From contig NZ_CP007035.1 of assembly GCF_000243115.2 (NCBI RefSeq), positions 868,001 through 932,000 of the forward strand: a stretch of 64,000 nucleotides of DNA, in the 5' to 3' direction. The DNA comes from Niabella soli DSM 19437 (GTDB taxonomy: Bacteria; Bacteroidota; Bacteroidia; Chitinophagales; Chitinophagaceae). Shown piece after piece: positions 1 through 64,000 of this stretch; positions within the stretch are counted from its first letter, which is position 1, and the number at the start of each line of letters is the position of its first letter. A program made the translations under genes and the position numbers. The notes under the pieces are model-generated. The model made no database searches and was not told the origin of the DNA. It saw only the letters and a list, made by a program, of their open reading frames with translations.

Positions 1-525
1 TTTATTATAGATCGGTTCAATGGGCAGGTTGTTTAAAATGCCGCCATCCATATAGACCTTACTCCCAATGCGGATCGGCGGAAAAATATAGGGAATGCTG
101 GAAGAGGCCAGCAGCGCCTGGAATAACTTGCCGTCCGAAAAATATTCCAGGCGGCCATGCGTGATCTCCGTAGAAGCAACGTAAAGCGGAATTTTAAGAA
201 CGCTGAAATTGTCTTCAGAAAAATATTGAGCAAACAATTTTATTAAAAAGCTTGGGTTGAAAATACCGGTGGTGCCCAGCCGGAATGAGGAACGGGAAAA
301 AAAAGTAGCCTGCTCTACGATCGTGCGCATTTTATCCGGTGTGTAGCCGGCAGAATAAAAAGCGCCGATAATAGCCCCGGCGCTGGTTCCTGACAAGATC
401 TGAGGACGTAATCCAAACTCTTCCAGGGCTTTTAAAATAGCAATATGCGCCACCCCGCGCATGCCACCGCCGGAAAGTGTCAGTCCGATTACGGGTTGCT
501 TCTTTTTAAAGGAAAACCAGGTCAT
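1..525 (-). CDS. Patatin-like phospholipase (partial, C-terminus outside window)
   Basis: This reads leftward from an ATG at 525 and is still open at base 1, so only the first 175 residues are present. Patatin hallmarks are visible in order: the oxyanion-hole loop SGGGMRG near residue 18-24, the nucleophile elbow GTSAG (GxSxG) near residue 46-50, and the Asp of the Ser-Asp dyad in MDGGILNNLP (DGG) near residue 164. The family hydrolyses ester bonds of lipids. No signal peptide is present, so this is probably a cytoplasmic or membrane-associated enzyme of the RssA/YchK type. The part after the catalytic Asp cannot be judged. Confidence 0.9.
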   Translation of the reverse strand, partial: MTWFSFKKKQPVIGLTLSGGGMRGVAHIAILKALEEFGLRPQILSGTSAGAIIGAFYSAGYTPDKMRTIVEQATFFSRSSFRLGTTGIFNPSFLIKLFAQYFSEDNFSVLKIPLYVASTEITHGRLEYFSDGKLFQALLASSSIPYIFPPIRIGSKVYMDGGILNNLPIEPIYNK

Positions 526-563
526 TGCGAAATGTAAAATAAGAAATAAAAAATGTAAAAGGG

Positions 564-1757
564 TTATTGCTCAAAAAGGGCAAAGCTGCCTCCGGTCCAG
601 GTTTTGTCTTTATTAAAACGCACGCCGATCATTTTTCCTTTGCTCAGGCGCGCCAGGTTATTGCTAGGCCGGGGCCGGGGGGCGCCATCCTCCCAAAAAT
701 AAAAAATCCGGATCTCTGATTTTGCCGGTTCATCCGGTGTTTTTATAACGGCAGCATAATTTACTTTCTTTTGAAGGATCCAGTTCTCAGGATCCGGGAT
801 TTGCTGTATGTCCGCCCGAGTAACATCAATCACCACGCCCTGGCCCGCAAAGGAAAACAAGGGCTTTAGCACATAGTTTTCAAGGTCAGAAGGAATGGTA
901 GTTATCTCATTCAGATAACGGGTTTCCGGGATGTTGGGGTGCTGGATCAGCGGCAGCGTAAATTTGCTGATCCGGTAAAACCAGTTGGGGTGCGTTACCC
1001 ATTCCACCTCAAGCTCATCAAAAAGAATTTTTGCCTTATCCCGGACCTCCGGCGCCTGTTGTTGCAGCTCATCAAAAATAATACGGTTATATATCCTTTT
1101 GATAAGGGTTTCTTTCCCTTTATTGAGGTAATAAAGCTGCTGCCCTTTTTTTATCAGCTCGGTTACGCAAACCATTTTAACGTCCAGGTATTCCTCCGTA
1201 CAGTAAAAATCAATATTTGTTTTTTGCTGTTGCGGGAAGATCTCCAACAGGATCACATTTTCCGGCTGTTCATTGCCCAGGATGATCTTTCTCAAAAGGG
1301 ATAAATAGGTCTCGCGGTTTAATCCGCCTAAATAACTCGAATAATGTTCCGGGATCTTAAAATGTTTATCATATACATCGTCCAGGAATACTTCATAAGC
1401 AAAAAGGCTGGGGAATCCCTGCATTTCGATCAGTTGCGGTTCCAGTATACCTTCGGCGTTCTCGCAGATGCCAAAATCGAAAGCAATAAAATGAGGGTAG
1501 CTGTTCTCGTTCTTTACTGCATAATTTTCAGGGATGGCCCGGTCGGTCTGTTCTTTAAAACCGGGTTGCAGGATCACATCCACAATGCTTTCGCAGGCAT
1601 CAAAAATTTTTCTTGAAAAATCTTTAGGCACAAAAACCGGCGTTTCCGCCATGCGGAATTGCAAGGGCTGGTATTTACTATTCAGATCATGTAAATAACT
1701 ATCAAATTTTTCCTGGGTAAAAGCAGCGTTGTATGCGGCTCTGAGCGCTGGAACCAT
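564..1757 (-). CDS. Uncharacterised protein, possibly ATP-grasp-like
   Basis: A 397-residue cytoplasmic protein with no signal peptide or membrane segment. I do not recognise a named family with certainty. The C-terminal third (about residues 285-397) has an ATP-grasp flavour: YVLKPLFSFAGQGV resembles the Lys plus glycine-rich loop that binds ATP, WILQKKV resembles the hinge strand, and SEIRIFYFW with a later NNLARLSKG could be the metal-binding strand and loop. An N-terminal EMQGFPSL and the central YNRII stretch are similar to circularly permuted or glutathionylspermidine-synthase-type ligases. The lipase gene lies 38 bases downstream on the same strand, so cotranscription is likely. A peptide- or amide-ligase function is inference only. 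Confidence 0.75.
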   Translation of the reverse strand: MVPALRAAYNAAFTQEKFDSYLHDLNSKYQPLQFRMAETPVFVPKDFSRKIFDACESIVDVILQPGFKEQTDRAIPENYAVKNENSYPHFIAFDFGICENAEGILEPQLIEMQGFPSLFAYEVFLDDVYDKHFKIPEHYSSYLGGLNRETYLSLLRKIILGNEQPENVILLEIFPQQQKTNIDFYCTEEYLDVKMVCVTELIKKGQQLYYLNKGKETLIKRIYNRIIFDELQQQAPEVRDKAKILFDELEVEWVTHPNWFYRISKFTLPLIQHPNIPETRYLNEITTIPSDLENYVLKPLFSFAGQGVVIDVTRADIQQIPDPENWILQKKVNYAAVIKTPDEPAKSEIRIFYFWEDGAPRPRPSNNLARLSKGKMIGVRFNKDKTWTGGSFALFEQ

Positions 1758-1848
1758 AATTATAATTTATAATAACAATATACAGTATTATTGTCAGACG
1801 TAGTTACTTTTCAGTAATTAACCTATTGGTTTCAGGTTTCAGGATCTC

Positions 1849-1893
1849 GCGTTCAGCATTATGCGTTCTGCATTACGCATTAAGCATTCAGCC
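1849..1893. repeat. Intergenic word-repeat tract (GCATTA/GCGTT)
   Basis: The 171-base gap before the ABC exporter holds a run of near-copies of GCATTA and GCGTTC (gcgttcagcattatgcg, then gcattacgcattaagc). It is not coding in any frame. It belongs to the class of self-similar intergenic tracts discussed in the findings. Confidence 0.45.
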
Positions 1894-1928
1894 CTTTTTG
1901 ATATCTAAATTCATCTTAACTTGCGCGC

Positions 1929-3773
1929 ATGAAGCATTTAAGTGCCCTGGGCAAATATTTCTGGAAGTACCGGGTGCGATTAGGAGCAGGTATTCTGTTT
2001 GTGGCATTGTCCAACTATTTTAACGTGTTATCGCCACAGCTAATGCGTTTTATTATTAATTATGTGGACGCTTCTCTTTCGTTAACGGGCAGGCAGGGTA
2101 CCGGTGAAACAAAAGGGTATGCCATTCTTGTAAAAAAAATCATTGCAGCTATCACGGGGTATAATAGTATTACCCGGGTGGTTTTGATTGCCAGCATTAT
2201 TATTTTACTGCTGGCATTGCTGCGTGGATTCTTTATGTTCCTGATGCGGCAAACCATTATTGTCATGAGCCGCCACATCGAATACGACCAGAAGAACGAA
2301 GTATATACCAAATACCAGCAATTGGACAGCCGCTTTTTTAAAGCACATACTACAGGCGACCTGATGAACCGCATAGCAGAAGACGTAAGCCGGGTGCGCA
2401 TTTTTACCGGGCCGGCGATCATGTATGTAGTCAACCTGCTCACCACTATTGTGCTGAGTGTTTTTTTTATGCTGCAGAGTAGTGTGGAGTTGACTATTTA
2501 TGTACTGGCACCGCTTCCCGTATTGGCCGTGATCATCTATTTTGTAAACAGCAATATTCATAAGAAAAGCGAAAAAATTCAGGCAGCCTTATCGGACCTG
2601 ACGACCAACGCCCAGGAATCATATTCCGGCATCCGGGTGATCAAATCGTTTGTGCAGGAAAAAGCCATGTATCATTTCTTTGCAAGGAACAGTGAAAAAT
2701 ACCGGCAGAACGCAATCGCCCTGGCACGCGTGGAAGCCGTTTATTTCCCGTCCATCCAGCTATTGATCGGTATCAGCACTTTGTTTACGATCATGATCGG
2801 CGGACTATATTACATTAGTCATGAGCACGGCGTTACCCTCGGCACCATTGTTGAATTTATCGTGTATGTAAATATGCTCACCTTCCCGGTAAGCGCTATA
2901 GGGCTTACTGCGAGCATGATACAGCGGGCAGCCGCTTCACAAAAACGGTTAAATGAATTTTTAGATATTGAACCGGAGATCAAAAATAAACCCGGAGCCC
3001 GCTCTGTTGAGCTTGAAGGGAATGTTCAGTTCGGCGATGTCAGCTTCACCTATCCGGATACGGGTATAAAAGCATTACAGCGGTTTGACCTGAAAATAAG
3101 AAAGGGAGAAAAAATTGCTATAACCGGCCGAACCGGCAGCGGAAAGACTACGGTGGCGCAGCTTTTGCTGCGGTTGTTTGATGCCGATAGCGGCGCCGTT
3201 TTGGTTGATGAGCATAATATAAAGGATATTGATCTTTATTCTTTGCGGGAACAGATCAGTTATGTTCCCCAGGATGTATTTTTATTTAGTGATACCGTCG
3301 AAAACAATATCCGTTTTGGAAAACCGGAGGCCAGCAGGGACGCTGTAATTGCTGCGGCAGCAATTGCCGGAGTGGCGGGGGAAATTAATGGTTTTGAAAA
3401 AGGATATGACACCCTGATTGGTGAAAGAGGCGTAACGCTGAGTGGTGGCCAGAAACAGCGCATCTCTATAGCGCGGGCCTTAATAAAACAATCGGCGATT
3501 GTTATTTTTGACGATTGCCTGAGCGCTGTTGATGCAAAAACGGAGCAGGAAATTATGGGACGCCTGAATGAATTCCTGAGCGGCCGCACTTCCATCATTA
3601 TTACACACCGGGTGTTCTCCCTGCTGGGTTTTGACCGGATCATTGTATTGGATGAAGGAAAAATAGCCGAACAGGGCACACACGAAGAGCTAATGAAGAT
3701 ACCTGAAGGCTTCTATGCCCGCTTATATAACCGCCAGCAAATGGGAATAGAAGAGGAAGATGCAGAGAATTAG
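1929..3773 (+). CDS. ABC exporter half-transporter (fused membrane and ATPase domains)
   Basis: A 614-residue fused exporter. Residues about 15-320 carry six membrane segments of the type I exporter fold, residues about 345-600 the ATPase. Walker A GRTGSGKTT lies at about 399, the signature LSGGQ at about 503, Walker B IVIFDD at about 523, and the switch motif ITHR follows. The catalytic Glu after Walker B is Asp (FDD), a replacement known in one half of heterodimeric exporters and in MdlA-like proteins. It is encoded alone, with no second half next to it, so it either pairs with a distant partner or works as a homodimer with slow hydrolysis. Substrate cannot be read from sequence; lipids or drugs are typical for the family. 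Confidence 0.93.
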   Translation: MKHLSALGKYFWKYRVRLGAGILFVALSNYFNVLSPQLMRFIINYVDASLSLTGRQGTGETKGYAILVKKIIAAITGYNSITRVVLIASIIILLLALLRGFFMFLMRQTIIVMSRHIEYDQKNEVYTKYQQLDSRFFKAHTTGDLMNRIAEDVSRVRIFTGPAIMYVVNLLTTIVLSVFFMLQSSVELTIYVLAPLPVLAVIIYFVNSNIHKKSEKIQAALSDLTTNAQESYSGIRVIKSFVQEKAMYHFFARNSEKYRQNAIALARVEAVYFPSIQLLIGISTLFTIMIGGLYYISHEHGVTLGTIVEFIVYVNMLTFPVSAIGLTASMIQRAAASQKRLNEFLDIEPEIKNKPGARSVELEGNVQFGDVSFTYPDTGIKALQRFDLKIRKGEKIAITGRTGSGKTTVAQLLLRLFDADSGAVLVDEHNIKDIDLYSLREQISYVPQDVFLFSDTVENNIRFGKPEASRDAVIAAAAIAGVAGEINGFEKGYDTLIGERGVTLSGGQKQRISIARALIKQSAIVIFDDCLSAVDAKTEQEIMGRLNEFLSGRTSIIITHRVFSLLGFDRIIVLDEGKIAEQGTHEELMKIPEGFYARLYNRQQMGIEEEDAEN

Positions 3774-3872
3774 CGCGTTAGAAGCGTTGAAAGTTTTTTT
3801 TCTAAAATAGATAAATTGTTAAAAAAATATTCCCAAAACTTGTATATATTTAGCTTTTATTAAAAACATACA

Positions 3873-3880
3873 TATATTTG
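3873..3880 (+). promoter_or_regulatory. Putative -7 box TATATTTG for the DUF3276 gene
   Basis: TATATTTG fits the Bacteroidota -7 consensus TAnnTTTG and lies 40 bases before the GTG start at 3921 in an A/T-rich gap. The -33 element is weak (TTTAG about 19 bases upstream). Confidence 0.4.
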
Positions 3881-3920
3881 TTTGTGTTAAAAACTATTTG
3901 ACTTAACAAAAAAGAAACAC

Positions 3921-4418
3921 GTGGAGAACGAGCATAACGATAGAAAACTGGAGAGCATCTATAGTAAGAGGTTGCGCGCAGGAAAAAGACGGACTTATTT
4001 TTTTGACGTAAGGGCAACCAAGGGTAACGACTACTATCTTACTATTACCGAAAGCCGGAAGCGGTTTGACGATAATGGATACGACCGGCATAAAGTATTT
4101 CTCTACAAAGAAGATTTTAATAAATTTTTGAAAGCATTGAATGAGGCTATTGATTTCGTAAAAACGGATCTGATGCCTGATTTTAATTTTGATGCGTTCA
4201 ATCATGAAGATTATGATGAAGACGGTGTGAACGATGGTAGTCATTCGCAGGCTGCAGTTGTAGCGCCCCTGGCTCCGGAGCCCGTAGCTATTGTTACTCC
4301 TGCTGTGGAGGAACCAGTAGCACCTGATGTTGAAGAAAAGATCCCAGATAATATTGAATCCAATCCTTCAGAAAATACAGCGTCTTCCCAGGGGCATGAA
4401 GAGGTGGAAAAATGGTAA
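3921..4418 (+). CDS. DUF3276 / PUR-alpha-like nucleic-acid-binding protein
   Basis: A 165-residue protein starting at a GTG. Residues 1-95 match the DUF3276 family, a PUR-repeat-like fold common in Bacteroidota: YSKRLRAGKRRTYFFDV, then NDYYLTITESRKR, then HKVFLYKEDFNKFLKAL, which gives the strand-strand-helix pattern of a single PUR repeat. PUR proteins bind single-stranded DNA or RNA. The remaining 70 residues are acidic and rich in Pro, Ala, Val and Glu, so probably disordered. It stands alone between the ABC exporter and a convergent TldE-like gene and has its own promoter candidate and hairpin terminator. The biological role in bacteria is unknown. Confidence 0.88.
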   Translation: MENEHNDRKLESIYSKRLRAGKRRTYFFDVRATKGNDYYLTITESRKRFDDNGYDRHKVFLYKEDFNKFLKALNEAIDFVKTDLMPDFNFDAFNHEDYDEDGVNDGSHSQAAVVAPLAPEPVAIVTPAVEEPVAPDVEEKIPDNIESNPSENTASSQGHEEVEKW

Positions 4419-4441
4419 TAAGAATATTTATTCAGAATTGG

Positions 4442-4469
4442 AGCGCTTCATTTTCGAGGCGCTTTTTTT
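4442..4469 (+). terminator. Rho-independent terminator after the DUF3276 gene
   Basis: AGCGCTTC pairs with GAGGCGCT (one G-T pair) around a six-base loop ATTTTC, followed by a run of seven T. It overlaps the last bases of the convergent TldE-like gene, which ends at 4448. Confidence 0.75.
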
Positions 4470-6124
4470 ATTTTATTTTTTCCGTTGTTCCCAGGAATAT
4501 CCAGCAGCGGATTGGAAACAATGATCGGCTTGGCTTTTACCACATTGTTTTCTGCTTCTAATTCTATTTCCCCGATGATGATACTTTGAGGGCATATTAC
4601 CGAGTAGAGTAAATTATTTTTTAATTGCAGCTCCTGCGAAGCCATGATAAATCTTCTCAGGCTACGCATGTTCAGGTTAGTAAATTTTACACCGGTAAGC
4701 ATTTCTTCCTTCAGCGTAGCGGTATCAACCCGGTACAGGTAGGCGGCCTGTCCGTAGCTCAACGACACATTTTTTGCAATATAAGCGTAGGGTAAGCCCT
4801 CTTCCTTTGCTGCCTTTACCAGTTGTTTTTTCATCTGCTCCTGTATAACTGCGGTATCGGAGGTTAATTGTAACACGCCGGCGCTATAGCTTCTTTCACC
4901 CGAAGCAAAACCACGGGAAACCGGGAATTTTTCTGTGGGCGTTCGGCCGTTTAAAAGGCTTTTTAAAATGCCATTTTTTATCAGGACCAGCGAGTCCGGC
5001 GGCGTTACTCCGTCGTAGTCCGCAAAAAAGGACCCGGTAGTCGGTTGACCGTTATAGCTTTTCAGGTGCGGCAGGGCTGTAAGTGTAAGCGGGGAGGCGA
5101 TCAATTTTTGTCCTAATTTATCTTCGTAAAAAGTAGTGCTGTTGTCGGGGTAAAGGATCGACTTCCGGTTTACGGCTAACCCATACCTGAAAAAACTGGT
5201 GACAAGATCCGTCAGCGCATCCCCCTCAAACAATACCGGGCCTAAATAAGATCCTTCAAAACGGGGCGCTTTTTCGCGGGCTTCCATTCGTTGGATTATC
5301 TCTTTTATTTGTATTTCCAGGTTTTTATAATCCGGAAGCTGGTGGATGTCTGTCACATATTCCGTGTGCAATTCGCTGATGGTGTTTCCATTGGTTGCGG
5401 GCATAGATGCTGCAATGGTCAGTACGGTTTGCGCAACGGGTTTCCGGTTTATAACGCCTTCGCTGGAAACAAAGTACTCTTCCGCGTTATTGATCGTTAA
5501 ATAGCAGGCCGATGTGGTTATTTTTGGATAAGGAATAAACAGCGCGGAAAGTTGCTGCAGCAGCGGTTTCCAGCGGTCAATAGTTGCTGCCGGGATCTTT
5601 TGAATAGAGCCGTAATCTTTTATTACGGGTGTTATTTTGGAAAAATCATCGAGGGCTAATTCTTTTTGATCAACCGTTACCCGCTTCAATGCAGCGGCAG
5701 CCGCATTATATTGCTGCGCGGTATTCTTATAAACACGATCGGTTTCGAGCCAAAGCAGCCGCCGGATCTCATCTGCATTGTCTTCTTCAGGCAAGGCAAT
5801 ATAGGACCCGTTATTAAATAGATAATCAAAATTGCGATGATAATCACCCACCAACAATTTGACGGAGGCCGTACGGGATTGATCAACAGCAGAAAAGGGC
5901 GTAACAATATGCCCTCTTTCGGCCCTCAACGTTTGCGAAAGCGTATTGCGCAGTTTGTAGCTGATAAAAAAAGGCTTCCCCAGGTTGGGTAATTGCAGTT
6001 TTTTTATATTACGATCCAACTCTTCCGACAGCACTTTTACATAAAAATTATCTTTCAGCTCCTGCGCGAAAGGTGCCGATATAATAGAGAAAAAACAAGC
6101 AGACAGCAATATTCTTTTTATCAT
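4448..6124 (-). CDS. Secreted TldE/PmbA-like protein (metal site absent)
   Basis: A 558-residue protein of the TldD/PmbA peptidase family. I chose the ATG at 6124, because it begins a clear signal peptide (MIKRILLSACFFSII, cleavage near PFAQ); an in-frame ATG at 6202 would put 26 polar residues in front of it. It is a paralogue of the gene just upstream. At the position where that gene has HEIFGH, this one reads LVTSFFRYG, so the zinc ligands are missing, as in TldE/PmbA. In known TldD/TldE pairs TldE is the non-catalytic partner that helps hold peptide substrates. The gap between the two genes is 160 bases and contains a palindrome. Both proteins having signal peptides is unusual. Confidence 0.88.
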   Translation of the reverse strand: MIKRILLSACFFSIISAPFAQELKDNFYVKVLSEELDRNIKKLQLPNLGKPFFISYKLRNTLSQTLRAERGHIVTPFSAVDQSRTASVKLLVGDYHRNFDYLFNNGSYIALPEEDNADEIRRLLWLETDRVYKNTAQQYNAAAAALKRVTVDQKELALDDFSKITPVIKDYGSIQKIPAATIDRWKPLLQQLSALFIPYPKITTSACYLTINNAEEYFVSSEGVINRKPVAQTVLTIAASMPATNGNTISELHTEYVTDIHQLPDYKNLEIQIKEIIQRMEAREKAPRFEGSYLGPVLFEGDALTDLVTSFFRYGLAVNRKSILYPDNSTTFYEDKLGQKLIASPLTLTALPHLKSYNGQPTTGSFFADYDGVTPPDSLVLIKNGILKSLLNGRTPTEKFPVSRGFASGERSYSAGVLQLTSDTAVIQEQMKKQLVKAAKEEGLPYAYIAKNVSLSYGQAAYLYRVDTATLKEEMLTGVKFTNLNMRSLRRFIMASQELQLKNNLLYSVICPQSIIIGEIELEAENNVVKAKPIIVSNPLLDIPGNNGKNKIKKAPRK

Positions 6125-6220
6125 TAGACGGTTCTTGTTGTTAAGTGATGCGCTTATACCGATGTGATATCCGTAATAGACCTTCCAATAAATCGGAATC
6201 ATTGGCCTAAACGGCTATCA

Positions 6221-6238
6221 TTCCGATAGCTATCGGAA
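6221..6238. repeat. Perfect palindrome TTCCGATAGCTATCGGAA
   Basis: An 18-base perfect palindrome between the TldD-like and TldE-like genes. Related palindromes with core CGATAGCYATCG occur at 11123-11148, 22363-22380 and 34381-34402, all outside genes. In the leftward transcript it could fold as a hairpin between the two cistrons. Confidence 0.8.
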
Positions 6239-6284
6239 GCATTATACGGGAAAGTATAGGTCTCCATTATAATTCATTTTCGTA

Positions 6285-7955
6285 TTATTTATCCAGGTCG
6301 GGCCGTGGCAATACTGGCAGGCGCTCATTAGACTTGCTCTTTTTCTGGGTTTCGATCAGGTCTACGAAAATAGAGGGCGCTGTTGCTGAAACCGGCACCC
6401 AGCCTGATCCGGAGCCGCACATGCCATTAAAGGTTGCCGTTTCGTTGTCGGCCGCTATGATCCTCCGGAACATCGATAGGGGCGTTCCGATCAGATCCAC
6501 ACCCCGCACCAGTTCATCGGGTCTGCCATCTGCATACACCCGGTACACTTCTGTTGGCATTACGTTAAAAGCATTAGGGGTGGTGCGTCCAATGCTGGTG
6601 AAGCCGCCCTGCACATCTTCAAAATAATAGCCATAGGCTTTGCCCTGCCTTTTTATTTCAGCACGCAGCAGGTCCTTTAGTTCCGCCGCGGTTTTGGGAG
6701 CGGTACTGGTTACGATCAGGTTGCTTTGCCGGCTTTCCGGCGTGCCTCCGGGCGCCGTCCGGGCATGGCCGTTCGATCCGGTAACACCGTTTATGGGCGT
6801 CCGCGTCATCAGGAAGCCGCGTAAAATACCCTCCTGGACTACGTCCACCTTTTGCGCTTCTACGCCTTCATCATCAAACCGGTAAAACCCGTTTACTGTA
6901 GCGGCGCCTACTTTTTTAACAGTAGGATCAAGGGTGATGCTCAGGAAGGAGGGAAGCACTTCTGTGCCGACCTTATTTTTAAAAGTATGGCCGTCAAAAT
7001 CGCTTTTCATTCTTTTTCCTTCCAGCCGGTGCCCGAAAATTTCATGAAAGAATACGCCGGCGGCGCGGCCTGAAAGAATGGCGGGGCCAACAAAGGGATC
7101 TGCTACCGGTGCGGTGCGCAAAGCGGAAAGCTTAGCACTCATGGCCTTTATGTCTTTCAGTACGCTGTCTCTTGCCGGAAGTTCTTTAGGGTTATAGGCG
7201 AAATACATGCGGAACAAGGGAAGCTCCATCCCATCATTCGCTTTCGTATAGCTGTAAACAGATTGCCAGGCGCTGGTGGCGTTTTCTATAATAGATGAAC
7301 CTTCTGTGTCGGTAAAATACTTTCGGGTGATCTTAAATTCCAGTATCGCCGCCCCGGCAAGCAGATCGGGATTCTGTTTTAGGAGACCGGAATAGGCAAC
7401 GAGGTTTTGTTTTATGGCTTCGATATCCGGTCGTAACTGATCGTAGTTGACCGGCTTATCATAATAGGATACTTTTTTGGCGATCGAAAAATCGGCTGCC
7501 GTATCTTCCTCTGCTACTTTGATCTTTTTATTGGTGATCACCTGTTCGTACACCTGAACGGCATTCTTATAGGCGTTATCGGTATTTTTCCAAAGTGCCA
7601 ACGTAACAATGTCGGCATCGTCAGATAGGGGAACGCTGCCCGGGAACTGATTGAAGGAGCTGTTATGCGTATTATCCAGTTGGTAGCTTCCCAGGCGTAG
7701 GGCAGGAGTAAAGATGCGATACCGGGTAGAATCAATATTCAGCACTGCTCCAAAAGAAGTACGTATGGTGTAGGTGGTAATATCATCAACCCGGTAGCTC
7801 ATATAATACAATCGTTCATCAGCGGCTTTTAATTGGGCAAACTCCCGGGCGAGTTCCTTTGAAAGCAGGCCCATTAATTTATCCTGCCCCCGGGCAACGG
7901 AGGAACAATACGTTATTATGATGAATATAGAAAACAGGCGCAGGTAAAGACTCAT
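6285..7955 (-). CDS. tldD: Secreted TldD-like zinc metallopeptidase
   Basis: A 556-residue TldD/PmbA family protein with an N-terminal signal peptide (hydrophobic residues 5-20, cleavage near ARGQ). The zinc motif HEIFGH (HExxxH) is at residues 304-309, and a downstream GMCGSGSG supplies the Cys that is the third ligand in TldD. Characterised TldD/TldE complexes are cytoplasmic proteases that cut small unfolded peptides, for example microcin B17 precursor. Here the signal peptides on both partners place the pair in the periplasm or at the outer membrane. The non-catalytic partner follows 160 bases downstream, so they are probably cotranscribed and form a heterodimer. The substrate is unknown. 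Confidence 0.93.
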   Translation of the reverse strand: MSLYLRLFSIFIIITYCSSVARGQDKLMGLLSKELAREFAQLKAADERLYYMSYRVDDITTYTIRTSFGAVLNIDSTRYRIFTPALRLGSYQLDNTHNSSFNQFPGSVPLSDDADIVTLALWKNTDNAYKNAVQVYEQVITNKKIKVAEEDTAADFSIAKKVSYYDKPVNYDQLRPDIEAIKQNLVAYSGLLKQNPDLLAGAAILEFKITRKYFTDTEGSSIIENATSAWQSVYSYTKANDGMELPLFRMYFAYNPKELPARDSVLKDIKAMSAKLSALRTAPVADPFVGPAILSGRAAGVFFHEIFGHRLEGKRMKSDFDGHTFKNKVGTEVLPSFLSITLDPTVKKVGAATVNGFYRFDDEGVEAQKVDVVQEGILRGFLMTRTPINGVTGSNGHARTAPGGTPESRQSNLIVTSTAPKTAAELKDLLRAEIKRQGKAYGYYFEDVQGGFTSIGRTTPNAFNVMPTEVYRVYADGRPDELVRGVDLIGTPLSMFRRIIAADNETATFNGMCGSGSGWVPVSATAPSIFVDLIETQKKSKSNERLPVLPRPDLDK

Positions 7956-8189
7956 GATAATTGGTTCTGATTATTCAGCGATCGGTATACGGCTTTTGGT
8001 TGAAGATACTATAATTAGTATGAACTTTCTCTGGAAGTTGTGCTAATAATATATTAAATATAAATGCATTACACCAAAAGAAGAACCGGTTGCCGGGAAG
8101 CATATCGTGAAATAAAAGGCTGCCCGCTACTATACGAATGGCGCCCGCAGGTTTTGTGTATAGCATCTCAATTTTTTACCACTGAGGGG

Positions 8190-8612
8190 CTAATAATTGG
8201 TTTTATTGATCATAAGGCCGGGACCTTTTTTATAATTGAACTTTTTATATAAACCAGTTGAATCAGGCAGGGGATAGGTCCTGCGCCGGTTGTTTGGCCG
8301 GATAAACTTAACGGAGTCGATGGAAGGTTTTTCCCAGAAATTGGGCATGTTTTCCGGAGGGCGCACCGCGCGGCCGGGATTAGGCATGGTCTTTTTAGTG
8401 CCATAAGGCAGCAATACAGGCATATTATCCAGCTTTGCGTTGCCTATATAAAATTTGTCGTTAAGCTTTTTAATACTTGCAGTATCAATAACATCAGGGT
8501 TTGGGCTGGTGGGAAATTTATAAGAAGGTGAATTTAAAAGCAGGACAGGCGTCTGTCCAAATGAAAACTGACTGTTGCCGGCAAGCAGGATTACAAAAAC
8601 CAGGTATTTCAT
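8190..8612 (-). CDS. Small secreted protein of unknown function
   Basis: A 140-residue protein with a signal peptide (MKYLVFVILLAGNSQFSFGQ). The mature part is rich in Pro, Asn and Lys, has no cysteines and no recognisable domain; PNPGRAVRPPENMPNFW and RRRTYPLPDS look like extended surface segments. It lies alone, 234 bases upstream of tldD on the same strand. The 234-base gap after it holds nothing I can name. Function unknown. Confidence 0.7.
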   Translation of the reverse strand: MKYLVFVILLAGNSQFSFGQTPVLLLNSPSYKFPTSPNPDVIDTASIKKLNDKFYIGNAKLDNMPVLLPYGTKKTMPNPGRAVRPPENMPNFWEKPSIDSVKFIRPNNRRRTYPLPDSTGLYKKFNYKKGPGLMINKTNY

Positions 8613-8775
8613 ATTCTGTTTTCGGAGAAGATGCTATAAACCGGCTTATTACATAAAAAAATTGCATCTTCAACAGAAAAGTTTGGGGCCGGAAAGGCAT
8701 TAAGGCGGTAAATCAGCAGGGGCGATTGAAAACATTATCTTTCCGCATTTCCGGCTTCCCGGCGCTTATTTTTAC

Positions 8776-9738
8776 CTACCCTTTCAATTGCTTTACGGCT
8801 TCAGTAAGTTTCGGAACTACTTCAAAAAGATCGCCTACAATGCCATAGTCGGCGGCTTTGAAAAAAGGCGCTTCAGGATCCTTATTGATAACAACAATGG
8901 TTTTACTGCGGTTGACCCCGGCCAGGTGTTGTATGGCACCAGAAATACCCACCGCAAGGTAAAGATTAGGGGCAATAGCGCCACCGGTTTGCCCCACGTG
9001 TTCATTATGCGGACGCCAGTGCGCATCTGCTACGGGACGGCTGCAAGCCAATGCTGCATCTAAGGCTTTGGCCAGATCTTCCAGGATGCCCCAGTTTTCA
9101 GGCCCTTTCATTCCACGCCCTCCGCTTACTACGCGTTCGGCTTCCGCCAACGGCACTTCCGAAGTCTGGCGCTGCACGCTGGTAACTTTTATTTTGGGAG
9201 CGTTTACTGTAACATCGGTTGGAACTACTGCTGCAGCCCCTTCGCCGGCTTCAGCCGTAAAGGAATTAGGACTTACACTGATGATCTTTACAGGAGTAGT
9301 GATTTTTACGTTTGCAAATGCTTTACCGGAAAAAACTGATTTTTTCACTATAAAATCGCCACTGGTTTCAGGCAATGCTGCTGCCCCGGAAACCAGACCC
9401 GCTTTCAGGCGTGCTGAAAGTCTTGGGGCAATTGCCTTGCCATCCGTATTATTTGAAAACACGATTACGTTTGCGGCCGCTTTTTCGGCAACCTGTGCCA
9501 ATGCTGCGGTGTAAACCTGTGCATCAAAATGGGCTAATGCTTCATTGGCCACCTGGTAAACTTTTGTAACGCCGTATTTCCCGAGCGCCGCCAGGTCGTC
9601 TTTAGCCGGAGCCAGTACCACGCCTTCCGCCGGTACGCCCAGTTGCTGCGCCAGCTTCGCTCCATAGGTTAACACCTCGAAAGATGTTTTCTTTACTGAA
9701 CCTTCTTCATTTATATCGATAAATATTAGAACAGACAT
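8776..9738 (-). CDS. etfA: Electron transfer flavoprotein alpha subunit
   Basis: A 320-residue EtfA/FixB. The N-terminal half is the ETF adenine-nucleotide-like domain; the C-terminal FAD domain is clear, with SGGRGMKGPENW at about residue 205, VGQTGGAIAPNLYLAVGISGAIQHLAG split over about 248-275, and INKDPEAPFFKAADYGIVGD near 285-305. It takes electrons from acyl-CoA and related dehydrogenases and hands them to ETF:quinone oxidoreductase. The beta subunit gene lies 93 bases upstream on the same strand. Confidence 0.96.
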   Translation of the reverse strand: MSVLIFIDINEEGSVKKTSFEVLTYGAKLAQQLGVPAEGVVLAPAKDDLAALGKYGVTKVYQVANEALAHFDAQVYTAALAQVAEKAAANVIVFSNNTDGKAIAPRLSARLKAGLVSGAAALPETSGDFIVKKSVFSGKAFANVKITTPVKIISVSPNSFTAEAGEGAAAVVPTDVTVNAPKIKVTSVQRQTSEVPLAEAERVVSGGRGMKGPENWGILEDLAKALDAALACSRPVADAHWRPHNEHVGQTGGAIAPNLYLAVGISGAIQHLAGVNRSKTIVVINKDPEAPFFKAADYGIVGDLFEVVPKLTEAVKQLKG

Positions 9739-9742
9739 TTTT

Positions 9743-9825
9743 AATTTATTGTTTCTTGTTTGTCGTTTATCATTTATCGTTTGTCGGTACGACTAAAAAC
9801 CATAAACCATAAACTATAAATTATT
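9743..9825. repeat. Intergenic word-repeat tract between etfB and etfA
   Basis: The 93-base spacer is made of CGTTTATCATTTATCGTTTG and aaaccataaaccataaac words. The two halves are partly complementary (TTTATGG against CCATAAA). No gene fits. Confidence 0.45.
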
Positions 9826-9831
9826 ATTTGC

Positions 9832-10575
9832 TTAGATCACTTTTGCTTCTTCATGCAGCAGGCGTACCAATTCCTGCACATTATCCGGGTCTACCAATTT
9901 TACACCTGCTTTTGCGGGGGGCAGACTAAACGCTTCGATAACGGTGAGGGGATCGTTTGCCACCGGCTCTACTACTTTTAAAGGCTTGGTGCGTGCCGCC
10001 ATGATGCCGCGCATATTGGGGATGCGTTGCTCCGCCATTCCTTTATTACAGCTTACCACAACGGGAAGCGTTACTTCATTTACTTCTTCGCCGCCTTCAA
10101 TTTCCCGGGTAATGGTTGCAGTAGTTCCGTTCAGTTCAAATTTTGTCGCCAATGAAACATAGGGGAGATCCAGTAGTTCGGCCACCATGCCCCCAACAGA
10201 GCTGCCGTTATAATCGATCGTTTCTTTTCCTAAAAATATAAGATCATAGTTTCCCTCTCTTGCATTATGTGCGATCTGTGAGGCAATGCCAAAGCTGTCG
10301 AGGTTGTCTGCGTTTACACGAATCGCCTCATCACCGCCCAGGGCTAACGCTTTGCGAATGATAGCGTCCGAATCAGCGCTGCCCACATTAATAAGGTGAA
10401 TGACGGTAGCGGGATCCGCTTCTTTTAACTCAATGGCTCTTACCAGGGCGTAATATTCGTCATTGGGATTAATGATCCACTGCACGCCTGCTGCATCAAA
10501 TTTCGTATTATTATCTGTGAAAGCTATTTTTGCCGTTGTATCTGGCGTTTTACTTATACAAACTAAAATCTTCAT
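9832..10575 (-). CDS. etfB: Electron transfer flavoprotein beta subunit
   Basis: A 247-residue EtfB. The ATG at 10575 gives the family-typical start MKILVCISKTPD; an in-frame ATG at 10608 would add 11 residues that do not fit. Conserved features are IINPNDEYYALVRAIELKE (residues about 34-53) and the AMP-binding segment FLGKETIDYNGSSVGGMVAELL (split here: GKETIDYNG, then GGMVAEL). It forms the ETF heterodimer with the product of the next gene. Confidence 0.96.
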   Translation of the reverse strand: MKILVCISKTPDTTAKIAFTDNNTKFDAAGVQWIINPNDEYYALVRAIELKEADPATVIHLINVGSADSDAIIRKALALGGDEAIRVNADNLDSFGIASQIAHNAREGNYDLIFLGKETIDYNGSSVGGMVAELLDLPYVSLATKFELNGTTATITREIEGGEEVNEVTLPVVVSCNKGMAEQRIPNMRGIMAARTKPLKVVEPVANDPLTVIEAFSLPPAKAGVKLVDPDNVQELVRLLHEEAKVI

Positions 10576-10654
10576 GCTCGAATTACTTTTTAAAAGTTGT
10601 TTATGCAACTAAATAAAGATGACAGGGGCAAGATAATTAAAAAAATGAATCAAA

Positions 10655-10966
10655 ATGAACCGGATCGTCAAATTAGAGGAATTATTGAAGGAAAATCCGG
10701 GAGATGCTTTTATGAATCATGCGCTGGCATTAGAATATGTGAAGCTGGGGGAAGACGTCAGGGCAGAAGCGCTGTTCAGAAGCATTTTATCCACCACGCC
10801 GGATTATGTCGGAAGCTATTATCATCTGGGCAAATTATTGGAACGAAAAAGCGACGAGGCAGGAGCAGTACTTATTTATAAAAAAGGGATGGAAGCGGCA
10901 AAAAAAGCGGGAGATACTCATGCTTATGGTGAATTAAGGTCGGCGGCCGAATGGCTCGAATTCTGA
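10655..10966 (+). CDS. Small tetratricopeptide-repeat protein
   Basis: A 103-residue protein without signal peptide that consists of about two and a half TPR units: KENPGDAFMNHALALEYVKLG, DVRAEALFRSILSTTPDYVG and SYYHLGKLLERKSDEAGAVL are the helix pairs, with the usual small residues at A8, A20 and P32 positions. TPR proteins mediate protein contacts. It is divergent from etfB with 79 bases between the starts. Partner unknown. Confidence 0.85.
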   Translation: MNRIVKLEELLKENPGDAFMNHALALEYVKLGEDVRAEALFRSILSTTPDYVGSYYHLGKLLERKSDEAGAVLIYKKGMEAAKKAGDTHAYGELRSAAEWLEF

Positions 10967-10981
10967 TGTTGTTTTTTTAGT

Positions 10982-11248
10982 TGCCACTAATGCACGAATA
11001 TTATCCCATAATACGCTCTGATTTTTTTAATAGTTCATTCGTGTATTTGTGGCATTAATATCCATGAAGTTGTTTAGACTTTCAGAATTTTTGCATTTCC
11101 CTAAGATAACGCCGATTTTTTTGCGCTCCCGATAGCCATCGGGAGCGCAGAAAATCAATCTGCGGATATCAGCGGTGTATTAGATCTGCTTGAAATCAGC
11201 GGGAAAGCCAGATGCAACATTGTTTCTATAAAGAGTTTAAACAACTTC
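10982..11248. repeat. Nested imperfect inverted repeats in the TPR-tilS gap
   Basis: The 299-base gap before tilS has no gene. It contains an outer pair GAAGTTGTTTAGACT (11066-11080) and AGTTTAAACAACTTC (11234-11248), which pair at 14 of 15 positions. A second pair, TGCCACTAATGCACGAAT (10982-10999) and ATTCGTGTATTTGTGGCA (11037-11054), pairs at 16 of 18. A central perfect hairpin GCGCTCCCGAT/ATCGGGAGCGC sits at 11123-11148, and 11150-11215 repeats words such as ATCTGCGG and ATCAGCGG. Confidence 0.65.
11123..11148. repeat. Palindrome GCGCTCCCGAT-AGCC-ATCGGGAGCGC
   Basis: An 11-base perfect stem around AGCC. The core CGATAGCCATCG is a one-base variant of the palindrome at 6221, 22363 and 34381. 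Its G+C-rich stem stands out against the surrounding A/T-rich gap. Confidence 0.75.
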
Positions 11249-11265
11249 TATAATAAAAATTATTA

Positions 11266-12594
11266 ATGGACTTATTCAGTCAATTTATAAGAAATATAAA
11301 GGATCGCTATCTTTTTACAAAGAACGACCGGCTGCTGCTGGCCGTAAGCGGGGGGATTGATTCGGTGGTACTGACGGCTCTTTGCCGGAAGGCAGGATTT
11401 GATTTTGCGATAGCGCATTGCAACTTTCAGTTGAGAGGCGCGGCCAGCGATGCGGATGAATCATTTGTAAAAACCCTGGCAGACCAATTTGAAATACCCT
11501 GCTTCGGGATCCGTTTCAACACAAAGGATTTTGCACTGGAAAATAAATTATCCACCCAGGAAGCCGCACGGGAACTGCGTTACCGCTGGTTTGAGGATAT
11601 CCGTAAGGTGGAGGGGTTTGATTATATCCTGACAGCCCATCATGCTAACGATAACGTTGAAACGGTGCTGATGAATTTTTTCAGGGGAACCGGAATAAAC
11701 GGACTGACGGGCATTAAAGAAAAAAACGGTGCTATTATACGCCCTTTATTATTCGCAAAGCGGAAGGAGCTGGAGGATTTTTTGGAAAAAGAAGGGTTGG
11801 CTTTTGTACAGGATGAAAGTAACCTGAAAAACGATTATACCCGCAATTTTATACGCAATGCAATGTTTCCCCAGATGGCTGCCATTTATCCGGAAGTAGA
11901 AAATAACCTGATAGCAAACATCGGGCGGTTTAAAGAGGTGGACCGGCTATACGGGGAGGCAATCAACCGGCACAAGAAAAAACTGGCACTGCAAAAAGGA
12001 GCGGAAATTCATATCCCGGTGTTGTTGCTTCAAAGATCCGTTGCGCCATCTACTATTTTATTTGAGGTGATTAAAGGATATGGATTCGGTGCCGGGCAAT
12101 TGCCGGAAGTGCAGTGTCTGCTGGAGTCGGAATCGGGGCATTACGTCAGCTCCGAAACACACCGGGTTATCCGCGACCGCAAACACCTGGTGCTGGCACC
12201 TTTGCAACCTGCTGAAAAAACGCGGATAGTGATTGATGGGGCAGGGCGGTATGATTTTGATGGTGGGCATTTAATGATACGGACGGCTGCTTATGAGGGT
12301 GGAAAAATCCCGCAGGAGTTGGACCGGGCCTGGCTGGACGCAAAAGAGATCCATTTCCCATTGATCCTGCGCCCCTGGAAAACGGGCGACTATTTTTACC
12401 CGCTGGGAATGGAAAAGAAGAAGAAAGTATCCCGCTTCCTGATCGATACCAAACGTTCCCTTACTGAAAAAGAAAATACTTGGGTGGTGGAAATGAACAA
12501 AAAAATAATCTGGATAGTGGGGCAGCGCATTGATAACCGGTTCCGGATCACCGGTCACACAAAGAATATTATGGAGATCAGTTGTAATGAATGA
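11266..12594 (+). CDS. tilS: tRNA(Ile)-lysidine synthase
   Basis: A 442-residue TilS, which attaches lysine to C34 of tRNA-Ile(CAU) so that it reads AUA. The N-type ATP pyrophosphatase P-loop LAVSGGIDSVV is at residues about 25-35, HCNFQLRGAASDADE at about 50-64, and TAHHANDNVETVLMNFFRGTG (split: TAHHANDN, ETVLMNFFRGTG) at about 123-145. The C-terminal TilS substrate-binding domain follows, with RPWKTGDYFYPLGM and KVSRFLID near residues 365-395. Length and order are normal for the family. Essential in most bacteria. Confidence 0.96.
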   Translation: MDLFSQFIRNIKDRYLFTKNDRLLLAVSGGIDSVVLTALCRKAGFDFAIAHCNFQLRGAASDADESFVKTLADQFEIPCFGIRFNTKDFALENKLSTQEAARELRYRWFEDIRKVEGFDYILTAHHANDNVETVLMNFFRGTGINGLTGIKEKNGAIIRPLLFAKRKELEDFLEKEGLAFVQDESNLKNDYTRNFIRNAMFPQMAAIYPEVENNLIANIGRFKEVDRLYGEAINRHKKKLALQKGAEIHIPVLLLQRSVAPSTILFEVIKGYGFGAGQLPEVQCLLESESGHYVSSETHRVIRDRKHLVLAPLQPAEKTRIVIDGAGRYDFDGGHLMIRTAAYEGGKIPQELDRAWLDAKEIHFPLILRPWKTGDYFYPLGMEKKKKVSRFLIDTKRSLTEKENTWVVEMNKKIIWIVGQRIDNRFRITGHTKNIMEISCNE

Positions 12595-12681
12595 GTAAAA
12601 CCCGTTATTTTGGGGCTGATCAAAAAAAGTCGCCGGTAAGGCGGTGAAACGGTAAGTCTGAAGTAATAGAAAAATAAAGTA

Positions 12682-12712
12682 TTCCCGTCTTTCCGGCTAA
12701 GTATTCGGGAAA
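12682..12712. repeat. Intergenic tract sharing TCCCGTCTTTCCGG with another gap
   Basis: TTCCCGTCTTTCCGGCTAA at 12682-12700 recurs, inverted and with a short insertion, at 27695-27720. The tract then runs into TATTCGGGAA, which is complementary to its start. Confidence 0.45.
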
Positions 12713-12733
12713 AAAAATGAATGATAATTCAGC

Positions 12734-13774
12734 ATGACAAAAAAGAAAAAAAGCTCGTTTTATATAGTGGTTGTTTTAGGGTTGATCCTGTTGTTTACCG
12801 TATTTCAATTTTTTGGACCGGTAACACATAAAACAGAAAAAGAGTTTTTGCTGGTGAAAACCGGCACCACCCTGGGGCAGTTACAACAACAATTGGTTGG
12901 GGAAAAATTCCTTTCCGGGCTTACCTGGTTTAAGCTGGCATCAAAAGCAGTGGGCTTTACGAATGTGAAACCCGGCCGGTATAAAGTGCCCGCGGGCACC
13001 AGTATTGTAAACCTGGTACGCCGGTTAAAAAACGGAAGTCAGACCCCCGTAGAATTTATAGTAACCAAACTGCGTACTAAAGAAGGCCTTGCGGGGCGGA
13101 TGGGTAAATCATTCGAATATGATTCGCTGCAGGCGATCCGCTTTTTAACCAATAGCGATTCATTGAGGGTTTATGGCCTGGACAGCAACACCGTTATGGC
13201 GGCTGTTCTGCCTATGAACTATGAGGTAAAATGGAACACCAGGCCGCGCGTGCTTTTTGATAAATTTTATGCGGCCTATAAAAATTTCTGGAATGATACG
13301 CGTTTGAAAAAGGCCGAAGCACAGGGGCTTACACCGCTGCAGGTGGTAACCCTTGCTTCCATTGTAGAAGAAGAAACAAATGTACCTGCCGATAAACCAA
13401 AAATCGCGCGGGTATATATGAACCGGTTGATAAAAGGAATGCCGCTGCAGGCGGATCCTACGGTAAAATTTGCGTTGAAAGATTTTGGATTGAAGCGCAT
13501 TCTGTTTCAGCACCTGAGCGTTGCTTCTCCTTACAATACCTATAAAAACAAGGGGCTGCCACCGGGACCGATCTGCACGCCGCAATTAGCGACGGTTGAG
13601 GCGGTGCTGGATGCGCCGCAGGCCGATTATATTTATTTTGTTGCCAACAGTAACTTTGACGGAACCAGCGTGTTCACTTCAAGTTATCAGGAACATATGA
13701 AAAATGCAAAAATGTATCAACAAGCCCTGGATGCACAGATTAGGAAACGGGATAGCCTGAACGCACTGAAATGA
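12734..13774 (+). CDS. mltG: Endolytic peptidoglycan transglycosylase MltG
   Basis: A 346-residue YceG/MltG. One N-terminal membrane anchor (residues 8-27) is followed by a LysM-like domain (TTLGQLQQQLVGEKFLSG at about 45-62) and the catalytic domain. The active-site Glu is in LASIVEEETN at about residue 207-216, followed by NRLIKGMPLQADPTV, both diagnostic. MltG cuts nascent glycan strands at the inner membrane and sets their length. The next gene starts inside its stop codon (ATGA overlap), so the two are translationally coupled. Confidence 0.95.
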   Translation: MTKKKKSSFYIVVVLGLILLFTVFQFFGPVTHKTEKEFLLVKTGTTLGQLQQQLVGEKFLSGLTWFKLASKAVGFTNVKPGRYKVPAGTSIVNLVRRLKNGSQTPVEFIVTKLRTKEGLAGRMGKSFEYDSLQAIRFLTNSDSLRVYGLDSNTVMAAVLPMNYEVKWNTRPRVLFDKFYAAYKNFWNDTRLKKAEAQGLTPLQVVTLASIVEEETNVPADKPKIARVYMNRLIKGMPLQADPTVKFALKDFGLKRILFQHLSVASPYNTYKNKGLPPGPICTPQLATVEAVLDAPQADYIYFVANSNFDGTSVFTSSYQEHMKNAKMYQQALDAQIRKRDSLNALK

Positions 13775-14745
13775 GCTGGATCCGCACTATAAAAAATAAA
13801 AGCAGCAAATCGGGACCTGTAAAATGGCTGGTAAAGAAGAGTAAAACCGCTTCGTTGCCGGGGTTTGATGAAGTGCCACCGTCTGATGTGTTCAAAAAAT
13901 TTATTGAACAGTTAAGAGATGATAATATTATTGAGCGGGCCTCGGCAATTTCCTATAATTTTTTTATGGCGATACCGCCGACCTTAATATTCTTGTTTAC
14001 ATTGGTGCCGGTTATTATTAGCTTGTTGCCGTTCAATATTGATTTTGAATGGCAGGTCACCCAGTTGATCAAAGGGATTGTTCCCGCTGAAAAATATAAT
14101 GGGCCTATTCTGGAATTTGTAGATACGATTATAAACGGCACCCGGCCCGATCTGTTGTCGATCGGTATCTTTTTATCGCTTTTCTTTTCGTCAAATGCCA
14201 TCATGGGGCTGATGCGCTCTTTTGACAAAAGACTGCCGGGGTTTGTAAAACGCAAGGGGTTTCAAAAAAGAGGAAATGCGTTGAAAGTGACACTGGTGCT
14301 GGATTTCCTGTTTATTCTCTGCATTGCTTTGCTGGCGGCACAGAAAAGTGTTTTGGATTGGATCGGGATCGAGCAGGAATGGTTAAAGAACCTCATCAGC
14401 AGCACGCGGTGGTTACTGATCCTCTTTTTATTCCTCACCATCGTATCCTATATTTACCGCGCTGTGCCTTCGGTAAATAAAAAATGGCCCTGGATTACGC
14501 CGGGATCTGTGTTTGCAACCTTCTTTATGGTGATCCTTGCCTTAGGCTTTTCTTTATGGGTAAACAGCTTTGGAAAGTTCAATAAATTATACGGATCATT
14601 GGGCGCCGTGTTGCTGGTGCTCGTTTATATTTTTATCAACTCCCTTATTCTTTTGATCGGGTTCGAGATCAATGTAAGTATTCATTCAAACGCGTTAAAC
14701 CGGGATACTGAAAAGGAAAATGAGGTCATTGACGTGTTGTTGTGA
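13771..14745 (+). CDS. YihY/BrkB-family integral membrane protein
   Basis: A 324-residue membrane protein of the YihY (BrkB, formerly mis-called RNase BN) family. The N-terminal 50 residues are cytoplasmic; RASAISYNFFMAIPPTLIFLF starts the first membrane segment at about residue 57 and about six segments follow. FSSNAIMGLMRSFDK, YRAVPSVNKKWPWITPGSVFAT (split: YRAVPS, WPWITPG) and LYGSLGAVLLVLVYIF are family blocks. It overlaps mltG by four bases. Molecular function is not established in the family; transporter roles have been proposed. Confidence 0.92.
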   Translation: MSWIRTIKNKSSKSGPVKWLVKKSKTASLPGFDEVPPSDVFKKFIEQLRDDNIIERASAISYNFFMAIPPTLIFLFTLVPVIISLLPFNIDFEWQVTQLIKGIVPAEKYNGPILEFVDTIINGTRPDLLSIGIFLSLFFSSNAIMGLMRSFDKRLPGFVKRKGFQKRGNALKVTLVLDFLFILCIALLAAQKSVLDWIGIEQEWLKNLISSTRWLLILFLFLTIVSYIYRAVPSVNKKWPWITPGSVFATFFMVILALGFSLWVNSFGKFNKLYGSLGAVLLVLVYIFINSLILLIGFEINVSIHSNALNRDTEKENEVIDVLL

Positions 14746-14783
14746 ATGTTTAATATATCCGCCCCGACGGCGCAATCGGATGG

Positions 14784-14830
14784 GTTGAATGTTTGAGGTT
14801 TGACGTTTGACGTTTCACATCTCACGGTTA
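14784..14830. repeat. Intergenic word-repeat tract (GTTTGAC)n
   Basis: GTTTGAGGTTTGACGTTTGACGTTTCAC-type words repeat here in the 123-base convergent gap between the BrkB-like gene and the DUF1003 gene; a complementary end (tcacatctcacggtt) follows. Noncoding. Confidence 0.45.
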
Positions 14831-14868
14831 ACAATTGACTTTAATGCTGACGGTGCAATCTTTACCTG

Positions 14869-15534
14869 TCATTCAGAATTCCCGTTGCCTTTTTTAATGT
14901 GATTCATGATCTCATCATGGTTGGCCAATACCTGGTCCAGCTTTTCATGAAGGATGCGCACTTCCAGTTCCGATTTCAGGTTTACCATATAATCCATTTT
15001 TGAACGGGCGCGGTCTTTTTCCTCCTGCCGGTTCTGGCTCATCATAATGACCGGCGCCTGTAAAGCCGCTATGCATGATAAAAAGAGATTGAGTAAAATA
15101 AAGGGATAGGGATCAAATCCTTTATTGTGCAGCCAATAGATATTTATAACCACCCAGGCAAATAACAAAATAATAAACAAAATAATAAACGTCCAGCTTC
15201 CCCCAAAACCAGAAACTTTGTCTGCAAGCCGCTGGCCAAGGGTTAGCTTATTATCGCCGTCCTCGTCAATCATATCCGATATGATCGTTTGATTGGTCAT
15301 GGAAGAGATCACATTGTTCTCCAGTTCGGACAACTGGTGAATGTCGCGCAACAGGTATTTGGAAATATATTTGAGTTTGTATTCGTTTAGCTCGTTTGCC
15401 GAAATAGTATCGGAGCGCTTCAGGTCAGGCCGTTCCAGTTTAATGTATTCAAAGAGGGAACGCCGCAGGCTGTTGCAAGAGACCGCTTCCTTGTTATTTG
15501 TGTTGTTGGAGCTGCTAAATACAGAGTCGTTCAT
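14869..15534 (-). CDS. DUF1003 membrane protein
   Basis: A 221-residue protein. An N-terminal cytoplasmic part of about 110 residues precedes two membrane segments (about 120-140 and 150-172: SWTFIILFIILLFAWVVINI and PFILLNLFLSCIAALQAPVI). The block LGQRLADKVSGFGGSW, the PVIMMSQNRQ motif and the charged C-terminal helix (KSELEVRILHEKLDQVL) are typical of DUF1003. The family's role is unknown; cyclic-nucleotide or stress links have been suggested elsewhere but nothing here supports them. Confidence 0.9.
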   Translation of the reverse strand: MNDSVFSSSNNTNNKEAVSCNSLRRSLFEYIKLERPDLKRSDTISANELNEYKLKYISKYLLRDIHQLSELENNVISSMTNQTIISDMIDEDGDNKLTLGQRLADKVSGFGGSWTFIILFIILLFAWVVINIYWLHNKGFDPYPFILLNLFLSCIAALQAPVIMMSQNRQEEKDRARSKMDYMVNLKSELEVRILHEKLDQVLANHDEIMNHIKKGNGNSE

Positions 15535-15560
15535 TCCAATAGTTTCTATAAAACTACGGA

Positions 15561-16340
15561 TTAAAGCCTTTTTGTGAGGTAAAAACCATAGAAGTTATCG
15601 CCGACAGCGGGAAGAATAAAAGTGGTCGCGTTCTTTTTCCTCGCCGAGTGTTTTTTTATTTTGTCATAAACCCAATAGGCAGTAGTGGTGGAAGCGATGC
15701 CGATGCCGGCGCCCGCACAAACATCCGATTCCCAATGGGCGTTCCGCGCCACCCGGATGATGGCCGTGGCCGTGGCCGCCGCGTAACCGCCAACGGTGTA
15801 CCAGACGGATTGATCGCCATATTCTCTTCTTAGGAATTCAGCGGAAACAAAGGCGATCGCTGCATGGGAGGAAGGGAAGGATTGAAAATCGGTCTTATCG
15901 GGCCGTAATACTTTTGTGTTTGATTTCAAGGGATAAACAATTGCCGAAGAAAGCCCGGCGGATACGGCGTACAGTAATGCCTGCTCTGCGGGTTTATGCT
16001 TCCCTTTAATGCCCAGGAAATCCAGCGCCGCGACGGTGGCGGCAGGTGCAAAGGCCGTATAATTTTCCGGCTGCAAAAAAATGGAGGGCTCTTTGTGAGC
16101 CGTATTCAGGAGGGGATTGCTATTATTGTTTTTATGCTCCCGGATAATGGTGGCAACGGTGCCTGCTCCCACCAGCGCTGCGGGGAGGATATAGGATTTA
16201 TACGTGATCTTTTTGGGACTGAAGGCGGGTGGATGGCCGCTGGAAATAACACTATCTGCCTGGCCATAACCCGGGTGGCTTACCAATAAAAAAGCAGGGC
16301 TTAAAAAAAACAAGGCTGCGCGCTTTAGAAATTTTGTCAA
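15561..16340 (-). CDS. PAP2-superfamily phosphatase, secreted/membrane-associated
   Basis: A 259-residue PAP2-type phosphatase with a signal peptide or anchor at residues 5-25 (cleavage near GYGQA). The three PAP2 signatures are present: KSNTKVLRP (KxxxxxxRP) at about 139-147, FPSSHAA (PSGH variant with Ser for Gly) at about 156-162, and RVARNAHWESD (SRxxxxxHxxxD, first Ser replaced by Ala-Thr context) at about 197-207. Family members hydrolyse lipid phosphates such as undecaprenyl pyrophosphate or phosphatidic acid. It follows the DUF1003 gene's 5' side with 26 bases between them. Confidence 0.9.
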   Translation of the reverse strand: MTKFLKRAALFFLSPAFLLVSHPGYGQADSVISSGHPPAFSPKKITYKSYILPAALVGAGTVATIIREHKNNNSNPLLNTAHKEPSIFLQPENYTAFAPAATVAALDFLGIKGKHKPAEQALLYAVSAGLSSAIVYPLKSNTKVLRPDKTDFQSFPSSHAAIAFVSAEFLRREYGDQSVWYTVGGYAAATATAIIRVARNAHWESDVCAGAGIGIASTTTAYWVYDKIKKHSARKKNATTFILPAVGDNFYGFYLTKRL

Positions 16341-16516
16341 AATGAGATTGTTTAACAGGATGGATTGTAATAGGGTATTGGGTGCGCAATTTAATGAAAT
16401 TATTATCGGCCCGCCGATCTTTTCATGCTGCCATTCGCTGATCCGCGAATCTATAGGCTATTCTCGCTGCAGGGTTTCAATTAATCTATGTTAAGTGCCA
16501 GCCCCGCCAGCCGAAT

Positions 16517-16524
16517 TATCTTTG
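16517..16524 (+). promoter_or_regulatory. Putative -7 box TATCTTTG for the LLM oxidoreductase gene
   Basis: A perfect TAnnTTTG match 23 bases before the ATG at 16547, predicting a short leader of about 15 bases. Confidence 0.5.
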
Positions 16525-16546
16525 TGCTCTAATAAATAATAATAAT

Positions 16547-17584
16547 ATGGAATTAGGAATCAGCATGTTTGGGGATCTGCATTTTGATCCTGCCACTAAT
16601 AAAATCCAGGCGCCGGGTGAGCGTTTAAAGGAGCTCATTGAAGAAATAAAACTGATGGATGATGTAGGGCTGGACTATTTCGGTATTGGTGAGCATCATC
16701 GGCCGGACTATGCCGTTCCGTCACCGGAAATTGTGCTGGCCGCTGCCGCTACGGCAACAAAAAATATAAAACTGGGCAGCGCCGTTTCGGTTTTAAGCTC
16801 CTCTGATCCTGTAAAGCTGTATCAGAACTTTGCTATGGTGGACCTCTTGTCTGATGGCCGAGCCGAGATCATGGCCGGGCGGGGCAGTTTTATAGAATCA
16901 TTCCCCTTGTTTGGTTATGATCTGAAAGATTATGATTCGTTATTTGAAGAAAAACTGGAGCTTTTATTAAAGATCAATACCGAACCTATAGTTTCCTGGA
17001 AAGGCAGGCATCGCGCGGCATTGAAGGAGCAGATGGTATTGCCAAGAGCTACGGCACCCATCCCTGTCTGGATCGCGGTAGGTGGCACGCCTGCATCGGT
17101 GGAACGGGCCGGAAGGTTGGGACTGCCATTGATGATCGCGATCATCGGCGGGTCGCCGGCACAATTTCAGCCTTTTTTTGAATTGTATAAGAAAACCTAT
17201 CAACAATATGGGCATGATATGAATAAGTACCAGGTTGGTATTCATGTGCACGGATTTTACGGCGCGGATAGTGCCGCCCTGAGTGATATGTATTACCCTT
17301 TATATGCAGCACAAATGGACCGGATCGGCCGTACCCGGGGCTGGCCGCCCTACCGGAGGAACCAGTTTGACTTTGGGAAAACCAAAAACGGAGCCCTGGT
17401 CATTGGCGAGCCCAATGAAGTGATCGATAAGATCCTGTATTTGCAGGAACTCTTTGGTCTTACCCGTTTCGCCACACATATGGATACCGGTGCCCCGCTG
17501 CATAAAGACATTATGAAATCGATCGAGATCTACGGAACGAAGATTGCGCCGAAGGTAAGAGAGGCGTTAAGGAATAATAAATAA
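16547..17584 (+). CDS. LLM-class flavin-dependent oxidoreductase
   Basis: A 345-residue luciferase-like monooxygenase fold protein. MELGISMFGDLHFDP is the first barrel strand; FGIGEHHRPDYAVPSPEIVLAA (split: FGIGEHH, PDYAVPSPEI) at about residues 43-65 carries the His residues near FMN; KLGSAVSVLSSSDPVKLYQNFA (split: LGSAVSVL, DPVKLYQ) and GRAEIMAGRGS follow. FMN-dependent enzymes of this group oxidise diverse small molecules; the substrate here is unknown. It is monocistronic, with its own promoter candidate and a bidirectional terminator shared with secG. Confidence 0.92.
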   Translation: MELGISMFGDLHFDPATNKIQAPGERLKELIEEIKLMDDVGLDYFGIGEHHRPDYAVPSPEIVLAAAATATKNIKLGSAVSVLSSSDPVKLYQNFAMVDLLSDGRAEIMAGRGSFIESFPLFGYDLKDYDSLFEEKLELLLKINTEPIVSWKGRHRAALKEQMVLPRATAPIPVWIAVGGTPASVERAGRLGLPLMIAIIGGSPAQFQPFFELYKKTYQQYGHDMNKYQVGIHVHGFYGADSAALSDMYYPLYAAQMDRIGRTRGWPPYRRNQFDFGKTKNGALVIGEPNEVIDKILYLQELFGLTRFATHMDTGAPLHKDIMKSIEIYGTKIAPKVREALRNNK

Positions 17585-17655
17585 TAAATAATAAATGTAG
17601 AAGGGCGGTGTGCTATTACAGGTTTCCTTCCCGTTTAGTACCAGGCATAAAAAAA

Positions 17656-17680
17656 CCGGCTCGCGTGAGCCGGCTTTTTT
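17656..17680. terminator. Bidirectional terminator between LLM gene and secG
   Basis: CCGGCTC pairs with GAGCCGG around GCGT. A run of A before the stem and a run of T after it mean the hairpin ends transcription from both the rightward LLM gene and the leftward secG. Confidence 0.85.
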
Positions 17681-17699
17681 TATGGTTTGTTGAAATTAC

Positions 17700-18125
17700 C
17701 TATTTCTTTTGGGTGGCACCCGGTTGTGTTGAAGAGGGAAGCGGCGCTGTTTGTGCAGGAGCCGTTTGTGCGCCGGGCTGCGCTTGCGTACCGTTGTTAA
17801 AGGGCGCTGCAGGAGCACCTTGTTGCGGTTGTGGCAATGCCTGTTGTACCGGCTGCGTGCTGATGTCCTGTAATCTTCCGTCATTAGCGGATTTTGGTCC
17901 ACCAATAAAAAAAGTAGCAAACAGGCTCAATAAGCCGATTATTGCTGCAAAGATCCAGGTTCCCTTTTCCAGGATGTCATTCGTTTGTTTTACCCCCATG
18001 AACTGGCTGCTTACACCACCAAAGGTTCCGGCCAAACCGCCCCCTTTTGGATTTTGTATCAAAACAAAAAATCCCAGAACAACGGCGGCTATTATTAATA
18101 ATATTACAAAAAGCGTTACTAACAT
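17700..18125 (-). CDS. secG: Preprotein translocase subunit SecG
   Basis: A 141-residue SecG, an auxiliary subunit of the SecYEG channel. Two membrane segments (residues 4-22 and 56-75) flank the conserved cytoplasmic loop LIQNPKGGGLAGTFGG. The C-terminal 60 residues are a Gln/Pro/Ala-rich tail that is longer than in Escherichia coli and probably disordered. It is the last gene of the leftward run that starts at the sigma-54-type regulator; the gap to the preceding gene is 3 bases. Confidence 0.95.
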   Translation of the reverse strand: MLVTLFVILLIIAAVVLGFFVLIQNPKGGGLAGTFGGVSSQFMGVKQTNDILEKGTWIFAAIIGLLSLFATFFIGGPKSANDGRLQDISTQPVQQALPQPQQGAPAAPFNNGTQAQPGAQTAPAQTAPLPSSTQPGATQKK

Positions 18126-18128
18126 GTT

Positions 18129-18941
18129 TTATTTCTTTAAATGTTCAATTTTGGCTGCAAAATAAGCCTTTTTAGAGGGATTTTGCAAACTTAATTTTTG
18201 ATAAATCTCTATGGCTTTTTGCCTGTTTCCCTGTTTGGCCCAAACTTCAGCCATAGCAGCGGTTTCTTCATTTTGTCCGTCCAGCGAGTTTTCCGCCATC
18301 TTTTCAATAGCAGCTTCGCCGGTAGCATTTGATTTCATTCCACCTGTTGCATCCGGGAGCCGGCGCATGTCCCTCAACCAGGAAGTAAAGCTTTTTAACT
18401 GGCTCCCAAAGCGGTCGCCCGCCGGCACTTCTTCATTCAATTTGATCCCCTGCGATGCAAAATAATCCACCGTATAATAAGGTGTGAAGAGCATATCGGC
18501 TTTAGCCGCTTCTAAAGGTTCAAATTTTAAACCCGGAATATTGATTGGGGTAACACTTTGCTGCGCGGGAGTTGTAACGGTTGCCGGATGAGTTATTTCC
18601 TCTTCCTGCGAAGGGTTTGCTATCTCCGCTTCATGAAAATGCTCCTCATCAGCACCAGGGGTTGCCTCCGGAGTGGCGGCGCGCGCATGGGTTGTGATAC
18701 CGTTATTATAGATGGAAAACTGGTGCTGTAACAGCAGCGGATCGTTAAAATAAAGCAAGGTTTTTTGCCAATGCTTTTTTAATGACGGATCATTGGTTTC
18801 CTGCAAACGGGCGGCTAATAATAATTGTAATGCGGCGGAGTAGGGATGCTCTTCGGCCAGGCTTTTCATTTCAAATACTGACGAAGAAAAGTACTGTTCC
18901 GGCAATACGGCTTCTGCGATGGAATTAATAAAATTGTTCAT
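18129..18941 (-). CDS. Uncharacterised TPR-like protein between lptE and secG
   Basis: A 270-residue cytoplasmic protein. Residues about 20-80 (EEHPYSAALQLLLAARLQE) and the C-terminal 45 residues (AAMAEVWAKQGNRQKAIEIYQKLSLQNP) look like single TPR motifs; the latter is a good match. The middle is acidic and rich in Thr, Pro and Ala and likely flexible. It is separated from lptE by 5 bases and from secG by 3, so it is cotranscribed with both and might assist envelope assembly, which is inference from position only. Confidence 0.82.
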   Translation of the reverse strand: MNNFINSIAEAVLPEQYFSSSVFEMKSLAEEHPYSAALQLLLAARLQETNDPSLKKHWQKTLLYFNDPLLLQHQFSIYNNGITTHARAATPEATPGADEEHFHEAEIANPSQEEEITHPATVTTPAQQSVTPINIPGLKFEPLEAAKADMLFTPYYTVDYFASQGIKLNEEVPAGDRFGSQLKSFTSWLRDMRRLPDATGGMKSNATGEAAIEKMAENSLDGQNEETAAMAEVWAKQGNRQKAIEIYQKLSLQNPSKKAYFAAKIEHLKK

Positions 18942-18946
18942 AATGG

Positions 18947-19474
18947 CTACCAGTTTGAAAAGATCCTGTTGAAAATATCATCCGACAGGCTTCGAAGCAT
19001 TTCGCTTTCGAGACTTTGTTCTGCCTGTTGCAATGCCATGGACCCGCTGTAATCAAAGCTTCTTGACACATCGTATTTATGCACTTTTTGAGCGCGTTTG
19101 TCATCAATGTCGATATGTACTCCCACGCTCAGACGGTTGGTATTTACCCGCTGGTTCGAAATACCAGAAGTGGAGAAGGAGTAAGTGGTAATGGTGCAGT
19201 TGATCTCCCAATCGGCATTATCGCCATTGGTCTGCGTCATTTTTGTCTGGCTTACGATCTTTTGCTTTAATGCCTCGGTAAGTTTGGGCGCCAGGCTTGG
19301 ATTAACGTAAGAGGCTTTGTTCTGTATGATGTTCACCTTAACCACTTTGATGGTATCCGGGATACTTACGTCTTTGAAACGATAGACCCCGCAACCTGTT
19401 TGAATGAAAGCTGTAATCACCATCAGCAGCGATGCCACCAGGAAAAAGAACCCTTTATAATTCTTCAATATCAT
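18947..19474 (-). CDS. lptE: LPS-assembly lipoprotein LptE
   Basis: A 175-residue lipoprotein: hydrophobic residues 8-24 precede the lipobox-like IQTGC, with the lipidated Cys at about residue 28. GCGVYRFKDVSIPDTIKVVKV (split: CGVYRF, IPDTIKVVKV) and the pattern of a small alpha/beta domain match LptE of Bacteroidota, which plugs the LptD barrel that inserts LPS into the outer membrane. Its start overlaps the end of the upstream regulator gene by 20 bases, so translation is coupled. Confidence 0.88.
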   Translation of the reverse strand: MILKNYKGFFFLVASLLMVITAFIQTGCGVYRFKDVSIPDTIKVVKVNIIQNKASYVNPSLAPKLTEALKQKIVSQTKMTQTNGDNADWEINCTITTYSFSTSGISNQRVNTNRLSVGVHIDIDDKRAQKVHKYDVSRSFDYSGSMALQQAEQSLESEMLRSLSDDIFNRIFSNW

Positions 19475-20711
19475 ATTCTTTTAGTTTTCTGTACAGGGTA
19501 CGTTCGCTAATGCCCAGGTCCATAGAAGCATCTTTCCTTTTGCCCCGGTGCTTCTTAAGCGCTTTGATGATCAGCTCTTTTTCTTTTTCCATTATATTGA
19601 GACTTTCATCCACCTCTTCGTGCTCGTCGATTGCCTGATCAATAAGAACAGGGGCTGCAGGCTGCTGCGTAATGGCCAGCGGCATCGGCTGATAAGCTGT
19701 TGGAACGGGTAGATAGCTGGAATCATGCCCGTTACCCAGGTCTTTTAATTCGTTAATGAGCGCGGGGTTCTGAGCAGCTACTGATGGGTTTTGCAATACC
19801 TCCAGGAACATGCGTTTTAGCTCGTTTACATCTTTTTTCATATCAAAAAAGAGCTTGTACAAGATCTCTCTTTCGTTTTGAAATTCATTTGGGTGCGGAG
19901 CGGTAGACAACGCCGGCAAGCGGTTGTTGGAATAGGGCTGCAGGTAGCGGCTCAGTTCTTTTGCGGAAACCTGTTTGTTTTCGGAAAGTACAGAGATCTG
20001 CTCTGCGATATTCTTTAGTTCGCGGATATTGCCGGGCCAGGGATATTCCAGCAGCAGGGCACGGGCCTCTTCGTCCAGTTGAACGGATTGGGTTTTATAT
20101 TTATCGGCAAAATCGGCTGCAAATTTCCGGAACAAGAGCACGATGTCTTCTTTCCGCCCGGAGAGCGCAGGAACCCTGATCGGTACGGTACTTAAGCGAT
20201 AGTAAAGATCTTCCCGGAATTTATTCTGTTCTACCAGTTTGAGCAGGTCCTTATTAGTAGCAGCTATCACCCGTACATCCGTCTTCTGCACCTTGCTTGA
20301 TCCCACCCGGATATATTCGCCGGCCTCCAAAACCCGCAGCAGGCGGGCCTGTGTGCCCAACGGCATTTCGCCAATCTCATCCAGGAAAATGGTACCGCCG
20401 TTTACGGTTTCAAAATAACCTTTACGGGCATCTACCGCGCCGGTAAACGAGCCCTTTTCATGGCCAAATAATTCTGAGTCGATGGTGCCTTCCGGTATGG
20501 CGCCGCAGTTTACCGCAATAAACGGGTTGTGCTTACGCGAGGAGAGCGAATGGATGATGGATGAAAAAGCTTCCTTTCCCACACCGCTGTCGCCAATGAT
20601 CAATACCGTAAGATCTGTATTGGCCACCTGTACGGCTACCTGTAATGCATAGTTTAATTCCGGGGAGTTCCCGATGATATTAAACCTGTTTTTTATTGAT
20701 TGTAGATCCAT
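19455..20711 (-). CDS. Sigma-54-type AAA+ transcriptional activator
   Basis: A 418-residue bacterial enhancer-binding protein. It has no N-terminal sensor domain; the AAA+ module starts near residue 15. Walker A GDSGVGKE is at about 40-47, the sigma-54 contact loop reads GSFTGA instead of GAFTGA at about 86-91, Walker B GTIFLDEIGEMP lies at about 105-116, and a Fis-type helix-turn-helix (LGISERTLYRKLKEY) ends the protein. Ser for Ala in the loop is common in Bacteroidota and probably tolerated. It precedes lptE, a TPR-like gene and secG with coupling overlap. What it senses cannot be read, because no input domain is encoded. Confidence 0.92.
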   Translation of the reverse strand: MDLQSIKNRFNIIGNSPELNYALQVAVQVANTDLTVLIIGDSGVGKEAFSSIIHSLSSRKHNPFIAVNCGAIPEGTIDSELFGHEKGSFTGAVDARKGYFETVNGGTIFLDEIGEMPLGTQARLLRVLEAGEYIRVGSSKVQKTDVRVIAATNKDLLKLVEQNKFREDLYYRLSTVPIRVPALSGRKEDIVLLFRKFAADFADKYKTQSVQLDEEARALLLEYPWPGNIRELKNIAEQISVLSENKQVSAKELSRYLQPYSNNRLPALSTAPHPNEFQNEREILYKLFFDMKKDVNELKRMFLEVLQNPSVAAQNPALINELKDLGNGHDSSYLPVPTAYQPMPLAITQQPAAPVLIDQAIDEHEEVDESLNIMEKEKELIIKALKKHRGKRKDASMDLGISERTLYRKLKEYDIEEL

Positions 20712-20818
20712 TATTTGTTTATTAGCTCCAGGCTTCTTTTAAAGTAGCGGAAACGCTTGTTCAATTTATTTATACTCCGGGCAATCCTAACATTTAAGTC
20801 AGAAGTCCGAAATGTTTG

Positions 20819-22249
20819 CTATTGCACAATACTCCCAAACAACGTAGCCTGTGTGCAATCATTAATTGCTACCGAAACATAATCCCCTTTTTTATGCGCC
20901 GCTCCGGCTGCTTTGGGAAATATGACCACTTTATTCTGGGAGGTTCTTCCTACCCAGTCTTCCGCGCTCCGCTTGCTGTCGCCATCGATCAGCACTTTAT
21001 AGGTCTGACCAATATCCTTTGTATAATTCTCCAAAGAAAGCCGGTTTTGTGTTTCGATGACCTCCTGCAGGCGTCGTTTCTTTACTTCCAGGGGCACGTC
21101 ATCCTTATACCGGCGCTGCGCCAGGGTTCCGGGCCGCTCGCTGTAGAAAAACATATAGCTGAGGTCGTACCGGCTGTATTCCATAATAGAGAGGGTCTCC
21201 TGGTGATCTGTTTCCTCTTCCGAGCAAAAGCCTGCAATAATATCAGCGGTAATGCTGCAACCGGGTAACAGTTCCCGGATCCGGTCTACTTTACCTTTGT
21301 ACCACTCCCGGGTATACGTACGGTTCATCAATTGTAATACACGCGTAGAGCCGCTTTGAACGGGCAGGTGAATACACTTGCAAATATTTTCATAAGCCGC
21401 CATGGTGTGCAGCACGTCATCTGTAATATCCTTCGGGTGCGAGGTAGAGAACCGTACCCGCAGGTCGGGCGAAATTAAAGCAACCTTTTCCAGGAGATTT
21501 GCAAAACTTACGGCATCCTGCTCCGTTCCATTTTCGGGGATATAATGGTAAGAATCCACGTTCTGCCCCAGCAAGGTTACTTCTCTATATCCTTTTTCGA
21601 AAAGATCAGTGCACTCTGCAATAATACTGACCGCGTCGCGGCTGCGTTCCCGGCCCCTGGTAAAAGGAACCACGCAAAAGGAGCACATATTGTTGCATCC
21701 GCGCATAATGCTCACAAAGGCACTTACGCCATTGCTGTTTAACCGAACGGGAGCAATATCCGCATAGGTTTCCTCACGGCTCAGCAGAACATTAACGGTT
21801 TTCTGGCCACTGCTGGCTTCATCCACCAATCTGGGCAGGCTACGGTAGGCATCCGGGCCTACTACGATATCCACCAGTTTTTCCTCTTCTAAAAATTTGG
21901 ATTTTAGTCGCTCTGCCATGCAGCCCAACACGCCCACCAGCATTCCGGGCTTTTCCGCTTTCAGCTTTTTAAAATCGGTGAGCCGTTTGCGGACAGTCTG
22001 CTCTGCTTTTTCGCGAATGGAACAGGTATTGATAAAGATCAGATCAGCTTCCTCCATATTGCGGGTCGCTCCAAATCCTTCCTTATTTAAAATAGCTGCA
22101 ACTACCTCACTATCAGCAAAATTCATCGCGCAACCATAACTTTCAATGTAGAATTGTTTCTGATAGGTGTTAGGGTCGCTTTTAAACGGTGCGAAAGATT
22201 CTCCCTGCCGCTGCTCATCATGTATCTTTGTTATCGCTAAATCTAACAT
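20819..22249 (-). CDS. miaB: tRNA-2-methylthio-N6-isopentenyladenosine synthase MiaB
   Basis: A 476-residue radical-SAM methylthiotransferase that adds the methylthio group to i6A37 of tRNAs. The N-terminal MTTase domain has three cluster cysteines in [15 protein letters not shown] and LGCMAER; the radical-SAM motif is CNNMCSFC (CxxxCxxC) near residue 168, with [10 protein letters not shown] after it; a TRAM domain ends the protein. I chose ATG 22249 because a good -7 box lies at 22276-22283, which would place the in-frame ATG at 22294 upstream of the transcript. Confidence 0.96.
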
Positions 22250-22275
22250 AGTTCTGTCAATTAAAAATAAGGCAG

Positions 22276-22283
22276 CAAAGATA
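22276..22283 (-). promoter_or_regulatory. Putative -7 box TATCTTTG for miaB
   Basis: On the minus strand TATCTTTGC lies 26 bases before the ATG at 22249. It decides the start: the alternative ATG at 22294 would precede the transcription start. Confidence 0.5.
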
Positions 22284-22362
22284 GGCAAATTCACTGGTTA
22301 TATGACAGGATGTCAGTGGAAAAACCGCGTGTGCTGAGTGAATCGTGAAACATCAAAGGTCA

Positions 22363-22380
22363 TCCGGATAGCTATCGGGA
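22363..22380. repeat. Near-palindrome TCCGGATAGCTATCGGGA
   Basis: One mismatched pair in 18 bases. Same core as the palindromes at 6221 and 34381. It sits in a 178-base gap with gtgaaac/gtttcac words around it. Confidence 0.65.
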
Positions 22381-22427
22381 ATCAAAAGCTCACGTTTGTC
22401 GTTTCACAAACCATAAAAAATATACTC

Positions 22428-23105
22428 TTACAGGTCTTTAGGAAGATAAAATTTATATTTTTCGAGCGGCTTCCCGTCTGCGTAGAGCTCAAAGTTGATG
22501 TATCCCGCTTTATAGAAATAGGAACGATCCAGTTTAAAGCGTCTTTCTTTTACGTCTTTCAATTCCAGGATGGGCTGATAATTCTCATTAAAGAATTTTA
22601 TATCGTATTTCCGCTTATCCATGGGCAGTTCTACCCGCACATATTTATCGGGGGTAACGAAGATGTATTTGGACTGAACGAATCCTGAAGGCAGAAAGTC
22701 TGCGGATTTTGGCGGGGGAGCGCTGTTTACATTTACATCTTTATAAGCGCCGGCTACTCCTGAAGTATCAACCATCGGCTGTTTGGCCTTGGTCATTATA
22801 TAACGCGAACCATCTATAAGCGCATACACGCGGTAGTACATACTGTCGTTGGGCGGATTGGGATCCGATACCCCGTTATCTTTAAGATTAGGATCGGGAG
22901 GAGAGCCAATAGACTGGAAGCCCCGGCTGCTGTCGAACGAGCGCTGCACGGAAATCATTTTTACCGAAGGGAAATTATGAGTCCATGAAACAATAACGCG
23001 TTTGCCGACCTTAAATACGGAAAAATCTTTAGGGAGGTCTTCCTGACCAAAAGAAAAATTAATAAAAGCAACGCCGGTCAATAGTAACAATAATATTTTT
23101 TTCAT
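22428..23105 (-). CDS. Secreted protein, possible fibronectin-III-like domain
   Basis: A 225-residue protein with signal peptide (MKKILLLLLTGVAFINFSFGQ). Residues about 28-110 (FSVFKVGKRVIVSWTHNF, then MYYRVYALIDGSRY) follow a beta-strand pattern like a fibronectin type III domain, where a relative pronoun of the family would mark W and Y core residues. The rest (YIFVTPDKYVRVELP, FFNENYQPILELKDV) looks like further beta strands. No catalytic residues. It has its own promoter candidate. Function unknown. Confidence 0.75.
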   Translation of the reverse strand: MKKILLLLLTGVAFINFSFGQEDLPKDFSVFKVGKRVIVSWTHNFPSVKMISVQRSFDSSRGFQSIGSPPDPNLKDNGVSDPNPPNDSMYYRVYALIDGSRYIMTKAKQPMVDTSGVAGAYKDVNVNSAPPPKSADFLPSGFVQSKYIFVTPDKYVRVELPMDKRKYDIKFFNENYQPILELKDVKERRFKLDRSYFYKAGYINFELYADGKPLEKYKFYLPKDL

Positions 23106-23141
23106 ATCCTGAGCTCTATAATCTTCAATTTATGTACCAAA

Positions 23142-23149
23142 CAAAGATA
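23142..23149 (-). promoter_or_regulatory. Putative -7 box TATCTTTG for the secreted protein gene
   Basis: A perfect TAnnTTTG match on the minus strand, 36 bases before the ATG at 23105. Confidence 0.45.
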
Positions 23150-23168
23150 GGGTGGCTGTGTTTAAAAG

Positions 23169-24044
23169 TTAAAAAATTAACGTTCCTTTTGGCAGCGACC
23201 GGTTGCCCTGCAGACCGCCGCTGTGGATAAGGAGCAGATTTTGGCTGGTTTTAAACGCAGAAGCCAGCAAGGCCTTAGCGCCGTAAAAAAGTTTTGCTGT
23301 GTACACAAAGTCGGTTGGAATGGCGGTTGCTTCGAACAGCTCATTCATAAAACGAATTAATTCATCCGTATATTTTGCATAACCGCCAAAATGAAAATCG
23401 TTATTGATGAAACTGTTTCCGGGAAAGGGCCGCTGCAAAAGCGTTTCAATTTCTGCTGTTAAGCTTTTATGATTTTTTAAAACGCTGAAGCCGGCAATGC
23501 TGGTAGCTGCGGCGGTGTGCTGTAGTAATCCGGCCATCATAGTTCCCGTTCCACAAGCGCAGCAAACGGTATCAAAAAATGCAGGTGGATAGGGGATGGT
23601 AGCTGCTCCCCGCATACCCTGTTCACCATAGCCGCCTTCAGGGATAACATAAATATTTTCGCCGGACAGGGGCTCCGGTATCTGTCGCTCCTTATAAGCC
23701 ATTCGGGAAACAAAATGTAACTCCATGCCCTGCGCCGCAGCGTCCGTAAGGGTTGGCGCGTAATGCTCCGGCTCCTCACCGCGAATAATACCGGCGCATT
23801 GCAATCCATATAATTTACAGGCGGCCGCTGTTGCAAGGATATGATTGGAGTAAGCACCCCCAAACGTGACTACTTTTTGCCCGGATGCTTTGGCCGCTTC
23901 CAGGTAATACCGCAATTTGTACCATTTATTGCCACTGATGAGGGGGTGAATCTGATCCAGTCGCAGTACATACACATTCGTGTTTTCTGTGCACAGCCAT
24001 TTTACCTGGCTCAGTTCTGCTAAATCTTCCCGGATCTGTTGCAT
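23169..24044 (-). CDS. PLP-dependent D-cysteine desulfhydrase / ACC deaminase-like enzyme
   Basis: A 291-residue fold-type II PLP enzyme. SGNKWYKLRYYLEAA at about residues 34-48 contains the Lys that binds PLP, and FGGAYSNHILATAA at about 60-73 is the Ser-Asn-His substrate loop. ACGTGTMMAGLL at about 180 is the glycine loop that holds the phosphate. True ACC deaminase and D-cysteine desulfhydrase differ by a few active-site residues that I cannot assign with certainty; at 291 residues it is shorter than the usual 320-340. Both activities release ammonia and a 2-oxoacid. Confidence 0.88.
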   Translation of the reverse strand: MQQIREDLAELSQVKWLCTENTNVYVLRLDQIHPLISGNKWYKLRYYLEAAKASGQKVVTFGGAYSNHILATAAACKLYGLQCAGIIRGEEPEHYAPTLTDAAAQGMELHFVSRMAYKERQIPEPLSGENIYVIPEGGYGEQGMRGAATIPYPPAFFDTVCCACGTGTMMAGLLQHTAAATSIAGFSVLKNHKSLTAEIETLLQRPFPGNSFINNDFHFGGYAKYTDELIRFMNELFEATAIPTDFVYTAKLFYGAKALLASAFKTSQNLLLIHSGGLQGNRSLPKGTLIF

Positions 24045-24070
24045 TGCTTTTAAGAGTTGGCTAATTTACC

Positions 24071-24078
24071 TATTTTTG
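24071..24078 (+). promoter_or_regulatory. Putative -7 box TATTTTTG for the nucleotidyltransferase gene
   Basis: Matches TAnnTTTG, 32 bases before the ATG at 24110. No good -33 box. Confidence 0.35.
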
Positions 24079-24109
24079 GCATCTGACAGTTAATTAATCA
24101 AGTTGTAAT

Positions 24110-25006
24110 ATGAAACCAACATTAGTGATCCTGGCCGCTGGAATGGCCTCCCGTTATGGAAGTATGAAACAGGTGGAAGCCTTTGGCCCTGCCGGCGAAA
24201 CAATTATGGATTATTCCATCGCGGATGCAGTTAAAGCCGGGTTCGGAAAAATTGTGTTCCTTATCCGGAAACAATTTGAGTCCAATTTCCGGGAATTGTT
24301 TGCTTCCAAGCTGGATGGTAAAGTAAATTATGAATTTGCTTTCCAGGAGCTCGACATGTTTCTGGACGGCGCTGAAATTCCCGGGGAGCGGACCAAACCC
24401 TGGGGCACGGGCCATGCGGTGCTCAGTACAAAAGGCATCGTAAACGAGCCATTTGCAGTGATCAATGCGGATGATTTTTACGGAGCAGATTCTTTTAAAA
24501 AAGCTTATGAGTTTTTGACCACCGATTGCAATGAAAGGACCTATGCGGTTGTGGGATATAATATCATGAACACTTTATCTGATCATGGCACGGTGAACCG
24601 CGGTGTTTGCGGGCTGGACGAAAAAGGTAATCTGAAAAGTGTGGTAGAGCGGTATAATATTGCCGAGAAAGGCGATGTGGTAGTTGCCGATGATGCTTTT
24701 GAGCCTAAGGAACTGGGAAAAGATACCACTGTTTCAATGAACTTCTGGTGCTTTCATCCTTCGGTTTTTAAATTATATGAAGAGCAGTTTAAAGAATTTA
24801 TTAAAGAGAACCGGACCGTTCCCAAGTCGGAGTTTTTAATTCCTTCTGTAGTGGACCATTTTATAAAAGAAGGCGGCGCGGTAAAAGTGATCAAAACTTC
24901 ATCCCCGTGGTTTGGCGTTACCTATAAAGAAGATGCGCCGGCGGTACAAAAGCAACTGAACGACCTGATCGCGAAGGGGGAGTATAGCAATGATCTTTGG
25001 GGATAA
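24110..25006 (+). CDS. Sugar-phosphate nucleotidyltransferase family protein
   Basis: A 298-residue NTP-transferase. LVILAAGMASRYGSMKQ (residues 5-21) is the nucleotide-binding signature G-x-G-x-R with the GMASRYG variant, FGPAGETIMDYSI follows, and the metal-binding Asp pair is in AVINADDFYG at about residue 118-127. The fold adds NMP to a sugar-1-phosphate. The GMASRYG variant form is typical of uncharacterised nucleotidyltransferases found in many bacteria, so the sugar is unknown. Confidence 0.88.
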   Translation: MKPTLVILAAGMASRYGSMKQVEAFGPAGETIMDYSIADAVKAGFGKIVFLIRKQFESNFRELFASKLDGKVNYEFAFQELDMFLDGAEIPGERTKPWGTGHAVLSTKGIVNEPFAVINADDFYGADSFKKAYEFLTTDCNERTYAVVGYNIMNTLSDHGTVNRGVCGLDEKGNLKSVVERYNIAEKGDVVVADDAFEPKELGKDTTVSMNFWCFHPSVFKLYEEQFKEFIKENRTVPKSEFLIPSVVDHFIKEGGAVKVIKTSSPWFGVTYKEDAPAVQKQLNDLIAKGEYSNDLWG

Positions 25007-25033
25007 CGGACGGCGGATACTTGTTACTGGGTG

Positions 25034-25068
25034 CTTGATACCGGATACATCCAGTATCCGGTATCAAG
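25034..25068. repeat. Perfect 15-base hairpin in a GATACC/GGTATC tract
   Basis: CTTGATACCGGATAC pairs perfectly with GTATCCGGTATCAAG around ATCCA. A further partial copy (AATCCGGTATCA) follows at 25076. There is no T run, so a simple terminator is unlikely, though it lies 28 bases after the nucleotidyltransferase gene. Confidence 0.75.
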
Positions 25069-25125
25069 AATCGAGAATCCGGTATCACGGACATATTATT
25101 TAGAACTATAGATAATTTTAAGTGA

Positions 25126-25548
25126 ATGTTACACTGTACACCATTCCTTTTATTTGACGGCAATTGCGCCGAGGCGATGACCTTTTACCAGGAATGTTTG
25201 GGCGGGACGCTGCGGCTTACTCAATTGAGGGATACGCCGATGAAAGATATGTTTCCTCCCGAAAAGCATGGCCGGATCATCAATGCTTATCTGAAAAGCG
25301 AAGCGATTGAGATTTCGGCAACAGACTGGATGGCATCGCCTGATTTTGAGCCGGTGCTGGGAAATACATTTGCGCTATTTGTTACAGGCGAAACCCATGA
25401 CGAGTTAAAAACTATTTTTGATAAACTCAGGGACGGAGAACATAATAGCAGGTTGCAGGAGTTACATGAAATGCCTTTTGGAATATACGGGCAGTTTTAT
25501 GACCGGTATGGCATCCAATGGATTTTTAGAGGGGCGCGGAAGGAATAA
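25126..25548 (+). CDS. VOC-family protein (PhnB-like)
   Basis: A 140-residue glyoxalase-fold protein of the PhnB/3-demethylubiquinone-methyltransferase-like group: PFLLFDGNCAEAMTFYQECLGG is the typical beta-alpha start, FALFVTGETHDELKTIFDKL the second half, and YDRYGIQWIF the family-typical end (normally FGVxWxl). Metal ligands are not clearly conserved. Small single-gene unit; substrate unknown. Confidence 0.88.
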   Translation: MLHCTPFLLFDGNCAEAMTFYQECLGGTLRLTQLRDTPMKDMFPPEKHGRIINAYLKSEAIEISATDWMASPDFEPVLGNTFALFVTGETHDELKTIFDKLRDGEHNSRLQELHEMPFGIYGQFYDRYGIQWIFRGARKE

Positions 25549-25605
25549 ACGCAGAGATAGGCGCTGTTTTTTCACAATATCAATTATATTTACCTCTTGT
25601 AGAAC

Positions 25606-25678
25606 GCGGAAGTAGCTCATCTGGTAGAGCGACAGCTTCCCAAGCTGTAGGTGGCGGGTTCGAGTCCCGTCTTCCGCT
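25606..25678 (+). tRNA. tRNA-Gly (anticodon CCC)
   Basis: A full cloverleaf in 73 bases without encoded CCA. Acceptor GCGGAAG pairs with CTTCCGC, D stem GCTC/GAGC, anticodon stem ACAGC/GCTGT with loop TTCCCAA, T stem GCGGG/CCCGT with loop TTCGAGT, discriminator T. Anticodon CCC reads the glycine codon GGG. Confidence 0.97.
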
Positions 25679-25756
25679 CATAATCGATTTCTTAATGTTC
25701 TGAGTGATAATCCGCAGTGAAAAATAAATTGATTTTATTGTGAATGCCCGATTTTA

Positions 25757-25840
25757 GATACTAGATGCTGGTTACTCGATATTGACGCGCGCTGAGAATC
25801 GAGCATCAATTGAATCAAGTATCGAGCAACCACAGAAAAC
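25757..25840. repeat. Intergenic tract of GATACT/GATGCT words with inverted ends
   Basis: TGGTTACTCGATA near the left end and TATCGAGCAACCA near the right end pair at 12 of 13 positions; between them are GATACTAGATGCTGG and GAATCGAGCATCAA-type words. It fills the gap between tRNA-Gly and pyrB. The same words occur at 25034-25090 and 29118-29190. Confidence 0.55.
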
Positions 25841-25867
25841 TGATTTTTCATTTCTCCCGGGGCCCCT

Positions 25868-25875
25868 TATCTTTG
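25868..25875 (+). promoter_or_regulatory. Putative -7 box TATCTTTG for pyrB
   Basis: A perfect TAnnTTTG match ending 7 bases before the ATG at 25883. A transcript starting at the usual distance would begin at or next to the ATG, so pyrB may be leaderless. Confidence 0.5.
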
Positions 25876-25882
25876 CTTTTTA

Positions 25883-26809
25883 ATGAAGCTTTCCACCAAT
25901 CATTTACTCGGGATCAGGGACCTTACAAAAGGTGACATTTCCCTTTTTTTAGATACAGCAGCTCAGTTTAAAGAAGTTTTACAACGGCCGGTAAAGAAAG
26001 TGCCTTCGTTGCGTGATGTCACGATCGTGAATCTTTTTTATGAGAATTCTACCCGCACGCGTATTTCTTTTGAGCTGGCCGAAAAACGTTTATCGGCAGA
26101 TACGATCAATTTTACAGCTTCGGATTCTTCCGTTTCCAAAGGAGAAACCCTGCTGGATACGGTGAATAATATTTTGTCGATGAAAGTGGATATGGTGGTG
26201 ATGCGGCACAGCGCTACAGGAGCCCCACACTTCCTGGCGAAACACATTCCTGCCGCTATCGTAAATGCCGGTGATGGTATTAATGAACATCCTACGCAAG
26301 GCTTGCTGGACGCATTTTCTATAAAGGAAAAGATCGGCACCCTCCAGGGAACAAAAGTGGCCATCATCGGTGATATTATGCACAGCCGTGTGGCAATGAG
26401 CAATATGTATCTTTTAACCAAGATGGGCGCCAAGGTAACGGTTTGCGGCCCGCCCACGCTGGTGCCCAAATATATTGAAGAAGCCTTTGGCGTTACCGTA
26501 AATTATAACCTGGAAGAAACGTTGAACTGGTGTGATGTGGCCAACGTGCTGCGGATACAGTTGGAGCGGCAGAACCAGGTATTGTTCTCTTCGCTGCGCG
26601 AATACAACCTTTCCTATGGTATCAGCCGTAAACTTTTAGAGCGACTGAATAAAGATATCGTGGTGATGCACCCGGGGCCGATCAACCGGGGGGTGGAGCT
26701 GGACAGTGATGTGGCCGATAGCGGACAATCCATTATTCTGCAACAGGTGGAAAATGGTGTGGCCGTACGAATGGCTGTATTATATTTGCTTTCCAATAAG
26801 AATCAATAA
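25883..26809 (+). CDS. pyrB: Aspartate carbamoyltransferase catalytic subunit
   Basis: A 308-residue PyrB, which makes N-carbamoyl-aspartate in pyrimidine synthesis. The carbamoyl-phosphate loop is FYENSTRTRISFELAEKRL-like (STRTR at about residues 55-59), followed by the SVSKGETLLDT mobile loop, VNAGDGINEHPTQGLLD (HPTQ) and MHPGPINRGVE. No regulatory pyrI gene is next to it. coaD follows 15 bases downstream and is probably cotranscribed. Confidence 0.97.
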   Translation: MKLSTNHLLGIRDLTKGDISLFLDTAAQFKEVLQRPVKKVPSLRDVTIVNLFYENSTRTRISFELAEKRLSADTINFTASDSSVSKGETLLDTVNNILSMKVDMVVMRHSATGAPHFLAKHIPAAIVNAGDGINEHPTQGLLDAFSIKEKIGTLQGTKVAIIGDIMHSRVAMSNMYLLTKMGAKVTVCGPPTLVPKYIEEAFGVTVNYNLEETLNWCDVANVLRIQLERQNQVLFSSLREYNLSYGISRKLLERLNKDIVVMHPGPINRGVELDSDVADSGQSIILQQVENGVAVRMAVLYLLSNKNQ

Positions 26810-26824
26810 TACAAAAAACGTCTT

Positions 26825-27298
26825 ATGGCAAGAATCTGCCTGTTTCCCGGAACCTTTGACCCTATAACGCTTGGCCACGTGGATATTATCAACCGTGCAA
26901 TGCCGTTGTTTGATAAGATCGTAGTGGGCATTGGTATTAATACCACTAAGAGCCCGATGTTCAGTGCGGAAAAACGATTGAGCTGGATCAAAGCGATCTA
27001 CCCGGACAGCAGCCGTATTGAAGGGCGCATTTATGAAGGGCTTACGGTAAATTTTTGCAAGGAGATCGGCGCTCATTTTATATTACGGGGTATCCGCTAT
27101 GTGAGCGATTTTGAATATGAAAAGACCATCGCCGACGCCAACCGTACTTTAGACCCAACAATAGAAACCATCTTTTTAACCGGCGAGCCCAAGTATACCT
27201 CCGTTGCATCTACTATCGTAAGAGATATCCTGAAGAACAATGGCGATGCCAGTCCGTTTTTGCCGGAGGCGGTGTATTCGTCGCTCGAAGACCTGTGA
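26825..27298 (+). CDS. coaD: Phosphopantetheine adenylyltransferase
   Basis: A 157-residue CoaD, the penultimate step of coenzyme A synthesis. FPGTFDPITLGHVDII (residues 7-22) holds the T-x-G-H nucleotidyltransferase motif; RGIRYVSDFEYE and the ending YTSVASTIVRDI correspond to the family's RxxxDxxYE and ISSTxVR blocks. Its stop codon is inside a strong hairpin that probably terminates the pyrB-coaD transcript. Confidence 0.97.
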   Translation: MARICLFPGTFDPITLGHVDIINRAMPLFDKIVVGIGINTTKSPMFSAEKRLSWIKAIYPDSSRIEGRIYEGLTVNFCKEIGAHFILRGIRYVSDFEYEKTIADANRTLDPTIETIFLTGEPKYTSVASTIVRDILKNNGDASPFLPEAVYSSLEDL

Positions 27299-27321
27299 GG
27301 TTTTTAAAATCTCACAGGTCT
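27289..27321 (+). terminator. Hairpin overlapping the coaD stop codon
   Basis: AGACCTGTGAG pairs perfectly (11 bases) with CTCACAGGTCT around an 11-base A/T loop; TTTCGG follows, so the T run is short. It ends the rightward transcript or protects its 3' end. Confidence 0.6.
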
Positions 27322-27328
27322 TTCGGTC

Positions 27329-27592
27329 TTACGAAACCGAAAACTTATAAAAGGCTTTAAAGGCGATATTTTTAACTTCCGGCCGGAAGCCCTGTTGCCT
27401 GCTGAGATTTTCAAACCAGTTGACGTAATTGGTAACGTCGGCTTCTGTTCCTGATGAAAGGAGTACCGACGTTCCATCGGAGTTCCGGGTGAGCGTGCCG
27501 GTTATGCTTAACTCCCTTGCTTTTTGTTCCAACTGTTCCAGGATAGCTGCATGTACCGGAGCACCTTTAATACTAATCTCTATTGTAATCAT
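27329..27592 (-). CDS. Degenerate acylphosphatase-like protein
   Basis: An 87-residue protein from the ATG at 27592 (an in-frame ATG at 27643 adds 17 residues without support). MITIEISIKGAPVHAAILEQLEQKARELSI then GTLTRNSDGTSVLLSSG follows the beta-alpha-beta order of acylphosphatase, including the GxxxNxxDGxV turn, but the catalytic Arg loop (G-x-V-Q-G-V-x-[FY]-R) is replaced by KGAPVHAAI. It should therefore lack acylphosphatase activity. A canonical copy lies 228 bases away on the same strand, suggesting old duplication. Confidence 0.7.
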   Translation of the reverse strand: MITIEISIKGAPVHAAILEQLEQKARELSITGTLTRNSDGTSVLLSSGTEADVTNYVNWFENLSRQQGFRPEVKNIAFKAFYKFSVS

Positions 27593-27694
27593 GAGTATGT
27601 ATTTTGATGTTTTCAAAAACCGTTGCCGGTTGAAGGTAGGCAAAACGGGTTAGAAGGGTTAGGGTGGAAATGTTAAAAAAACTGGAGTCAATAA

Positions 27695-27720
27695 TTAGCC
27701 GGGAATCCGGAAAGACGGGA
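27695..27720. repeat. Intergenic copy of the TCCCGTCTTTCCGG tract (inverted)
   Basis: The complement reads TCCCGTCTTTCCGG, then six extra bases, then GGCTAA, and so repeats 12683-12700 with a small insertion. Confidence 0.45.
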
Positions 27721-27819
27721 GGGTTTGTTTTTCGGTCTTTTAAAGTTTACCTTCTTGCCGCTTTGCCGGCAATTCCAATCTTAGCCAAATCTATCCCCTC
27801 TGTAGTTTATTTTAAAAAT

Positions 27820-28092
27820 CTATCCCAGGATTTCAAACCAGCGGTACTCCTGTGTTTCAGGCACATCTGTTACTTCTACCTGTGTAACGGTTGCGTTTGC
27901 AGGGCCTTTCCGGCACCAGTCTGTAAAGCGCTGCAACGGCTCCTCATCGCCAGCAGCATAGATCAATACGGAGCCATCGGATTGATTTTCTGCGGTGCCT
28001 AAAATGCCCATGATGTCGGCCTGCTCTTTGGCAGACTTCCGGAAAAAAACACCTTGTACTTTTCCGGTAATAACAATCTTTTTTGTTTTCAT
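27820..28092 (-). CDS. acyP: Acylphosphatase
   Basis: A 90-residue canonical acylphosphatase. The phosphate-binding loop GKVQGVFFRKSA (residues 11-22) has the catalytic Arg at about 19 and the catalytic Asn is in AENQSDGSV at about residue 37. It cleaves acyl phosphates such as 1,3-bisphosphoglycerate or acetyl phosphate. It has its own promoter candidate at 28098-28105, and is likely leaderless. Confidence 0.95.
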   Translation of the reverse strand: MKTKKIVITGKVQGVFFRKSAKEQADIMGILGTAENQSDGSVLIYAAGDEEPLQRFTDWCRKGPANATVTQVEVTDVPETQEYRWFEILG

Positions 28093-28097
28093 GTAAA

Positions 28098-28105
28098 CAA
28101 ATTTA
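28098..28105 (-). promoter_or_regulatory. Putative -7 box TAAATTTG for the acylphosphatase gene
   Basis: TAnnTTTG on the minus strand ending 5 bases before the ATG at 28092, which implies a leaderless or nearly leaderless transcript. Confidence 0.45.
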
Positions 28106-28112
28106 CACTGTT

Positions 28113-28586
28113 TTAAAAAGAAAGAAGCTTGACTAGTTGTTCCAGGTAATATTGATCCGTTTCATCAAAATGATTCAGATGTTCGCTATCCACATCCAAA
28201 ACTGCCATCACGCTATTGTCCCGGATTATGGGAACGACAATCTCAGATTTTGATAAACTGCTGCAGGCAATATGCCCGGGAAATTGTTCCACGTCCGGAA
28301 CGACCAGGGTTTGTGCCTGTTCCCAGGCACTCCCACAAACGCCTCTGCCTTTTTTGATCCGGGTGCACGCAACCGGTCCCTGGAACGGCCCCAATACCAG
28401 TTCGTCATTTTTCACCAGGTAAAAACCCACCCACCACCAGTTGAATTGCTCTTTTAATGCCGCTGCGCTGTTCGACAGGTTGGCAATCAGATCCGGCTCT
28501 CCTTCAATGAGGGCGGCGATCTGCGGCAACAGTGCCTGGTACTGCTCTTCTTTTGTTCCTTTGTTTATCAAAAGATCTTCCGCCAT
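28113..28586 (-). CDS. msrC: Free methionine-(R)-sulfoxide reductase (GAF domain)
   Basis: A 157-residue single GAF domain of the fRMsr type. The three redox cysteines are present: C74 (VACTRI), C84 (GRGVCGSA) and C108 (HIACSS), as is the FNWWWVGFYLV core. The enzyme reduces free methionine-R-sulfoxide with thioredoxin. Its ATG overlaps the stop codon of the preceding DUF1572 gene by one base (TAATG), so the two are coupled. Confidence 0.94.
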   Translation of the reverse strand: MAEDLLINKGTKEEQYQALLPQIAALIEGEPDLIANLSNSAAALKEQFNWWWVGFYLVKNDELVLGPFQGPVACTRIKKGRGVCGSAWEQAQTLVVPDVEQFPGHIACSSLSKSEIVVPIIRDNSVMAVLDVDSEHLNHFDETDQYYLEQLVKLLSF

Positions 28587-29110
28587 TATTTTTGTATCAA
28601 TTGTTCATTAAACTGTTTGGAACCGCCTTTGGGAACAGACAGGCCCTGCCATTGGTCTCCTTTAATATGCTTACCGATAAATACGATCTGCCCCACGTGG
28701 TAGGAGTAGTGCGTTAACTGGCGCTGTACCGCTTCCAGAACGGTCAATGGTTTGGTTCTGATATAAATTGTCTTGTCAAGATCCTCCGGATGTAAAGATT
28801 CCAGCGCATTAAACAAACAGGTCCAGCCGGCTTCCCAAAGTTGTAGCAGTTGTTCCTGGTTCAGGTTTTGTTCTTCGAATTCTTCATCGCGCCTGCGCCA
28901 TTCTTTTTCCCCGTCTTTGGCAAGAAAATCCGTCCAGCGACTGAGCATATTCCCATGCATATGGGTGATATTTACGGCCAGGTTGTTATTGACCTTGTCG
29001 GGGTTATAATGAAAGTCTTTGTCCTCTAATTGCGCAAACGTCTTTTCTGCCAGCAGTTTATAATCCTTAAACTGCTGAATAGCGCTTTTTAAAAAAATGG
29101 TTCCGTTCAT
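28586..29110 (-). CDS. DUF1572 (DinB-like) protein
   Basis: A 174-residue protein from ATG 29110; the in-frame ATG at 29176 would add 22 residues encoded by an intergenic word-repeat tract, so I reject it. NITHMHGNMLSRW (about residues 50-62) and HYSYHVGQIVFIGK (about 137-150) provide three His residues in the arrangement of the DinB/YfiT metal-binding four-helix bundle, and DUF1572 is the nearest subgroup. Some DinB-like proteins are thiol transferases; the function here is unknown. Confidence 0.88.
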   Translation of the reverse strand: MNGTIFLKSAIQQFKDYKLLAEKTFAQLEDKDFHYNPDKVNNNLAVNITHMHGNMLSRWTDFLAKDGEKEWRRRDEEFEEQNLNQEQLLQLWEAGWTCLFNALESLHPEDLDKTIYIRTKPLTVLEAVQRQLTHYSYHVGQIVFIGKHIKGDQWQGLSVPKGGSKQFNEQLIQK

Positions 29111-29117
29111 TGTTGTG

Positions 29118-29190
29118 TTATTAGTTGCTGGATACTGGATGCTTGTTTCTCGGCGATATCTGGAATCAAGTATCAAGTATTCAGCATCAT
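29118..29190. repeat. Intergenic tract of GGATACTGGATGCTTG words
   Basis: GCTGGATACTGGATGCTTG is followed by ATCAAGTATCAAGTATTCAGC, which is its imperfect complement. Same vocabulary as the tracts at 25034 and 25757. The 205-base gap to ggt also contains A/T-rich sequence without genes. Confidence 0.5.
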
Positions 29191-29315
29191 TCTACATTTA
29201 ATATTTTACATTTCCACGAGAACGAGATCCTTCGCTGCGCTCAGGATGCCGCGTCTTATTAATTTGATATGCTTCATTTACACATTTACAAATTCTCAAA
29301 TTTTCAAATTCTCCA

Positions 29316-31031
29316 TCACCAACCTGCCGCCGCATCATCTCCACGATGATCTGCTACGACGTTCATTTTTCCGTTGGGCAATACTTTAATAACTTCTGTA
29401 CGGCCGATTTGTTTACGGGTATACAATTTATAACCCATATCCTCCAGTTTTTTTGCGGTCGTGTCCGGAAAGCCCGCTTCAATGTCAATGCGATCCGGCA
29501 GCCACTGGTGATGAAATTTAGGTTTATTAACCGCATCATTGGGTGTCATATTAAAATCGATAATATCTACTATGGTCTGAAAAACGGAAGTGGGGATGGT
29601 TGTTCCTCCCGGAGTACCTACTACTAAGAAAGGGTTGTTGTTTTTTAAGACAACAGTAGGGGTCATGGCGCTCAGCATGCGCTTGCCTGCCTGGATGGCG
29701 TTCGCTTTTCCTCCAACGGCGCCATAAAGATTTGGAGAGCCCGGTTTGGCGCTGAAGTCGTCCATTTCATCATTCAGGATAAACCCCGCGTCTCCAATAA
29801 CGGTCCGGCTTCCATAGCTGTTATTCAGCGTGGTGGTAACGGCAACGGCGTTGCCCTCATTGTCCAATACGCTCAGGTGCGTCGTTTCTTCGCTTTCGTA
29901 TCCGGGAATGTTTCCGGGTTTTACCAGTGTACTATTGCCCGCTTTTCCCGGAACATAGTCCTTCATTCTTTCTTTAAGGTATGAGTCACTTCTTAATTCA
30001 TTCACCGGCACTTTTACAAAATCTTCATCACCCATATATTTGGCGCGGTCGGCATAGGCACGGCGTTCCGCCTCTGTCATTAACTGCACCGAAGCCGGCG
30101 TTTCAAACCCCATGGCGCCGATGTTAAACGGTTCGATCATCTTCAATAGCTGGTTCAGCAATAGCCCGCCGCTGCTGGGCATGGGCATGCTTATGACATG
30201 ATACCCCCTGTAGTCAAACTCGATAGGGGTGCGAAATTTAGCTTTATAATTTTTCAGGTCTTCCAATGAGATCAGGCCCTTGCCCCGCTGCATCTCATCA
30301 ACGATCAACTGCGCTGTTTTCCCCTGGTAAAACCCTTTTTCCCCTTCATCACGAATGCGCAGTAGCGTTTGCGCCAATTCTTTCTGCACGAGGGTATCGC
30401 CAGCCTTCCATTCGGTTGCCTTTACAAAAGCAGTGGGGCGGGTGCTGTACTTTTTAAAATCATCGCGGTTATTATTCAGACCGTGCGCTTCATTGGCGGA
30501 TATTTTAAAACCGTGTCCGGCCAGGTCGATCGCCGGCTGAATTAAAACGCGCATGGGTAACCTGGCATATTGATGTGCTGCAAACAGCCCGGCAACGGTT
30601 CCCGGGACGCCGCCGGAAAGATGACCGTTCAGGCTTTTCTCCCCAACGGCATTACCGGCAGCATCCAGGTACATATCTTTGTGCGCCTTTCCCGGCGCCA
30701 TTTCCCGATAGTCTAACGCGATCCGTTTATCGTTTGCCAAACGCGCCACCATAAAGCCACCGCCGCCAATGTTGCCCGCCCCCGGGTAAACCACGGCCAA
30801 CGCCCATTGCGTGGCAATAGCGGCATCTACGGCATTACCGCCTTTTTTCAGTATTTCCAATCCCACCTGGCTTGCCAGCGGATGGGCCGACACCACTGCG
30901 CCTTTTGTAGCGGTGATTTCTTTTGTAGCGGTATAAGAATAAGCGCTGTTGCTGTTTTGAGACCAGACCGCTGATGTATTAAAACTTCCTATGACAAGCA
31001 ATAGCCAACCGACTAAAAAAGATTTGTGCAT
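29316..31031 (-). CDS. ggt: Gamma-glutamyltransferase (periplasmic, self-processing)
   Basis: A 571-residue Ggt precursor. ATG 31031 gives a signal peptide (MHKSFLVGWLLLVIGSF, cleavage near VWSQ); the in-frame ATG at 31085 adds 18 residues that hide it. The large subunit carries GGNAVDAAIAT and the Arg of LDYREMAP at about residue 109. Autocleavage occurs before T383 in EETTHLSVLD, which becomes the N-terminal nucleophile; the Gly loop is SSGGLLLN near 287. It hydrolyses glutathione and gamma-glutamyl amides in the periplasm. Its promoter region is shared with the divergent PIG-L gene (52 bases). Confidence 0.96.
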   Translation of the reverse strand: MHKSFLVGWLLLVIGSFNTSAVWSQNSNSAYSYTATKEITATKGAVVSAHPLASQVGLEILKKGGNAVDAAIATQWALAVVYPGAGNIGGGGFMVARLANDKRIALDYREMAPGKAHKDMYLDAAGNAVGEKSLNGHLSGGVPGTVAGLFAAHQYARLPMRVLIQPAIDLAGHGFKISANEAHGLNNNRDDFKKYSTRPTAFVKATEWKAGDTLVQKELAQTLLRIRDEGEKGFYQGKTAQLIVDEMQRGKGLISLEDLKNYKAKFRTPIEFDYRGYHVISMPMPSSGGLLLNQLLKMIEPFNIGAMGFETPASVQLMTEAERRAYADRAKYMGDEDFVKVPVNELRSDSYLKERMKDYVPGKAGNSTLVKPGNIPGYESEETTHLSVLDNEGNAVAVTTTLNNSYGSRTVIGDAGFILNDEMDDFSAKPGSPNLYGAVGGKANAIQAGKRMLSAMTPTVVLKNNNPFLVVGTPGGTTIPTSVFQTIVDIIDFNMTPNDAVNKPKFHHQWLPDRIDIEAGFPDTTAKKLEDMGYKLYTRKQIGRTEVIKVLPNGKMNVVADHRGDDAAAGW

Positions 31032-31083
31032 TCCAATAAATTTGGGACAAGGTAAGAAAGATTTTGAATTGTATATTCGTAAC

Positions 31084-33570
31084 ATGAAGCGGATTATTTT
31101 TAGTTGCTTTTTAATGAGTTGGCACTGGCTGGTTGCCGCCCAGGCGCCGCATAATTTGTCGGGTATCCGGATCCTCCGGGAGATCAGGAAATTAAATGTA
31201 TTAGGCTCGGTCTTGTACCTTGCAGCCCATCCGGATGATGAAAATACGCGGCTGATCGCGTACCTGGCAAATGATAAATTATACCGGACCGGCTACTTGT
31301 CGCTTACCCGTGGTGATGGTGGGCAGAATTTGATCGGGGAAGAGCAGGGGGTAGAGCTGGGTTTGATCCGCACCCAGGAATTACTGTCGGCCCGAAGGAT
31401 CGATGGCGGTGAACAATTTTTTTCGCGGGCTTTTGATTTTGGATTTTCGAAGAACCCTGAAGAAACGTTTTCCATCTGGAACCGCAACCTGGTGTTAAGC
31501 GACGTGGTCTGGATCATCCGGAAATTTCAACCGGATGTGATCATTACCCGTTTTCCCACCACAGGAGAAGGCGGCCACGGTCATCATACGGCATCAGCTA
31601 TCCTGGCGAATGAAGCCTTCAAATTAGCGGCCGATCCCAAACAGTTTCCGGAACAATTAAAATACGTGCAACCCTGGCAGGCCAAACGTATTTTATGGAA
31701 TACGTTCAACTTTGGCGGACGCAATACCACGGATCCCTCCCAGTTTAAAATTGATGCAGGAGGCTACAATGCCGCGCTGGGACAGAGTTACGGCGAAATT
31801 GCCGCTTTGAGTCGCAGCCAGCATAAAAGTCAGGGTTTTGGCTCGATGGCTACCCGCGGGCAGAGCTGGGAATTTTTTAAAACAACCGGAGGCGATGCAC
31901 CGGCCAAAGAATTAATGGACGGCATTGACCTGACCTGGAGCCGCGTGGGAAGCGGTGGGAAAAAAATTGAGGAAGCCATTAACAAAATAGAAAAAGATTT
32001 TATGCCGGATCATCCTGCCGCATCCGTAACAGCACTGGCACAGGTATATAAGTTAATAGACCAGCTCCCCGCTTCTTATTGGCGGGATAAGAAAAAAAGC
32101 GAGGTTGAAGGCCTTATTGAACAATGCAGCGGTATTTTTATAAAAGCAACCAGCTCCGTACCAACGGCTTTACAGTCGGGGTCGGTAACGGTCAATGCCA
32201 GTATTATCAGTCGGACCGCTGCTCCGGTTTTGCTAAAGAGTATTGCTATCGGAGATAAAACGACGCCGGTAAATAAAAACCTTGAGGACGATATTTTGTT
32301 TAATCTGCCGGTAACGATCACCGTTCCGGGAACCAAGCCTGTGACCCAGCCTTACTGGCTCAAAGAAAAAATGGCGCCGGCTAATTACACCGTCAGTGAT
32401 CAGTTGGAGATTGGTCAACCGGATGTGGCGCCCGCTTATACTGCTGTTTTTGACATAACGATTGACGGGAGCGATTTCTCATTTACCCAACCGGTTCAAT
32501 ACAATTTTGCAGACCCTGTAAAAGGGGAATTGTACGAGCCAATGATCGTGACGCCGCAGGCTACGGTTCAGTTATCTCCCAGGATCGTATTGTTTCAAAA
32601 AGGAACACCAGCAACGAAAAACCTGCGGCTGAACTTCATTTCAGGCAATTTAAAACCGGACCAGGTCTCGTTTGGCCTAAAGGGCTTGCCCGATGATAAG
32701 GTGCGCGCTGTGGCAGATACGGGCGCGGATGTATTGATCCCGGTATCCAGCAAAATGCTTGACCGTGAGGTGACAACGGTTAGCGGATATGCCCGCGATC
32801 AAAAAGGCAATCTTTATGATCAGGCATTAAAGGCGATCCACTATGATCATATACCATACATCAACTATTTCTTTGAAGATTCGGTGAAGTTGCTGAACAT
32901 AGACCTGAAAACGGCTGGCCGGCTTATCGGCTATATTCCCGGTGCGGGTGATAAGGTGCCGGATGTACTGACGGCGATGGGATATGATGTGGTAGTCCTC
33001 GATAGAAATCGGCTGGCTTCGGAAGATCTTTCAAAATTTGATGCGATCGTTACCGGTGTACGTGCCTATAATATTCACGAGTGGCTGAATGATGAGTACG
33101 ACCGGCTGATGGCGTATATAAAAAACGGAGGTAACTTAATTGTGCAGTACAATACCAATAATAATATCGGGCCTGTAAAGGCAAAGATCGGGCCTTATGA
33201 TTTTTCCATTTCCCGGAACCGTATTACAGACGAGCATGCTGCCGTTCAGTTTATTGATCCGGCTGCGCCGGTTTTGAATGTTCCCAACAAGATCAGTCAA
33301 AAGGACTTTGAAGGCTGGGTGCAGGAACGGAGCACCTATCATGGAGCCGGGTGGGAGGCGCATTTGAAGCCGGTATTAAAAATGCACGACCCCGGCGAAG
33401 CCGATGATGAAGGAGCTTTGTTGATCGGGAAGTATGGTAAAGGGTATTTTACCTATTCGGGCATCGCCTTTTTCCGGCAACTGCCGGCGGCCGTTCCGGG
33501 CGCTATCCGGCTGTTTGCAAACATTATTGCCCTAAATTCGCAACCTACAACAACTACTAATGGCAGATAA
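31084..33570 (+). CDS. Secreted PIG-L/LmbE-family deacetylase with C-terminal GATase-like domain
   Basis: An 828-residue protein from ATG 31084, which starts the signal peptide (IIFSCFLMSWHWLVAAQ). The N-terminal LmbE fold has the zinc motif AAHPDDEN (H49, D51-D52) and the second His cluster GGHGHH at about 163-168. The family deacetylates N-acetylglucosamine-type substrates. Residues about 200-590 look like beta-sandwich domains; residues about 610-828 (MGYDVVVLDRN, FDAIVTGVRAYN, IKNGGNLIVQYN) resemble a class I glutamine-amidotransferase/ThuA-like domain without an obvious nucleophile. It overlaps a 58-codon membrane protein gene. Confidence 0.92.
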   Translation: MKRIIFSCFLMSWHWLVAAQAPHNLSGIRILREIRKLNVLGSVLYLAAHPDDENTRLIAYLANDKLYRTGYLSLTRGDGGQNLIGEEQGVELGLIRTQELLSARRIDGGEQFFSRAFDFGFSKNPEETFSIWNRNLVLSDVVWIIRKFQPDVIITRFPTTGEGGHGHHTASAILANEAFKLAADPKQFPEQLKYVQPWQAKRILWNTFNFGGRNTTDPSQFKIDAGGYNAALGQSYGEIAALSRSQHKSQGFGSMATRGQSWEFFKTTGGDAPAKELMDGIDLTWSRVGSGGKKIEEAINKIEKDFMPDHPAASVTALAQVYKLIDQLPASYWRDKKKSEVEGLIEQCSGIFIKATSSVPTALQSGSVTVNASIISRTAAPVLLKSIAIGDKTTPVNKNLEDDILFNLPVTITVPGTKPVTQPYWLKEKMAPANYTVSDQLEIGQPDVAPAYTAVFDITIDGSDFSFTQPVQYNFADPVKGELYEPMIVTPQATVQLSPRIVLFQKGTPATKNLRLNFISGNLKPDQVSFGLKGLPDDKVRAVADTGADVLIPVSSKMLDREVTTVSGYARDQKGNLYDQALKAIHYDHIPYINYFFEDSVKLLNIDLKTAGRLIGYIPGAGDKVPDVLTAMGYDVVVLDRNRLASEDLSKFDAIVTGVRAYNIHEWLNDEYDRLMAYIKNGGNLIVQYNTNNNIGPVKAKIGPYDFSISRNRITDEHAAVQFIDPAAPVLNVPNKISQKDFEGWVQERSTYHGAGWEAHLKPVLKMHDPGEADDEGALLIGKYGKGYFTYSGIAFFRQLPAAVPGAIRLFANIIALNSQPTTTTNGR

Positions 33571-33736
33571 GAACAAGGAAATTATGGGTATTGGGAGAGG
33601 AGAAATGTCTTTTTTGATAGCGATCGTTATCGGGTTGCTTATTGGAGTATTTATAAAGCGGGTACGTATCGGATTGATGCTGGGATTGATTTTGGGCGTG
33701 GGGATCGTTTTTATGAAGGGATTGCGGAAGCGGTAG
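33560..33736 (+). CDS. Small membrane protein overlapping the PIG-L gene
   Basis: A 58-residue ORF (MADKNKEIMGIGRG...) whose ATG lies 11 bases inside the end of the deacetylase gene. Two membrane segments (about residues 17-31 and 36-53) are split by the basic turn KRVRIG, and the protein ends in KGLRKR. Overlap with the upstream gene, a clean start and a typical hydrophobic pattern support a real coupled gene. Function unknown. Confidence 0.7.
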   Translation: MADKNKEIMGIGRGEMSFLIAIVIGLLIGVFIKRVRIGLMLGLILGVGIVFMKGLRKR

Positions 33737-33933
33737 TGAATTTCAAGGCAAACGCATCTAAATCATTTTATGAAAAAAAACAATTTGTAAGTTGGCATTG
33801 CTACAATAGTTGTGCATTTAGTCACAGAAAGGCCTGTTCAACTACGAAAATGCGGTTTGCAACATTCAGATGTGTTACGCCTGTAATAAAATCTTAGCTA
33901 TTTTGCGGGATGTATGACAAATTCGCCTTTTTC

Positions 33934-34083
33934 AGCTCCGGCTGGAGCGACATGTTTATAGAAAATATACGAGGAAGGGATCGGGCTCCGGTAGGTGCCC
34001 CGTGTTTACGCGGTCCCGCTGAGGCGGGAGAGCCGATGCGCTCTATAATAACAATGCTATAAACACGGGGCGCTCTTGGAGCC
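33934..34083. repeat. Nested inverted-repeat element with duplicated GCTCCGG units
   Basis: Two direct units start alike: AGCTCCGGCTGGAGCGACATG at 33934 (split: AGCTCCGG, CTGGAGCGACATG) leading to TTTATAG, and GGCTCCGGTAGGTGCCCCGTG at 33984 (split: GGCTCCGGTAGG, GCCCCGTG) leading to TTTACG. The second unit pairs with 34060-34083: GCCCCGTGTTTA with TAAACACGGGGC (12 of 12), and GGCTCC with GGAGCC at the outer ends. Inside lies a hairpin TCCCGC-TGAG-GCGGGA at 34014-34029. The whole could form a large cruciform or RNA stem-loop. Confidence 0.75.
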
Positions 34084-34380
34084 TTAGCCCGCTTATTGAT
34101 AATTATTTTTTTCGTGCCACCGCTTGTGATCTTCCGAGTTTCAAGATCATATTTTTGAAGACCTGCACAATGAGAATGTGCTCTCAAAAAATGGCGTTCT
34201 GTTTTTATTGATACCGTATTTTATCTCCTTGATAGCTTTCACCGTTAATTTATCATTCGAAGCTATTCCCCGATTTTCGAACAGAATGTTCAAATTCGAA
34301 AATATCAATTAAGCAGACTATATTTGATTGATCCTAGTGAGGTAACTTTTATTGTGGATAGTAATACCATAGCTGAAGTG

Positions 34381-34402
34381 TGTTCCGATAGCTATCGGAA
34401 CA
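34381..34402. repeat. Perfect 22-base palindrome with core CCGATAGCTATCGG
   Basis: A perfect palindrome, TGTT before the core and AACA after it. Longest copy of the CGATAGCYATCG family in this window. Confidence 0.8.
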
Positions 34403-34563
34403 ACAATGCTTCATAGTAGCACTGAAGCCGGGTTGCCAATAATGATAATGTGAAGAATTTATTAAAACCATTAAGTTATTAAGAATAGTTATGTAGCTTT
34501 CTTAATTTTCTTAACTCCTGAATGGTTGATCAGGTTTGCTGTCTTTGAATTATTCTTTCTAAA

Positions 34564-34701
34564 ATGGATAATGAAGCTCAAAATAGTAACGACGAAAAAG
34601 CTCCCGTGTTCAGGTCCTGGACGGGGTGTTATATAGGAGTGCTTGCAGTTCTTATACTACTGATCGTATTGTTTTACCTGCTTACAAAAAAATATTCATG
34701 A
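34564..34701 (+). CDS. Small single-span membrane protein coupled to the symporter
   Basis: A 45-residue ORF: a polar N-terminus (MDNEAQNSNDEKAPVFRSW), one membrane segment (about residues 23-40, GVLAVLILLIVLFYLL) and a short basic end (TKKYS). Its stop codon overlaps the symporter ATG (ATGA), the usual sign of translational coupling. It may be a small subunit or stabilising partner of the transporter, comparable in size to other transporter microproteins; this is inference from position. Confidence 0.75.
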   Translation: MDNEAQNSNDEKAPVFRSWTGCYIGVLAVLILLIVLFYLLTKKYS

Positions 34702-36404
34702 GGCTGCTGGATTGGATCATACTGGTTGTGACCCTGGTCGGCATTATCCTCTATGGAGTGTATAAAAGCCGATCCTCAAAAAACCTTGACGGCTATTTTT
34801 TATCCAACCGCAGTATGCCCTGGTACCTGGTGCTACTGAGCATTATGGGCACACAGGCGAGCGCTATTACCTTCCTGGCGGCTCCGGGGCAGGCTTATAT
34901 GGACGGGATGCGTTTTGTGCAGAATTATTTTGGATTGCCCCTGGCAGCCATCGTGATCTGTATTTCGTTTGTGCCGGTATTTAGCAAGTTAAAAGTATTT
35001 ACCGCCTATGAATTCCTGGAGAAACGGTTTGATATCAAAACAAGATCGCTGACTGCGTTTCTTTTTCTATTACAACGCGGCTTGTCCACCGGGATCAGCA
35101 TTTATGCACCTTCTATTATCCTTTCGGTTTTGCTGGACTGGAATATCTATGTTACCAATTTATTTATGGGGGGATTGCTGATCATTTATACGGTAACCGG
35201 TGGCGCCAGGGCCGTTGCGTACACGCAAACGTTTCAGTTTATTATCATCATGTCTGCGATGTTCCTTGCGGGATATTATATAATAAAGGATCTGCCGGAG
35301 GGTATCGGTTTTTCAGACGCGTTGCAGATCGGGGGTAAGTTGGGTAAAATGAATGTTATTACCAACGGAGTTGATAAGGGGCATTTTGACTGGGGCGACC
35401 GGTATAATATTTTCAGTGGTATTATCGGCGGCTTTTTTTTGCAGCTCTCTTATTTCGGAGCAGACCAATCACAGGTGGGGCGGTACCTCACGGCTAAAAA
35501 CTTAAAGGAAAGCCGGCTGGGGCTTTTGATGAATGGTATCGTGAAAATTCCCATGCAATTCTTTATCTTACTGATCGGGGTGCTTATCCTGACCTTCTAT
35601 CAATTTAACCAAACGCCGGTTTTTTTTAATGAATATGAGATCCACCGGCTGGAACAATCTGTGCATAGCGATTCATTGAATCACCTGCGGCAGCAATTAC
35701 AAAGGATACAGCAGGAAAAGGGATCGGTTTTAGCCCAGTATCAACAGCAGCCTGGTCCGGCGCTGCAACGGCTGAATACCTTACAGATGCGCACGGACGA
35801 TATCCGAAAAGAGGTTAAGGGACTTGTGAAGGTCAATGGCGGATCGGAAAATGACACCAACTATGTTTTCCTGCGCTTTGTAATGGATCATCTTCCTGTG
35901 GGCCTGGTAGGGTTGATCATTGCAATCATTTTTTTAGCTAGCTGGGGCAGTATCGCCGCCGCGTTGAATTCTTTAGCTTCCAGTACAATGATCGATTTTC
36001 ACAAACGCTTCAGTCGCAAAGAAAGTGATGATATCAAAGATTTTAGAACGTCCCGGCTATATACTTTCTCGTGGGGTGTTTTTTGTATGGCGGTAGCTAT
36101 GTTCGTTTCCGGTTGGGCCAGCAGCTTAATAGAAGTGGTAAATATCCTGGGCTCTCTTTTTTATGGAACCATACTCGGCATTTTCCTGGTAGCGTTTTAT
36201 TCAAAATCAGTAAAAGGGAATGCCATATTTTGGTCGGCCCTGATTTCGGAAGTGTTTGTAGTACTCTTGTTTTTTCTGAATGAGTACCAGGTGATCCGGC
36301 TGGGCTTTCTTTGGCTGAACGCCATTGGGGCGCTATTGGTATGGGGGATCAGTTTGCTGTTACAATGGACCGGTTCCTTAAGGGGCGCGGGTTCGGCCGG
36401 GTAA
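34698..36404 (+). CDS. Sodium:solute symporter (SSS family) with coiled-coil insertion
   Basis: A 568-residue SSS transporter from ATG 34698; the in-frame ATG at 34626 lies in the small upstream gene and is rejected. MRLLDWIILVVTLVGIILYG is the first membrane segment, KSRSSKNLDGYFLSNRSMPWY (split: SKNLDGYFL, SNRSMPW) and GTQASAITFLAAPG are family blocks, and GADQSQVGRYLTAK marks the seventh to eighth segments. Between about residues 307 and 395 a hydrophilic Gln/Leu-rich heptad stretch (RLEQSVHSDSLNHL, LQRIQQEKG) is inserted in a loop. Solute unknown; the neighbourhood suggests an amino sugar or organic acid. Confidence 0.92.
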   Translation: MRLLDWIILVVTLVGIILYGVYKSRSSKNLDGYFLSNRSMPWYLVLLSIMGTQASAITFLAAPGQAYMDGMRFVQNYFGLPLAAIVICISFVPVFSKLKVFTAYEFLEKRFDIKTRSLTAFLFLLQRGLSTGISIYAPSIILSVLLDWNIYVTNLFMGGLLIIYTVTGGARAVAYTQTFQFIIIMSAMFLAGYYIIKDLPEGIGFSDALQIGGKLGKMNVITNGVDKGHFDWGDRYNIFSGIIGGFFLQLSYFGADQSQVGRYLTAKNLKESRLGLLMNGIVKIPMQFFILLIGVLILTFYQFNQTPVFFNEYEIHRLEQSVHSDSLNHLRQQLQRIQQEKGSVLAQYQQQPGPALQRLNTLQMRTDDIRKEVKGLVKVNGGSENDTNYVFLRFVMDHLPVGLVGLIIAIIFLASWGSIAAALNSLASSTMIDFHKRFSRKESDDIKDFRTSRLYTFSWGVFCMAVAMFVSGWASSLIEVVNILGSLFYGTILGIFLVAFYSKSVKGNAIFWSALISEVFVVLLFFLNEYQVIRLGFLWLNAIGALLVWGISLLLQWTGSLRGAGSAG

Positions 36405-36452
36405 CATTTTCTGTAACTGAATTACCCCCGGGATAATTTATATAAAAACAAA

Positions 36453-36920
36453 ATGAAATATTTGCCGCTGTTGATTTGCGCATTGGTACTTTTTGTGACC
36501 GGGAAACTGCTATTTGCTCCCCTGATGAGCTCTCTGGAACCAAAGATTGACGGTATCCTGTTTCAGATAACCGAACACAAGGCCTTCATAAGGAACTCAA
36601 CACTATTTTCCCTGACATTGGTTCTAATTCCGGTTCTGGCAGTCCTCACCTGGCGCCGCGGCCGGATAACAGCGCACGGAAGTAAAATCATTTCAATATT
36701 GCTTATCTTATTTTTTATTGCCCTCGGTGCTTTTGCGCGACATCAGGAGGTGAGACGCTATTTTATAAAAGTAGTAAGGCCGGCCTTACTGACCAATGGA
36801 ACGACCCGTTTTGTTTACCCGATCGATCCGGTGAATTTTGTGTATTATATTTTGGGCGGCCTTGTGGCCGGATGTTTCTTCTCTTTCGTATTGCTCAGAA
36901 AAAGAAAAATAAATAGTTAG
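36453..36920 (+). CDS. Four-span membrane protein of unknown function
   Basis: A 155-residue protein with four probable membrane segments (about residues 4-24, 48-68, 79-97 and 127-147) and a basic C-terminus (RKRKINS). No family recognised. It follows the symporter by 48 bases on the same strand, so may be in the same transcript, and is followed by a hairpin at 37032-37057. Confidence 0.7.
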   Translation: MKYLPLLICALVLFVTGKLLFAPLMSSLEPKIDGILFQITEHKAFIRNSTLFSLTLVLIPVLAVLTWRRGRITAHGSKIISILLILFFIALGAFARHQEVRRYFIKVVRPALLTNGTTRFVYPIDPVNFVYYILGGLVAGCFFSFVLLRKRKINS

Positions 36921-37031
36921 GTAACCTGCAGAGTAGCGCGTGGCATTGTGATCAATGCAACGATGGTCGTGAGCTCCTCACGCGTCACGCCGGATAGATT
37001 CTGCCGGGGTGACATTTTACGGTAAACTTAA

Positions 37032-37057
37032 CACTGGTGCATTATAATGCGCCAGTG
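37032..37057. terminator. Hairpin between convergent genes
   Basis: CACTGGTGCATTA pairs with TAATGCGCCAGTG (one G-T pair), so the 26 bases are nearly self-complementary, followed by a T-rich stretch. It lies between a rightward gene ending at 36920 and the leftward cytochrome gene ending at 37062. Confidence 0.5.
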
Positions 37058-37061
37058 ACTT

Positions 37062-38228
37062 TTATTTCTCCTGTGCTTGGGGGTAAACTGCAATGCGATG
37101 GGTTCTTAAGCTGTATTTGATATTGCTCTGTTCGGCGCTGTTTCCAAAATCCAGCGCTTTTGAAGCCTGCAAAGGCATATGGCAGTTGATACAATAATTA
37201 TTCATCTGCTGCATGGCTACTGCATGATCCGATTTTGTGTGACAAGACATGCACCGCTGCACAAACACCTGCTGATTGTTGCGTTCGCTGGCGTGCGCAT
37301 CATGGCAGCTCATACAGGTAAGGTTGCTTTGCTGGAAGCATTTGCTTAGCATCAGGGACTGCATTTGCATGCCATGGGCATCGGGCTTTGCTTCAGCCCC
37401 GGGATAATACATATAATACTGTGATAAGCTATCTCCGGGCACGAACGCAAAAATAGATTTAAGCGTTACCGCATCGCCGGAATGACAGGTAGCGCAAAGA
37501 TCTAACTGCTGCTGCCGGCCCAAAGATCTTATGGAAGTCATGAATTTTGCCGTTTTTGCCTGCGGATTTTCCAAATGAAAGGCCACATGCTGTGCCGCCG
37601 GCCCGTGGCAACGTTCGCAGTCGATACCATAAATAATCGTTGCTGCATTTATTTTTTCAGCATAACGCCCCCCTTGCTCCAGGCTCTTTTCAACCGCGGC
37701 ATAGGAGGCATGGCATTCCATACAACGGCCCACAATAAGGCGTGAATAGTTGGGGCGTTCCGCCGGAAAGCCCGGGCTGTTGGTCCAGCGTTTTATAGCC
37801 GTCAAATAGGTGAGGGGTAACTCATATAATTCTTCGCCTTTCCAGTAGCCAAAAGTCCATGCTTTTTCGCCGGAGCCAAAAGCGAGGTCCATACTTTCAC
37901 TACCCACATTATTCCCGTTTAAAATATACGATTGTGCTATTTTGTTGTGCAGGGTTTCCAGCCGAACCATCTGACCGTTCGGAAAGTGGACGGTATCATT
38001 TGATGCGGTAACCAGTGTTTTGAATTTCTCAAAATCAACTTTTGATGACGTGTTGTAATGGTTGGCATGCATATAATTATTTACGATATCCTTGTGGCAT
38101 TGCATGCAACTGGCGGCGCCCGCATATTGCTCTCCCCTGGGATCGTCTGTGTGCGTATGCCTGCCGGTGCATTTTAACAGACAAATGGCAACGCTGATCA
38201 GCAAAAGTGAAGCAATAATTATTTTCAT
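37062..38228 (-). CDS. Seven-haem c-type cytochrome lipoprotein
   Basis: A 388-residue protein with seven CxxCH haem motifs in order: CMQCH, CMECH, CERCH, CATCH, CMSCH, CMSCH and CINCH. A lipobox-like LLKC follows the hydrophobic N-terminus, so it is probably lipid-anchored at the periplasmic face. Distal His ligands are plentiful (MHANHYN, AAQHVAFH). The arrangement resembles the cytochrome c554 / multihaem family that moves electrons to periplasmic reductases, but no partner reductase is encoded nearby. The fused phosphoserine phosphatase gene lies 49 bases upstream on the same strand. Confidence 0.92.
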   Translation of the reverse strand: MKIIIASLLLISVAICLLKCTGRHTHTDDPRGEQYAGAASCMQCHKDIVNNYMHANHYNTSSKVDFEKFKTLVTASNDTVHFPNGQMVRLETLHNKIAQSYILNGNNVGSESMDLAFGSGEKAWTFGYWKGEELYELPLTYLTAIKRWTNSPGFPAERPNYSRLIVGRCMECHASYAAVEKSLEQGGRYAEKINAATIIYGIDCERCHGPAAQHVAFHLENPQAKTAKFMTSIRSLGRQQQLDLCATCHSGDAVTLKSIFAFVPGDSLSQYYMYYPGAEAKPDAHGMQMQSLMLSKCFQQSNLTCMSCHDAHASERNNQQVFVQRCMSCHTKSDHAVAMQQMNNYCINCHMPLQASKALDFGNSAEQSNIKYSLRTHRIAVYPQAQEK

Positions 38229-38277
38229 ACAGGCATTTTGTATAAAACGAAAATAACACTTTATTCTTTGCCTGCCT

Positions 38278-39564
38278 TTAATAAAGTACCCTGGTCTTTA
38301 TAGTATGTTCCGTTTTCTTTAGTTCCTTTAATAACTGCCTGTCGTAGTCCTTGTCAATGTCGATAATGGCATAACCCGCTAATTCGTTGGTCATTAAAAA
38401 CTGCGACCGGATGTTGATCTGGTGCTGCGCCAGCAGCAGGTTCACCCCGGCAATGGCACCCGGCAGGTTTTTATGAATATGGATAATGCGATGCGTACTT
38501 TTTACTTCCGGAAGCTGGAGTTTGGGGAAGTTGTAGCTGTCGCTGATGGAACCCTTATTGATAAAATCAATCATCCGTTGTATAGTTTGGGCGGTTGTTT
38601 TGCCATTGCCAAAAACAACGATCCCCAGCTCTGTGTAAAGCGACGTTGGGATAATATTTTTTGCTTTCCCGGGCAGCCCAATCGTTTTTAAGCGCGCCGC
38701 TTTTTTTATTTTTTGAGCGTCGATAATGGCGTCGGGGGCCAACAGTAACATACTTGCCTGCCGGAATATTTTTTCATCAATCTCCTTTTCAAGATGTACC
38801 GTGAATCCCTCGTCCAGGAAGGGTTGCAGCTCTTTTGAAGAAACGCTCCCGATCACAACACAATGGATCCGGTTCTTGGGATAGGAAATAGCGCCGGGCA
38901 ATTTGTTGAGGTAGAGGAACTCGTCAAAACTGGGCGTAACATGGTCCGCTTTGGCGGTAACACTTTTCCTTGAAATGTTCTCGGTATAGGCAAAGAATTT
39001 TTTAATCAATCCGCTCTCCCGAAGCTGAAAATCGGAATAGCCATCGCCGATGCCATAAAGGTTGCCCTGTAAATTCAGGTCCCGGATCAGGATCACTTTT
39101 CCGCCTTCTTTGCTCAGAGGGTTGGTAGCATCATAACCGATGATTTTTCCATCGGCATTGAATACAAAAGTGTTGGCGTAAATGTTTTCCTTTTTTATAT
39201 GAAATTTCTTTACTACCGGCGTTATAAACTCTTTAAACCCCCCGGAAACAATCAGTACCTCGTCTGCGTGTTTTTTAAAAAAAGCCGCATTTCTGGAGAA
39301 CGATTTCGACACCTTTTTCTTAAGATGTGTTACCAGTTTTTTCAAATGGGTTTTATCTGCTTCCAGTAATTTAACCCGTGCGGCAAGACTGTCAGAAAAA
39401 GACATACTGCCGTTCATTGCCTGGTTCGTAAAGCCTTCTATTTGTTCATAAACAGCTTCTCTTTTGGGATTATCTTTTAAGGATATCCGGGCCAGTTCAT
39501 CCAATGCCTCCACCTGGGTAAAAGTGCTGTCAAAATCTATAATGTAGTAATTCTTTTGTTTCAT
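38278..39564 (-). CDS. serB: Phosphoserine phosphatase fused to a SerA remnant and ACT domain
   Basis: A 428-residue fusion. Residues 1-215 are a HAD-IB phosphatase: DFDST (D10, D12), VSGGF at about 106, SKEGGK at about 151 and GDGYSD at about 173. Residues about 232-325 read like the substrate-binding half of SerA (LLAPDAIIDAQKIKKAARLK, then GIVVFGNGK) with the NAD-binding half missing, and 330-428 match the SerA linker and ACT domain (INKGS, NFPKLQLPEV, HIHKNLPGAI, TIKTRVLY). ACT domains bind serine in SerA, so serine could inhibit this phosphatase. The pathway is 3-phosphoglycerate to serine. Confidence 0.9.
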   Translation of the reverse strand: MKQKNYYIIDFDSTFTQVEALDELARISLKDNPKREAVYEQIEGFTNQAMNGSMSFSDSLAARVKLLEADKTHLKKLVTHLKKKVSKSFSRNAAFFKKHADEVLIVSGGFKEFITPVVKKFHIKKENIYANTFVFNADGKIIGYDATNPLSKEGGKVILIRDLNLQGNLYGIGDGYSDFQLRESGLIKKFFAYTENISRKSVTAKADHVTPSFDEFLYLNKLPGAISYPKNRIHCVVIGSVSSKELQPFLDEGFTVHLEKEIDEKIFRQASMLLLAPDAIIDAQKIKKAARLKTIGLPGKAKNIIPTSLYTELGIVVFGNGKTTAQTIQRMIDFINKGSISDSYNFPKLQLPEVKSTHRIIHIHKNLPGAIAGVNLLLAQHQINIRSQFLMTNELAGYAIIDIDKDYDRQLLKELKKTEHTIKTRVLY

Positions 39565-39991
39565 TGCGCTGCAAAAGTAGGGCTATTTATCAGCTGCAGG
39601 CGTATTGAATATCGTTTTTTAGGTTTTTCAATAAGCCGGCAACAGATTGGCTTGAAGCAAACGCGAATGGATGGGCCGCGCGGTCACTCCATCCTGTTAT
39701 TTGAGAATTGTCAAATATATAGTGCTGCCGGAACCGGTCAATTAAGGAAATAGCGCCTGAGAGTAAGGAGGAGTGCTAAGACCCTGACGCTGTATTTTGA
39801 GCGAAAGGGAGGCCGGAAGCGGCATCCAATGGAATCCGAATGGGCATTTTATAAACGCTGACTATGGTAATATGACCATGACACCGCAGGATGGTTTCAA
39901 AGATAGTATCCTCTATATTTGAAATAACAATGTATTTTGTAAAATTGACTGTGGGAATCAGGGCTTCTGGTTTTGCGATAGTCAGCGTTAA
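39565..39991. other. 427-base divergent gap before the sigma factor
   Basis: It contains a leftward -7 box at 39572-39579 and two inverted 12-base words: AACGCTGACTAT at 39854-39865 and ATAGTCAGCGTT at 39978-39989, 112 bases apart. The second ends 2 bases before the sigma-factor TTG start. A 69-codon rightward ORF here is not protein-like. No promoter for the sigma factor stands out. Confidence 0.55.
39572..39579 (-). promoter_or_regulatory. Putative -7 box TACTTTTG for the serB fusion gene
   Basis: TAnnTTTG on the minus strand ending 7 bases before the ATG at 39564, again predicting a leaderless transcript. Confidence 0.5.
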
Positions 39992-40570
39992 TTGTATAAA
40001 AGATTGGAGATTTCCTGGACAGGTATTGCGATTGGGGATAAAGACGCCTATTCAAATGCGTACAGGAAGCTGTATGAGCGATTTTATAATTATGGTGTAA
40101 AACTGGTTCAGGACAGCGGATTGGTGGAAGATGTGATCCAGGAGGTTTTGATGATGCTATGGACAAACCGGGAAGGACTGCCTTCTATAAAAAACCCTGA
40201 TGGCTACTATTATGTGCTTTTCAGAAGAGCACTAAGCAAGCGGGCAGAGGCGCTGGCAAAAACCAGGTCGCTCGACACCGCCGGTTTCGATCCTGAATTC
40301 CCGGCAGACGTTTTTATGATCCGGCGGGAGACCGACACCGCGGTCCGTGAAAAACTCATTACAGCCATTAATACCCTTTCGCCCCGGCAACGGGAAGCGC
40401 TGTTTCTCCGTTTTTACGAAGGCTTTTCCTATGAAGAAACGGCCGCTATCTTAGGCATTTCGGTAAAAGCTACGTACAAGCTTATGGCAAGGAGCTTACT
40501 CACCTTGCGGGATAAAGTTTCTGTACCGCTCGTCTACATTTTTTTCTTGTTGAAAGAAAATTTTTGCTAA
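39992..40570 (+). CDS. ECF RNA polymerase sigma factor (FecI-like)
   Basis: A 192-residue ECF sigma factor. Region 2 is YRKLYERFYNYG with DVIQEVLMMLW (about residues 24-60), region 4 is LSPRQREALFLRF with YEETAAILGISVKATYKLM (split: YEETAAILGIS, VKATYKLMARSL) (about 128-172). A stop codon lies directly before the TTG at 39992 and no ATG occurs before the conserved region, so a TTG start is required unless the 5' end is mutated. With the FecR gene 45 bases downstream it would drive the SusC/SusD operon when an outer-membrane signal is received. Confidence 0.9.
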   Translation: MYKRLEISWTGIAIGDKDAYSNAYRKLYERFYNYGVKLVQDSGLVEDVIQEVLMMLWTNREGLPSIKNPDGYYYVLFRRALSKRAEALAKTRSLDTAGFDPEFPADVFMIRRETDTAVREKLITAINTLSPRQREALFLRFYEGFSYEETAAILGISVKATYKLMARSLLTLRDKVSVPLVYIFFLLKENFC

Positions 40571-40615
40571 CGGGTGGGGTAATTTTTTGTTTTTCCTACT
40601 CATTTATATCAGGAT

Positions 40616-41650
40616 ATGAAAAAAACAGGCAACTACAGTCAATATGTGCTTAATGATTTTTTATGCGATGCCGGTTTTCAGGATTGGATATTAAAACCGG
40701 ATGAAGAAAAGAATGCTTTTTGGGAAAAATGGCTGGAGGCCCATCCCTATAAGAAAAAAGAGGTGGCCGCAGCGAAAAGCATTTTGTCAGAGATCGGTTT
40801 TAAGATTAGCCGGCCCGATCTTTTAAAAATAGAAACGGCGTTAAGCCAGGCATTGGAGGCTATCGGGGAATCAGAACAACGCCGTAGTTTTTGGATGACC
40901 GCCCGGCGTTGGAGGGCAGCGGCGGTCTTTATTCCACTGCTCGCCATCGGTGCGCTAATTTTCTGGTGGGTGAAACCTCCCGCTCTGCGTGCGGTAACAA
41001 CGGAATACGGAAAAATCTCCCGCGTGGTTTTGCCGGATAGTTCGGTCGTGGTGCTGAATGCACACTCCTCTATAAAATATGAGCCCAAATGGGATAAAGA
41101 AAAACCAAGAGAATTATGGCTGAACGGGGAAGCTTTTTTTGATGTAAAGCATTTGGATAAGGATCATAAAATAGAAGCCCATGAACGGTTTATTGTGCAT
41201 ACAGAAAATACTATTGTTGAGGTATTGGGTACGGCGTTCGATATCCGGGAAAGGAGGGGCAGAACAGAAATTTCTCTGCAAAGAGGTTTGATCCGGGTAA
41301 GCTTTATCAAAGGAGGAAGACAGCCGGTAATAATGAAGCCAGGAGATATCTTGCTCGTAGATACTGCAAATGTCGTACAGCGTACTTCAAGTACCGAGCA
41401 TGCATTTAACGCCTCTTCCTGGAAGGAAAAAAAACTGATGCTTTCTAATCCTTCCCTGTCGGAGATATTTGAGTACCTGGAAGATACTTACGGTAAGTCA
41501 TTTATTCTGGAAGATCCGGCGCTGGGCAGAAAAAGACTGAACGGCCCGATATTAATAGATTCATTGGATGATGCGCTTTTTGTGATGTCCACTGCTTTAA
41601 ATATATCATTCACTAACGAGGGTGATAGCATAAGAGTAAACTTCAAATAG
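40616..41650 (+). CDS. FecR-family anti-sigma factor
   Basis: A 344-residue membrane regulator. Residues 1-95 are the cytoplasmic sigma-binding part, AAVFIPLLAIGALIFWWV (about 101-118) is the single membrane span, TTEYGKISRVVLPDSSVVVLN (split: TTEYGKISRVVLP, DSSVVVLN) opens the periplasmic FecR domain, and the C-terminal 80 residues (LSEIFEYLEDTYG, then LNGPILIDSLDDAL) match DUF4974, which contacts the STN domain of the SusC receptor. It sits between sigma factor and receptor, the normal order. Confidence 0.94.
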   Translation: MKKTGNYSQYVLNDFLCDAGFQDWILKPDEEKNAFWEKWLEAHPYKKKEVAAAKSILSEIGFKISRPDLLKIETALSQALEAIGESEQRRSFWMTARRWRAAAVFIPLLAIGALIFWWVKPPALRAVTTEYGKISRVVLPDSSVVVLNAHSSIKYEPKWDKEKPRELWLNGEAFFDVKHLDKDHKIEAHERFIVHTENTIVEVLGTAFDIRERRGRTEISLQRGLIRVSFIKGGRQPVIMKPGDILLVDTANVVQRTSSTEHAFNASSWKEKKLMLSNPSLSEIFEYLEDTYGKSFILEDPALGRKRLNGPILIDSLDDALFVMSTALNISFTNEGDSIRVNFK

Positions 41651-41675
41651 TTTTTCACTTATAATAAATGTCCAT

Positions 41676-44600
41676 ATGTTAAAAAAACGGTTATTGTTAA
41701 TTGCATCTCTATGCCTGTTGGGGTGCTTATATTACTGCCCCGCTGCAAGGGCACAGGCCGGAGGTAAAAAGGTTTCCATTGAAGAAGCCTTAAGCCAGGT
41801 AAAAAAACAGTACGGTACACAGTTCGTGTATGATCCGGATCTGCTAAAAGGTAAAACCACTACTTACTCCCTCGACCCGATAAAAGCAAAGGATGTGGAG
41901 GAACTGCTTAAAGGGATCTTATACCCGAACAACCTGGTTTTCCTGTATGTAAAAAAGAATTATTATACCATCGTTCCAAGAGAACGGCTGGGCGAGCTGC
42001 GGCCGGAAAAAGCACCCGTTACCGAAAGGGAAAAGGAGCGGGAGCTGGCGCCTGCAATGGATTCCAGAACGCTTACGGGGGCCGTGCTGTCTGATGCAGG
42101 CACTCCTGTTGCAGGAGCCAGTATCACTTCCCGGAATACGGGTAAAGGAACGGCCGCCGACGCAAAAGGAGCATTCTCTATTAATGTAAGCGGCCGGAAT
42201 GATGTACTCACCATTTCTAATGTCGGGTTTAAAACAGCAGAAATACCTGTTGGTAACCAGTCGGTGATAAACGTGAGTTTAGTGGCGGCGACCGCACAGT
42301 TGGATGAAGTGGTAGTGATCGGTTATGGTACGGCAAAACGCAAGGATTTTACCGGTGCCGTTGCTTCTGTAAAAGTGGAAGATGCTCCCGTAGCCATGCT
42401 GCCCAACTCAAGCCCACTGGATGTACTGAGAGGAAATGTTTCCGGCTTGAATATAGGCATAACCAACGCAGCGGGCAGCCAGCCATCAATGCTTATAAGA
42501 GGGCAGAATTCTGTATATGGGAATACCAATCCGCTGATCGTATTGGACGGTGTTATTTTCCTGGGCAGCCTTAATGATATTAATCCGAATGATATTGCTA
42601 CTGTTGATGTGCTGAAAGATGCGGTGTCTGCATCTGTATATGGATCAAGATCCGCCAACGGCGTTATCGCTATCACAACCAAAAAAGGTAAAAGAGGCAA
42701 GGCCTCTATTAACCTGAATGCCTCTTACGGAGCGCAGACCTGGCAGAACAAGCCGGCAATGATGAGCGGAGAACAATGGATAAAATCAGTAAATGATCGC
42801 AATAAATACACCGCCGGCTCCACCAACTGGCTGAAGACAGGGGAGCTCGAAAATTATAAAAATGGCAAAGAAACCAACTGGCTGGATGCCATTACGCATA
42901 CTGGTACTTTTGAGAACTACCAAGCCGCTGTTTCAGGCGCTTCAGAAAATGTAAATTATTATCTGTCTTCTTCATATAACAATAATAAAGGTATCATAGT
43001 AGGCGACCGGTACGACCGGATTTCCGTTTTGAGCAAGATCAATGCGAAAGTGACCAACTGGCTGGAACTGGGCCTGGACGGGGCTTATAACGTATTGGAT
43101 TATTCGGGCATGTCTGCAAATGTGCTTGCTGCAGAGCAGATGTCGCCCTATGGCGTCATGTTCAGGGACGATCAGGGTCACCTGGAAAAGTATCCCTATA
43201 CCCAATCGGCGGTAAATCCCCTTTGGGGCGTTCAGGATGGTACAACCGATAACCTGGACCGGCGGCAAAATTTCAGGTTAAATACCTACGCCGTAGTTTC
43301 GGCGCCCTGGGTAAAAGGGTTAAGCTACCGCTTAAATTATTCGGCCAATCTGGATAAAAATGAATCCGGGGCTTTTTATCATGAAAATTATTATATAGCA
43401 GAAGGAGAAGGTTTAGAACGATACAGCACCTCTACTGTTAACGGGCTTCTTGCCAAAGCAAATGGGAACCTGCAAAATGTCACCAACTTCAACTATGTTA
43501 TTGACAATATCCTGAATTATAAGAACCGGTTTGGCCAACATAGTGTTGATCTGACAGCAGTAGCCACAAGAGACTTTACCCGCAATGAAACGGCCAATAT
43601 CATTGGTTCCGATTTTGCAGCAAACGGTAACTCCCTGTTGGGCTACTGGGGCCTGTCCAAAGCCACCGTGCAACAAAATGCGCAGAATGTAGTACAAAGA
43701 GCCAATATCGGATACCTTGCGCGCCTCAACTATGAATATGCCGGCAAATACATGTTGAATGCGTCCATCAGGAGAGATGGGGCGTCTGTGTTCGGATCTA
43801 ATACAAAATGGGGAAATTTTGGAGCCGTAGGCATGGCCTGGCGCCTTTCAGGCGAAGAGTTCATGAAGAACATTGCGCTGATCAATGATCTGAAACTAAA
43901 ACTTTCCTGGGGGAAGAACGGAAACCAGGGAATAGACCCCTATGGGACCCTGGCAACAGTTGTGAATGGACAGTCCGGCGGCTACCGGTACGAATTTTCC
44001 AATACCGGAAGCAATATCCTGTATGGGCTGGCACAGTCGGCAATGGGCAACAACGACCTGGGTTGGGAAACCACTGCGGCATGGAACTTTGGCATAGAGG
44101 CGGCTTTGTTGCAGCGAAGGATTTTTGTAGATATCAACCTGTATACTTCAAAAACAACGGATCAGTTGTTTGTGCGGGAAATCCCCATCATGACGGGCTT
44201 TAAATCCATTAATGCGTCAATGGGTGAAGTGGACAACAAAGGCCTGGAACTTTCCGTTACTTCCGTAAATATTCAGCAAAAAGATTTCAACTGGAGCAGC
44301 ACTTTAAACTATTGGATCAACCGGAATAAAGTAGTGCATCTTTACGGTACCGATAGCAATGGAGATGGAAAGGAAGATGATGATCTTGCTAACGGTCTTT
44401 TTATAGGCAAATCATTGGGAGCGATTTATGGCTACGAACAGATCGGGATCGTGCAGACAACAGATAAAGACTATATAGCGCAGAATGGCGCAGCTCCCGG
44501 TGATCCTAAATATAACGACATCGACGGGGTGGCCGGTATTTCGGTAAACGACCGCAAAATACTGGGTTATAAAAAGGAGAATTTCAGGATGAGCCTTAGT

Positions 44601-45044
44601 AATACGTTTTCTTACAAAAACTTTGAGCTATACGCATTAGTATCGGGTATTTTTGGGGGAAATAATTATTATCTGAATAGCAATACAGGGGCTTACCTGT
44701 CGAGGACCAACCGGTTCAATGACAATTCTATCTATGTTCCTTACTGGACAACAGACAACCCCAGCAACGTATATCCCGCGGCCACATATTCCGCCGACTC
44801 AAGATTTTTGGGACTGCAATCGAGGGGCTTTGTCCGGTTACAGGACGTGGTACTTTCTTATACTTTCCGGCAACCCTGGATGCAGCGCGTGCATGTATCT
44901 AATTTGCGGGTATTTTTCTCAGGAAAAAACCTCGCAACGCTTACCAATTGGGAAGGAGGCGATCCGGAGTTGGGCAACACGGTGAAAGATAATACGATCC
45001 CTGTGCCCACGACTTATTCCTTTGGGTTCACCGCAAGATTTTAA
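41676..45044 (+). CDS. susC: SusC/RagA-family TonB-dependent receptor with STN domain
   Basis: A 1122-residue outer-membrane importer. Signal peptide residues 1-27; STN (secretin and TonB N-terminal) domain about 35-103, the part that signals to FecR; a carboxypeptidase-regulatory-like domain about 131-205; the TonB-box/plug segment QLDEVVVIGYG at about 206; then the 22-strand barrel ending in FTARF with the terminal Phe typical of outer-membrane proteins. The barrel works with the SusD lid to import oligosaccharides. The STN domain fits regulation by the adjacent sigma/anti-sigma pair. Confidence 0.96.
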   Translation: MLKKRLLLIASLCLLGCLYYCPAARAQAGGKKVSIEEALSQVKKQYGTQFVYDPDLLKGKTTTYSLDPIKAKDVEELLKGILYPNNLVFLYVKKNYYTIVPRERLGELRPEKAPVTEREKERELAPAMDSRTLTGAVLSDAGTPVAGASITSRNTGKGTAADAKGAFSINVSGRNDVLTISNVGFKTAEIPVGNQSVINVSLVAATAQLDEVVVIGYGTAKRKDFTGAVASVKVEDAPVAMLPNSSPLDVLRGNVSGLNIGITNAAGSQPSMLIRGQNSVYGNTNPLIVLDGVIFLGSLNDINPNDIATVDVLKDAVSASVYGSRSANGVIAITTKKGKRGKASINLNASYGAQTWQNKPAMMSGEQWIKSVNDRNKYTAGSTNWLKTGELENYKNGKETNWLDAITHTGTFENYQAAVSGASENVNYYLSSSYNNNKGIIVGDRYDRISVLSKINAKVTNWLELGLDGAYNVLDYSGMSANVLAAEQMSPYGVMFRDDQGHLEKYPYTQSAVNPLWGVQDGTTDNLDRRQNFRLNTYAVVSAPWVKGLSYRLNYSANLDKNESGAFYHENYYIAEGEGLERYSTSTVNGLLAKANGNLQNVTNFNYVIDNILNYKNRFGQHSVDLTAVATRDFTRNETANIIGSDFAANGNSLLGYWGLSKATVQQNAQNVVQRANIGYLARLNYEYAGKYMLNASIRRDGASVFGSNTKWGNFGAVGMAWRLSGEEFMKNIALINDLKLKLSWGKNGNQGIDPYGTLATVVNGQSGGYRYEFSNTGSNILYGLAQSAMGNNDLGWETTAAWNFGIEAALLQRRIFVDINLYTSKTTDQLFVREIPIMTGFKSINASMGEVDNKGLELSVTSVNIQQKDFNWSSTLNYWINRNKVVHLYGTDSNGDGKEDDDLANGLFIGKSLGAIYGYEQIGIVQTTDKDYIAQNGAAPGDPKYNDIDGVAGISVNDRKILGYKKENFRMSLSNTFSYKNFELYALVSGIFGGNNYYLNSNTGAYLSRTNRFNDNSIYVPYWTTDNPSNVYPAATYSADSRFLGLQSRGFVRLQDVVLSYTFRQPWMQRVHVSNLRVFFSGKNLATLTNWEGGDPELGNTVKDNTIPVPTTYSFGFTARF

Positions 45045-45063
45045 TTTATTTAAACTGATTACC

Positions 45064-46854
45064 ATGAAACGGTTATTCCATATTTTAACAGCATTATTTA
45101 TTTGTTCCTTATGGCAGTCCTGCAAGTCGGATAAGGCTTTTCTTACAGAAAAACCCGAAACCTTCTATACTGTTGACAATGCTTTTTCCAGTTCAGCGCA
45201 GGTAGACCAGGTACTGATCGGTATTTACTCCAATATCCGGGAAGCCTGGACCAATCCGAATGAACAGGGCTGGATGTTTATTTTTAAAGGGAACGGAACG
45301 GATGAATTTGATGTGCCCAGTATCAGGAGGGGCAGCACCTTTAATAACTATGCAAACATTAATCCTGACAATGCCAATTTTTATAATATCTATAGTTTTT
45401 GGTATGATCTGATCAGTAAAGCCAACCTGGCCATTTATGCAGCCAACCTGCCGCAGGTGAAATGGAGCACAGATGCAGATAAAAATTATGCCCTGGCGCA
45501 GGCACGTTTTTTCAGGGCCTTTGCTTACCGGAACCTAGGCGAAGAATTTGGTGGAGTGCCCATTGTTACTGAAGTGCTGACCACACCTAAATACGATTTC
45601 AAACGCACTACCCGGATTGAGACTTACGATTTTGCTATTACAGAAATGGAGGCCATACTTAATGATGTGCCCGCTACCACAGTGGCCGGCGGACGCCTGG
45701 TGAAAGGAGCCGTTCAGCATAATCTCTGTGAACTGTACCTTGCCAAAGGCATAGAACTGGAGGCGGCATCTAAAACCGCAGACGCTCAAAGTGCTTATAA
45801 TAAATCTGTGCAGTATGGAAATGATGTAATAGACGGAGGCGTTTATTCATTAATGCAGAGCCGGTTCGGAAAACGTGCCGGTGAGGCTACGATCGGCATT
45901 TCAGTGTACAAGAGCGGTGTGTACAATACCGCAAATATTGTAGACACCGTTCAGCAGACCACCAATGTTTTCTGGGATCTGTTCCAGGAAGGAAATGTGA
46001 ATTACCAGGATGGGAATAAAGAATGTATCTGGGCTGCTCAAATTGATTATGCCGCGTATAAAGCGGGAGACGGAGAATCGAAGCTTCCATACTCCAGGAC
46101 TTACGGGCCCGTATTCAGGGACGGGGCAACGGGCAATTTAACCGGTACCAACGAAGATGTGGGTGGCCGCGGGATTTCACAGATCATGCCCACCTTTTAT
46201 ACGAGGGATGAAATATTCAGCTCCAAATGGAGTGAAGATCTGCGCAACAGCGACGCGGTATTCCGCCGCCGCTTTAAGGGTAATGTGGCTGCTTCGGCCT
46301 GGTATCGAAAAGATATTCCCTGGACCGTTTTATATAATGGCAGTGCAGACAATACGACCAACATTAATAACCGCAGTCTTTGCTACCCGGTTTCCTGCAA
46401 AATCGCCACCGATAAATATACGGGTGTGGCCGATGGAGAAAATATGAGCAACCTGTTTCGCGACGACTATATCATCCGTCTTCCCGAAACGATCCTGTTG
46501 AGAGCAGAAGCCAAACAGCGGAGCGGCGATAAAGCAGGAGCTGCCAGCGATATTAACCTGCTCCGAACCCGCGCCCAATGTACCTACAAGGTTACCGCTG
46601 CAGATATGGATGATAATTTCAATCTGATCCTCGATGAGCGTGCCCGGGAGCTGATATACGAAGAATGCCGGTGGAACACCCTTCTGAGGATGGGTAAAAC
46701 CATCGCAGTGGATCGCATTAAAAAATATGCCTACTGGCCGGAAGCACAAGCTACTTTAACCTTTAACTTTAACCTTTGGCCTATTCCGCAAAAGGTTATT
46801 GAAACCAATAAAGATGCTGTAATAGCGCAAAATCCGGATTGGATAAATAAATAA
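45064..46854 (+). CDS. susD: SusD/RagB-family glycan-binding lipoprotein
   Basis: A 596-residue surface lipoprotein. ATG 45064 starts the lipoprotein signal (ALFICSLWQSC, lipidated Cys at residue about 20); the in-frame ATG at 45022 lies within the susC end and is rejected. The helical TPR-like scaffold and the C-terminal RagB/SusD domain are typical, with LPETILLRAEAKQRSGDKAGA and LLRTRAQC followed by ILDERARELIYEECRW. It caps the SusC barrel and binds the glycan. The gap to susC is 19 bases. Confidence 0.96.
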   Translation: MKRLFHILTALFICSLWQSCKSDKAFLTEKPETFYTVDNAFSSSAQVDQVLIGIYSNIREAWTNPNEQGWMFIFKGNGTDEFDVPSIRRGSTFNNYANINPDNANFYNIYSFWYDLISKANLAIYAANLPQVKWSTDADKNYALAQARFFRAFAYRNLGEEFGGVPIVTEVLTTPKYDFKRTTRIETYDFAITEMEAILNDVPATTVAGGRLVKGAVQHNLCELYLAKGIELEAASKTADAQSAYNKSVQYGNDVIDGGVYSLMQSRFGKRAGEATIGISVYKSGVYNTANIVDTVQQTTNVFWDLFQEGNVNYQDGNKECIWAAQIDYAAYKAGDGESKLPYSRTYGPVFRDGATGNLTGTNEDVGGRGISQIMPTFYTRDEIFSSKWSEDLRNSDAVFRRRFKGNVAASAWYRKDIPWTVLYNGSADNTTNINNRSLCYPVSCKIATDKYTGVADGENMSNLFRDDYIIRLPETILLRAEAKQRSGDKAGAASDINLLRTRAQCTYKVTAADMDDNFNLILDERARELIYEECRWNTLLRMGKTIAVDRIKKYAYWPEAQATLTFNFNLWPIPQKVIETNKDAVIAQNPDWINK

Positions 46855-46875
46855 GAAACTGTATAATTCTATAGA

Positions 46876-49800
46876 ATGGGTTTAATAAAAAAGAGGATCG
46901 CCGTCCTGGGGATTTGTTTGATCACCGGAATGCAATTGCTGAACGGGCAAACGAACCGTTATGATCTACATACCAGTAAAAGTGAATCGGTTGATCAGAT
47001 CAGTAAGGGGTTTGTTGCTCCGCCTTCCGAAGCAAAATTGCGCTGTTACTGGTGGTGGTTGAATAGCATGGCCACTAAAGCATCCATTACAAGAGACCTG
47101 GAAGCAATGAAGAAAATGGGTTATGGCGGCGCTTCTCTTGTAGATGCCGGCAGCTCTAATTATCAGCAGGCATTAAAAACAGCCGCCGGCCCGGTTTTCA
47201 TGACGCCGGCATGGATGGAATTGTATCAGCATGCAGTGAAAGAGGCCGACCGGATCGGTATTGAATTAAGCGTTAATATACAAAGTGGCTGGAACCCGGG
47301 CGGGCCTTTTGTAACACCGGAATACGCTTTAAAAAAAATAGTAACGGCCGATACGGTTATCAGCGGCGGAAAAATGATAACGGTATCCCTGCCGCATCCG
47401 CCGGAAAAACTCCTCTACCGCGATGTACTGGTACAGGCCATTCCGCGCCCGCATCAACAGTTGCCCTTAAAGGACAGTGCTATTTCCGACTGGTCGCTAA
47501 AAACCTTTAACCAGTCCATGGGAGGAGGGGGCATCTATCCATTGTATAAATTCAAATCGGGTTTTGATACGGCTACGATGGTCAATAAGATCCGGCAGGA
47601 TCAGATCATTGATCTTACCCGCTTTTTTGACGGGCGGCAACTCAAATGGAAGGCGCCTCCCGGCGACTGGATCATTATTCGTTATGGATGGACCAATACC
47701 GGGGTAACGACCTCAACAACAAGCGATGGATGGAACGGCTTGTCCCTGGATCATATGAGCCCTGCCGCCTTTAACTTATTCGATCAACAGGTGATCAGCC
47801 CGCTGATCCTTGCCGCAAAGTCGGCCGGCAACAGTGTTCGCTATCTTCAAACAGATAGCTGGGAAATGGGCGTCATTAACTGGACGCAAAACTTCCCGCA
47901 GGAGTTTGTCCGGCTCCGGGGATATGATATCCGGCCTTTCATGCCGGTGCTGGCAGGCTATGTGGTGGAAAGCCAGCAGGTCACCAACCGCTTTTTATAC
48001 GATTTCAGAAAAACAGTGGGCGATTGTATCCTGCAAAATCACTACCAGTTGCTTTATAATAGGGCGCATAAGAACGGCATGGGAATTCATCCGGAATCCG
48101 GCGGACCTCACTCGGCTCCCATCGATGCATTGCAGGTAATGGGCATCAATGATTTTCCCCAGGGCGAGTTTTGGGCTATGTCCAATACCCACAGGGTAAC
48201 GGATGCCGCCCGCTTAATTGTAAAACAGAGCGCCTGCGTGGCCCACACCAACGGCAAGCGGTTTGTGGCGGCAGAAGGGCCTACAAGTATTGGCCCGCAA
48301 TGGGAGCGTTCTCCCCGGGAACTGAAGAGCAATATCGATCGTATATTTTGCTCGGGCGTGAACCGTATTGTGTGGCATACGTTTACTTCTTCACCAAAAG
48401 AATACGGTTTGCCGGGTAATGAATATTTTGCCGGCACCCATATGAATCCCAATGTAACCTGGTGGCCGGAAGCCGGGGCCTTCATCCATTATTTAAACCG
48501 CTGCAGTTACCTGTTGCAGCAGGGCCTATTTACTGCAGACGTGCTTTATTATTACGGGGATGATGTGCCCAATTTTGTATTCCTGAAGGACGAGTTCCCT
48601 CAATTGCATTTTGGGTACGACTGGGATAAATGCTCCCGTGATGTAGTGCTGAAACGGCTTGCAGTGCAAAACGGGAAGATCGTATTGCCGGACGGCATGC
48701 AATATCGTTTACTGGTGATACCTCCAGACAAGGCGATTAGTCTCGCTGTTTTGAAAAAAATAGAAGCCCTGGTAAAAGAAGGACTTATTCTTTACGGACC
48801 GCGGCCCAAAGAAGCAACCGGACTAACCGGCTATCCTCAAAGCGACCGCGAGTTGCGATTGATCACAGATCGTTTGTGGGGGGCCATTGACGGTGCTGCG
48901 GTTACGGAAAAGATTACGGGGAAAGGGAAAGTGATCTGGGGCAGGGATATTAATGAAGTGCTGGCATCAATGAAAGTGCTGCCCGATTTTAGCTTTACAA
49001 GCGATAACCCCCAGGCCTCTTTTGATTATATTCACCGGAATACCAATGATGCTGATATTTATTTCCTGTCGAACCGCTTTGAATACCGGCAGTACAGCGA
49101 TTTTGCGTACCGGTATTTGCCTGTAGCTCCTGATCGCTATGAACAGATCGATGCCCGTTTTCGTGTTACCGGCTGTCAGCCCCAGCTATGGGACCCAATG
49201 ACCGGTACCATTACCGATATCGCAGACTACCGGGAAGAAAACGGTACCACGGTAATTCCCCTGCATTTTGAACCGGGCGGATCTAAGTTTATCGTTTTTA
49301 AGAAAAAGGCAACCCCGGTGAGGCATATCGTAAATATAGTGAAGGGGGAAGTGGATCCTAACAGGACTATGCCCCTGAAAACCGCGTCAGTAGCGCTTGT
49401 AAGAGAAGGTGGCGTGGTGAAAGCGCAGGTTTTTCAAAAAGGGCAGTATACTTTAAACTGGTCTGATGGAACAGAAAGTCGTTTACATAGTAATGGGGCA
49501 ATCCTGCAACCCGTTTCTGGTAAATGGCAGTTAAAGCTGGACCCCTATTGGGGCACTGATCGCCAATTGACACTTGATTCCCTGAAGTCCTGGACTGATT
49601 TTGACGATCCAAAAGTGAAATATTATTCGGGGAAGGGCCACTATACCACGCGTTTTATGCTAGCGTCACCAGCGCTAAAGGGAATGCGCGTATATCTTGA
49701 CCTGGGAAATGTACAGGATCTTGCAGTGGTCCGCGTCAATGACAGCCAACCGCAAACCCTTTGGTATTTCCCGTTCCGGCTCGATATTACCGACCTGGTA

Positions 49801-50007
49801 AAACCAGGAGCCAACCAGTTGTCCGTTGATGTGGTGAACCTGTGGGCAAATCGTTTGATCGGGGATCGCGGGCTTCCGGCTGGCAAGAGGCTTACCCAAA
49901 CCAATATTGTAAAGTTTGAAAAAGAAGCAATGGAACCGGCACTCCGGGTGTCTGGTTTGCTGGGGCCGGTACAATTAATACTGGTGCCCGAAGTTGTTAT
50001 AAAATAG
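46876..50007 (+). CDS. GH106-like glycoside hydrolase (probable alpha-L-rhamnosidase)
   Basis: A 1043-residue secreted enzyme with signal peptide (residues 1-24, cleavage near NGQT). The start of the mature protein, FVAPPSEAKLRCYWWWLN followed by ITRDLEAMKKMGYGGA, is the hallmark of the GH106/PF17132 family, whose characterised members remove alpha-L-rhamnose from rhamnogalacturonans. LSVNIQSGWNPGGPFVTPE and the following barrel agree. The C-terminal part (about 880-1040) is a galactose-binding-like beta-sandwich (MRVYLDLGNVQDLAVVRVN). It follows susD by 21 bases in the same operon. Confidence 0.9.
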   Translation: MGLIKKRIAVLGICLITGMQLLNGQTNRYDLHTSKSESVDQISKGFVAPPSEAKLRCYWWWLNSMATKASITRDLEAMKKMGYGGASLVDAGSSNYQQALKTAAGPVFMTPAWMELYQHAVKEADRIGIELSVNIQSGWNPGGPFVTPEYALKKIVTADTVISGGKMITVSLPHPPEKLLYRDVLVQAIPRPHQQLPLKDSAISDWSLKTFNQSMGGGGIYPLYKFKSGFDTATMVNKIRQDQIIDLTRFFDGRQLKWKAPPGDWIIIRYGWTNTGVTTSTTSDGWNGLSLDHMSPAAFNLFDQQVISPLILAAKSAGNSVRYLQTDSWEMGVINWTQNFPQEFVRLRGYDIRPFMPVLAGYVVESQQVTNRFLYDFRKTVGDCILQNHYQLLYNRAHKNGMGIHPESGGPHSAPIDALQVMGINDFPQGEFWAMSNTHRVTDAARLIVKQSACVAHTNGKRFVAAEGPTSIGPQWERSPRELKSNIDRIFCSGVNRIVWHTFTSSPKEYGLPGNEYFAGTHMNPNVTWWPEAGAFIHYLNRCSYLLQQGLFTADVLYYYGDDVPNFVFLKDEFPQLHFGYDWDKCSRDVVLKRLAVQNGKIVLPDGMQYRLLVIPPDKAISLAVLKKIEALVKEGLILYGPRPKEATGLTGYPQSDRELRLITDRLWGAIDGAAVTEKITGKGKVIWGRDINEVLASMKVLPDFSFTSDNPQASFDYIHRNTNDADIYFLSNRFEYRQYSDFAYRYLPVAPDRYEQIDARFRVTGCQPQLWDPMTGTITDIADYREENGTTVIPLHFEPGGSKFIVFKKKATPVRHIVNIVKGEVDPNRTMPLKTASVALVREGGVVKAQVFQKGQYTLNWSDGTESRLHSNGAILQPVSGKWQLKLDPYWGTDRQLTLDSLKSWTDFDDPKVKYYSGKGHYTTRFMLASPALKGMRVYLDLGNVQDLAVVRVNDSQPQTLWYFPFRLDITDLVKPGANQLSVDVVNLWANRLIGDRGLPAGKRLTQTNIVKFEKEAMEPALRVSGLLGPVQLILVPEVVIK

Positions 50008-50022
50008 ACCTGATTTTAGTTT

Positions 50023-52308
50023 ATGATCTTTCAGCGTATAATATATTTTGGAATTGCACTGCTGCTGGCCATAAACGCAGTTGCCCAGGGCTTTGCCCCA
50101 ACTGCATTGCGGGTGGATCTGATCCTGAATGCAGACAGGGTATGGCAAAACGGTTTTGCGGTGAACGGGACGCTGGAACAAGCCAGGACAGAAAAAGGTC
50201 GTTTCCAGTCAGCACGTATCGGCAGTTTGCATCCCCGGTTTTCCTGGGTGGTGAACAGTGAAGGGCATGGTGTTTATCAAACGGCTTACCAGGTGCTGGT
50301 GGCTACTTCGACTCAGAAACTTCAGGCGGGTGATGGCGATGTATGGAATTCAGGAAAGGTCACTTCCTGCCAACAATTAGATATTGAGTATAATGGAAGA
50401 GTGCTTCAGCCCAATACGGTGTATTATTGGAAGGTGAAAGTATGGTATCAGAAGGGAGTGTCTACGGAGTTTTCAAAGCCGGCAGCTTTTTTGACGGATA
50501 GCATATTGACGGCCTACCAAACACCTTACACGCCATTAGTAAAAACAATGGAGCATCCAAAAGCTCAGAGAAAACTGAATAATGATAATGATTGTTATGA
50601 TTTTGGGAATGATGCGTTTGGTCAGTTGCAATTGATGATACGTGCAACCGGCAACAGGGATACCCTGCGTATTCATATAGGTGAAGCAGTAAGAGCGAAT
50701 GGAGCTGTTGAAAGAAATCCCAAAGGTACGATCCGGTACCGGTTGCTGGTGCTACCCTTACAAAAGGGGGCGCATTTGTATACTCCGGCGTTTGTGCCAG
50801 ACAAGCGGAACACCGGACCTAAGGCGATACATATGCCGGATTATATTGGCGAAGTGCTGCCGTTTCGCTATGTGGAAATGGAAAAGAATACGCCGGGCAT
50901 AACGGTTATGAAAACGGAACGCGCAGCGGTCAATTATATATTTGATGACACAGCGGCTACATTTGAAAGCTCCGATACCTTGCTGAACCGGATTTGGGAG
51001 CTTTGTAAACATACCATGAAAGCCACCAGCTTTACCGGGCTCTATGTGGATGGCGACCGGGAGCGCATTCCCTATGAAGCTGATGCGCTTATTAACCAGC
51101 TTTCTCATTATGCGACGGATGCGGAATTCAATATGGCCAAACGATCTTTGGAATATCTTATTTATAATGCGACCTGGCCTACCGAATGGTCCCTGCAAAA
51201 CCTGCAGATTGCCTGGAACGATTATCAGTATTCCGGTGATATCCGCACGGTAAAAAGAATATACCAGGAGCTGAAACCGAAGCTGCTGCTGGCGTTGGCC
51301 CGGGCCGACGGACTGATCAGTACCCGGACGGGCAAGCAGGATAGTGTCTTTACAAGGTCGATCCACCTGACCAGCTTTGACGGGAAGACTGTATTGAAGG
51401 ATATTGTAGACTGGCCGCAAAAAGGGGGCTTTGGCCTGCCGGCCGATTCCCCGGGGGAATCCGATAGTTTTGTGTTTACGGATTATAATTCCGTAGTCAA
51501 TGCCTTTCATTACGAGGCCCTGGTTTGTATGAAAAAACTGGCGCAGGCGTTGGACGAAAAAACAGATGTGGCATTTTATGAAGCCCGCGCGGCCAGAGTG
51601 AAAAAAGCATTCGTGCAAAGTTTTATCGAGCCGCAATCGGGAATTGTAAAAGACGGGGAAACCACGCTCCACCATTCCCTGCATGCCAATATGCTGGCAC
51701 TGGCTTTTGACCTGGTGCCGCTGCAAAATAAAGCCGCTGTGCTTTCTTATATCCGTACAAAAGGAATGGCTTGTAGCGTCTACGGTGCGCAATTTTTGCT
51801 CAGCGCCTTATATGATGCGGGTCAGGCCGACTATGGGCTGGAACTGCTAACGGCGAGGGGGAAACGCAGTTGGTATAATATGCTGCATACAGGAGCCACT
51901 ATGACAACGGAAGCATGGGATACCGAATATAAAAATAACCAGGACTGGAATCATGCCTGGGGTAGTGCGCCCGCTAATATTATTGTAAGCAAACTGATGG
52001 GCGTTACGCCTTTGACGCCTGCATTCGGTACCATAGAAATAAAACCAAGACCAGGCCCACTGCAACAGGCCGTATTAAAGCTTCCTACTTTAAGGGGCAC
52101 CATAGAAGTTTCGTTTAAAAAAGGGGCAGGGGCTTTTCAAATGGAGACCTGCCTGCCTGCAAACACCCGTGGGGTGGTCTGTTTACCCAAACAGTCCGAT
52201 TCAGACCTGCTTTTTAAAAACGGCAAAAGGATCACGGCTAAAGCAGAAGGGGATTACTGGGTTATTAAAGATGTAGTCTGCGGAAGCACAAGCTGGCGGG
52301 TACAATAA
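50023..52308 (+). CDS. GH78-like alpha-L-rhamnosidase
   Basis: A 761-residue secreted protein (signal peptide to about residue 21, VAQG). The N-terminal domains HPRFSWVV, YQTAYQVLVA, DVWNSGKV and PNTVYYWKVKVW are the Bac_rhamnosid_N / fibronectin-like blocks of GH78. The (alpha/alpha)6 catalytic domain contains DGDRERIPYEADA (about residue 343-355), which aligns with the general-acid region of GH78, and TEAWDT and DWNHAWGSAP near 630-645. It would remove terminal alpha-L-rhamnose. Together with the GH106-like enzyme it suggests a rhamnose-rich target such as rhamnogalacturonan side chains or arabinogalactan. Confidence 0.9.
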   Translation: MIFQRIIYFGIALLLAINAVAQGFAPTALRVDLILNADRVWQNGFAVNGTLEQARTEKGRFQSARIGSLHPRFSWVVNSEGHGVYQTAYQVLVATSTQKLQAGDGDVWNSGKVTSCQQLDIEYNGRVLQPNTVYYWKVKVWYQKGVSTEFSKPAAFLTDSILTAYQTPYTPLVKTMEHPKAQRKLNNDNDCYDFGNDAFGQLQLMIRATGNRDTLRIHIGEAVRANGAVERNPKGTIRYRLLVLPLQKGAHLYTPAFVPDKRNTGPKAIHMPDYIGEVLPFRYVEMEKNTPGITVMKTERAAVNYIFDDTAATFESSDTLLNRIWELCKHTMKATSFTGLYVDGDRERIPYEADALINQLSHYATDAEFNMAKRSLEYLIYNATWPTEWSLQNLQIAWNDYQYSGDIRTVKRIYQELKPKLLLALARADGLISTRTGKQDSVFTRSIHLTSFDGKTVLKDIVDWPQKGGFGLPADSPGESDSFVFTDYNSVVNAFHYEALVCMKKLAQALDEKTDVAFYEARAARVKKAFVQSFIEPQSGIVKDGETTLHHSLHANMLALAFDLVPLQNKAAVLSYIRTKGMACSVYGAQFLLSALYDAGQADYGLELLTARGKRSWYNMLHTGATMTTEAWDTEYKNNQDWNHAWGSAPANIIVSKLMGVTPLTPAFGTIEIKPRPGPLQQAVLKLPTLRGTIEVSFKKGAGAFQMETCLPANTRGVVCLPKQSDSDLLFKNGKRITAKAEGDYWVIKDVVCGSTSWRVQ

Positions 52309-52422
52309 AGCATTGTCTGTTTCTTTGTTGTAATGGGTATAAGCATGTTGGTACGAAAAATTATATTAACTTCCCAAATGGTTTGAACAATAACGATCTA
52401 CTTACAATGAAAAAAAATAATA

Positions 52423-53811
52423 ATGCAAATACAAACGAATGGTGTTGAAAGTGCAGCGAAAGGAGGGGTGAGCCTGTTTGGGATCTCTGTTATTGCAGCA
52501 TTGGCGGGTTTTATTTTCGGCTTCGATACGGTAGTTATTTCAGGGGCCAATTTGCCCATCCGGGAACTGTGGCATACTTCACCCTGGTTTCATGGTTTCT
52601 TTATTATGTCTATGGCATTGTGGGGCACGGTGATCGGCGCCATTTTTGGAGGAATGCCTACGGAAAAGTACGGACGAAAAAAAATACTGTTATGGGTGGG
52701 TATTCTTTTCAGCATTTCATCAATAGGCTCTGCGTTAGCGCAAGGCCCATATTTGTTCTCCTTTTTCCGGTTTATCGGTGGTGTGGGCATTGGCGTGTCT
52801 TCCGTTGCGGCGCCCACTTATATATCGGAAATATCAACACCCAAAACCCGGGGGCGGCTGGTGGCTATGTACCAGTTTAATATTGTATTTGGGATCCTGA
52901 TCGCCTTTCTTTCTAATTATTTCTTAAAGGGGGTGGGCGGTGTCAATGACTGGCGCTGGATGCTGGGCGTAATGGCCATCCCGTCGCTGGTATATACGCT
53001 GCTCGTATTCTCTATCCCTGAAAGCCCGCGCTGGCTGATCGCCCGTAAAGGCGATGATATTATTGCCCGGAAAGTATTGCAGCAATTAGGTATTCAAAAT
53101 GTTTCGGAGGAAATAAACAGCATCAAAAGCAGCGCTGCGGAAGAACAACAAAACGGCAGCACTAATTTCTTAAATAAAAAATACCGGCGCATTGTATGGC
53201 TGGCTTTTTTTGTGGCTTTTTTCAATCAGTGGTCGGGCATCAATTTTATTTTATACTACGCGCCTGAAATTTTAGAAAGAGCCGGGCTGGCATCAAAAGA
53301 CTCTTTGCTGAACTCTATTGCCATTGGTGGCACCAATCTTATTTTCACCTTTGTGGGGCTGTACCTTATCGACCGGGTGGGTCGCAAAACCCTGCTGGTA
53401 TGGGGCTCTATCGGTTATATTATCAGTTTGGGAATGGTGGCCTATGCTTTTTACACCCATGCCGCGCCAGGGTTCCTGCTCTCCTTTTTGCTTTTGTTTA
53501 TTGCGTCGCATGCAATAGGGCAGGGGGCAGTGATCTGGGTATTTATTTCAGAAATATTCCCTAACAATATCCGTGCACTGGGGCAATCCTTTGGTGCCAG
53601 TGTGCATTGGGTTTTTGCCGCGATAATAACATTGATCACACCCGTTTTCCTGGATGCGGAAAACGGGATCTTTAAAGACAATCCCTGGCCGATCTTTGCA
53701 TTCTTTGCGTTTATGATGTTTTTGCAATTGGTATGGGTGCTCACCAAAGTGCCCGAGACCAAAGGCGTATCCCTGGAGGCGATTGAAAAGAAATTAGTAA
53801 AAGAAGCCTGA
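52423..53811 (+). CDS. MFS sugar porter (proton symporter)
   Basis: A 462-residue sugar porter of the XylE/GLUT type with 12 membrane segments. GFIFGFDTVVISGA in segment 1, the loop EKYGRKKILL, PESPRWLIARKG after segment 6, and the closing PETKGVSLEAIEKK are family signatures, and DRVGRKTLL marks the second-half loop. It would carry the monosaccharide (rhamnose, galactose or similar) released in the periplasm. The 114-base gap after the GH78-like gene may hold a promoter; GH43-like follows by 6 bases. Confidence 0.94.
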   Translation: MQIQTNGVESAAKGGVSLFGISVIAALAGFIFGFDTVVISGANLPIRELWHTSPWFHGFFIMSMALWGTVIGAIFGGMPTEKYGRKKILLWVGILFSISSIGSALAQGPYLFSFFRFIGGVGIGVSSVAAPTYISEISTPKTRGRLVAMYQFNIVFGILIAFLSNYFLKGVGGVNDWRWMLGVMAIPSLVYTLLVFSIPESPRWLIARKGDDIIARKVLQQLGIQNVSEEINSIKSSAAEEQQNGSTNFLNKKYRRIVWLAFFVAFFNQWSGINFILYYAPEILERAGLASKDSLLNSIAIGGTNLIFTFVGLYLIDRVGRKTLLVWGSIGYIISLGMVAYAFYTHAAPGFLLSFLLLFIASHAIGQGAVIWVFISEIFPNNIRALGQSFGASVHWVFAAIITLITPVFLDAENGIFKDNPWPIFAFFAFMMFLQLVWVLTKVPETKGVSLEAIEKKLVKEA

Positions 53812-53817
53812 TATATC

Positions 53818-54852
53818 ATGATCAAAATTGAGAAATTGGCTGGCTATATGCGGGAAAAATACCGCTTTGGGTGGATGGGTTGTATCTGTATATTTAGTGT
53901 TTGCTTTCAGGTGCAGGCGCAAAAAGCGGGTATAATCCATCCCGGAGCCGCGTGGCCGGACCAGAAGGGCAACCCTATCCAGGCCCATGGAGGCGGCATT
54001 ATTAAAATCGGAAAAAACTATTACTGGTATGGGGAAGAAAGGCGGCAGGGATTAGATAGTAATTATCGTTATGTTAGTTGTTACAGCTCCGCAGATCTGG
54101 TGAACTGGAAATTTGAAGGCGATGTATTGCAACTATCCGATCCTGAAAACCTTGGCCGGCATTGGGTTCTGGAGCGCCCTAAGGTTTTTTACAACAGGCA
54201 AACGAAAAAATATGTCATGTATTTTCACCTGGACGATGCCCGGTACAAACTGGCGCGCGTTGGTATAGCAGTGAGCAATACGGCAACCGGTAATTTTAAA
54301 TATGTAAAAAGTTTCAGGCCGCTCGGACATGAAAGTCGTGATATAGGCCAGTTTATTGATGACGATGGAGCAGCCTACCTGGTGTTTGAAGATCGCCCTA
54401 ATGGATTCCATATTGCCAAACTTTCGGCTGACTATATGGATGTGGAGCGGGATATGAGCCTGATACCCCAGCACATGGAAGGCGGAGCCATTGTGCATTA
54501 TAAAGGTTTGTACTATGCTATTGGCTCGGCATTGACGGGCTGGAATCCCAATCCCAACAAATATGCCATTGCAAAAAAACTGGAAGGACCCTGGAGCCCG
54601 TTTGAAGATATAGCCCCACCCGCAGTAAAAACCTACGGGGCGCAATCTACCATGCTTTTAAAAATAACGGGATCTAAAACAACCACGGTTTTATTTATGG
54701 GCGATCAGTGGAAACCCAAAGCCCAATGGGATTCCCGTTATTTATGGATGCCGCTGGAAATAGGTAATGGGAAATTATGGCTGCCCGAACCCCGCTCTTT
54801 TTCGTTAAATGTAAAAACCGGCGAAGCGGTGCTTCAAAAAGACAGGGAGTGA
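53818..54852 (+). CDS. GH43-like glycoside hydrolase
   Basis: A 344-residue secreted protein with signal peptide (hydrophobic about 18-32, cleavage near VQAQ). The motif PIQAHGGGIIKIGKNYYWYGEE (split: IQAHGGGI, NYYWYGEE) is characteristic of GH43 subfamilies 24 and 34, which hold exo-beta-1,3-galactanases and beta-galactosidase-like enzymes, rather than of classical arabinanases. SADLVNWKFEG, LERPKVFYN and EGGAIVHYKGLYY supply the five-bladed propeller. The expected Asp base is not in the usual place, in common with those subfamilies. Galactan side-chain trimming is the best guess. Confidence 0.88.
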   Translation: MIKIEKLAGYMREKYRFGWMGCICIFSVCFQVQAQKAGIIHPGAAWPDQKGNPIQAHGGGIIKIGKNYYWYGEERRQGLDSNYRYVSCYSSADLVNWKFEGDVLQLSDPENLGRHWVLERPKVFYNRQTKKYVMYFHLDDARYKLARVGIAVSNTATGNFKYVKSFRPLGHESRDIGQFIDDDGAAYLVFEDRPNGFHIAKLSADYMDVERDMSLIPQHMEGGAIVHYKGLYYAIGSALTGWNPNPNKYAIAKKLEGPWSPFEDIAPPAVKTYGAQSTMLLKITGSKTTTVLFMGDQWKPKAQWDSRYLWMPLEIGNGKLWLPEPRSFSLNVKTGEAVLQKDRE

Positions 54853-54942
54853 AAAGCTCCTGATATTTTCACATATGCCCTGATTTGGATCGATTATTGT
54901 ACTGCTTTGTATTCCAAATAGTTCCTAACAAAATCTATTGCC

Positions 54943-55437
54943 ATGAAGTATTGGTTATTATTGATTACGGCAATACCGTTTTGGGCCTGCAATGCCCCGG
55001 ATCAAAATACTGCGTCCTTACAACGGCAGATAGATAGTTTGCAAGCCCGGATAAATAAGGCCTATAAGCCGGGATTTGGTGAGTTTATGAGCGGCATCCA
55101 GGTGCATCACAACAAACTTTGGTTTGCGGGAATCAATCAAAACTGGGCACTGGCTGATTTTGAAATTAACGAGATAAAAGAGAGCCTGGACGATATCAGA
55201 ACCTATTGTACCGACCGGCCGGAAACCAAATCTATCGGGATGATTGATGCGCCACTTCAAAATATTGCTAATGCGATTCAACAAAAAAATGACACCGGGT
55301 TTAAAAGTGCTTTTAAGGTTTTAACCGCCACCTGTAATACCTGTCACCAGGCAACGCAGCATGGCTTTAATGTAATTATAATCCCCTCCCTGCCTCCGTT
55401 CTCCAATCAGGAGTTCCGCTTGCAGGACAAAAAATAA
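54943..55437 (+). CDS. Lipoprotein with one c-type haem motif
   Basis: A 164-residue lipoprotein (signal MKYWLLLITAIPFWAC, lipobox PFWAC). A short coiled coil (LQRQIDSLQARIN) is followed by a helical domain (HHNKLWFAGINQNWALADF, then EIKESLDDIRTYC) and one CNTCH haem motif near residue 128. The fold resembles four-helix cytochromes. Its job in the carbohydrate operon is not obvious; 90 bases separate it from the GH43-like gene and it may be independently transcribed. Confidence 0.8.
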   Translation: MKYWLLLITAIPFWACNAPDQNTASLQRQIDSLQARINKAYKPGFGEFMSGIQVHHNKLWFAGINQNWALADFEINEIKESLDDIRTYCTDRPETKSIGMIDAPLQNIANAIQQKNDTGFKSAFKVLTATCNTCHQATQHGFNVIIIPSLPPFSNQEFRLQDKK

Positions 55438-55511
55438 ATAGTATTAATGAAAAACCGGTTCTGCCAGAATTTCTCCAAATTTTGCCATTAGCTTCGCATT
55501 TAAATAGTCGT

Positions 55512-56186
55512 ATGAAACTGCTGATAGTGGAAGATGAACCGGATCTGTTGCAAAGCATCCTGGAGTACTTTACCCAGGAAGACTTCTTATGTGAGGGAGT
55601 GGCTACTTATTTTGAAGCAATTGCTAAAATTGAGGATTTTGACTATGATTGTATTATCCTGGACATTAACCTGCCGGATGGTAGTGGCTTGAAGCTGCTG
55701 AAATACCTCCGGGAGGACAAAAAGCAAGACGGCGTAATAATCATCTCTGCCCGCAATTACATCGATGACAAAATTGAAGGACTGAATCTTGGAGCGGATG
55801 ATTATTTAACCAAGCCCTTTCATCTTTCAGAATTATATGCGCGGGTAAAAGCGCTCATGCGCAGAAAATATGGGCAGGGGGCTAGTCAATTGGAATTGGG
55901 CAATCTTCAACTGAATCTTTCTTCCCGGTGTGTTGCCTGTCATCAGCAGCCTTTAATGCTCACCCGAAATGAATATGATCTGTTGGCCTTTTTACTAAAT
56001 AATAAAAACCGGGTAGTGAGCCGGCAGGCAATAGCAGAACATATCTACGGCGACCGCACGAATCGAATGCCCTCATTTGATTTTGTGTATTCACAAATAA
56101 AAAATCTCAAACGCAAACTAAAAGAGGGAGAGTGTGATGATCTTATTCAAACAGTTTACGGATTGGGGTATAAAATTTCGATATGA
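55512..56186 (+). CDS. OmpR/PhoB-family response regulator (orphaned)
   Basis: A 224-residue regulator from ATG 55512; the in-frame ATG at 55482 adds 10 residues before the conserved MKLLIVEDEP. The receiver has the acidic pair VEDE, phosphoacceptor D51 in ILDINLPDG, and K101 in LTKPF; the winged-helix domain (LMLTRNEYDLLAFLLNN, then VYSQIKNLKRKL) follows from about residue 130. The overlapping downstream gene should be its histidine kinase, but that gene is cut off after 19 codons. Confidence 0.95.
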   Translation: MKLLIVEDEPDLLQSILEYFTQEDFLCEGVATYFEAIAKIEDFDYDCIILDINLPDGSGLKLLKYLREDKKQDGVIIISARNYIDDKIEGLNLGADDYLTKPFHLSELYARVKALMRRKYGQGASQLELGNLQLNLSSRCVACHQQPLMLTRNEYDLLAFLLNNKNRVVSRQAIAEHIYGDRTNRMPSFDFVYSQIKNLKRKLKEGECDDLIQTVYGLGYKISI

Positions 56187-56242
56187 GCAAACCTCTCTTA
56201 CACCGTAATTCAAGAGCATTGCTGATATGGCTGCCAATATGA
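56183..56242 (+). pseudogene. Histidine kinase gene, truncated to its first 19 codons
   Basis: The ATG overlaps the response-regulator stop (ATGA), the usual coupling for a regulator-kinase pair. The 19 residues MSKPLLHRNSRALLIWLPI look like a kinase N-terminus entering its first membrane span. The frame then stops at 56240 and the sequence is already that of a nuclease gene from about 56224. Confidence 0.7.
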
Positions 56243-56630
56243 TCCCGCAGGCGCCTCAAAACAACCAGCGCACCTGGAATGATTTGGAAACATATATCAG
56301 GAGCCAGGTGACGGCGGGGCAGGAGGTCTATATTATTACGGGCAGCTATGGCCGCCTGGGTACCATTGATGCCGGACATATTGTAATACCCTCGAATATT
56401 TGGAAAGTAGTGGTCTTTCTTAAAAACGGGAATAATGACCTGAAGCGGATCAATGCGGGCACAAGAGTGCTGGCGGTAAATACCCCAATACAAAAACAAT
56501 TAATGCCGATTGGAAAAAATATATTACTACCGTTAGCGTCATTGAAAAAAATACGGGCTACAAGCTGTTATCGAACCTGAATAACCGTACCCGGCAAATT
56601 CTCAGAACGAAAAAAGATACAGCTTTATGA
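56224..56630 (+). pseudogene. DNA/RNA non-specific endonuclease gene, 3' part, frameshifted
   Basis: From about 56224 the reading frame gives MIPQAPQNNQRTWNDLETYIR, split here as NMIPQAPQNNQ and TWNDLETYIR, then VYIITGSYG, VIPSNIWKVVVFLKNGNND and GTRVLAVNTP; these are the C-terminal blocks of secreted NucA-type nucleases. The N-terminal half with the DRGH catalytic motif is missing. A frame change within the A-rich run at 56486-56498 leads to a second frame that continues the family sequence (INADWKKYITTVSVIEKNTG) to the stop at 56628. It is therefore truncated and frameshifted. Confidence 0.85.
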
Positions 56631-56802
56631 CACGGGAGCCTGTTTCATTTTTGACTCCCGGCAATGGAAGAAGCCTGGTGTGTAGCAACGGTACAACAAC
56701 AAAATTGCAGTTTATTCGATCCGGTTTTAATTTCCCGTAAAAGCGCATTAATGAAATAAAGATCAGGAAGCGTAACTGCCGGCAGAACAAGGCTCTTTTT
56801 AT

Positions 56803-58728
56803 TTACTTATCTACTTGTATAAAAGTGAACATCCATTTTACCGGGTTTTCCCAGTTTTTCCCTTTAAAGCTACCTGCCGGAGCTTTAATTAAGATATGGT
56901 TCCACCCCTTTTTTAAATGTATTAAGGTAGGCAGCCGGTAGGAATAGCCTTCATCAATCAAAGGGGTTTCAGGATTGCCTTTTGCGCCGCCCCGTTTCCA
57001 ATGGGGTGGTGCAATGGGTTGGCCATTGACCCAAACCCGGCTTTCCCTGGTATCCCATTTCCCAATGGGTGGGCTGTCTGTGGCCGGAGAACGAGATATG
57101 TCGTTGAACCCAATCCAGAATTTTTTGATCCCTGCCGCATTGCACCAGATCCTGGTAGTGGCATACACTGTGGTGCTGTCTTTGGGATGATCGATAGCTC
57201 CTTCTATCAGGGGCGCCCACCAGTGTCTCAAAATAATGGTGCCACCCACCATCTGTTTAAATGGATGCGGCAGCTTTACTGATAACTCCGGTTCAAACTT
57301 TTCTGAAAGTTGACCGTTATTGTCGTATGGCCCGTAAAGATCCCAGATGCTGTTAGCCTGTTTCACATAGGGGAAAGGCTTGTTTGAAAAATAAAAAGCC
57401 TTATGCGCCAGTAAAATGGTCTCAAACCTGGCAAAGGACGCTGTTCTTTTTTCTCCGGGAGAACCTATATTGGATTGCCAGTTTTTAATGCCGCCTCCGT
57501 TCCAGGTACGTTCCGCGAAGGCCAGCATTCCGGGATAAACCGCGTTCATTTTAAAGGCATCGTTTTCGTTTTCCAGTCTCCTGTCTGGCCAAAGGCAGAG
57601 TGTTGCCCCTTTTATATTTTTATCTTCTTTAGGAATATCCCCGATCTCCCTGTAAAAAATAGTAGTAACGGTTTCCAGCGGATCCATATGATTCAGGTAG
57701 AGATGCCGGGAGTCGATAAATCGGAATCCCCGGGTAGTATCCAGAGGCTCCCGCATCCACATTTGCCGGATGGTACGGTCTCCGATATTGCCTCCGGGGC
57801 TCCATCCCACTGTTTTAATTCCTTTCTGTTCCAGCAACGCTGTTATCTCGGGAAGGAAATTTTTGTTCGTGATCTTTACTTCATCACCGCCAATATGCAA
57901 ATATTCAGGGTGATAAGTAGCTATAAACTCGTTAAGTAATTCTTTTACAATTTTTGTTCCGCTTTCTGATTGCATGGTGGTGTGGAAGACCCGGGTGAAG
58001 GCCGCGCTATGCCCCGGCATGTCTATTTCAGGAAGGAAGAGGATATTTCGTTCGCTGCAATACTGCATGAGCTCTTTTATTGCGGCCTCAGAGTAAAATT
58101 TGCCAGGATTACGGGTCATATTCGTTGCGGCGTTCAATTGTGGATATTTTTTACTTTCGAAACGCCAGGCAATATCTTCGGTTGCATGAAAATGAAAAAC
58201 ATTTAGTTTATAGCGGGCCATCACATCGATCTGTTCTTTTAATTTGTCTATCGACTGATAATTCCGCCCCACATCCACCATATACCCTCTGAAAGAAAAC
58301 GCCGGTGAATCTTTAATGGAACAATAGGGCAGCGGGTGATTCAAATCGATCAATTGTAAGAGTGTCTGTATCCCGTAAAAGAATCCGGGGTTTGCACTGG
58401 CCACTATCCGAACGCCATGAAGGTCAATGGTTAAACGGTATGCTTCCTTGTTTAAAAGGGTTGCGTCTTTTATGAAAAGAATTCCTTTTTCTTTTGAAGC
58501 AGTATTGGTTAAAGCTATTTTCCTTTTTGCAAATTGTGTTACGGTATAATCACACAATGCTTTCTGATCACCTGTCGTAACGCGAACAGTTTTTAATTGG
58601 TGTACGTCCAAATGGCCCTGCTGAATGCTGATCTGCCGGGGTTCCGGAATAATGTTTAAAGAGGATTGCGCCGCAACTGCCAGGAAAAGCAATACAATCG
58701 GAACAATCAACATCAATCTTTTAATCAT
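56803..58728 (-). CDS. GH20 beta-N-acetylhexosaminidase
   Basis: A 641-residue secreted GH20. ATG 58728 starts the signal peptide (MIKRLMLIVPIVLLFLAVAAQ); the in-frame ATG at 58863 gives 45 residues lying in the neighbouring gene. An N-terminal GH20b domain (about 25-138) precedes the barrel: the His-Asp face HFHATED (about 179-185) and the catalytic pair in HIGGDEVK at D282-E283. The last 140 residues form an extra beta-sandwich (RVWVNGQPIAPPHW, WNHILIKAPAG), possibly glycan-binding. It removes terminal GlcNAc or GalNAc. It overlaps the epimerase gene by 8 bases. Confidence 0.94.
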   Translation of the reverse strand: MIKRLMLIVPIVLLFLAVAAQSSLNIIPEPRQISIQQGHLDVHQLKTVRVTTGDQKALCDYTVTQFAKRKIALTNTASKEKGILFIKDATLLNKEAYRLTIDLHGVRIVASANPGFFYGIQTLLQLIDLNHPLPYCSIKDSPAFSFRGYMVDVGRNYQSIDKLKEQIDVMARYKLNVFHFHATEDIAWRFESKKYPQLNAATNMTRNPGKFYSEAAIKELMQYCSERNILFLPEIDMPGHSAAFTRVFHTTMQSESGTKIVKELLNEFIATYHPEYLHIGGDEVKITNKNFLPEITALLEQKGIKTVGWSPGGNIGDRTIRQMWMREPLDTTRGFRFIDSRHLYLNHMDPLETVTTIFYREIGDIPKEDKNIKGATLCLWPDRRLENENDAFKMNAVYPGMLAFAERTWNGGGIKNWQSNIGSPGEKRTASFARFETILLAHKAFYFSNKPFPYVKQANSIWDLYGPYDNNGQLSEKFEPELSVKLPHPFKQMVGGTIILRHWWAPLIEGAIDHPKDSTTVYATTRIWCNAAGIKKFWIGFNDISRSPATDSPPIGKWDTRESRVWVNGQPIAPPHWKRGGAKGNPETPLIDEGYSYRLPTLIHLKKGWNHILIKAPAGSFKGKNWENPVKWMFTFIQVDK

Positions 58729-59902
58729 TTTTGAGGTATTTTTTGAGCAGTAAATGACAATACCATTCCTGTCGGGGCAGGTGAAAAGGCCCTTTGAAGA
58801 GATTTCCTTTAGCCGTTTGCGCGATGCTCCCGTTGCGGTGCAGGTAGCCAAACCACTCTCCATGCGCCGTATCTAAAAAATGATCGTAGGCGTAATGATG
58901 CACCAGCTCATGCCATTCCCGGTATTTTTCATTGCCGGTAACCACATAGGCCAGCAAAGTGGCAATAATGGCTTCATTGTGCGGCCACCAGAATTTCATG
59001 TCCTGCCAATATTCCTGTACCGGCTTATTATAAACATCTCTGAAATAGAAAATGCCGCCCTCTTGTTTATCCCAGCCACGTTCCCACATATAATCGAGCA
59101 TGCGGCAACCCAGATTGATCAGTTTTGGGTCATTGTTCCGGTAGGCTGCTTCGTGTAAAATGAACCAGGCGCCTTCAATCGCGTGCCCCGGGTTCAGGGT
59201 TCTGCCGTCGATATGATCAATAACAGTGCCATCAGGTGCTACCTGTTCCATTACACAACGGATATCATCTTTCACAAAACAGGTCTCGATTTCTTTGATG
59301 CATTGATCGATATACGCATTACAGCGGTCATCCCCAATGGTTTCCCGGAGTTGCTGCGCGGTGTTCATCAGGATCATGGGAACGCCAATGCCTTTGGCCG
59401 GGCGGGTATTTTCAAATTTAGGTGACAATTGTTTTTCACCTGATGCATACTGCATACAAATGCCGAAAAGCTCACGGGCTTTGGCTGCAATCGCTTCATC
59501 GCCGGAGGCTTTTGCATAAGCAGCAAAAGCAATAACAGCAAACGTTTCTGAAAAAAAATAACGACGCTTGCGCAGGGGCCGCCCCTCGCGGGTTACATGA
59601 AAAAACATGCGTCCGTCTGCATCGAAACAATGCTCTAAAAGAAAGTCGATGCCTGCCTTGGCTCCCTGCAGCCACTCTTCTCTTTTTTCTAAGGTATTAT
59701 AAAGCGTACTGAGCAGCCAGGCAGCCCGTCCCTGGATCCAAACGGCTTTGTCGTCATCAATAAGCGAACCATCGGCATCGCGCATCAGCAGGTACCCGCC
59801 ATATTCCGCGTCAACCGACCGGGGAAACCAGAAGGGGAGGGTATTGTTTAAAAGCTGCCGCCCGTAAAAGGATTTCAGCGTTTCCAAATATTTAGTATTC
59901 AT
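58721..59902 (-). CDS. AGE-family epimerase (N-acylglucosamine 2-epimerase-like)
   Basis: A 393-residue cytoplasmic (alpha/alpha)6-barrel protein. LPFWFPRSVDAEYGGYLL (residues about 23-40), WIQGRAAWLLSTLYN, HAIEGAWFILHEA and FWWPHNEAIIATLL supply the His and Arg/Trp residues of the RenBP-type active site. The best fit is interconversion of ManNAc and GlcNAc, feeding sialic acid breakdown products into amino-sugar metabolism, as in the Bacteroides nan pathway. It lies between the esterase gene (6-base gap) and the hexosaminidase gene (8-base overlap). Another AGE-type substrate, e.g. mannose or cellobiose, is not excluded. Confidence 0.9.
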   Translation of the reverse strand: MNTKYLETLKSFYGRQLLNNTLPFWFPRSVDAEYGGYLLMRDADGSLIDDDKAVWIQGRAAWLLSTLYNTLEKREEWLQGAKAGIDFLLEHCFDADGRMFFHVTREGRPLRKRRYFFSETFAVIAFAAYAKASGDEAIAAKARELFGICMQYASGEKQLSPKFENTRPAKGIGVPMILMNTAQQLRETIGDDRCNAYIDQCIKEIETCFVKDDIRCVMEQVAPDGTVIDHIDGRTLNPGHAIEGAWFILHEAAYRNNDPKLINLGCRMLDYMWERGWDKQEGGIFYFRDVYNKPVQEYWQDMKFWWPHNEAIIATLLAYVVTGNEKYREWHELVHHYAYDHFLDTAHGEWFGYLHRNGSIAQTAKGNLFKGPFHLPRQEWYCHLLLKKYLKND

Positions 59903-59908
59903 TATTTT

Positions 59909-61984
59909 TTATTTAAAATATTCTAAAAAGGTACTGGCGGGTAATTGCTCTTTATTGACCAAATTGGCTCTGGTAAAGGGCTCCCAGCCATAGGCAATGG
60001 CGATGGCTTTCAGGTGACGGGGAATACTGATGTAAATTTTATCCTGGTGCGCACGTGCTTGCGTGGGTACAAAAACCCCCTCATTCGTGAGTATTTTAAA
60101 ACCGGTAATGTCTTTATTATTGGATGCATGCAAACCGTTTGCATACCGGAAGCTGATCTCAACTGTATTGTTTATTCTTTTCATGGTTTGAAAAAGCGGG
60201 CCTGCAGGCAACCCGTCACGATGGTAGGTTTGGGTTAATGCCAGCCTTGCCAAACGGAGCCCCACCGGTATTTTGTTTTTATAATGTACGTCTGAACTGT
60301 CTCCCAGATCGCTGGAGACCGCCATGCCGGCGTTTGGAATTACATTTAATGATTTTCGCTGTACATCCCTGAAGTAATTCCAGGAGGGCCGGTTGATGCT
60401 GGAAAGTTGTACATAATAAAAAGGGAGATTTTGACGCCACCACGCCCGCCAATCGGCTACAAATACGGGGAATAGCTTCTCGTACAGCGCTGCATTTTCT
60501 GCATCACTTTCGCCCTGGTACCACAGTATACCTTTTACCGGAAAAGGGGACAGCTTTTCAATTGCCGCTTCAAAATTATACGCCGGTTCATAGGGATGCC
60601 GCTGCAGTTTGTTTTGAGCATTGGCAAGGTTTACATTCGCCCGTTCCCGGCACCATTGCATAATATAATCCGACTGCCGCCAGTTGTTCAATGCCGGTTC
60701 AAACAAAGGATTGTTTTGAAGGGCATTGCGACTTACCCATGAAATCAACGGCGATCCTCCAACGGCTATTTCGATAATACCAACGGGAACCTTTTCTTCC
60801 TGCTGTATTTTTTGGGCAAACACATAGCCCACGGCTGAAAAAGAAGCTACTGCTTCTGAACGATGCGGCTGCCAGCTACCGGAAAAAAAATCAAGCGAAT
60901 TTGCTTTACTGAGCTCGGATGCGGTCCAGGAGCGATTGTTGGTTTCTGCAAAAGGCGTTAACTTCAGTAAGCGTAAGGGCTGCGTACTGTCTGCTTTGCG
61001 GATCAGGCTGTCGCCGCCCGTAGATTCCCTAACGGAAAAATACATATTCGACTGGCCGGAGCAAAGCCAGACATCGCCTATTAATATATTTTTTAGCAGG
61101 ATTGAGCGGTGGGTACTTTTGATTTCAATGATTTCGGGTCGGGTGCTGGCTTTTCTCGCAGAGAAGATAAGTTGCCACTTTCCGTTAAACCCGGCTCTGG
61201 TAGTTTTTAGCTGGTGGCCAAAACGGACGCTTACGGTTTGAAATGCATTTGCGATCCCCCAAAACCTGATGGGTTGTTCCTGCTGCAATACCATATTGTC
61301 GGTAAATGCAAGGGGCAATTGCAATCCGCCAAAGTTGCCGCTGATATGTTTATAAACGGTTTGTGCCAGCATTGCGGCGCCTTCCACATTGGGGTGCAAC
61401 GTGGCGACGTCGGGGAACAGATCGGGCCGGTTGTGCAGCGGTTCATTTAAATCCAGCAAAGGCAGCTTACGAACAGCGGCTACTTGTTCTATTTTTTTTT
61501 GTAAGTCATTATACCATTCGTTGGTGCTGGAAAGGAACCGGGAGTGCCCGGTGAAGATGGGTGTAAGCCTGCAAATAAAGATCTTTATTTGGGGGTTTTG
61601 TTTTTTAAGCGTATCAATCAACCAGTTGTAATCGGGTATAAAATCGTCCCGATAATTGGGGTAGTTCCTGGGATCTGTATCATTCAACCCTAAATGGATG
61701 ATAGCGATTTGGGGGCGGAAGGAAAGAAGTTGCTGAAATGCAGCCGTTCTATAATAAGGATTGTGGCCTTTTTTCAGCAGCGTGGCGCCGCTGTGCCCGA
61801 AATTTTTTACTGCATAACCGTTGCCGAGTAAATGTTGCAATTGTGCCGGATAAGATTCCTGACCGGGGTTTTGCAATCCCCATCCGGCTGTTACAGAGTT
61901 GCCCACACAGGCCACTTTTATTACCTGCTGTGCCGGAAGGGTGCCCCAAAAAAATAACATCAAAAAGAAGAACAGGGGTTTCAT
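59909..61984 (-). CDS. Two-domain SGNH hydrolase / sialate O-acetylesterase
   Basis: A 691-residue secreted protein with signal peptide (cleavage near PAQQ). Residues about 22-215 are an SGNH hydrolase: VACVGNSVTAGWG (block I, Asn for the usual Asp but with the Ser), HLGLNDTDPRN (block III) and DVATLHPN (block V His). Residues about 220-690 are a sialate O-acetylesterase (SASA) domain: CSGQSNMYFS with the nucleophile Ser and WYQGESDAEN. The two esterases in one chain could remove O-acetyl groups from different positions of sialic acid before sialidase action. It is 12 bases after the sialidase gene. Confidence 0.93.
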   Translation of the reverse strand: MKPLFFFLMLFFWGTLPAQQVIKVACVGNSVTAGWGLQNPGQESYPAQLQHLLGNGYAVKNFGHSGATLLKKGHNPYYRTAAFQQLLSFRPQIAIIHLGLNDTDPRNYPNYRDDFIPDYNWLIDTLKKQNPQIKIFICRLTPIFTGHSRFLSSTNEWYNDLQKKIEQVAAVRKLPLLDLNEPLHNRPDLFPDVATLHPNVEGAAMLAQTVYKHISGNFGGLQLPLAFTDNMVLQQEQPIRFWGIANAFQTVSVRFGHQLKTTRAGFNGKWQLIFSARKASTRPEIIEIKSTHRSILLKNILIGDVWLCSGQSNMYFSVRESTGGDSLIRKADSTQPLRLLKLTPFAETNNRSWTASELSKANSLDFFSGSWQPHRSEAVASFSAVGYVFAQKIQQEEKVPVGIIEIAVGGSPLISWVSRNALQNNPLFEPALNNWRQSDYIMQWCRERANVNLANAQNKLQRHPYEPAYNFEAAIEKLSPFPVKGILWYQGESDAENAALYEKLFPVFVADWRAWWRQNLPFYYVQLSSINRPSWNYFRDVQRKSLNVIPNAGMAVSSDLGDSSDVHYKNKIPVGLRLARLALTQTYHRDGLPAGPLFQTMKRINNTVEISFRYANGLHASNNKDITGFKILTNEGVFVPTQARAHQDKIYISIPRHLKAIAIAYGWEPFTRANLVNKEQLPASTFLEYFK

Positions 61985-61996
61985 GCTGCGTGGGTA

Positions 61997-63550
61997 TTAT
62001 TGCCGGATGATATCCTTAACCGGAACGGTTACAAAATTAAGTGTTCGGATCCCCTCGTATAAAATGCCAATGGTTTGCTCATCCACTTTTACCAGTGAAG
62101 AGTAACCAAAAGTTTTTCGCTCATCTAGCAGTAACTGATGGGCGGGGGGCCATGTTTCACCCATATCGAGACTGGCTTTGATAGTTAAATGGTCCCGTGC
62201 ATCACTATTGTTCATATTGCTAAAGAATAACACCTCTTTAAGAACGCCGTTTACGCGCACCCTTGCTTTGATGAGGGAACCCATACAAATGGGGTCCTGC
62301 AACGCCTTTCCGGAAGTGGGGTGCTCCAACCAGGTACTGCCCAGGTCTTTTGTAGTAGCGATGCTCCGGAAACGGCCCCGGTTGTCGCGCATATTGAGCA
62401 TTAATGTTCCCGGTGTGGTTTCCACTACCTGGGCTTCTGTGGTATTGGGTTTGGCACCGCGCCCCGATTTCCAGGTATTGCCATGGTCCGTGCTGTAAAT
62501 AATGGATGCGTGGGGCAGGCCCGGTTTTTTACTTTCATCCCAATATTGTGAGGGAAATACCAGGGTGCCGTTTTGCATCGCTATTCCATTTCCCGGACCC
62601 TGAAAATAAAGATGCCAGATGGGGTTTTTAACCTGAGCCGTAATATTTATGGGGGCAGACCATGTTTTGCCATCATCATCACTGGAGGCTAAAATAAATT
62701 GACCCGAAACATCCGGAGACAGGCCGGGCCCCGAACCAGCGATGGAGTGGTTGCCTTTGCTCCACAATGCGGCTACCCATATTTTTTTTGTAACAGGATC
62801 AAAAAGGATAGAAGGGTCGCCCACGCCACCGCTGCCCATTTTTATGATTACTTTCATAGGCTCCCATGTTTTGCCCCTGTCGGTACTCCTGCTCATACCC
62901 ACATCAATATCCGCCGGAAGATCGCCGCTCTGTTTGTAGCGGATATCATAAACAGCGATCAATGTATTCTTATCCGTTTCCGTAATGCCCGGTATGCGAT
63001 AAGTGTGAACGCCATCATCCCCCGGCTGCCGGATGGTATTGCCAGTGTACCATCCCCCTGGTAAGGTGTTTACAGGATGTAGTGTTAATGTGGTGCCGTT
63101 TGAAAGGGATACAGCCGTGGTGTGTAAATTTATTTTTTTACCGGGGGCTATATTATCGTTTAACCGTACACTCACCCATAAATAGTTGATTCCCGGATTT
63201 AATGAACTATTTACCGGAATGGTATTTCTTATTTTGACAGCGCTAAGGGATGCTACTTTTTTTTCGTCAGAAAAATCCGATTCGATACCTGTTTCAAAAA
63301 CTTCAATGCTTGCGAGGGCGGTTACACTTGCCGCGTCAACATTCAGGACAAGCTGCCGGGTTGCCATTCCCCCTTTGGTGGTATAAATCCTGATCCTTTG
63401 TATCGGATTGTTTTTTGATTTTTTTAAAACAGGAATGGAATAGTTTAAAATCTCAGCGCTTGTCCCGGCTGTCTGGGCAACGCAAAGAAAGGAAGCGTTG
63501 AAAAACAGCGCAAACAATAAAGTGGTGAACAACGTTTTTTGTTTAATCAT
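61997..63550 (-). CDS. nanH: Exo-alpha-sialidase (GH33)
   Basis: A 517-residue secreted sialidase. Signal peptide to about residue 26; a beta-sandwich N-domain about 30-165; then the six-bladed propeller. The RIP motif is YRIPGI (R185), and five Asp boxes (S/T-x-D-x-G-x-T-W) occur near residues 222, 290, 353, 400 and 460. NTTEAQVVE gives the Glu base (about 372) and FGYSSL the nucleophile Tyr (about 483). It releases terminal sialic acid from glycans. The cut-off MFS gene precedes it by 17 bases. Confidence 0.96.
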   Translation of the reverse strand: MIKQKTLFTTLLFALFFNASFLCVAQTAGTSAEILNYSIPVLKKSKNNPIQRIRIYTTKGGMATRQLVLNVDAASVTALASIEVFETGIESDFSDEKKVASLSAVKIRNTIPVNSSLNPGINYLWVSVRLNDNIAPGKKINLHTTAVSLSNGTTLTLHPVNTLPGGWYTGNTIRQPGDDGVHTYRIPGITETDKNTLIAVYDIRYKQSGDLPADIDVGMSRSTDRGKTWEPMKVIIKMGSGGVGDPSILFDPVTKKIWVAALWSKGNHSIAGSGPGLSPDVSGQFILASSDDDGKTWSAPINITAQVKNPIWHLYFQGPGNGIAMQNGTLVFPSQYWDESKKPGLPHASIIYSTDHGNTWKSGRGAKPNTTEAQVVETTPGTLMLNMRDNRGRFRSIATTKDLGSTWLEHPTSGKALQDPICMGSLIKARVRVNGVLKEVLFFSNMNNSDARDHLTIKASLDMGETWPPAHQLLLDERKTFGYSSLVKVDEQTIGILYEGIRTLNFVTVPVKDIIRQ

Positions 63551-63567
63551 GACCCTCTTTTGTAAAG

Positions 63568-64000
63568 CTAATCGGAAAAATTATTTGTTTTTGGCTTCAA
63601 AACAACCAATTGTAGTAGTACTGCCACAAAAACGATTATGGACATTAACGCAAAATCTTTTCCAAGATTTCCGGCGTCCGTTGCCTTCCCCAGGAGATCA
63701 GTAACAAATGCCCCGGCAAATACGCCTGTCATATTCATCAGGCCATAGGCGGTGGCTCTGTATTTAACGGAAACGAACTGGCAAAGTATAGGCATGTTGT
63801 TGGCGTCAAACATGCCAAAGCCCATACCAAAGAGAAAAGTAGCTGCGAGAATACTGAATAGCGAACTGCTGAAGCCGAGCAACAACAAGGCGGGAATCGT
63901 CAGGCTGAGCCCGGCAGCGCTGGTATAAATACGGCCTTTAAGATTTTTCTGAACCCATTTGTCGGAACAGGTTCCTCCAATGAGCACTCCAATAAAGGAA
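63568..64000 (-). CDS. MFS transporter, partial (probably sialic acid)
   Basis: The coding frame stays open beyond the right edge, so only the last 143 residues are present: about four and a half membrane segments (the tail end of a 12-segment transporter), with GGTCSDKWVQKN as the conserved loop of the second half, and MGFGMFDANNMP and YRATAYGLMN. The first gene of the sialidase operon in Bacteroidota is often a sialic acid MFS symporter (NanT-type), which fits the position. Substrate specificity cannot be read from this fragment. Confidence 0.85.
   Translation of the reverse strand, partial: SFIGVLIGGTCSDKWVQKNLKGRIYTSAAGLSLTIPALLLLGFSSSLFSILAATFLFGMGFGMFDANNMPILCQFVSVKYRATAYGLMNMTGVFAGAFVTDLLGKATDAGNLGKDFALMSIIVFVAVLLQLVVLKPKTNNFSD

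Follow-up and report, generated by a model that had tools for sequence, protein, structure and literature searches.

In the window, the whole 64,000-nucleotide stretch of Niabella soli DSM 19437 DNA that we analysed, an intact response regulator gene is followed by the start of a histidine kinase gene, which runs directly into the end of a secreted nuclease gene. The features at this locus, with the evidence that defines them, are:

54926..55437, + strand: small flanking gene with a CxxCH motif, resembling cytochrome c' weakly (PF01322 below the gathering threshold, E 0.0021)
55512..56186, + strand: OmpR-type response regulator, 224 aa, intact but orphan (Response_reg and Trans_reg_C)
56183..56242, + strand: histidine-kinase stub, 19 sense codons plus stop, with kinase DNA ending at ~56235 (kinase homology and drop of nucleotide identity)
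56234..56238, + strand: junction, CCAAT, compatible with both sides (breakpoint scan and alignments)
56236..56630, + strand: 3' remnant of an Endonuclease_NS (NucA-type) gene, last ~130 codons, without DRGH and frameshifted (PF01223)
56798..56821, no strand: right synteny edge on the side of the GH20 operon (blastn)

The regulator protein matched PF00072 (E 6.7e-27) and PF00486 (E 3.2e-18), which places it in the OmpR type. Residues D8, D51 and S79, whose functional roles we assume, are all there as read from the sequence. The other 20 distinct regulator orthologues share 79 invariant positions, and this protein departs from them at one (S83Y); leaving out each of the other regulators in turn gave from 0 to 3 changes at such positions. 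Its root-to-tip distance was 0.97, in a tree where the range was 0.89-1.26. At the sequence level, the regulator seems free of any sign of decay, a state compatible with either retained use or a recent event.

We identified this regulator as an orthologue of the regulators of an RND efflux operon. In the regulator tree, it groups with Sphingobacterium, Planobacterium, Pedobacter, and Chryseobacterium (local support 0.92), and the top match in each of the 16 other genomes of its own genus reached at most 53% identity. The regulator-kinase efflux cassette was probably acquired horizontally. Two Dyadobacter loci presented a resolvase-like ORF upstream, recognised by eye, and one of them a Tn3 transposase too.

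The kinase ATG at 56183 overlaps the regulator end (ATGA), and the reading frame closes with TGA at 56240-56242. When compared to the kinase N-termini of 13 orthologous loci, the stub shared 10-15 of its 19 residues, the closest start being that of L056 (15/19); when the stub was shuffled 100,000 times, no shuffle shared more than 11 residues with its best-matching kinase among the 13. The same was seen at the DNA level, with 28-44 of the first 57 bases identical to the kinase genes of the 13 loci and 3-10 of the next 33. Against nuclease genes, 12-15 of the 50 bases before position 56236 were identical and 40-51 of the 70 after it, in four of the five loci asked (L086 gave no row). Of the 15 kinase/nuclease pairings in a breakpoint scan, 12 gave 56234-56236 as the best switch point and three gave 56233-56237. 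The stub presented neither HisKA nor HATPase_c, both found in its intact orthologue, the L056 kinase, and it is the remnant of a sensor histidine kinase gene.

The initial annotation described a kinase gene starting by ATGA overlap and cut short, and so it is, with kinase DNA ending at codon 18. It also left about 20 bases before the nuclease, and this spacer does not exist: in the stub, nuclease DNA already provides codon 19 and the stop. That origin of its end bears on the reading of the 19-codon ORF as a genuine small membrane peptide, translationally coupled to the regulator. The kept ATGA start and a hydrophobic stretch (LLIWLPI) would suit such a peptide, but all 13 loci compared have a kinase gene at the homologous start, and we give this reading a practically negligible probability. 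Homologues of the ORF are full kinases instead of complete 19-codon frames, and beyond the junction no intact kinase follows, as far as the assembly can show.

At the junction, CCAAT agrees with the L056 kinase at four of five bases and with the L002 nuclease at all five, the parental sequences being known only from relatives. This would fit microhomology of a few bases at most, and no near-identical parent was found from which its length could be read.

On the nuclease side, the ORF at 56227-56577 matched Endonuclease_NS (PF01223) with an E-value of 4.4e-17 over profile positions 106-192 of 223. Its identity to the nucleases of loci L002, L086, and L087 was 71-73% over 84 aa, and the final 43 aa, which are read in the other frame, were 51-58% identical to the same three. 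Against a 457-aa protein, the remnant covers the part from residue 327 on. It is thus the 3' part of a NucA-type gene, as had been proposed, but it represents about the last 29% and not the C-terminal half. Likewise, the proposed frameshift is real and its place slightly different: the two matching frames abut at ~56483-56495, so the slip lies at a C-run that immediately precedes the A-rich stretch. The remnant stop (56628-56630) is a few residues from the end of intact relatives. The DRGH motif, presumably part of the active site, lies ahead of the remnant start in 11 of the 14 relatives asked, and the other three gave no ORF with DRGH. Lacking this motif and with a broken frame, the remnant is not a complete nuclease. 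One frameshift and no other stop in ~395 bases would be compatible with a recent event.

The frame slip falls at a homopolymer-rich place and was judged from the assembly, and a consensus error could be suspected there or at the junction. We consider an assembly or sequencing artefact very improbable: the genome forms a single 4.70 Mb contig with a completeness of 99.89%, two unrelated genes meet cleanly at the junction, and no separate copy of either missing part was found in the assembly.

In this genome, an orthologous kinase was not found (14 matches, the best at 32% identity), nor was an orthologous pump among 19 matches. The nearest pumps were 59% and 55% identical over the first 500 residues and 45-50% overall to cassette pumps. 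One of the genome's pumps, at ~2157-2161 kb, was considered as a relocated cassette pump and rejected, with 49-50% overall identity to seven cassette pumps; these seven are 63-90% alike among different lineages (the L057/L080 pair, at 98%, is outside this comparison). No second copy of the missing 5' part of the nuclease was retrieved with the 5' part of the genome's own intact gene as the query, whose only match was that gene itself, at 3.86 Mb. With kinase, pump, and nuclease 5' part all unmatched, the material seems lost rather than moved. Since neither an orthologous kinase nor an orthologous pump was found in the genome, the regulator is indeed orphaned, as first annotated.

The intact nuclease at 3.86 Mb (L084 6128-7501, minus strand) is 85-88% identical over its length to those of genomes G003 and G008. 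Over the stretch shared with the remnant, it matched G003 and G008 at 74-78 of 84 residues, whereas the remnant matched all three at 60-61 of 84. The remnant is more distant from all of them and therefore derives from a second, divergent gene, and an intact NucA-type gene remains in the genome.

To describe the operon in relatives, a scan of genome contigs gave 17 loci, 16 of them orthologues at 67-79% identity (L068, at 32%, was dropped). A search of the family, on a sample of 394 genomes that includes this one, gave eight other genomes with regulators at 68-76%. Three of these seem to duplicate L058, L060, and L063 (identical regulator), and the other five, all with the kinase, were G299, G229, G342, G098, and G178. 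The resulting 21 loci are not all independent, as L054/L055, L056/L059, L065/L066, and L057/L080 are near-identical pairs.

An ATGA-overlapped kinase directly follows the regulator in all 21 orthologous loci, and it stays open for 419-425 codons in 20 of them (15/16 in the contig-scan set). The L058 kinase closes early, and in its copy L026 the frame runs for 55 codons. In that locus (L058:5672-8668, a MAG), the broken kinase frame is followed by a DDE transposase gene. The order regulator-kinase-TolC-RND-MFP was complete in the five loci read far enough (L080, L082, L083, L142, and L143). TolC and RND come after the kinase in 16 of the 21 loci, or 11/16 of the contig-scan set, whose retrieved sequence stops within RND.

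TolC and RND were absent or broken in L056, L058, L059, L062, and L063, which represent at most four independent cases (L056 and L059 being near-identical) and were counted beside the regulator only. In Sphingobacterium cavernae (L056:7016-7696), TolC residues 1-158 are fused to MFP residues 287-366, and nothing in the locus matched RND; L063:7015-7397 presented two MFP fragments behind the kinase, with regulator and kinase kept. The fusion and the fragments indicate that deletion scars recur in this efflux operon. The sister group of the window regulator includes two loci with the pump (L052 and L054) and two without it (L056 and L059); thus, the pump of the window genome may have gone before, with, or apart from the kinase.

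Other genes accompany the operon in relatives. Downstream of the kinase, L056, L059, L062, and L063 carry a DUF1259 gene (by Pfam, except in L059, where it was recognised by the likeness of its first residues to L056), and L082, with an intact pump, has one too. Near the operon, ChrB_C or chromate-transporter genes were observed in three lineages (L052:4006-4860, L056:1994-3121, and L063:3310-4494), which suggests a metal-stress island. The L056 kinase (L056:5672-6934) scored 374.9 against a NCBIfam PorY-family cut-off of 350, and its regulator is of plain OmpR type.

Related genomes, proposed at first as a check, offered a full-length kinase where the stub ends (20/21) as well as intact nucleases, but never in one order: regulator, kinase, and nuclease in succession were not found in any locus examined. 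In none of these loci does the operon lie beside a nuclease, and the original adjacency of kinase and nuclease is presumed.

The setting of the scar is a patchwork. The cytochrome-like gene (54943) matched G013 contig 133 at the DNA level over 54926-55415 only; it was found at E<=1e-5 in two of the 16 other genomes of the genus. In G013 it adjoins sigma-factor-like genes, which are ~93 kb away here, and its G013 neighbours sit at 829-830 kb and 528-530 kb in the own genome. On the other side, the GH20 operon matches G013 (88%) from 56798 rightwards and G003 (76%) from 56821, the next genes beside it differ in both, and the gene that adjoins GH20 in G013 is found at 433-435 kb. GH20 was present at E<=1e-100 in 8/16 other genomes of the genus, and GH43 at E<=1e-40 in one of four genomes asked, with its match ending at the contig end in G013. 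From the right synteny edge and the relocated left gene, 54743-56798, between two convergent glycan operons, is a site of patchwork and rearrangement.

These displacements on both sides would also suit another history, in which an inversion, a translocation or end-joining brought a nuclease fragment from elsewhere to a broken kinase. Of the reciprocal products of such an event, however, the genome searches recovered neither the 3' part of the kinase nor the pump nor the 5' part of the nuclease, so material would have been lost anyway, and we regard such a rearrangement as unlikely.

A repeat search for marks of insertion gave only short two-copy repeats, such as 28 nt at 71% at 54780 and 56778, which are likely due to chance. 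The only tRNA of the window is at 25606, and no Rfam matches were found in 54700-57000. Promoter-like patterns numbered 6 against 5.1 expected and terminator-like ones 4 against 2.5. Among viral contigs, the 11 pattern matches included no relative, and 31 plasmid records matched at E<=1e-40, all with <60% identity.

Overall, we favor a deletion that joined the start of the kinase to the tail of the nuclease beside a surviving regulator, with a probability of roughly 80%. The cassette would have had the second, divergent gene for a secreted nuclease as its neighbour. An illegitimate deletion, with microhomology of a few bases at most, would then have removed everything from kinase codon 18 through nuclease residue 326. 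By the sizes seen in relatives, the loss would be at least ~2.2 kb, or ~8 kb if TolC, RND, and MFP were still there, and it may thus also have taken the efflux pump. The nuclease tail has a frameshift as well, and the regulator is still intact. This mechanism rests on the sequences of relatives, because the direct repeats of the parental DNA are invisible in the scar, where a repeat search cannot show them.

The initial annotation's recombination scar, with kinase and nuclease both destroyed, stands as an observation, and its main interpretation is supported. A single deletion joining the two genes is likely; a simple two-gene deletion is not proven, the usual neighbour of the kinase being an efflux operon. 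To that description we add which operon was lost, that an intact nuclease gene lies elsewhere in the genome, that searches did not recover the missing parts, and that some relatives have lost the pump. The locus represents ordinary genome decay, and deletion scars and gene remnants from illegitimate recombination are common in bacterial genomes. A single locus matters little, but for annotators it accounts for two genes being broken and for a regulator left without its partner.

It is doubtful, and we would put it rather low, that the regulator was kept for a job of its own, steering other genes without its partner through cross-talk, small phosphodonors or a phosphate-independent mode. If true, the regulator and not the pump would be the durable part of the cassette, and its true retention in the absence of kinase and pump would offer a case, in nature, of a two-component system being taken apart. 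The pump losses beside related regulators provide a small comparative set on what is kept longest.

Compared to known systems, the remnant resembles the secreted NucA-type nucleases of PF01223, with 71% identity over 84 aa to the intact 3.86 Mb gene, and differs from it in having no N-terminal part or DRGH and in its frameshift. With the Bacteroidota regulator-kinase-TolC-RND-MFP operons (L080, L082, and L143), the locus shares the orthologous regulator and its ATGA overlap with the kinase, whereas the kinase body, TolC, RND, and MFP are missing from the window genome. Orphan response regulators (e.g. PMC6277429) share the lack of an adjacent kinase; here the first 17 codons of the kinase are still in place, and the orphan state is therefore derived. 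Another parallel is with scars of illegitimate recombination (e.g. PMC2884548), which share the sharp switch between two truncated genes, a very short possible microhomology, and lost material that is not found. From these the locus does not differ in kind, although an intact regulator beside the break is a little unusual.
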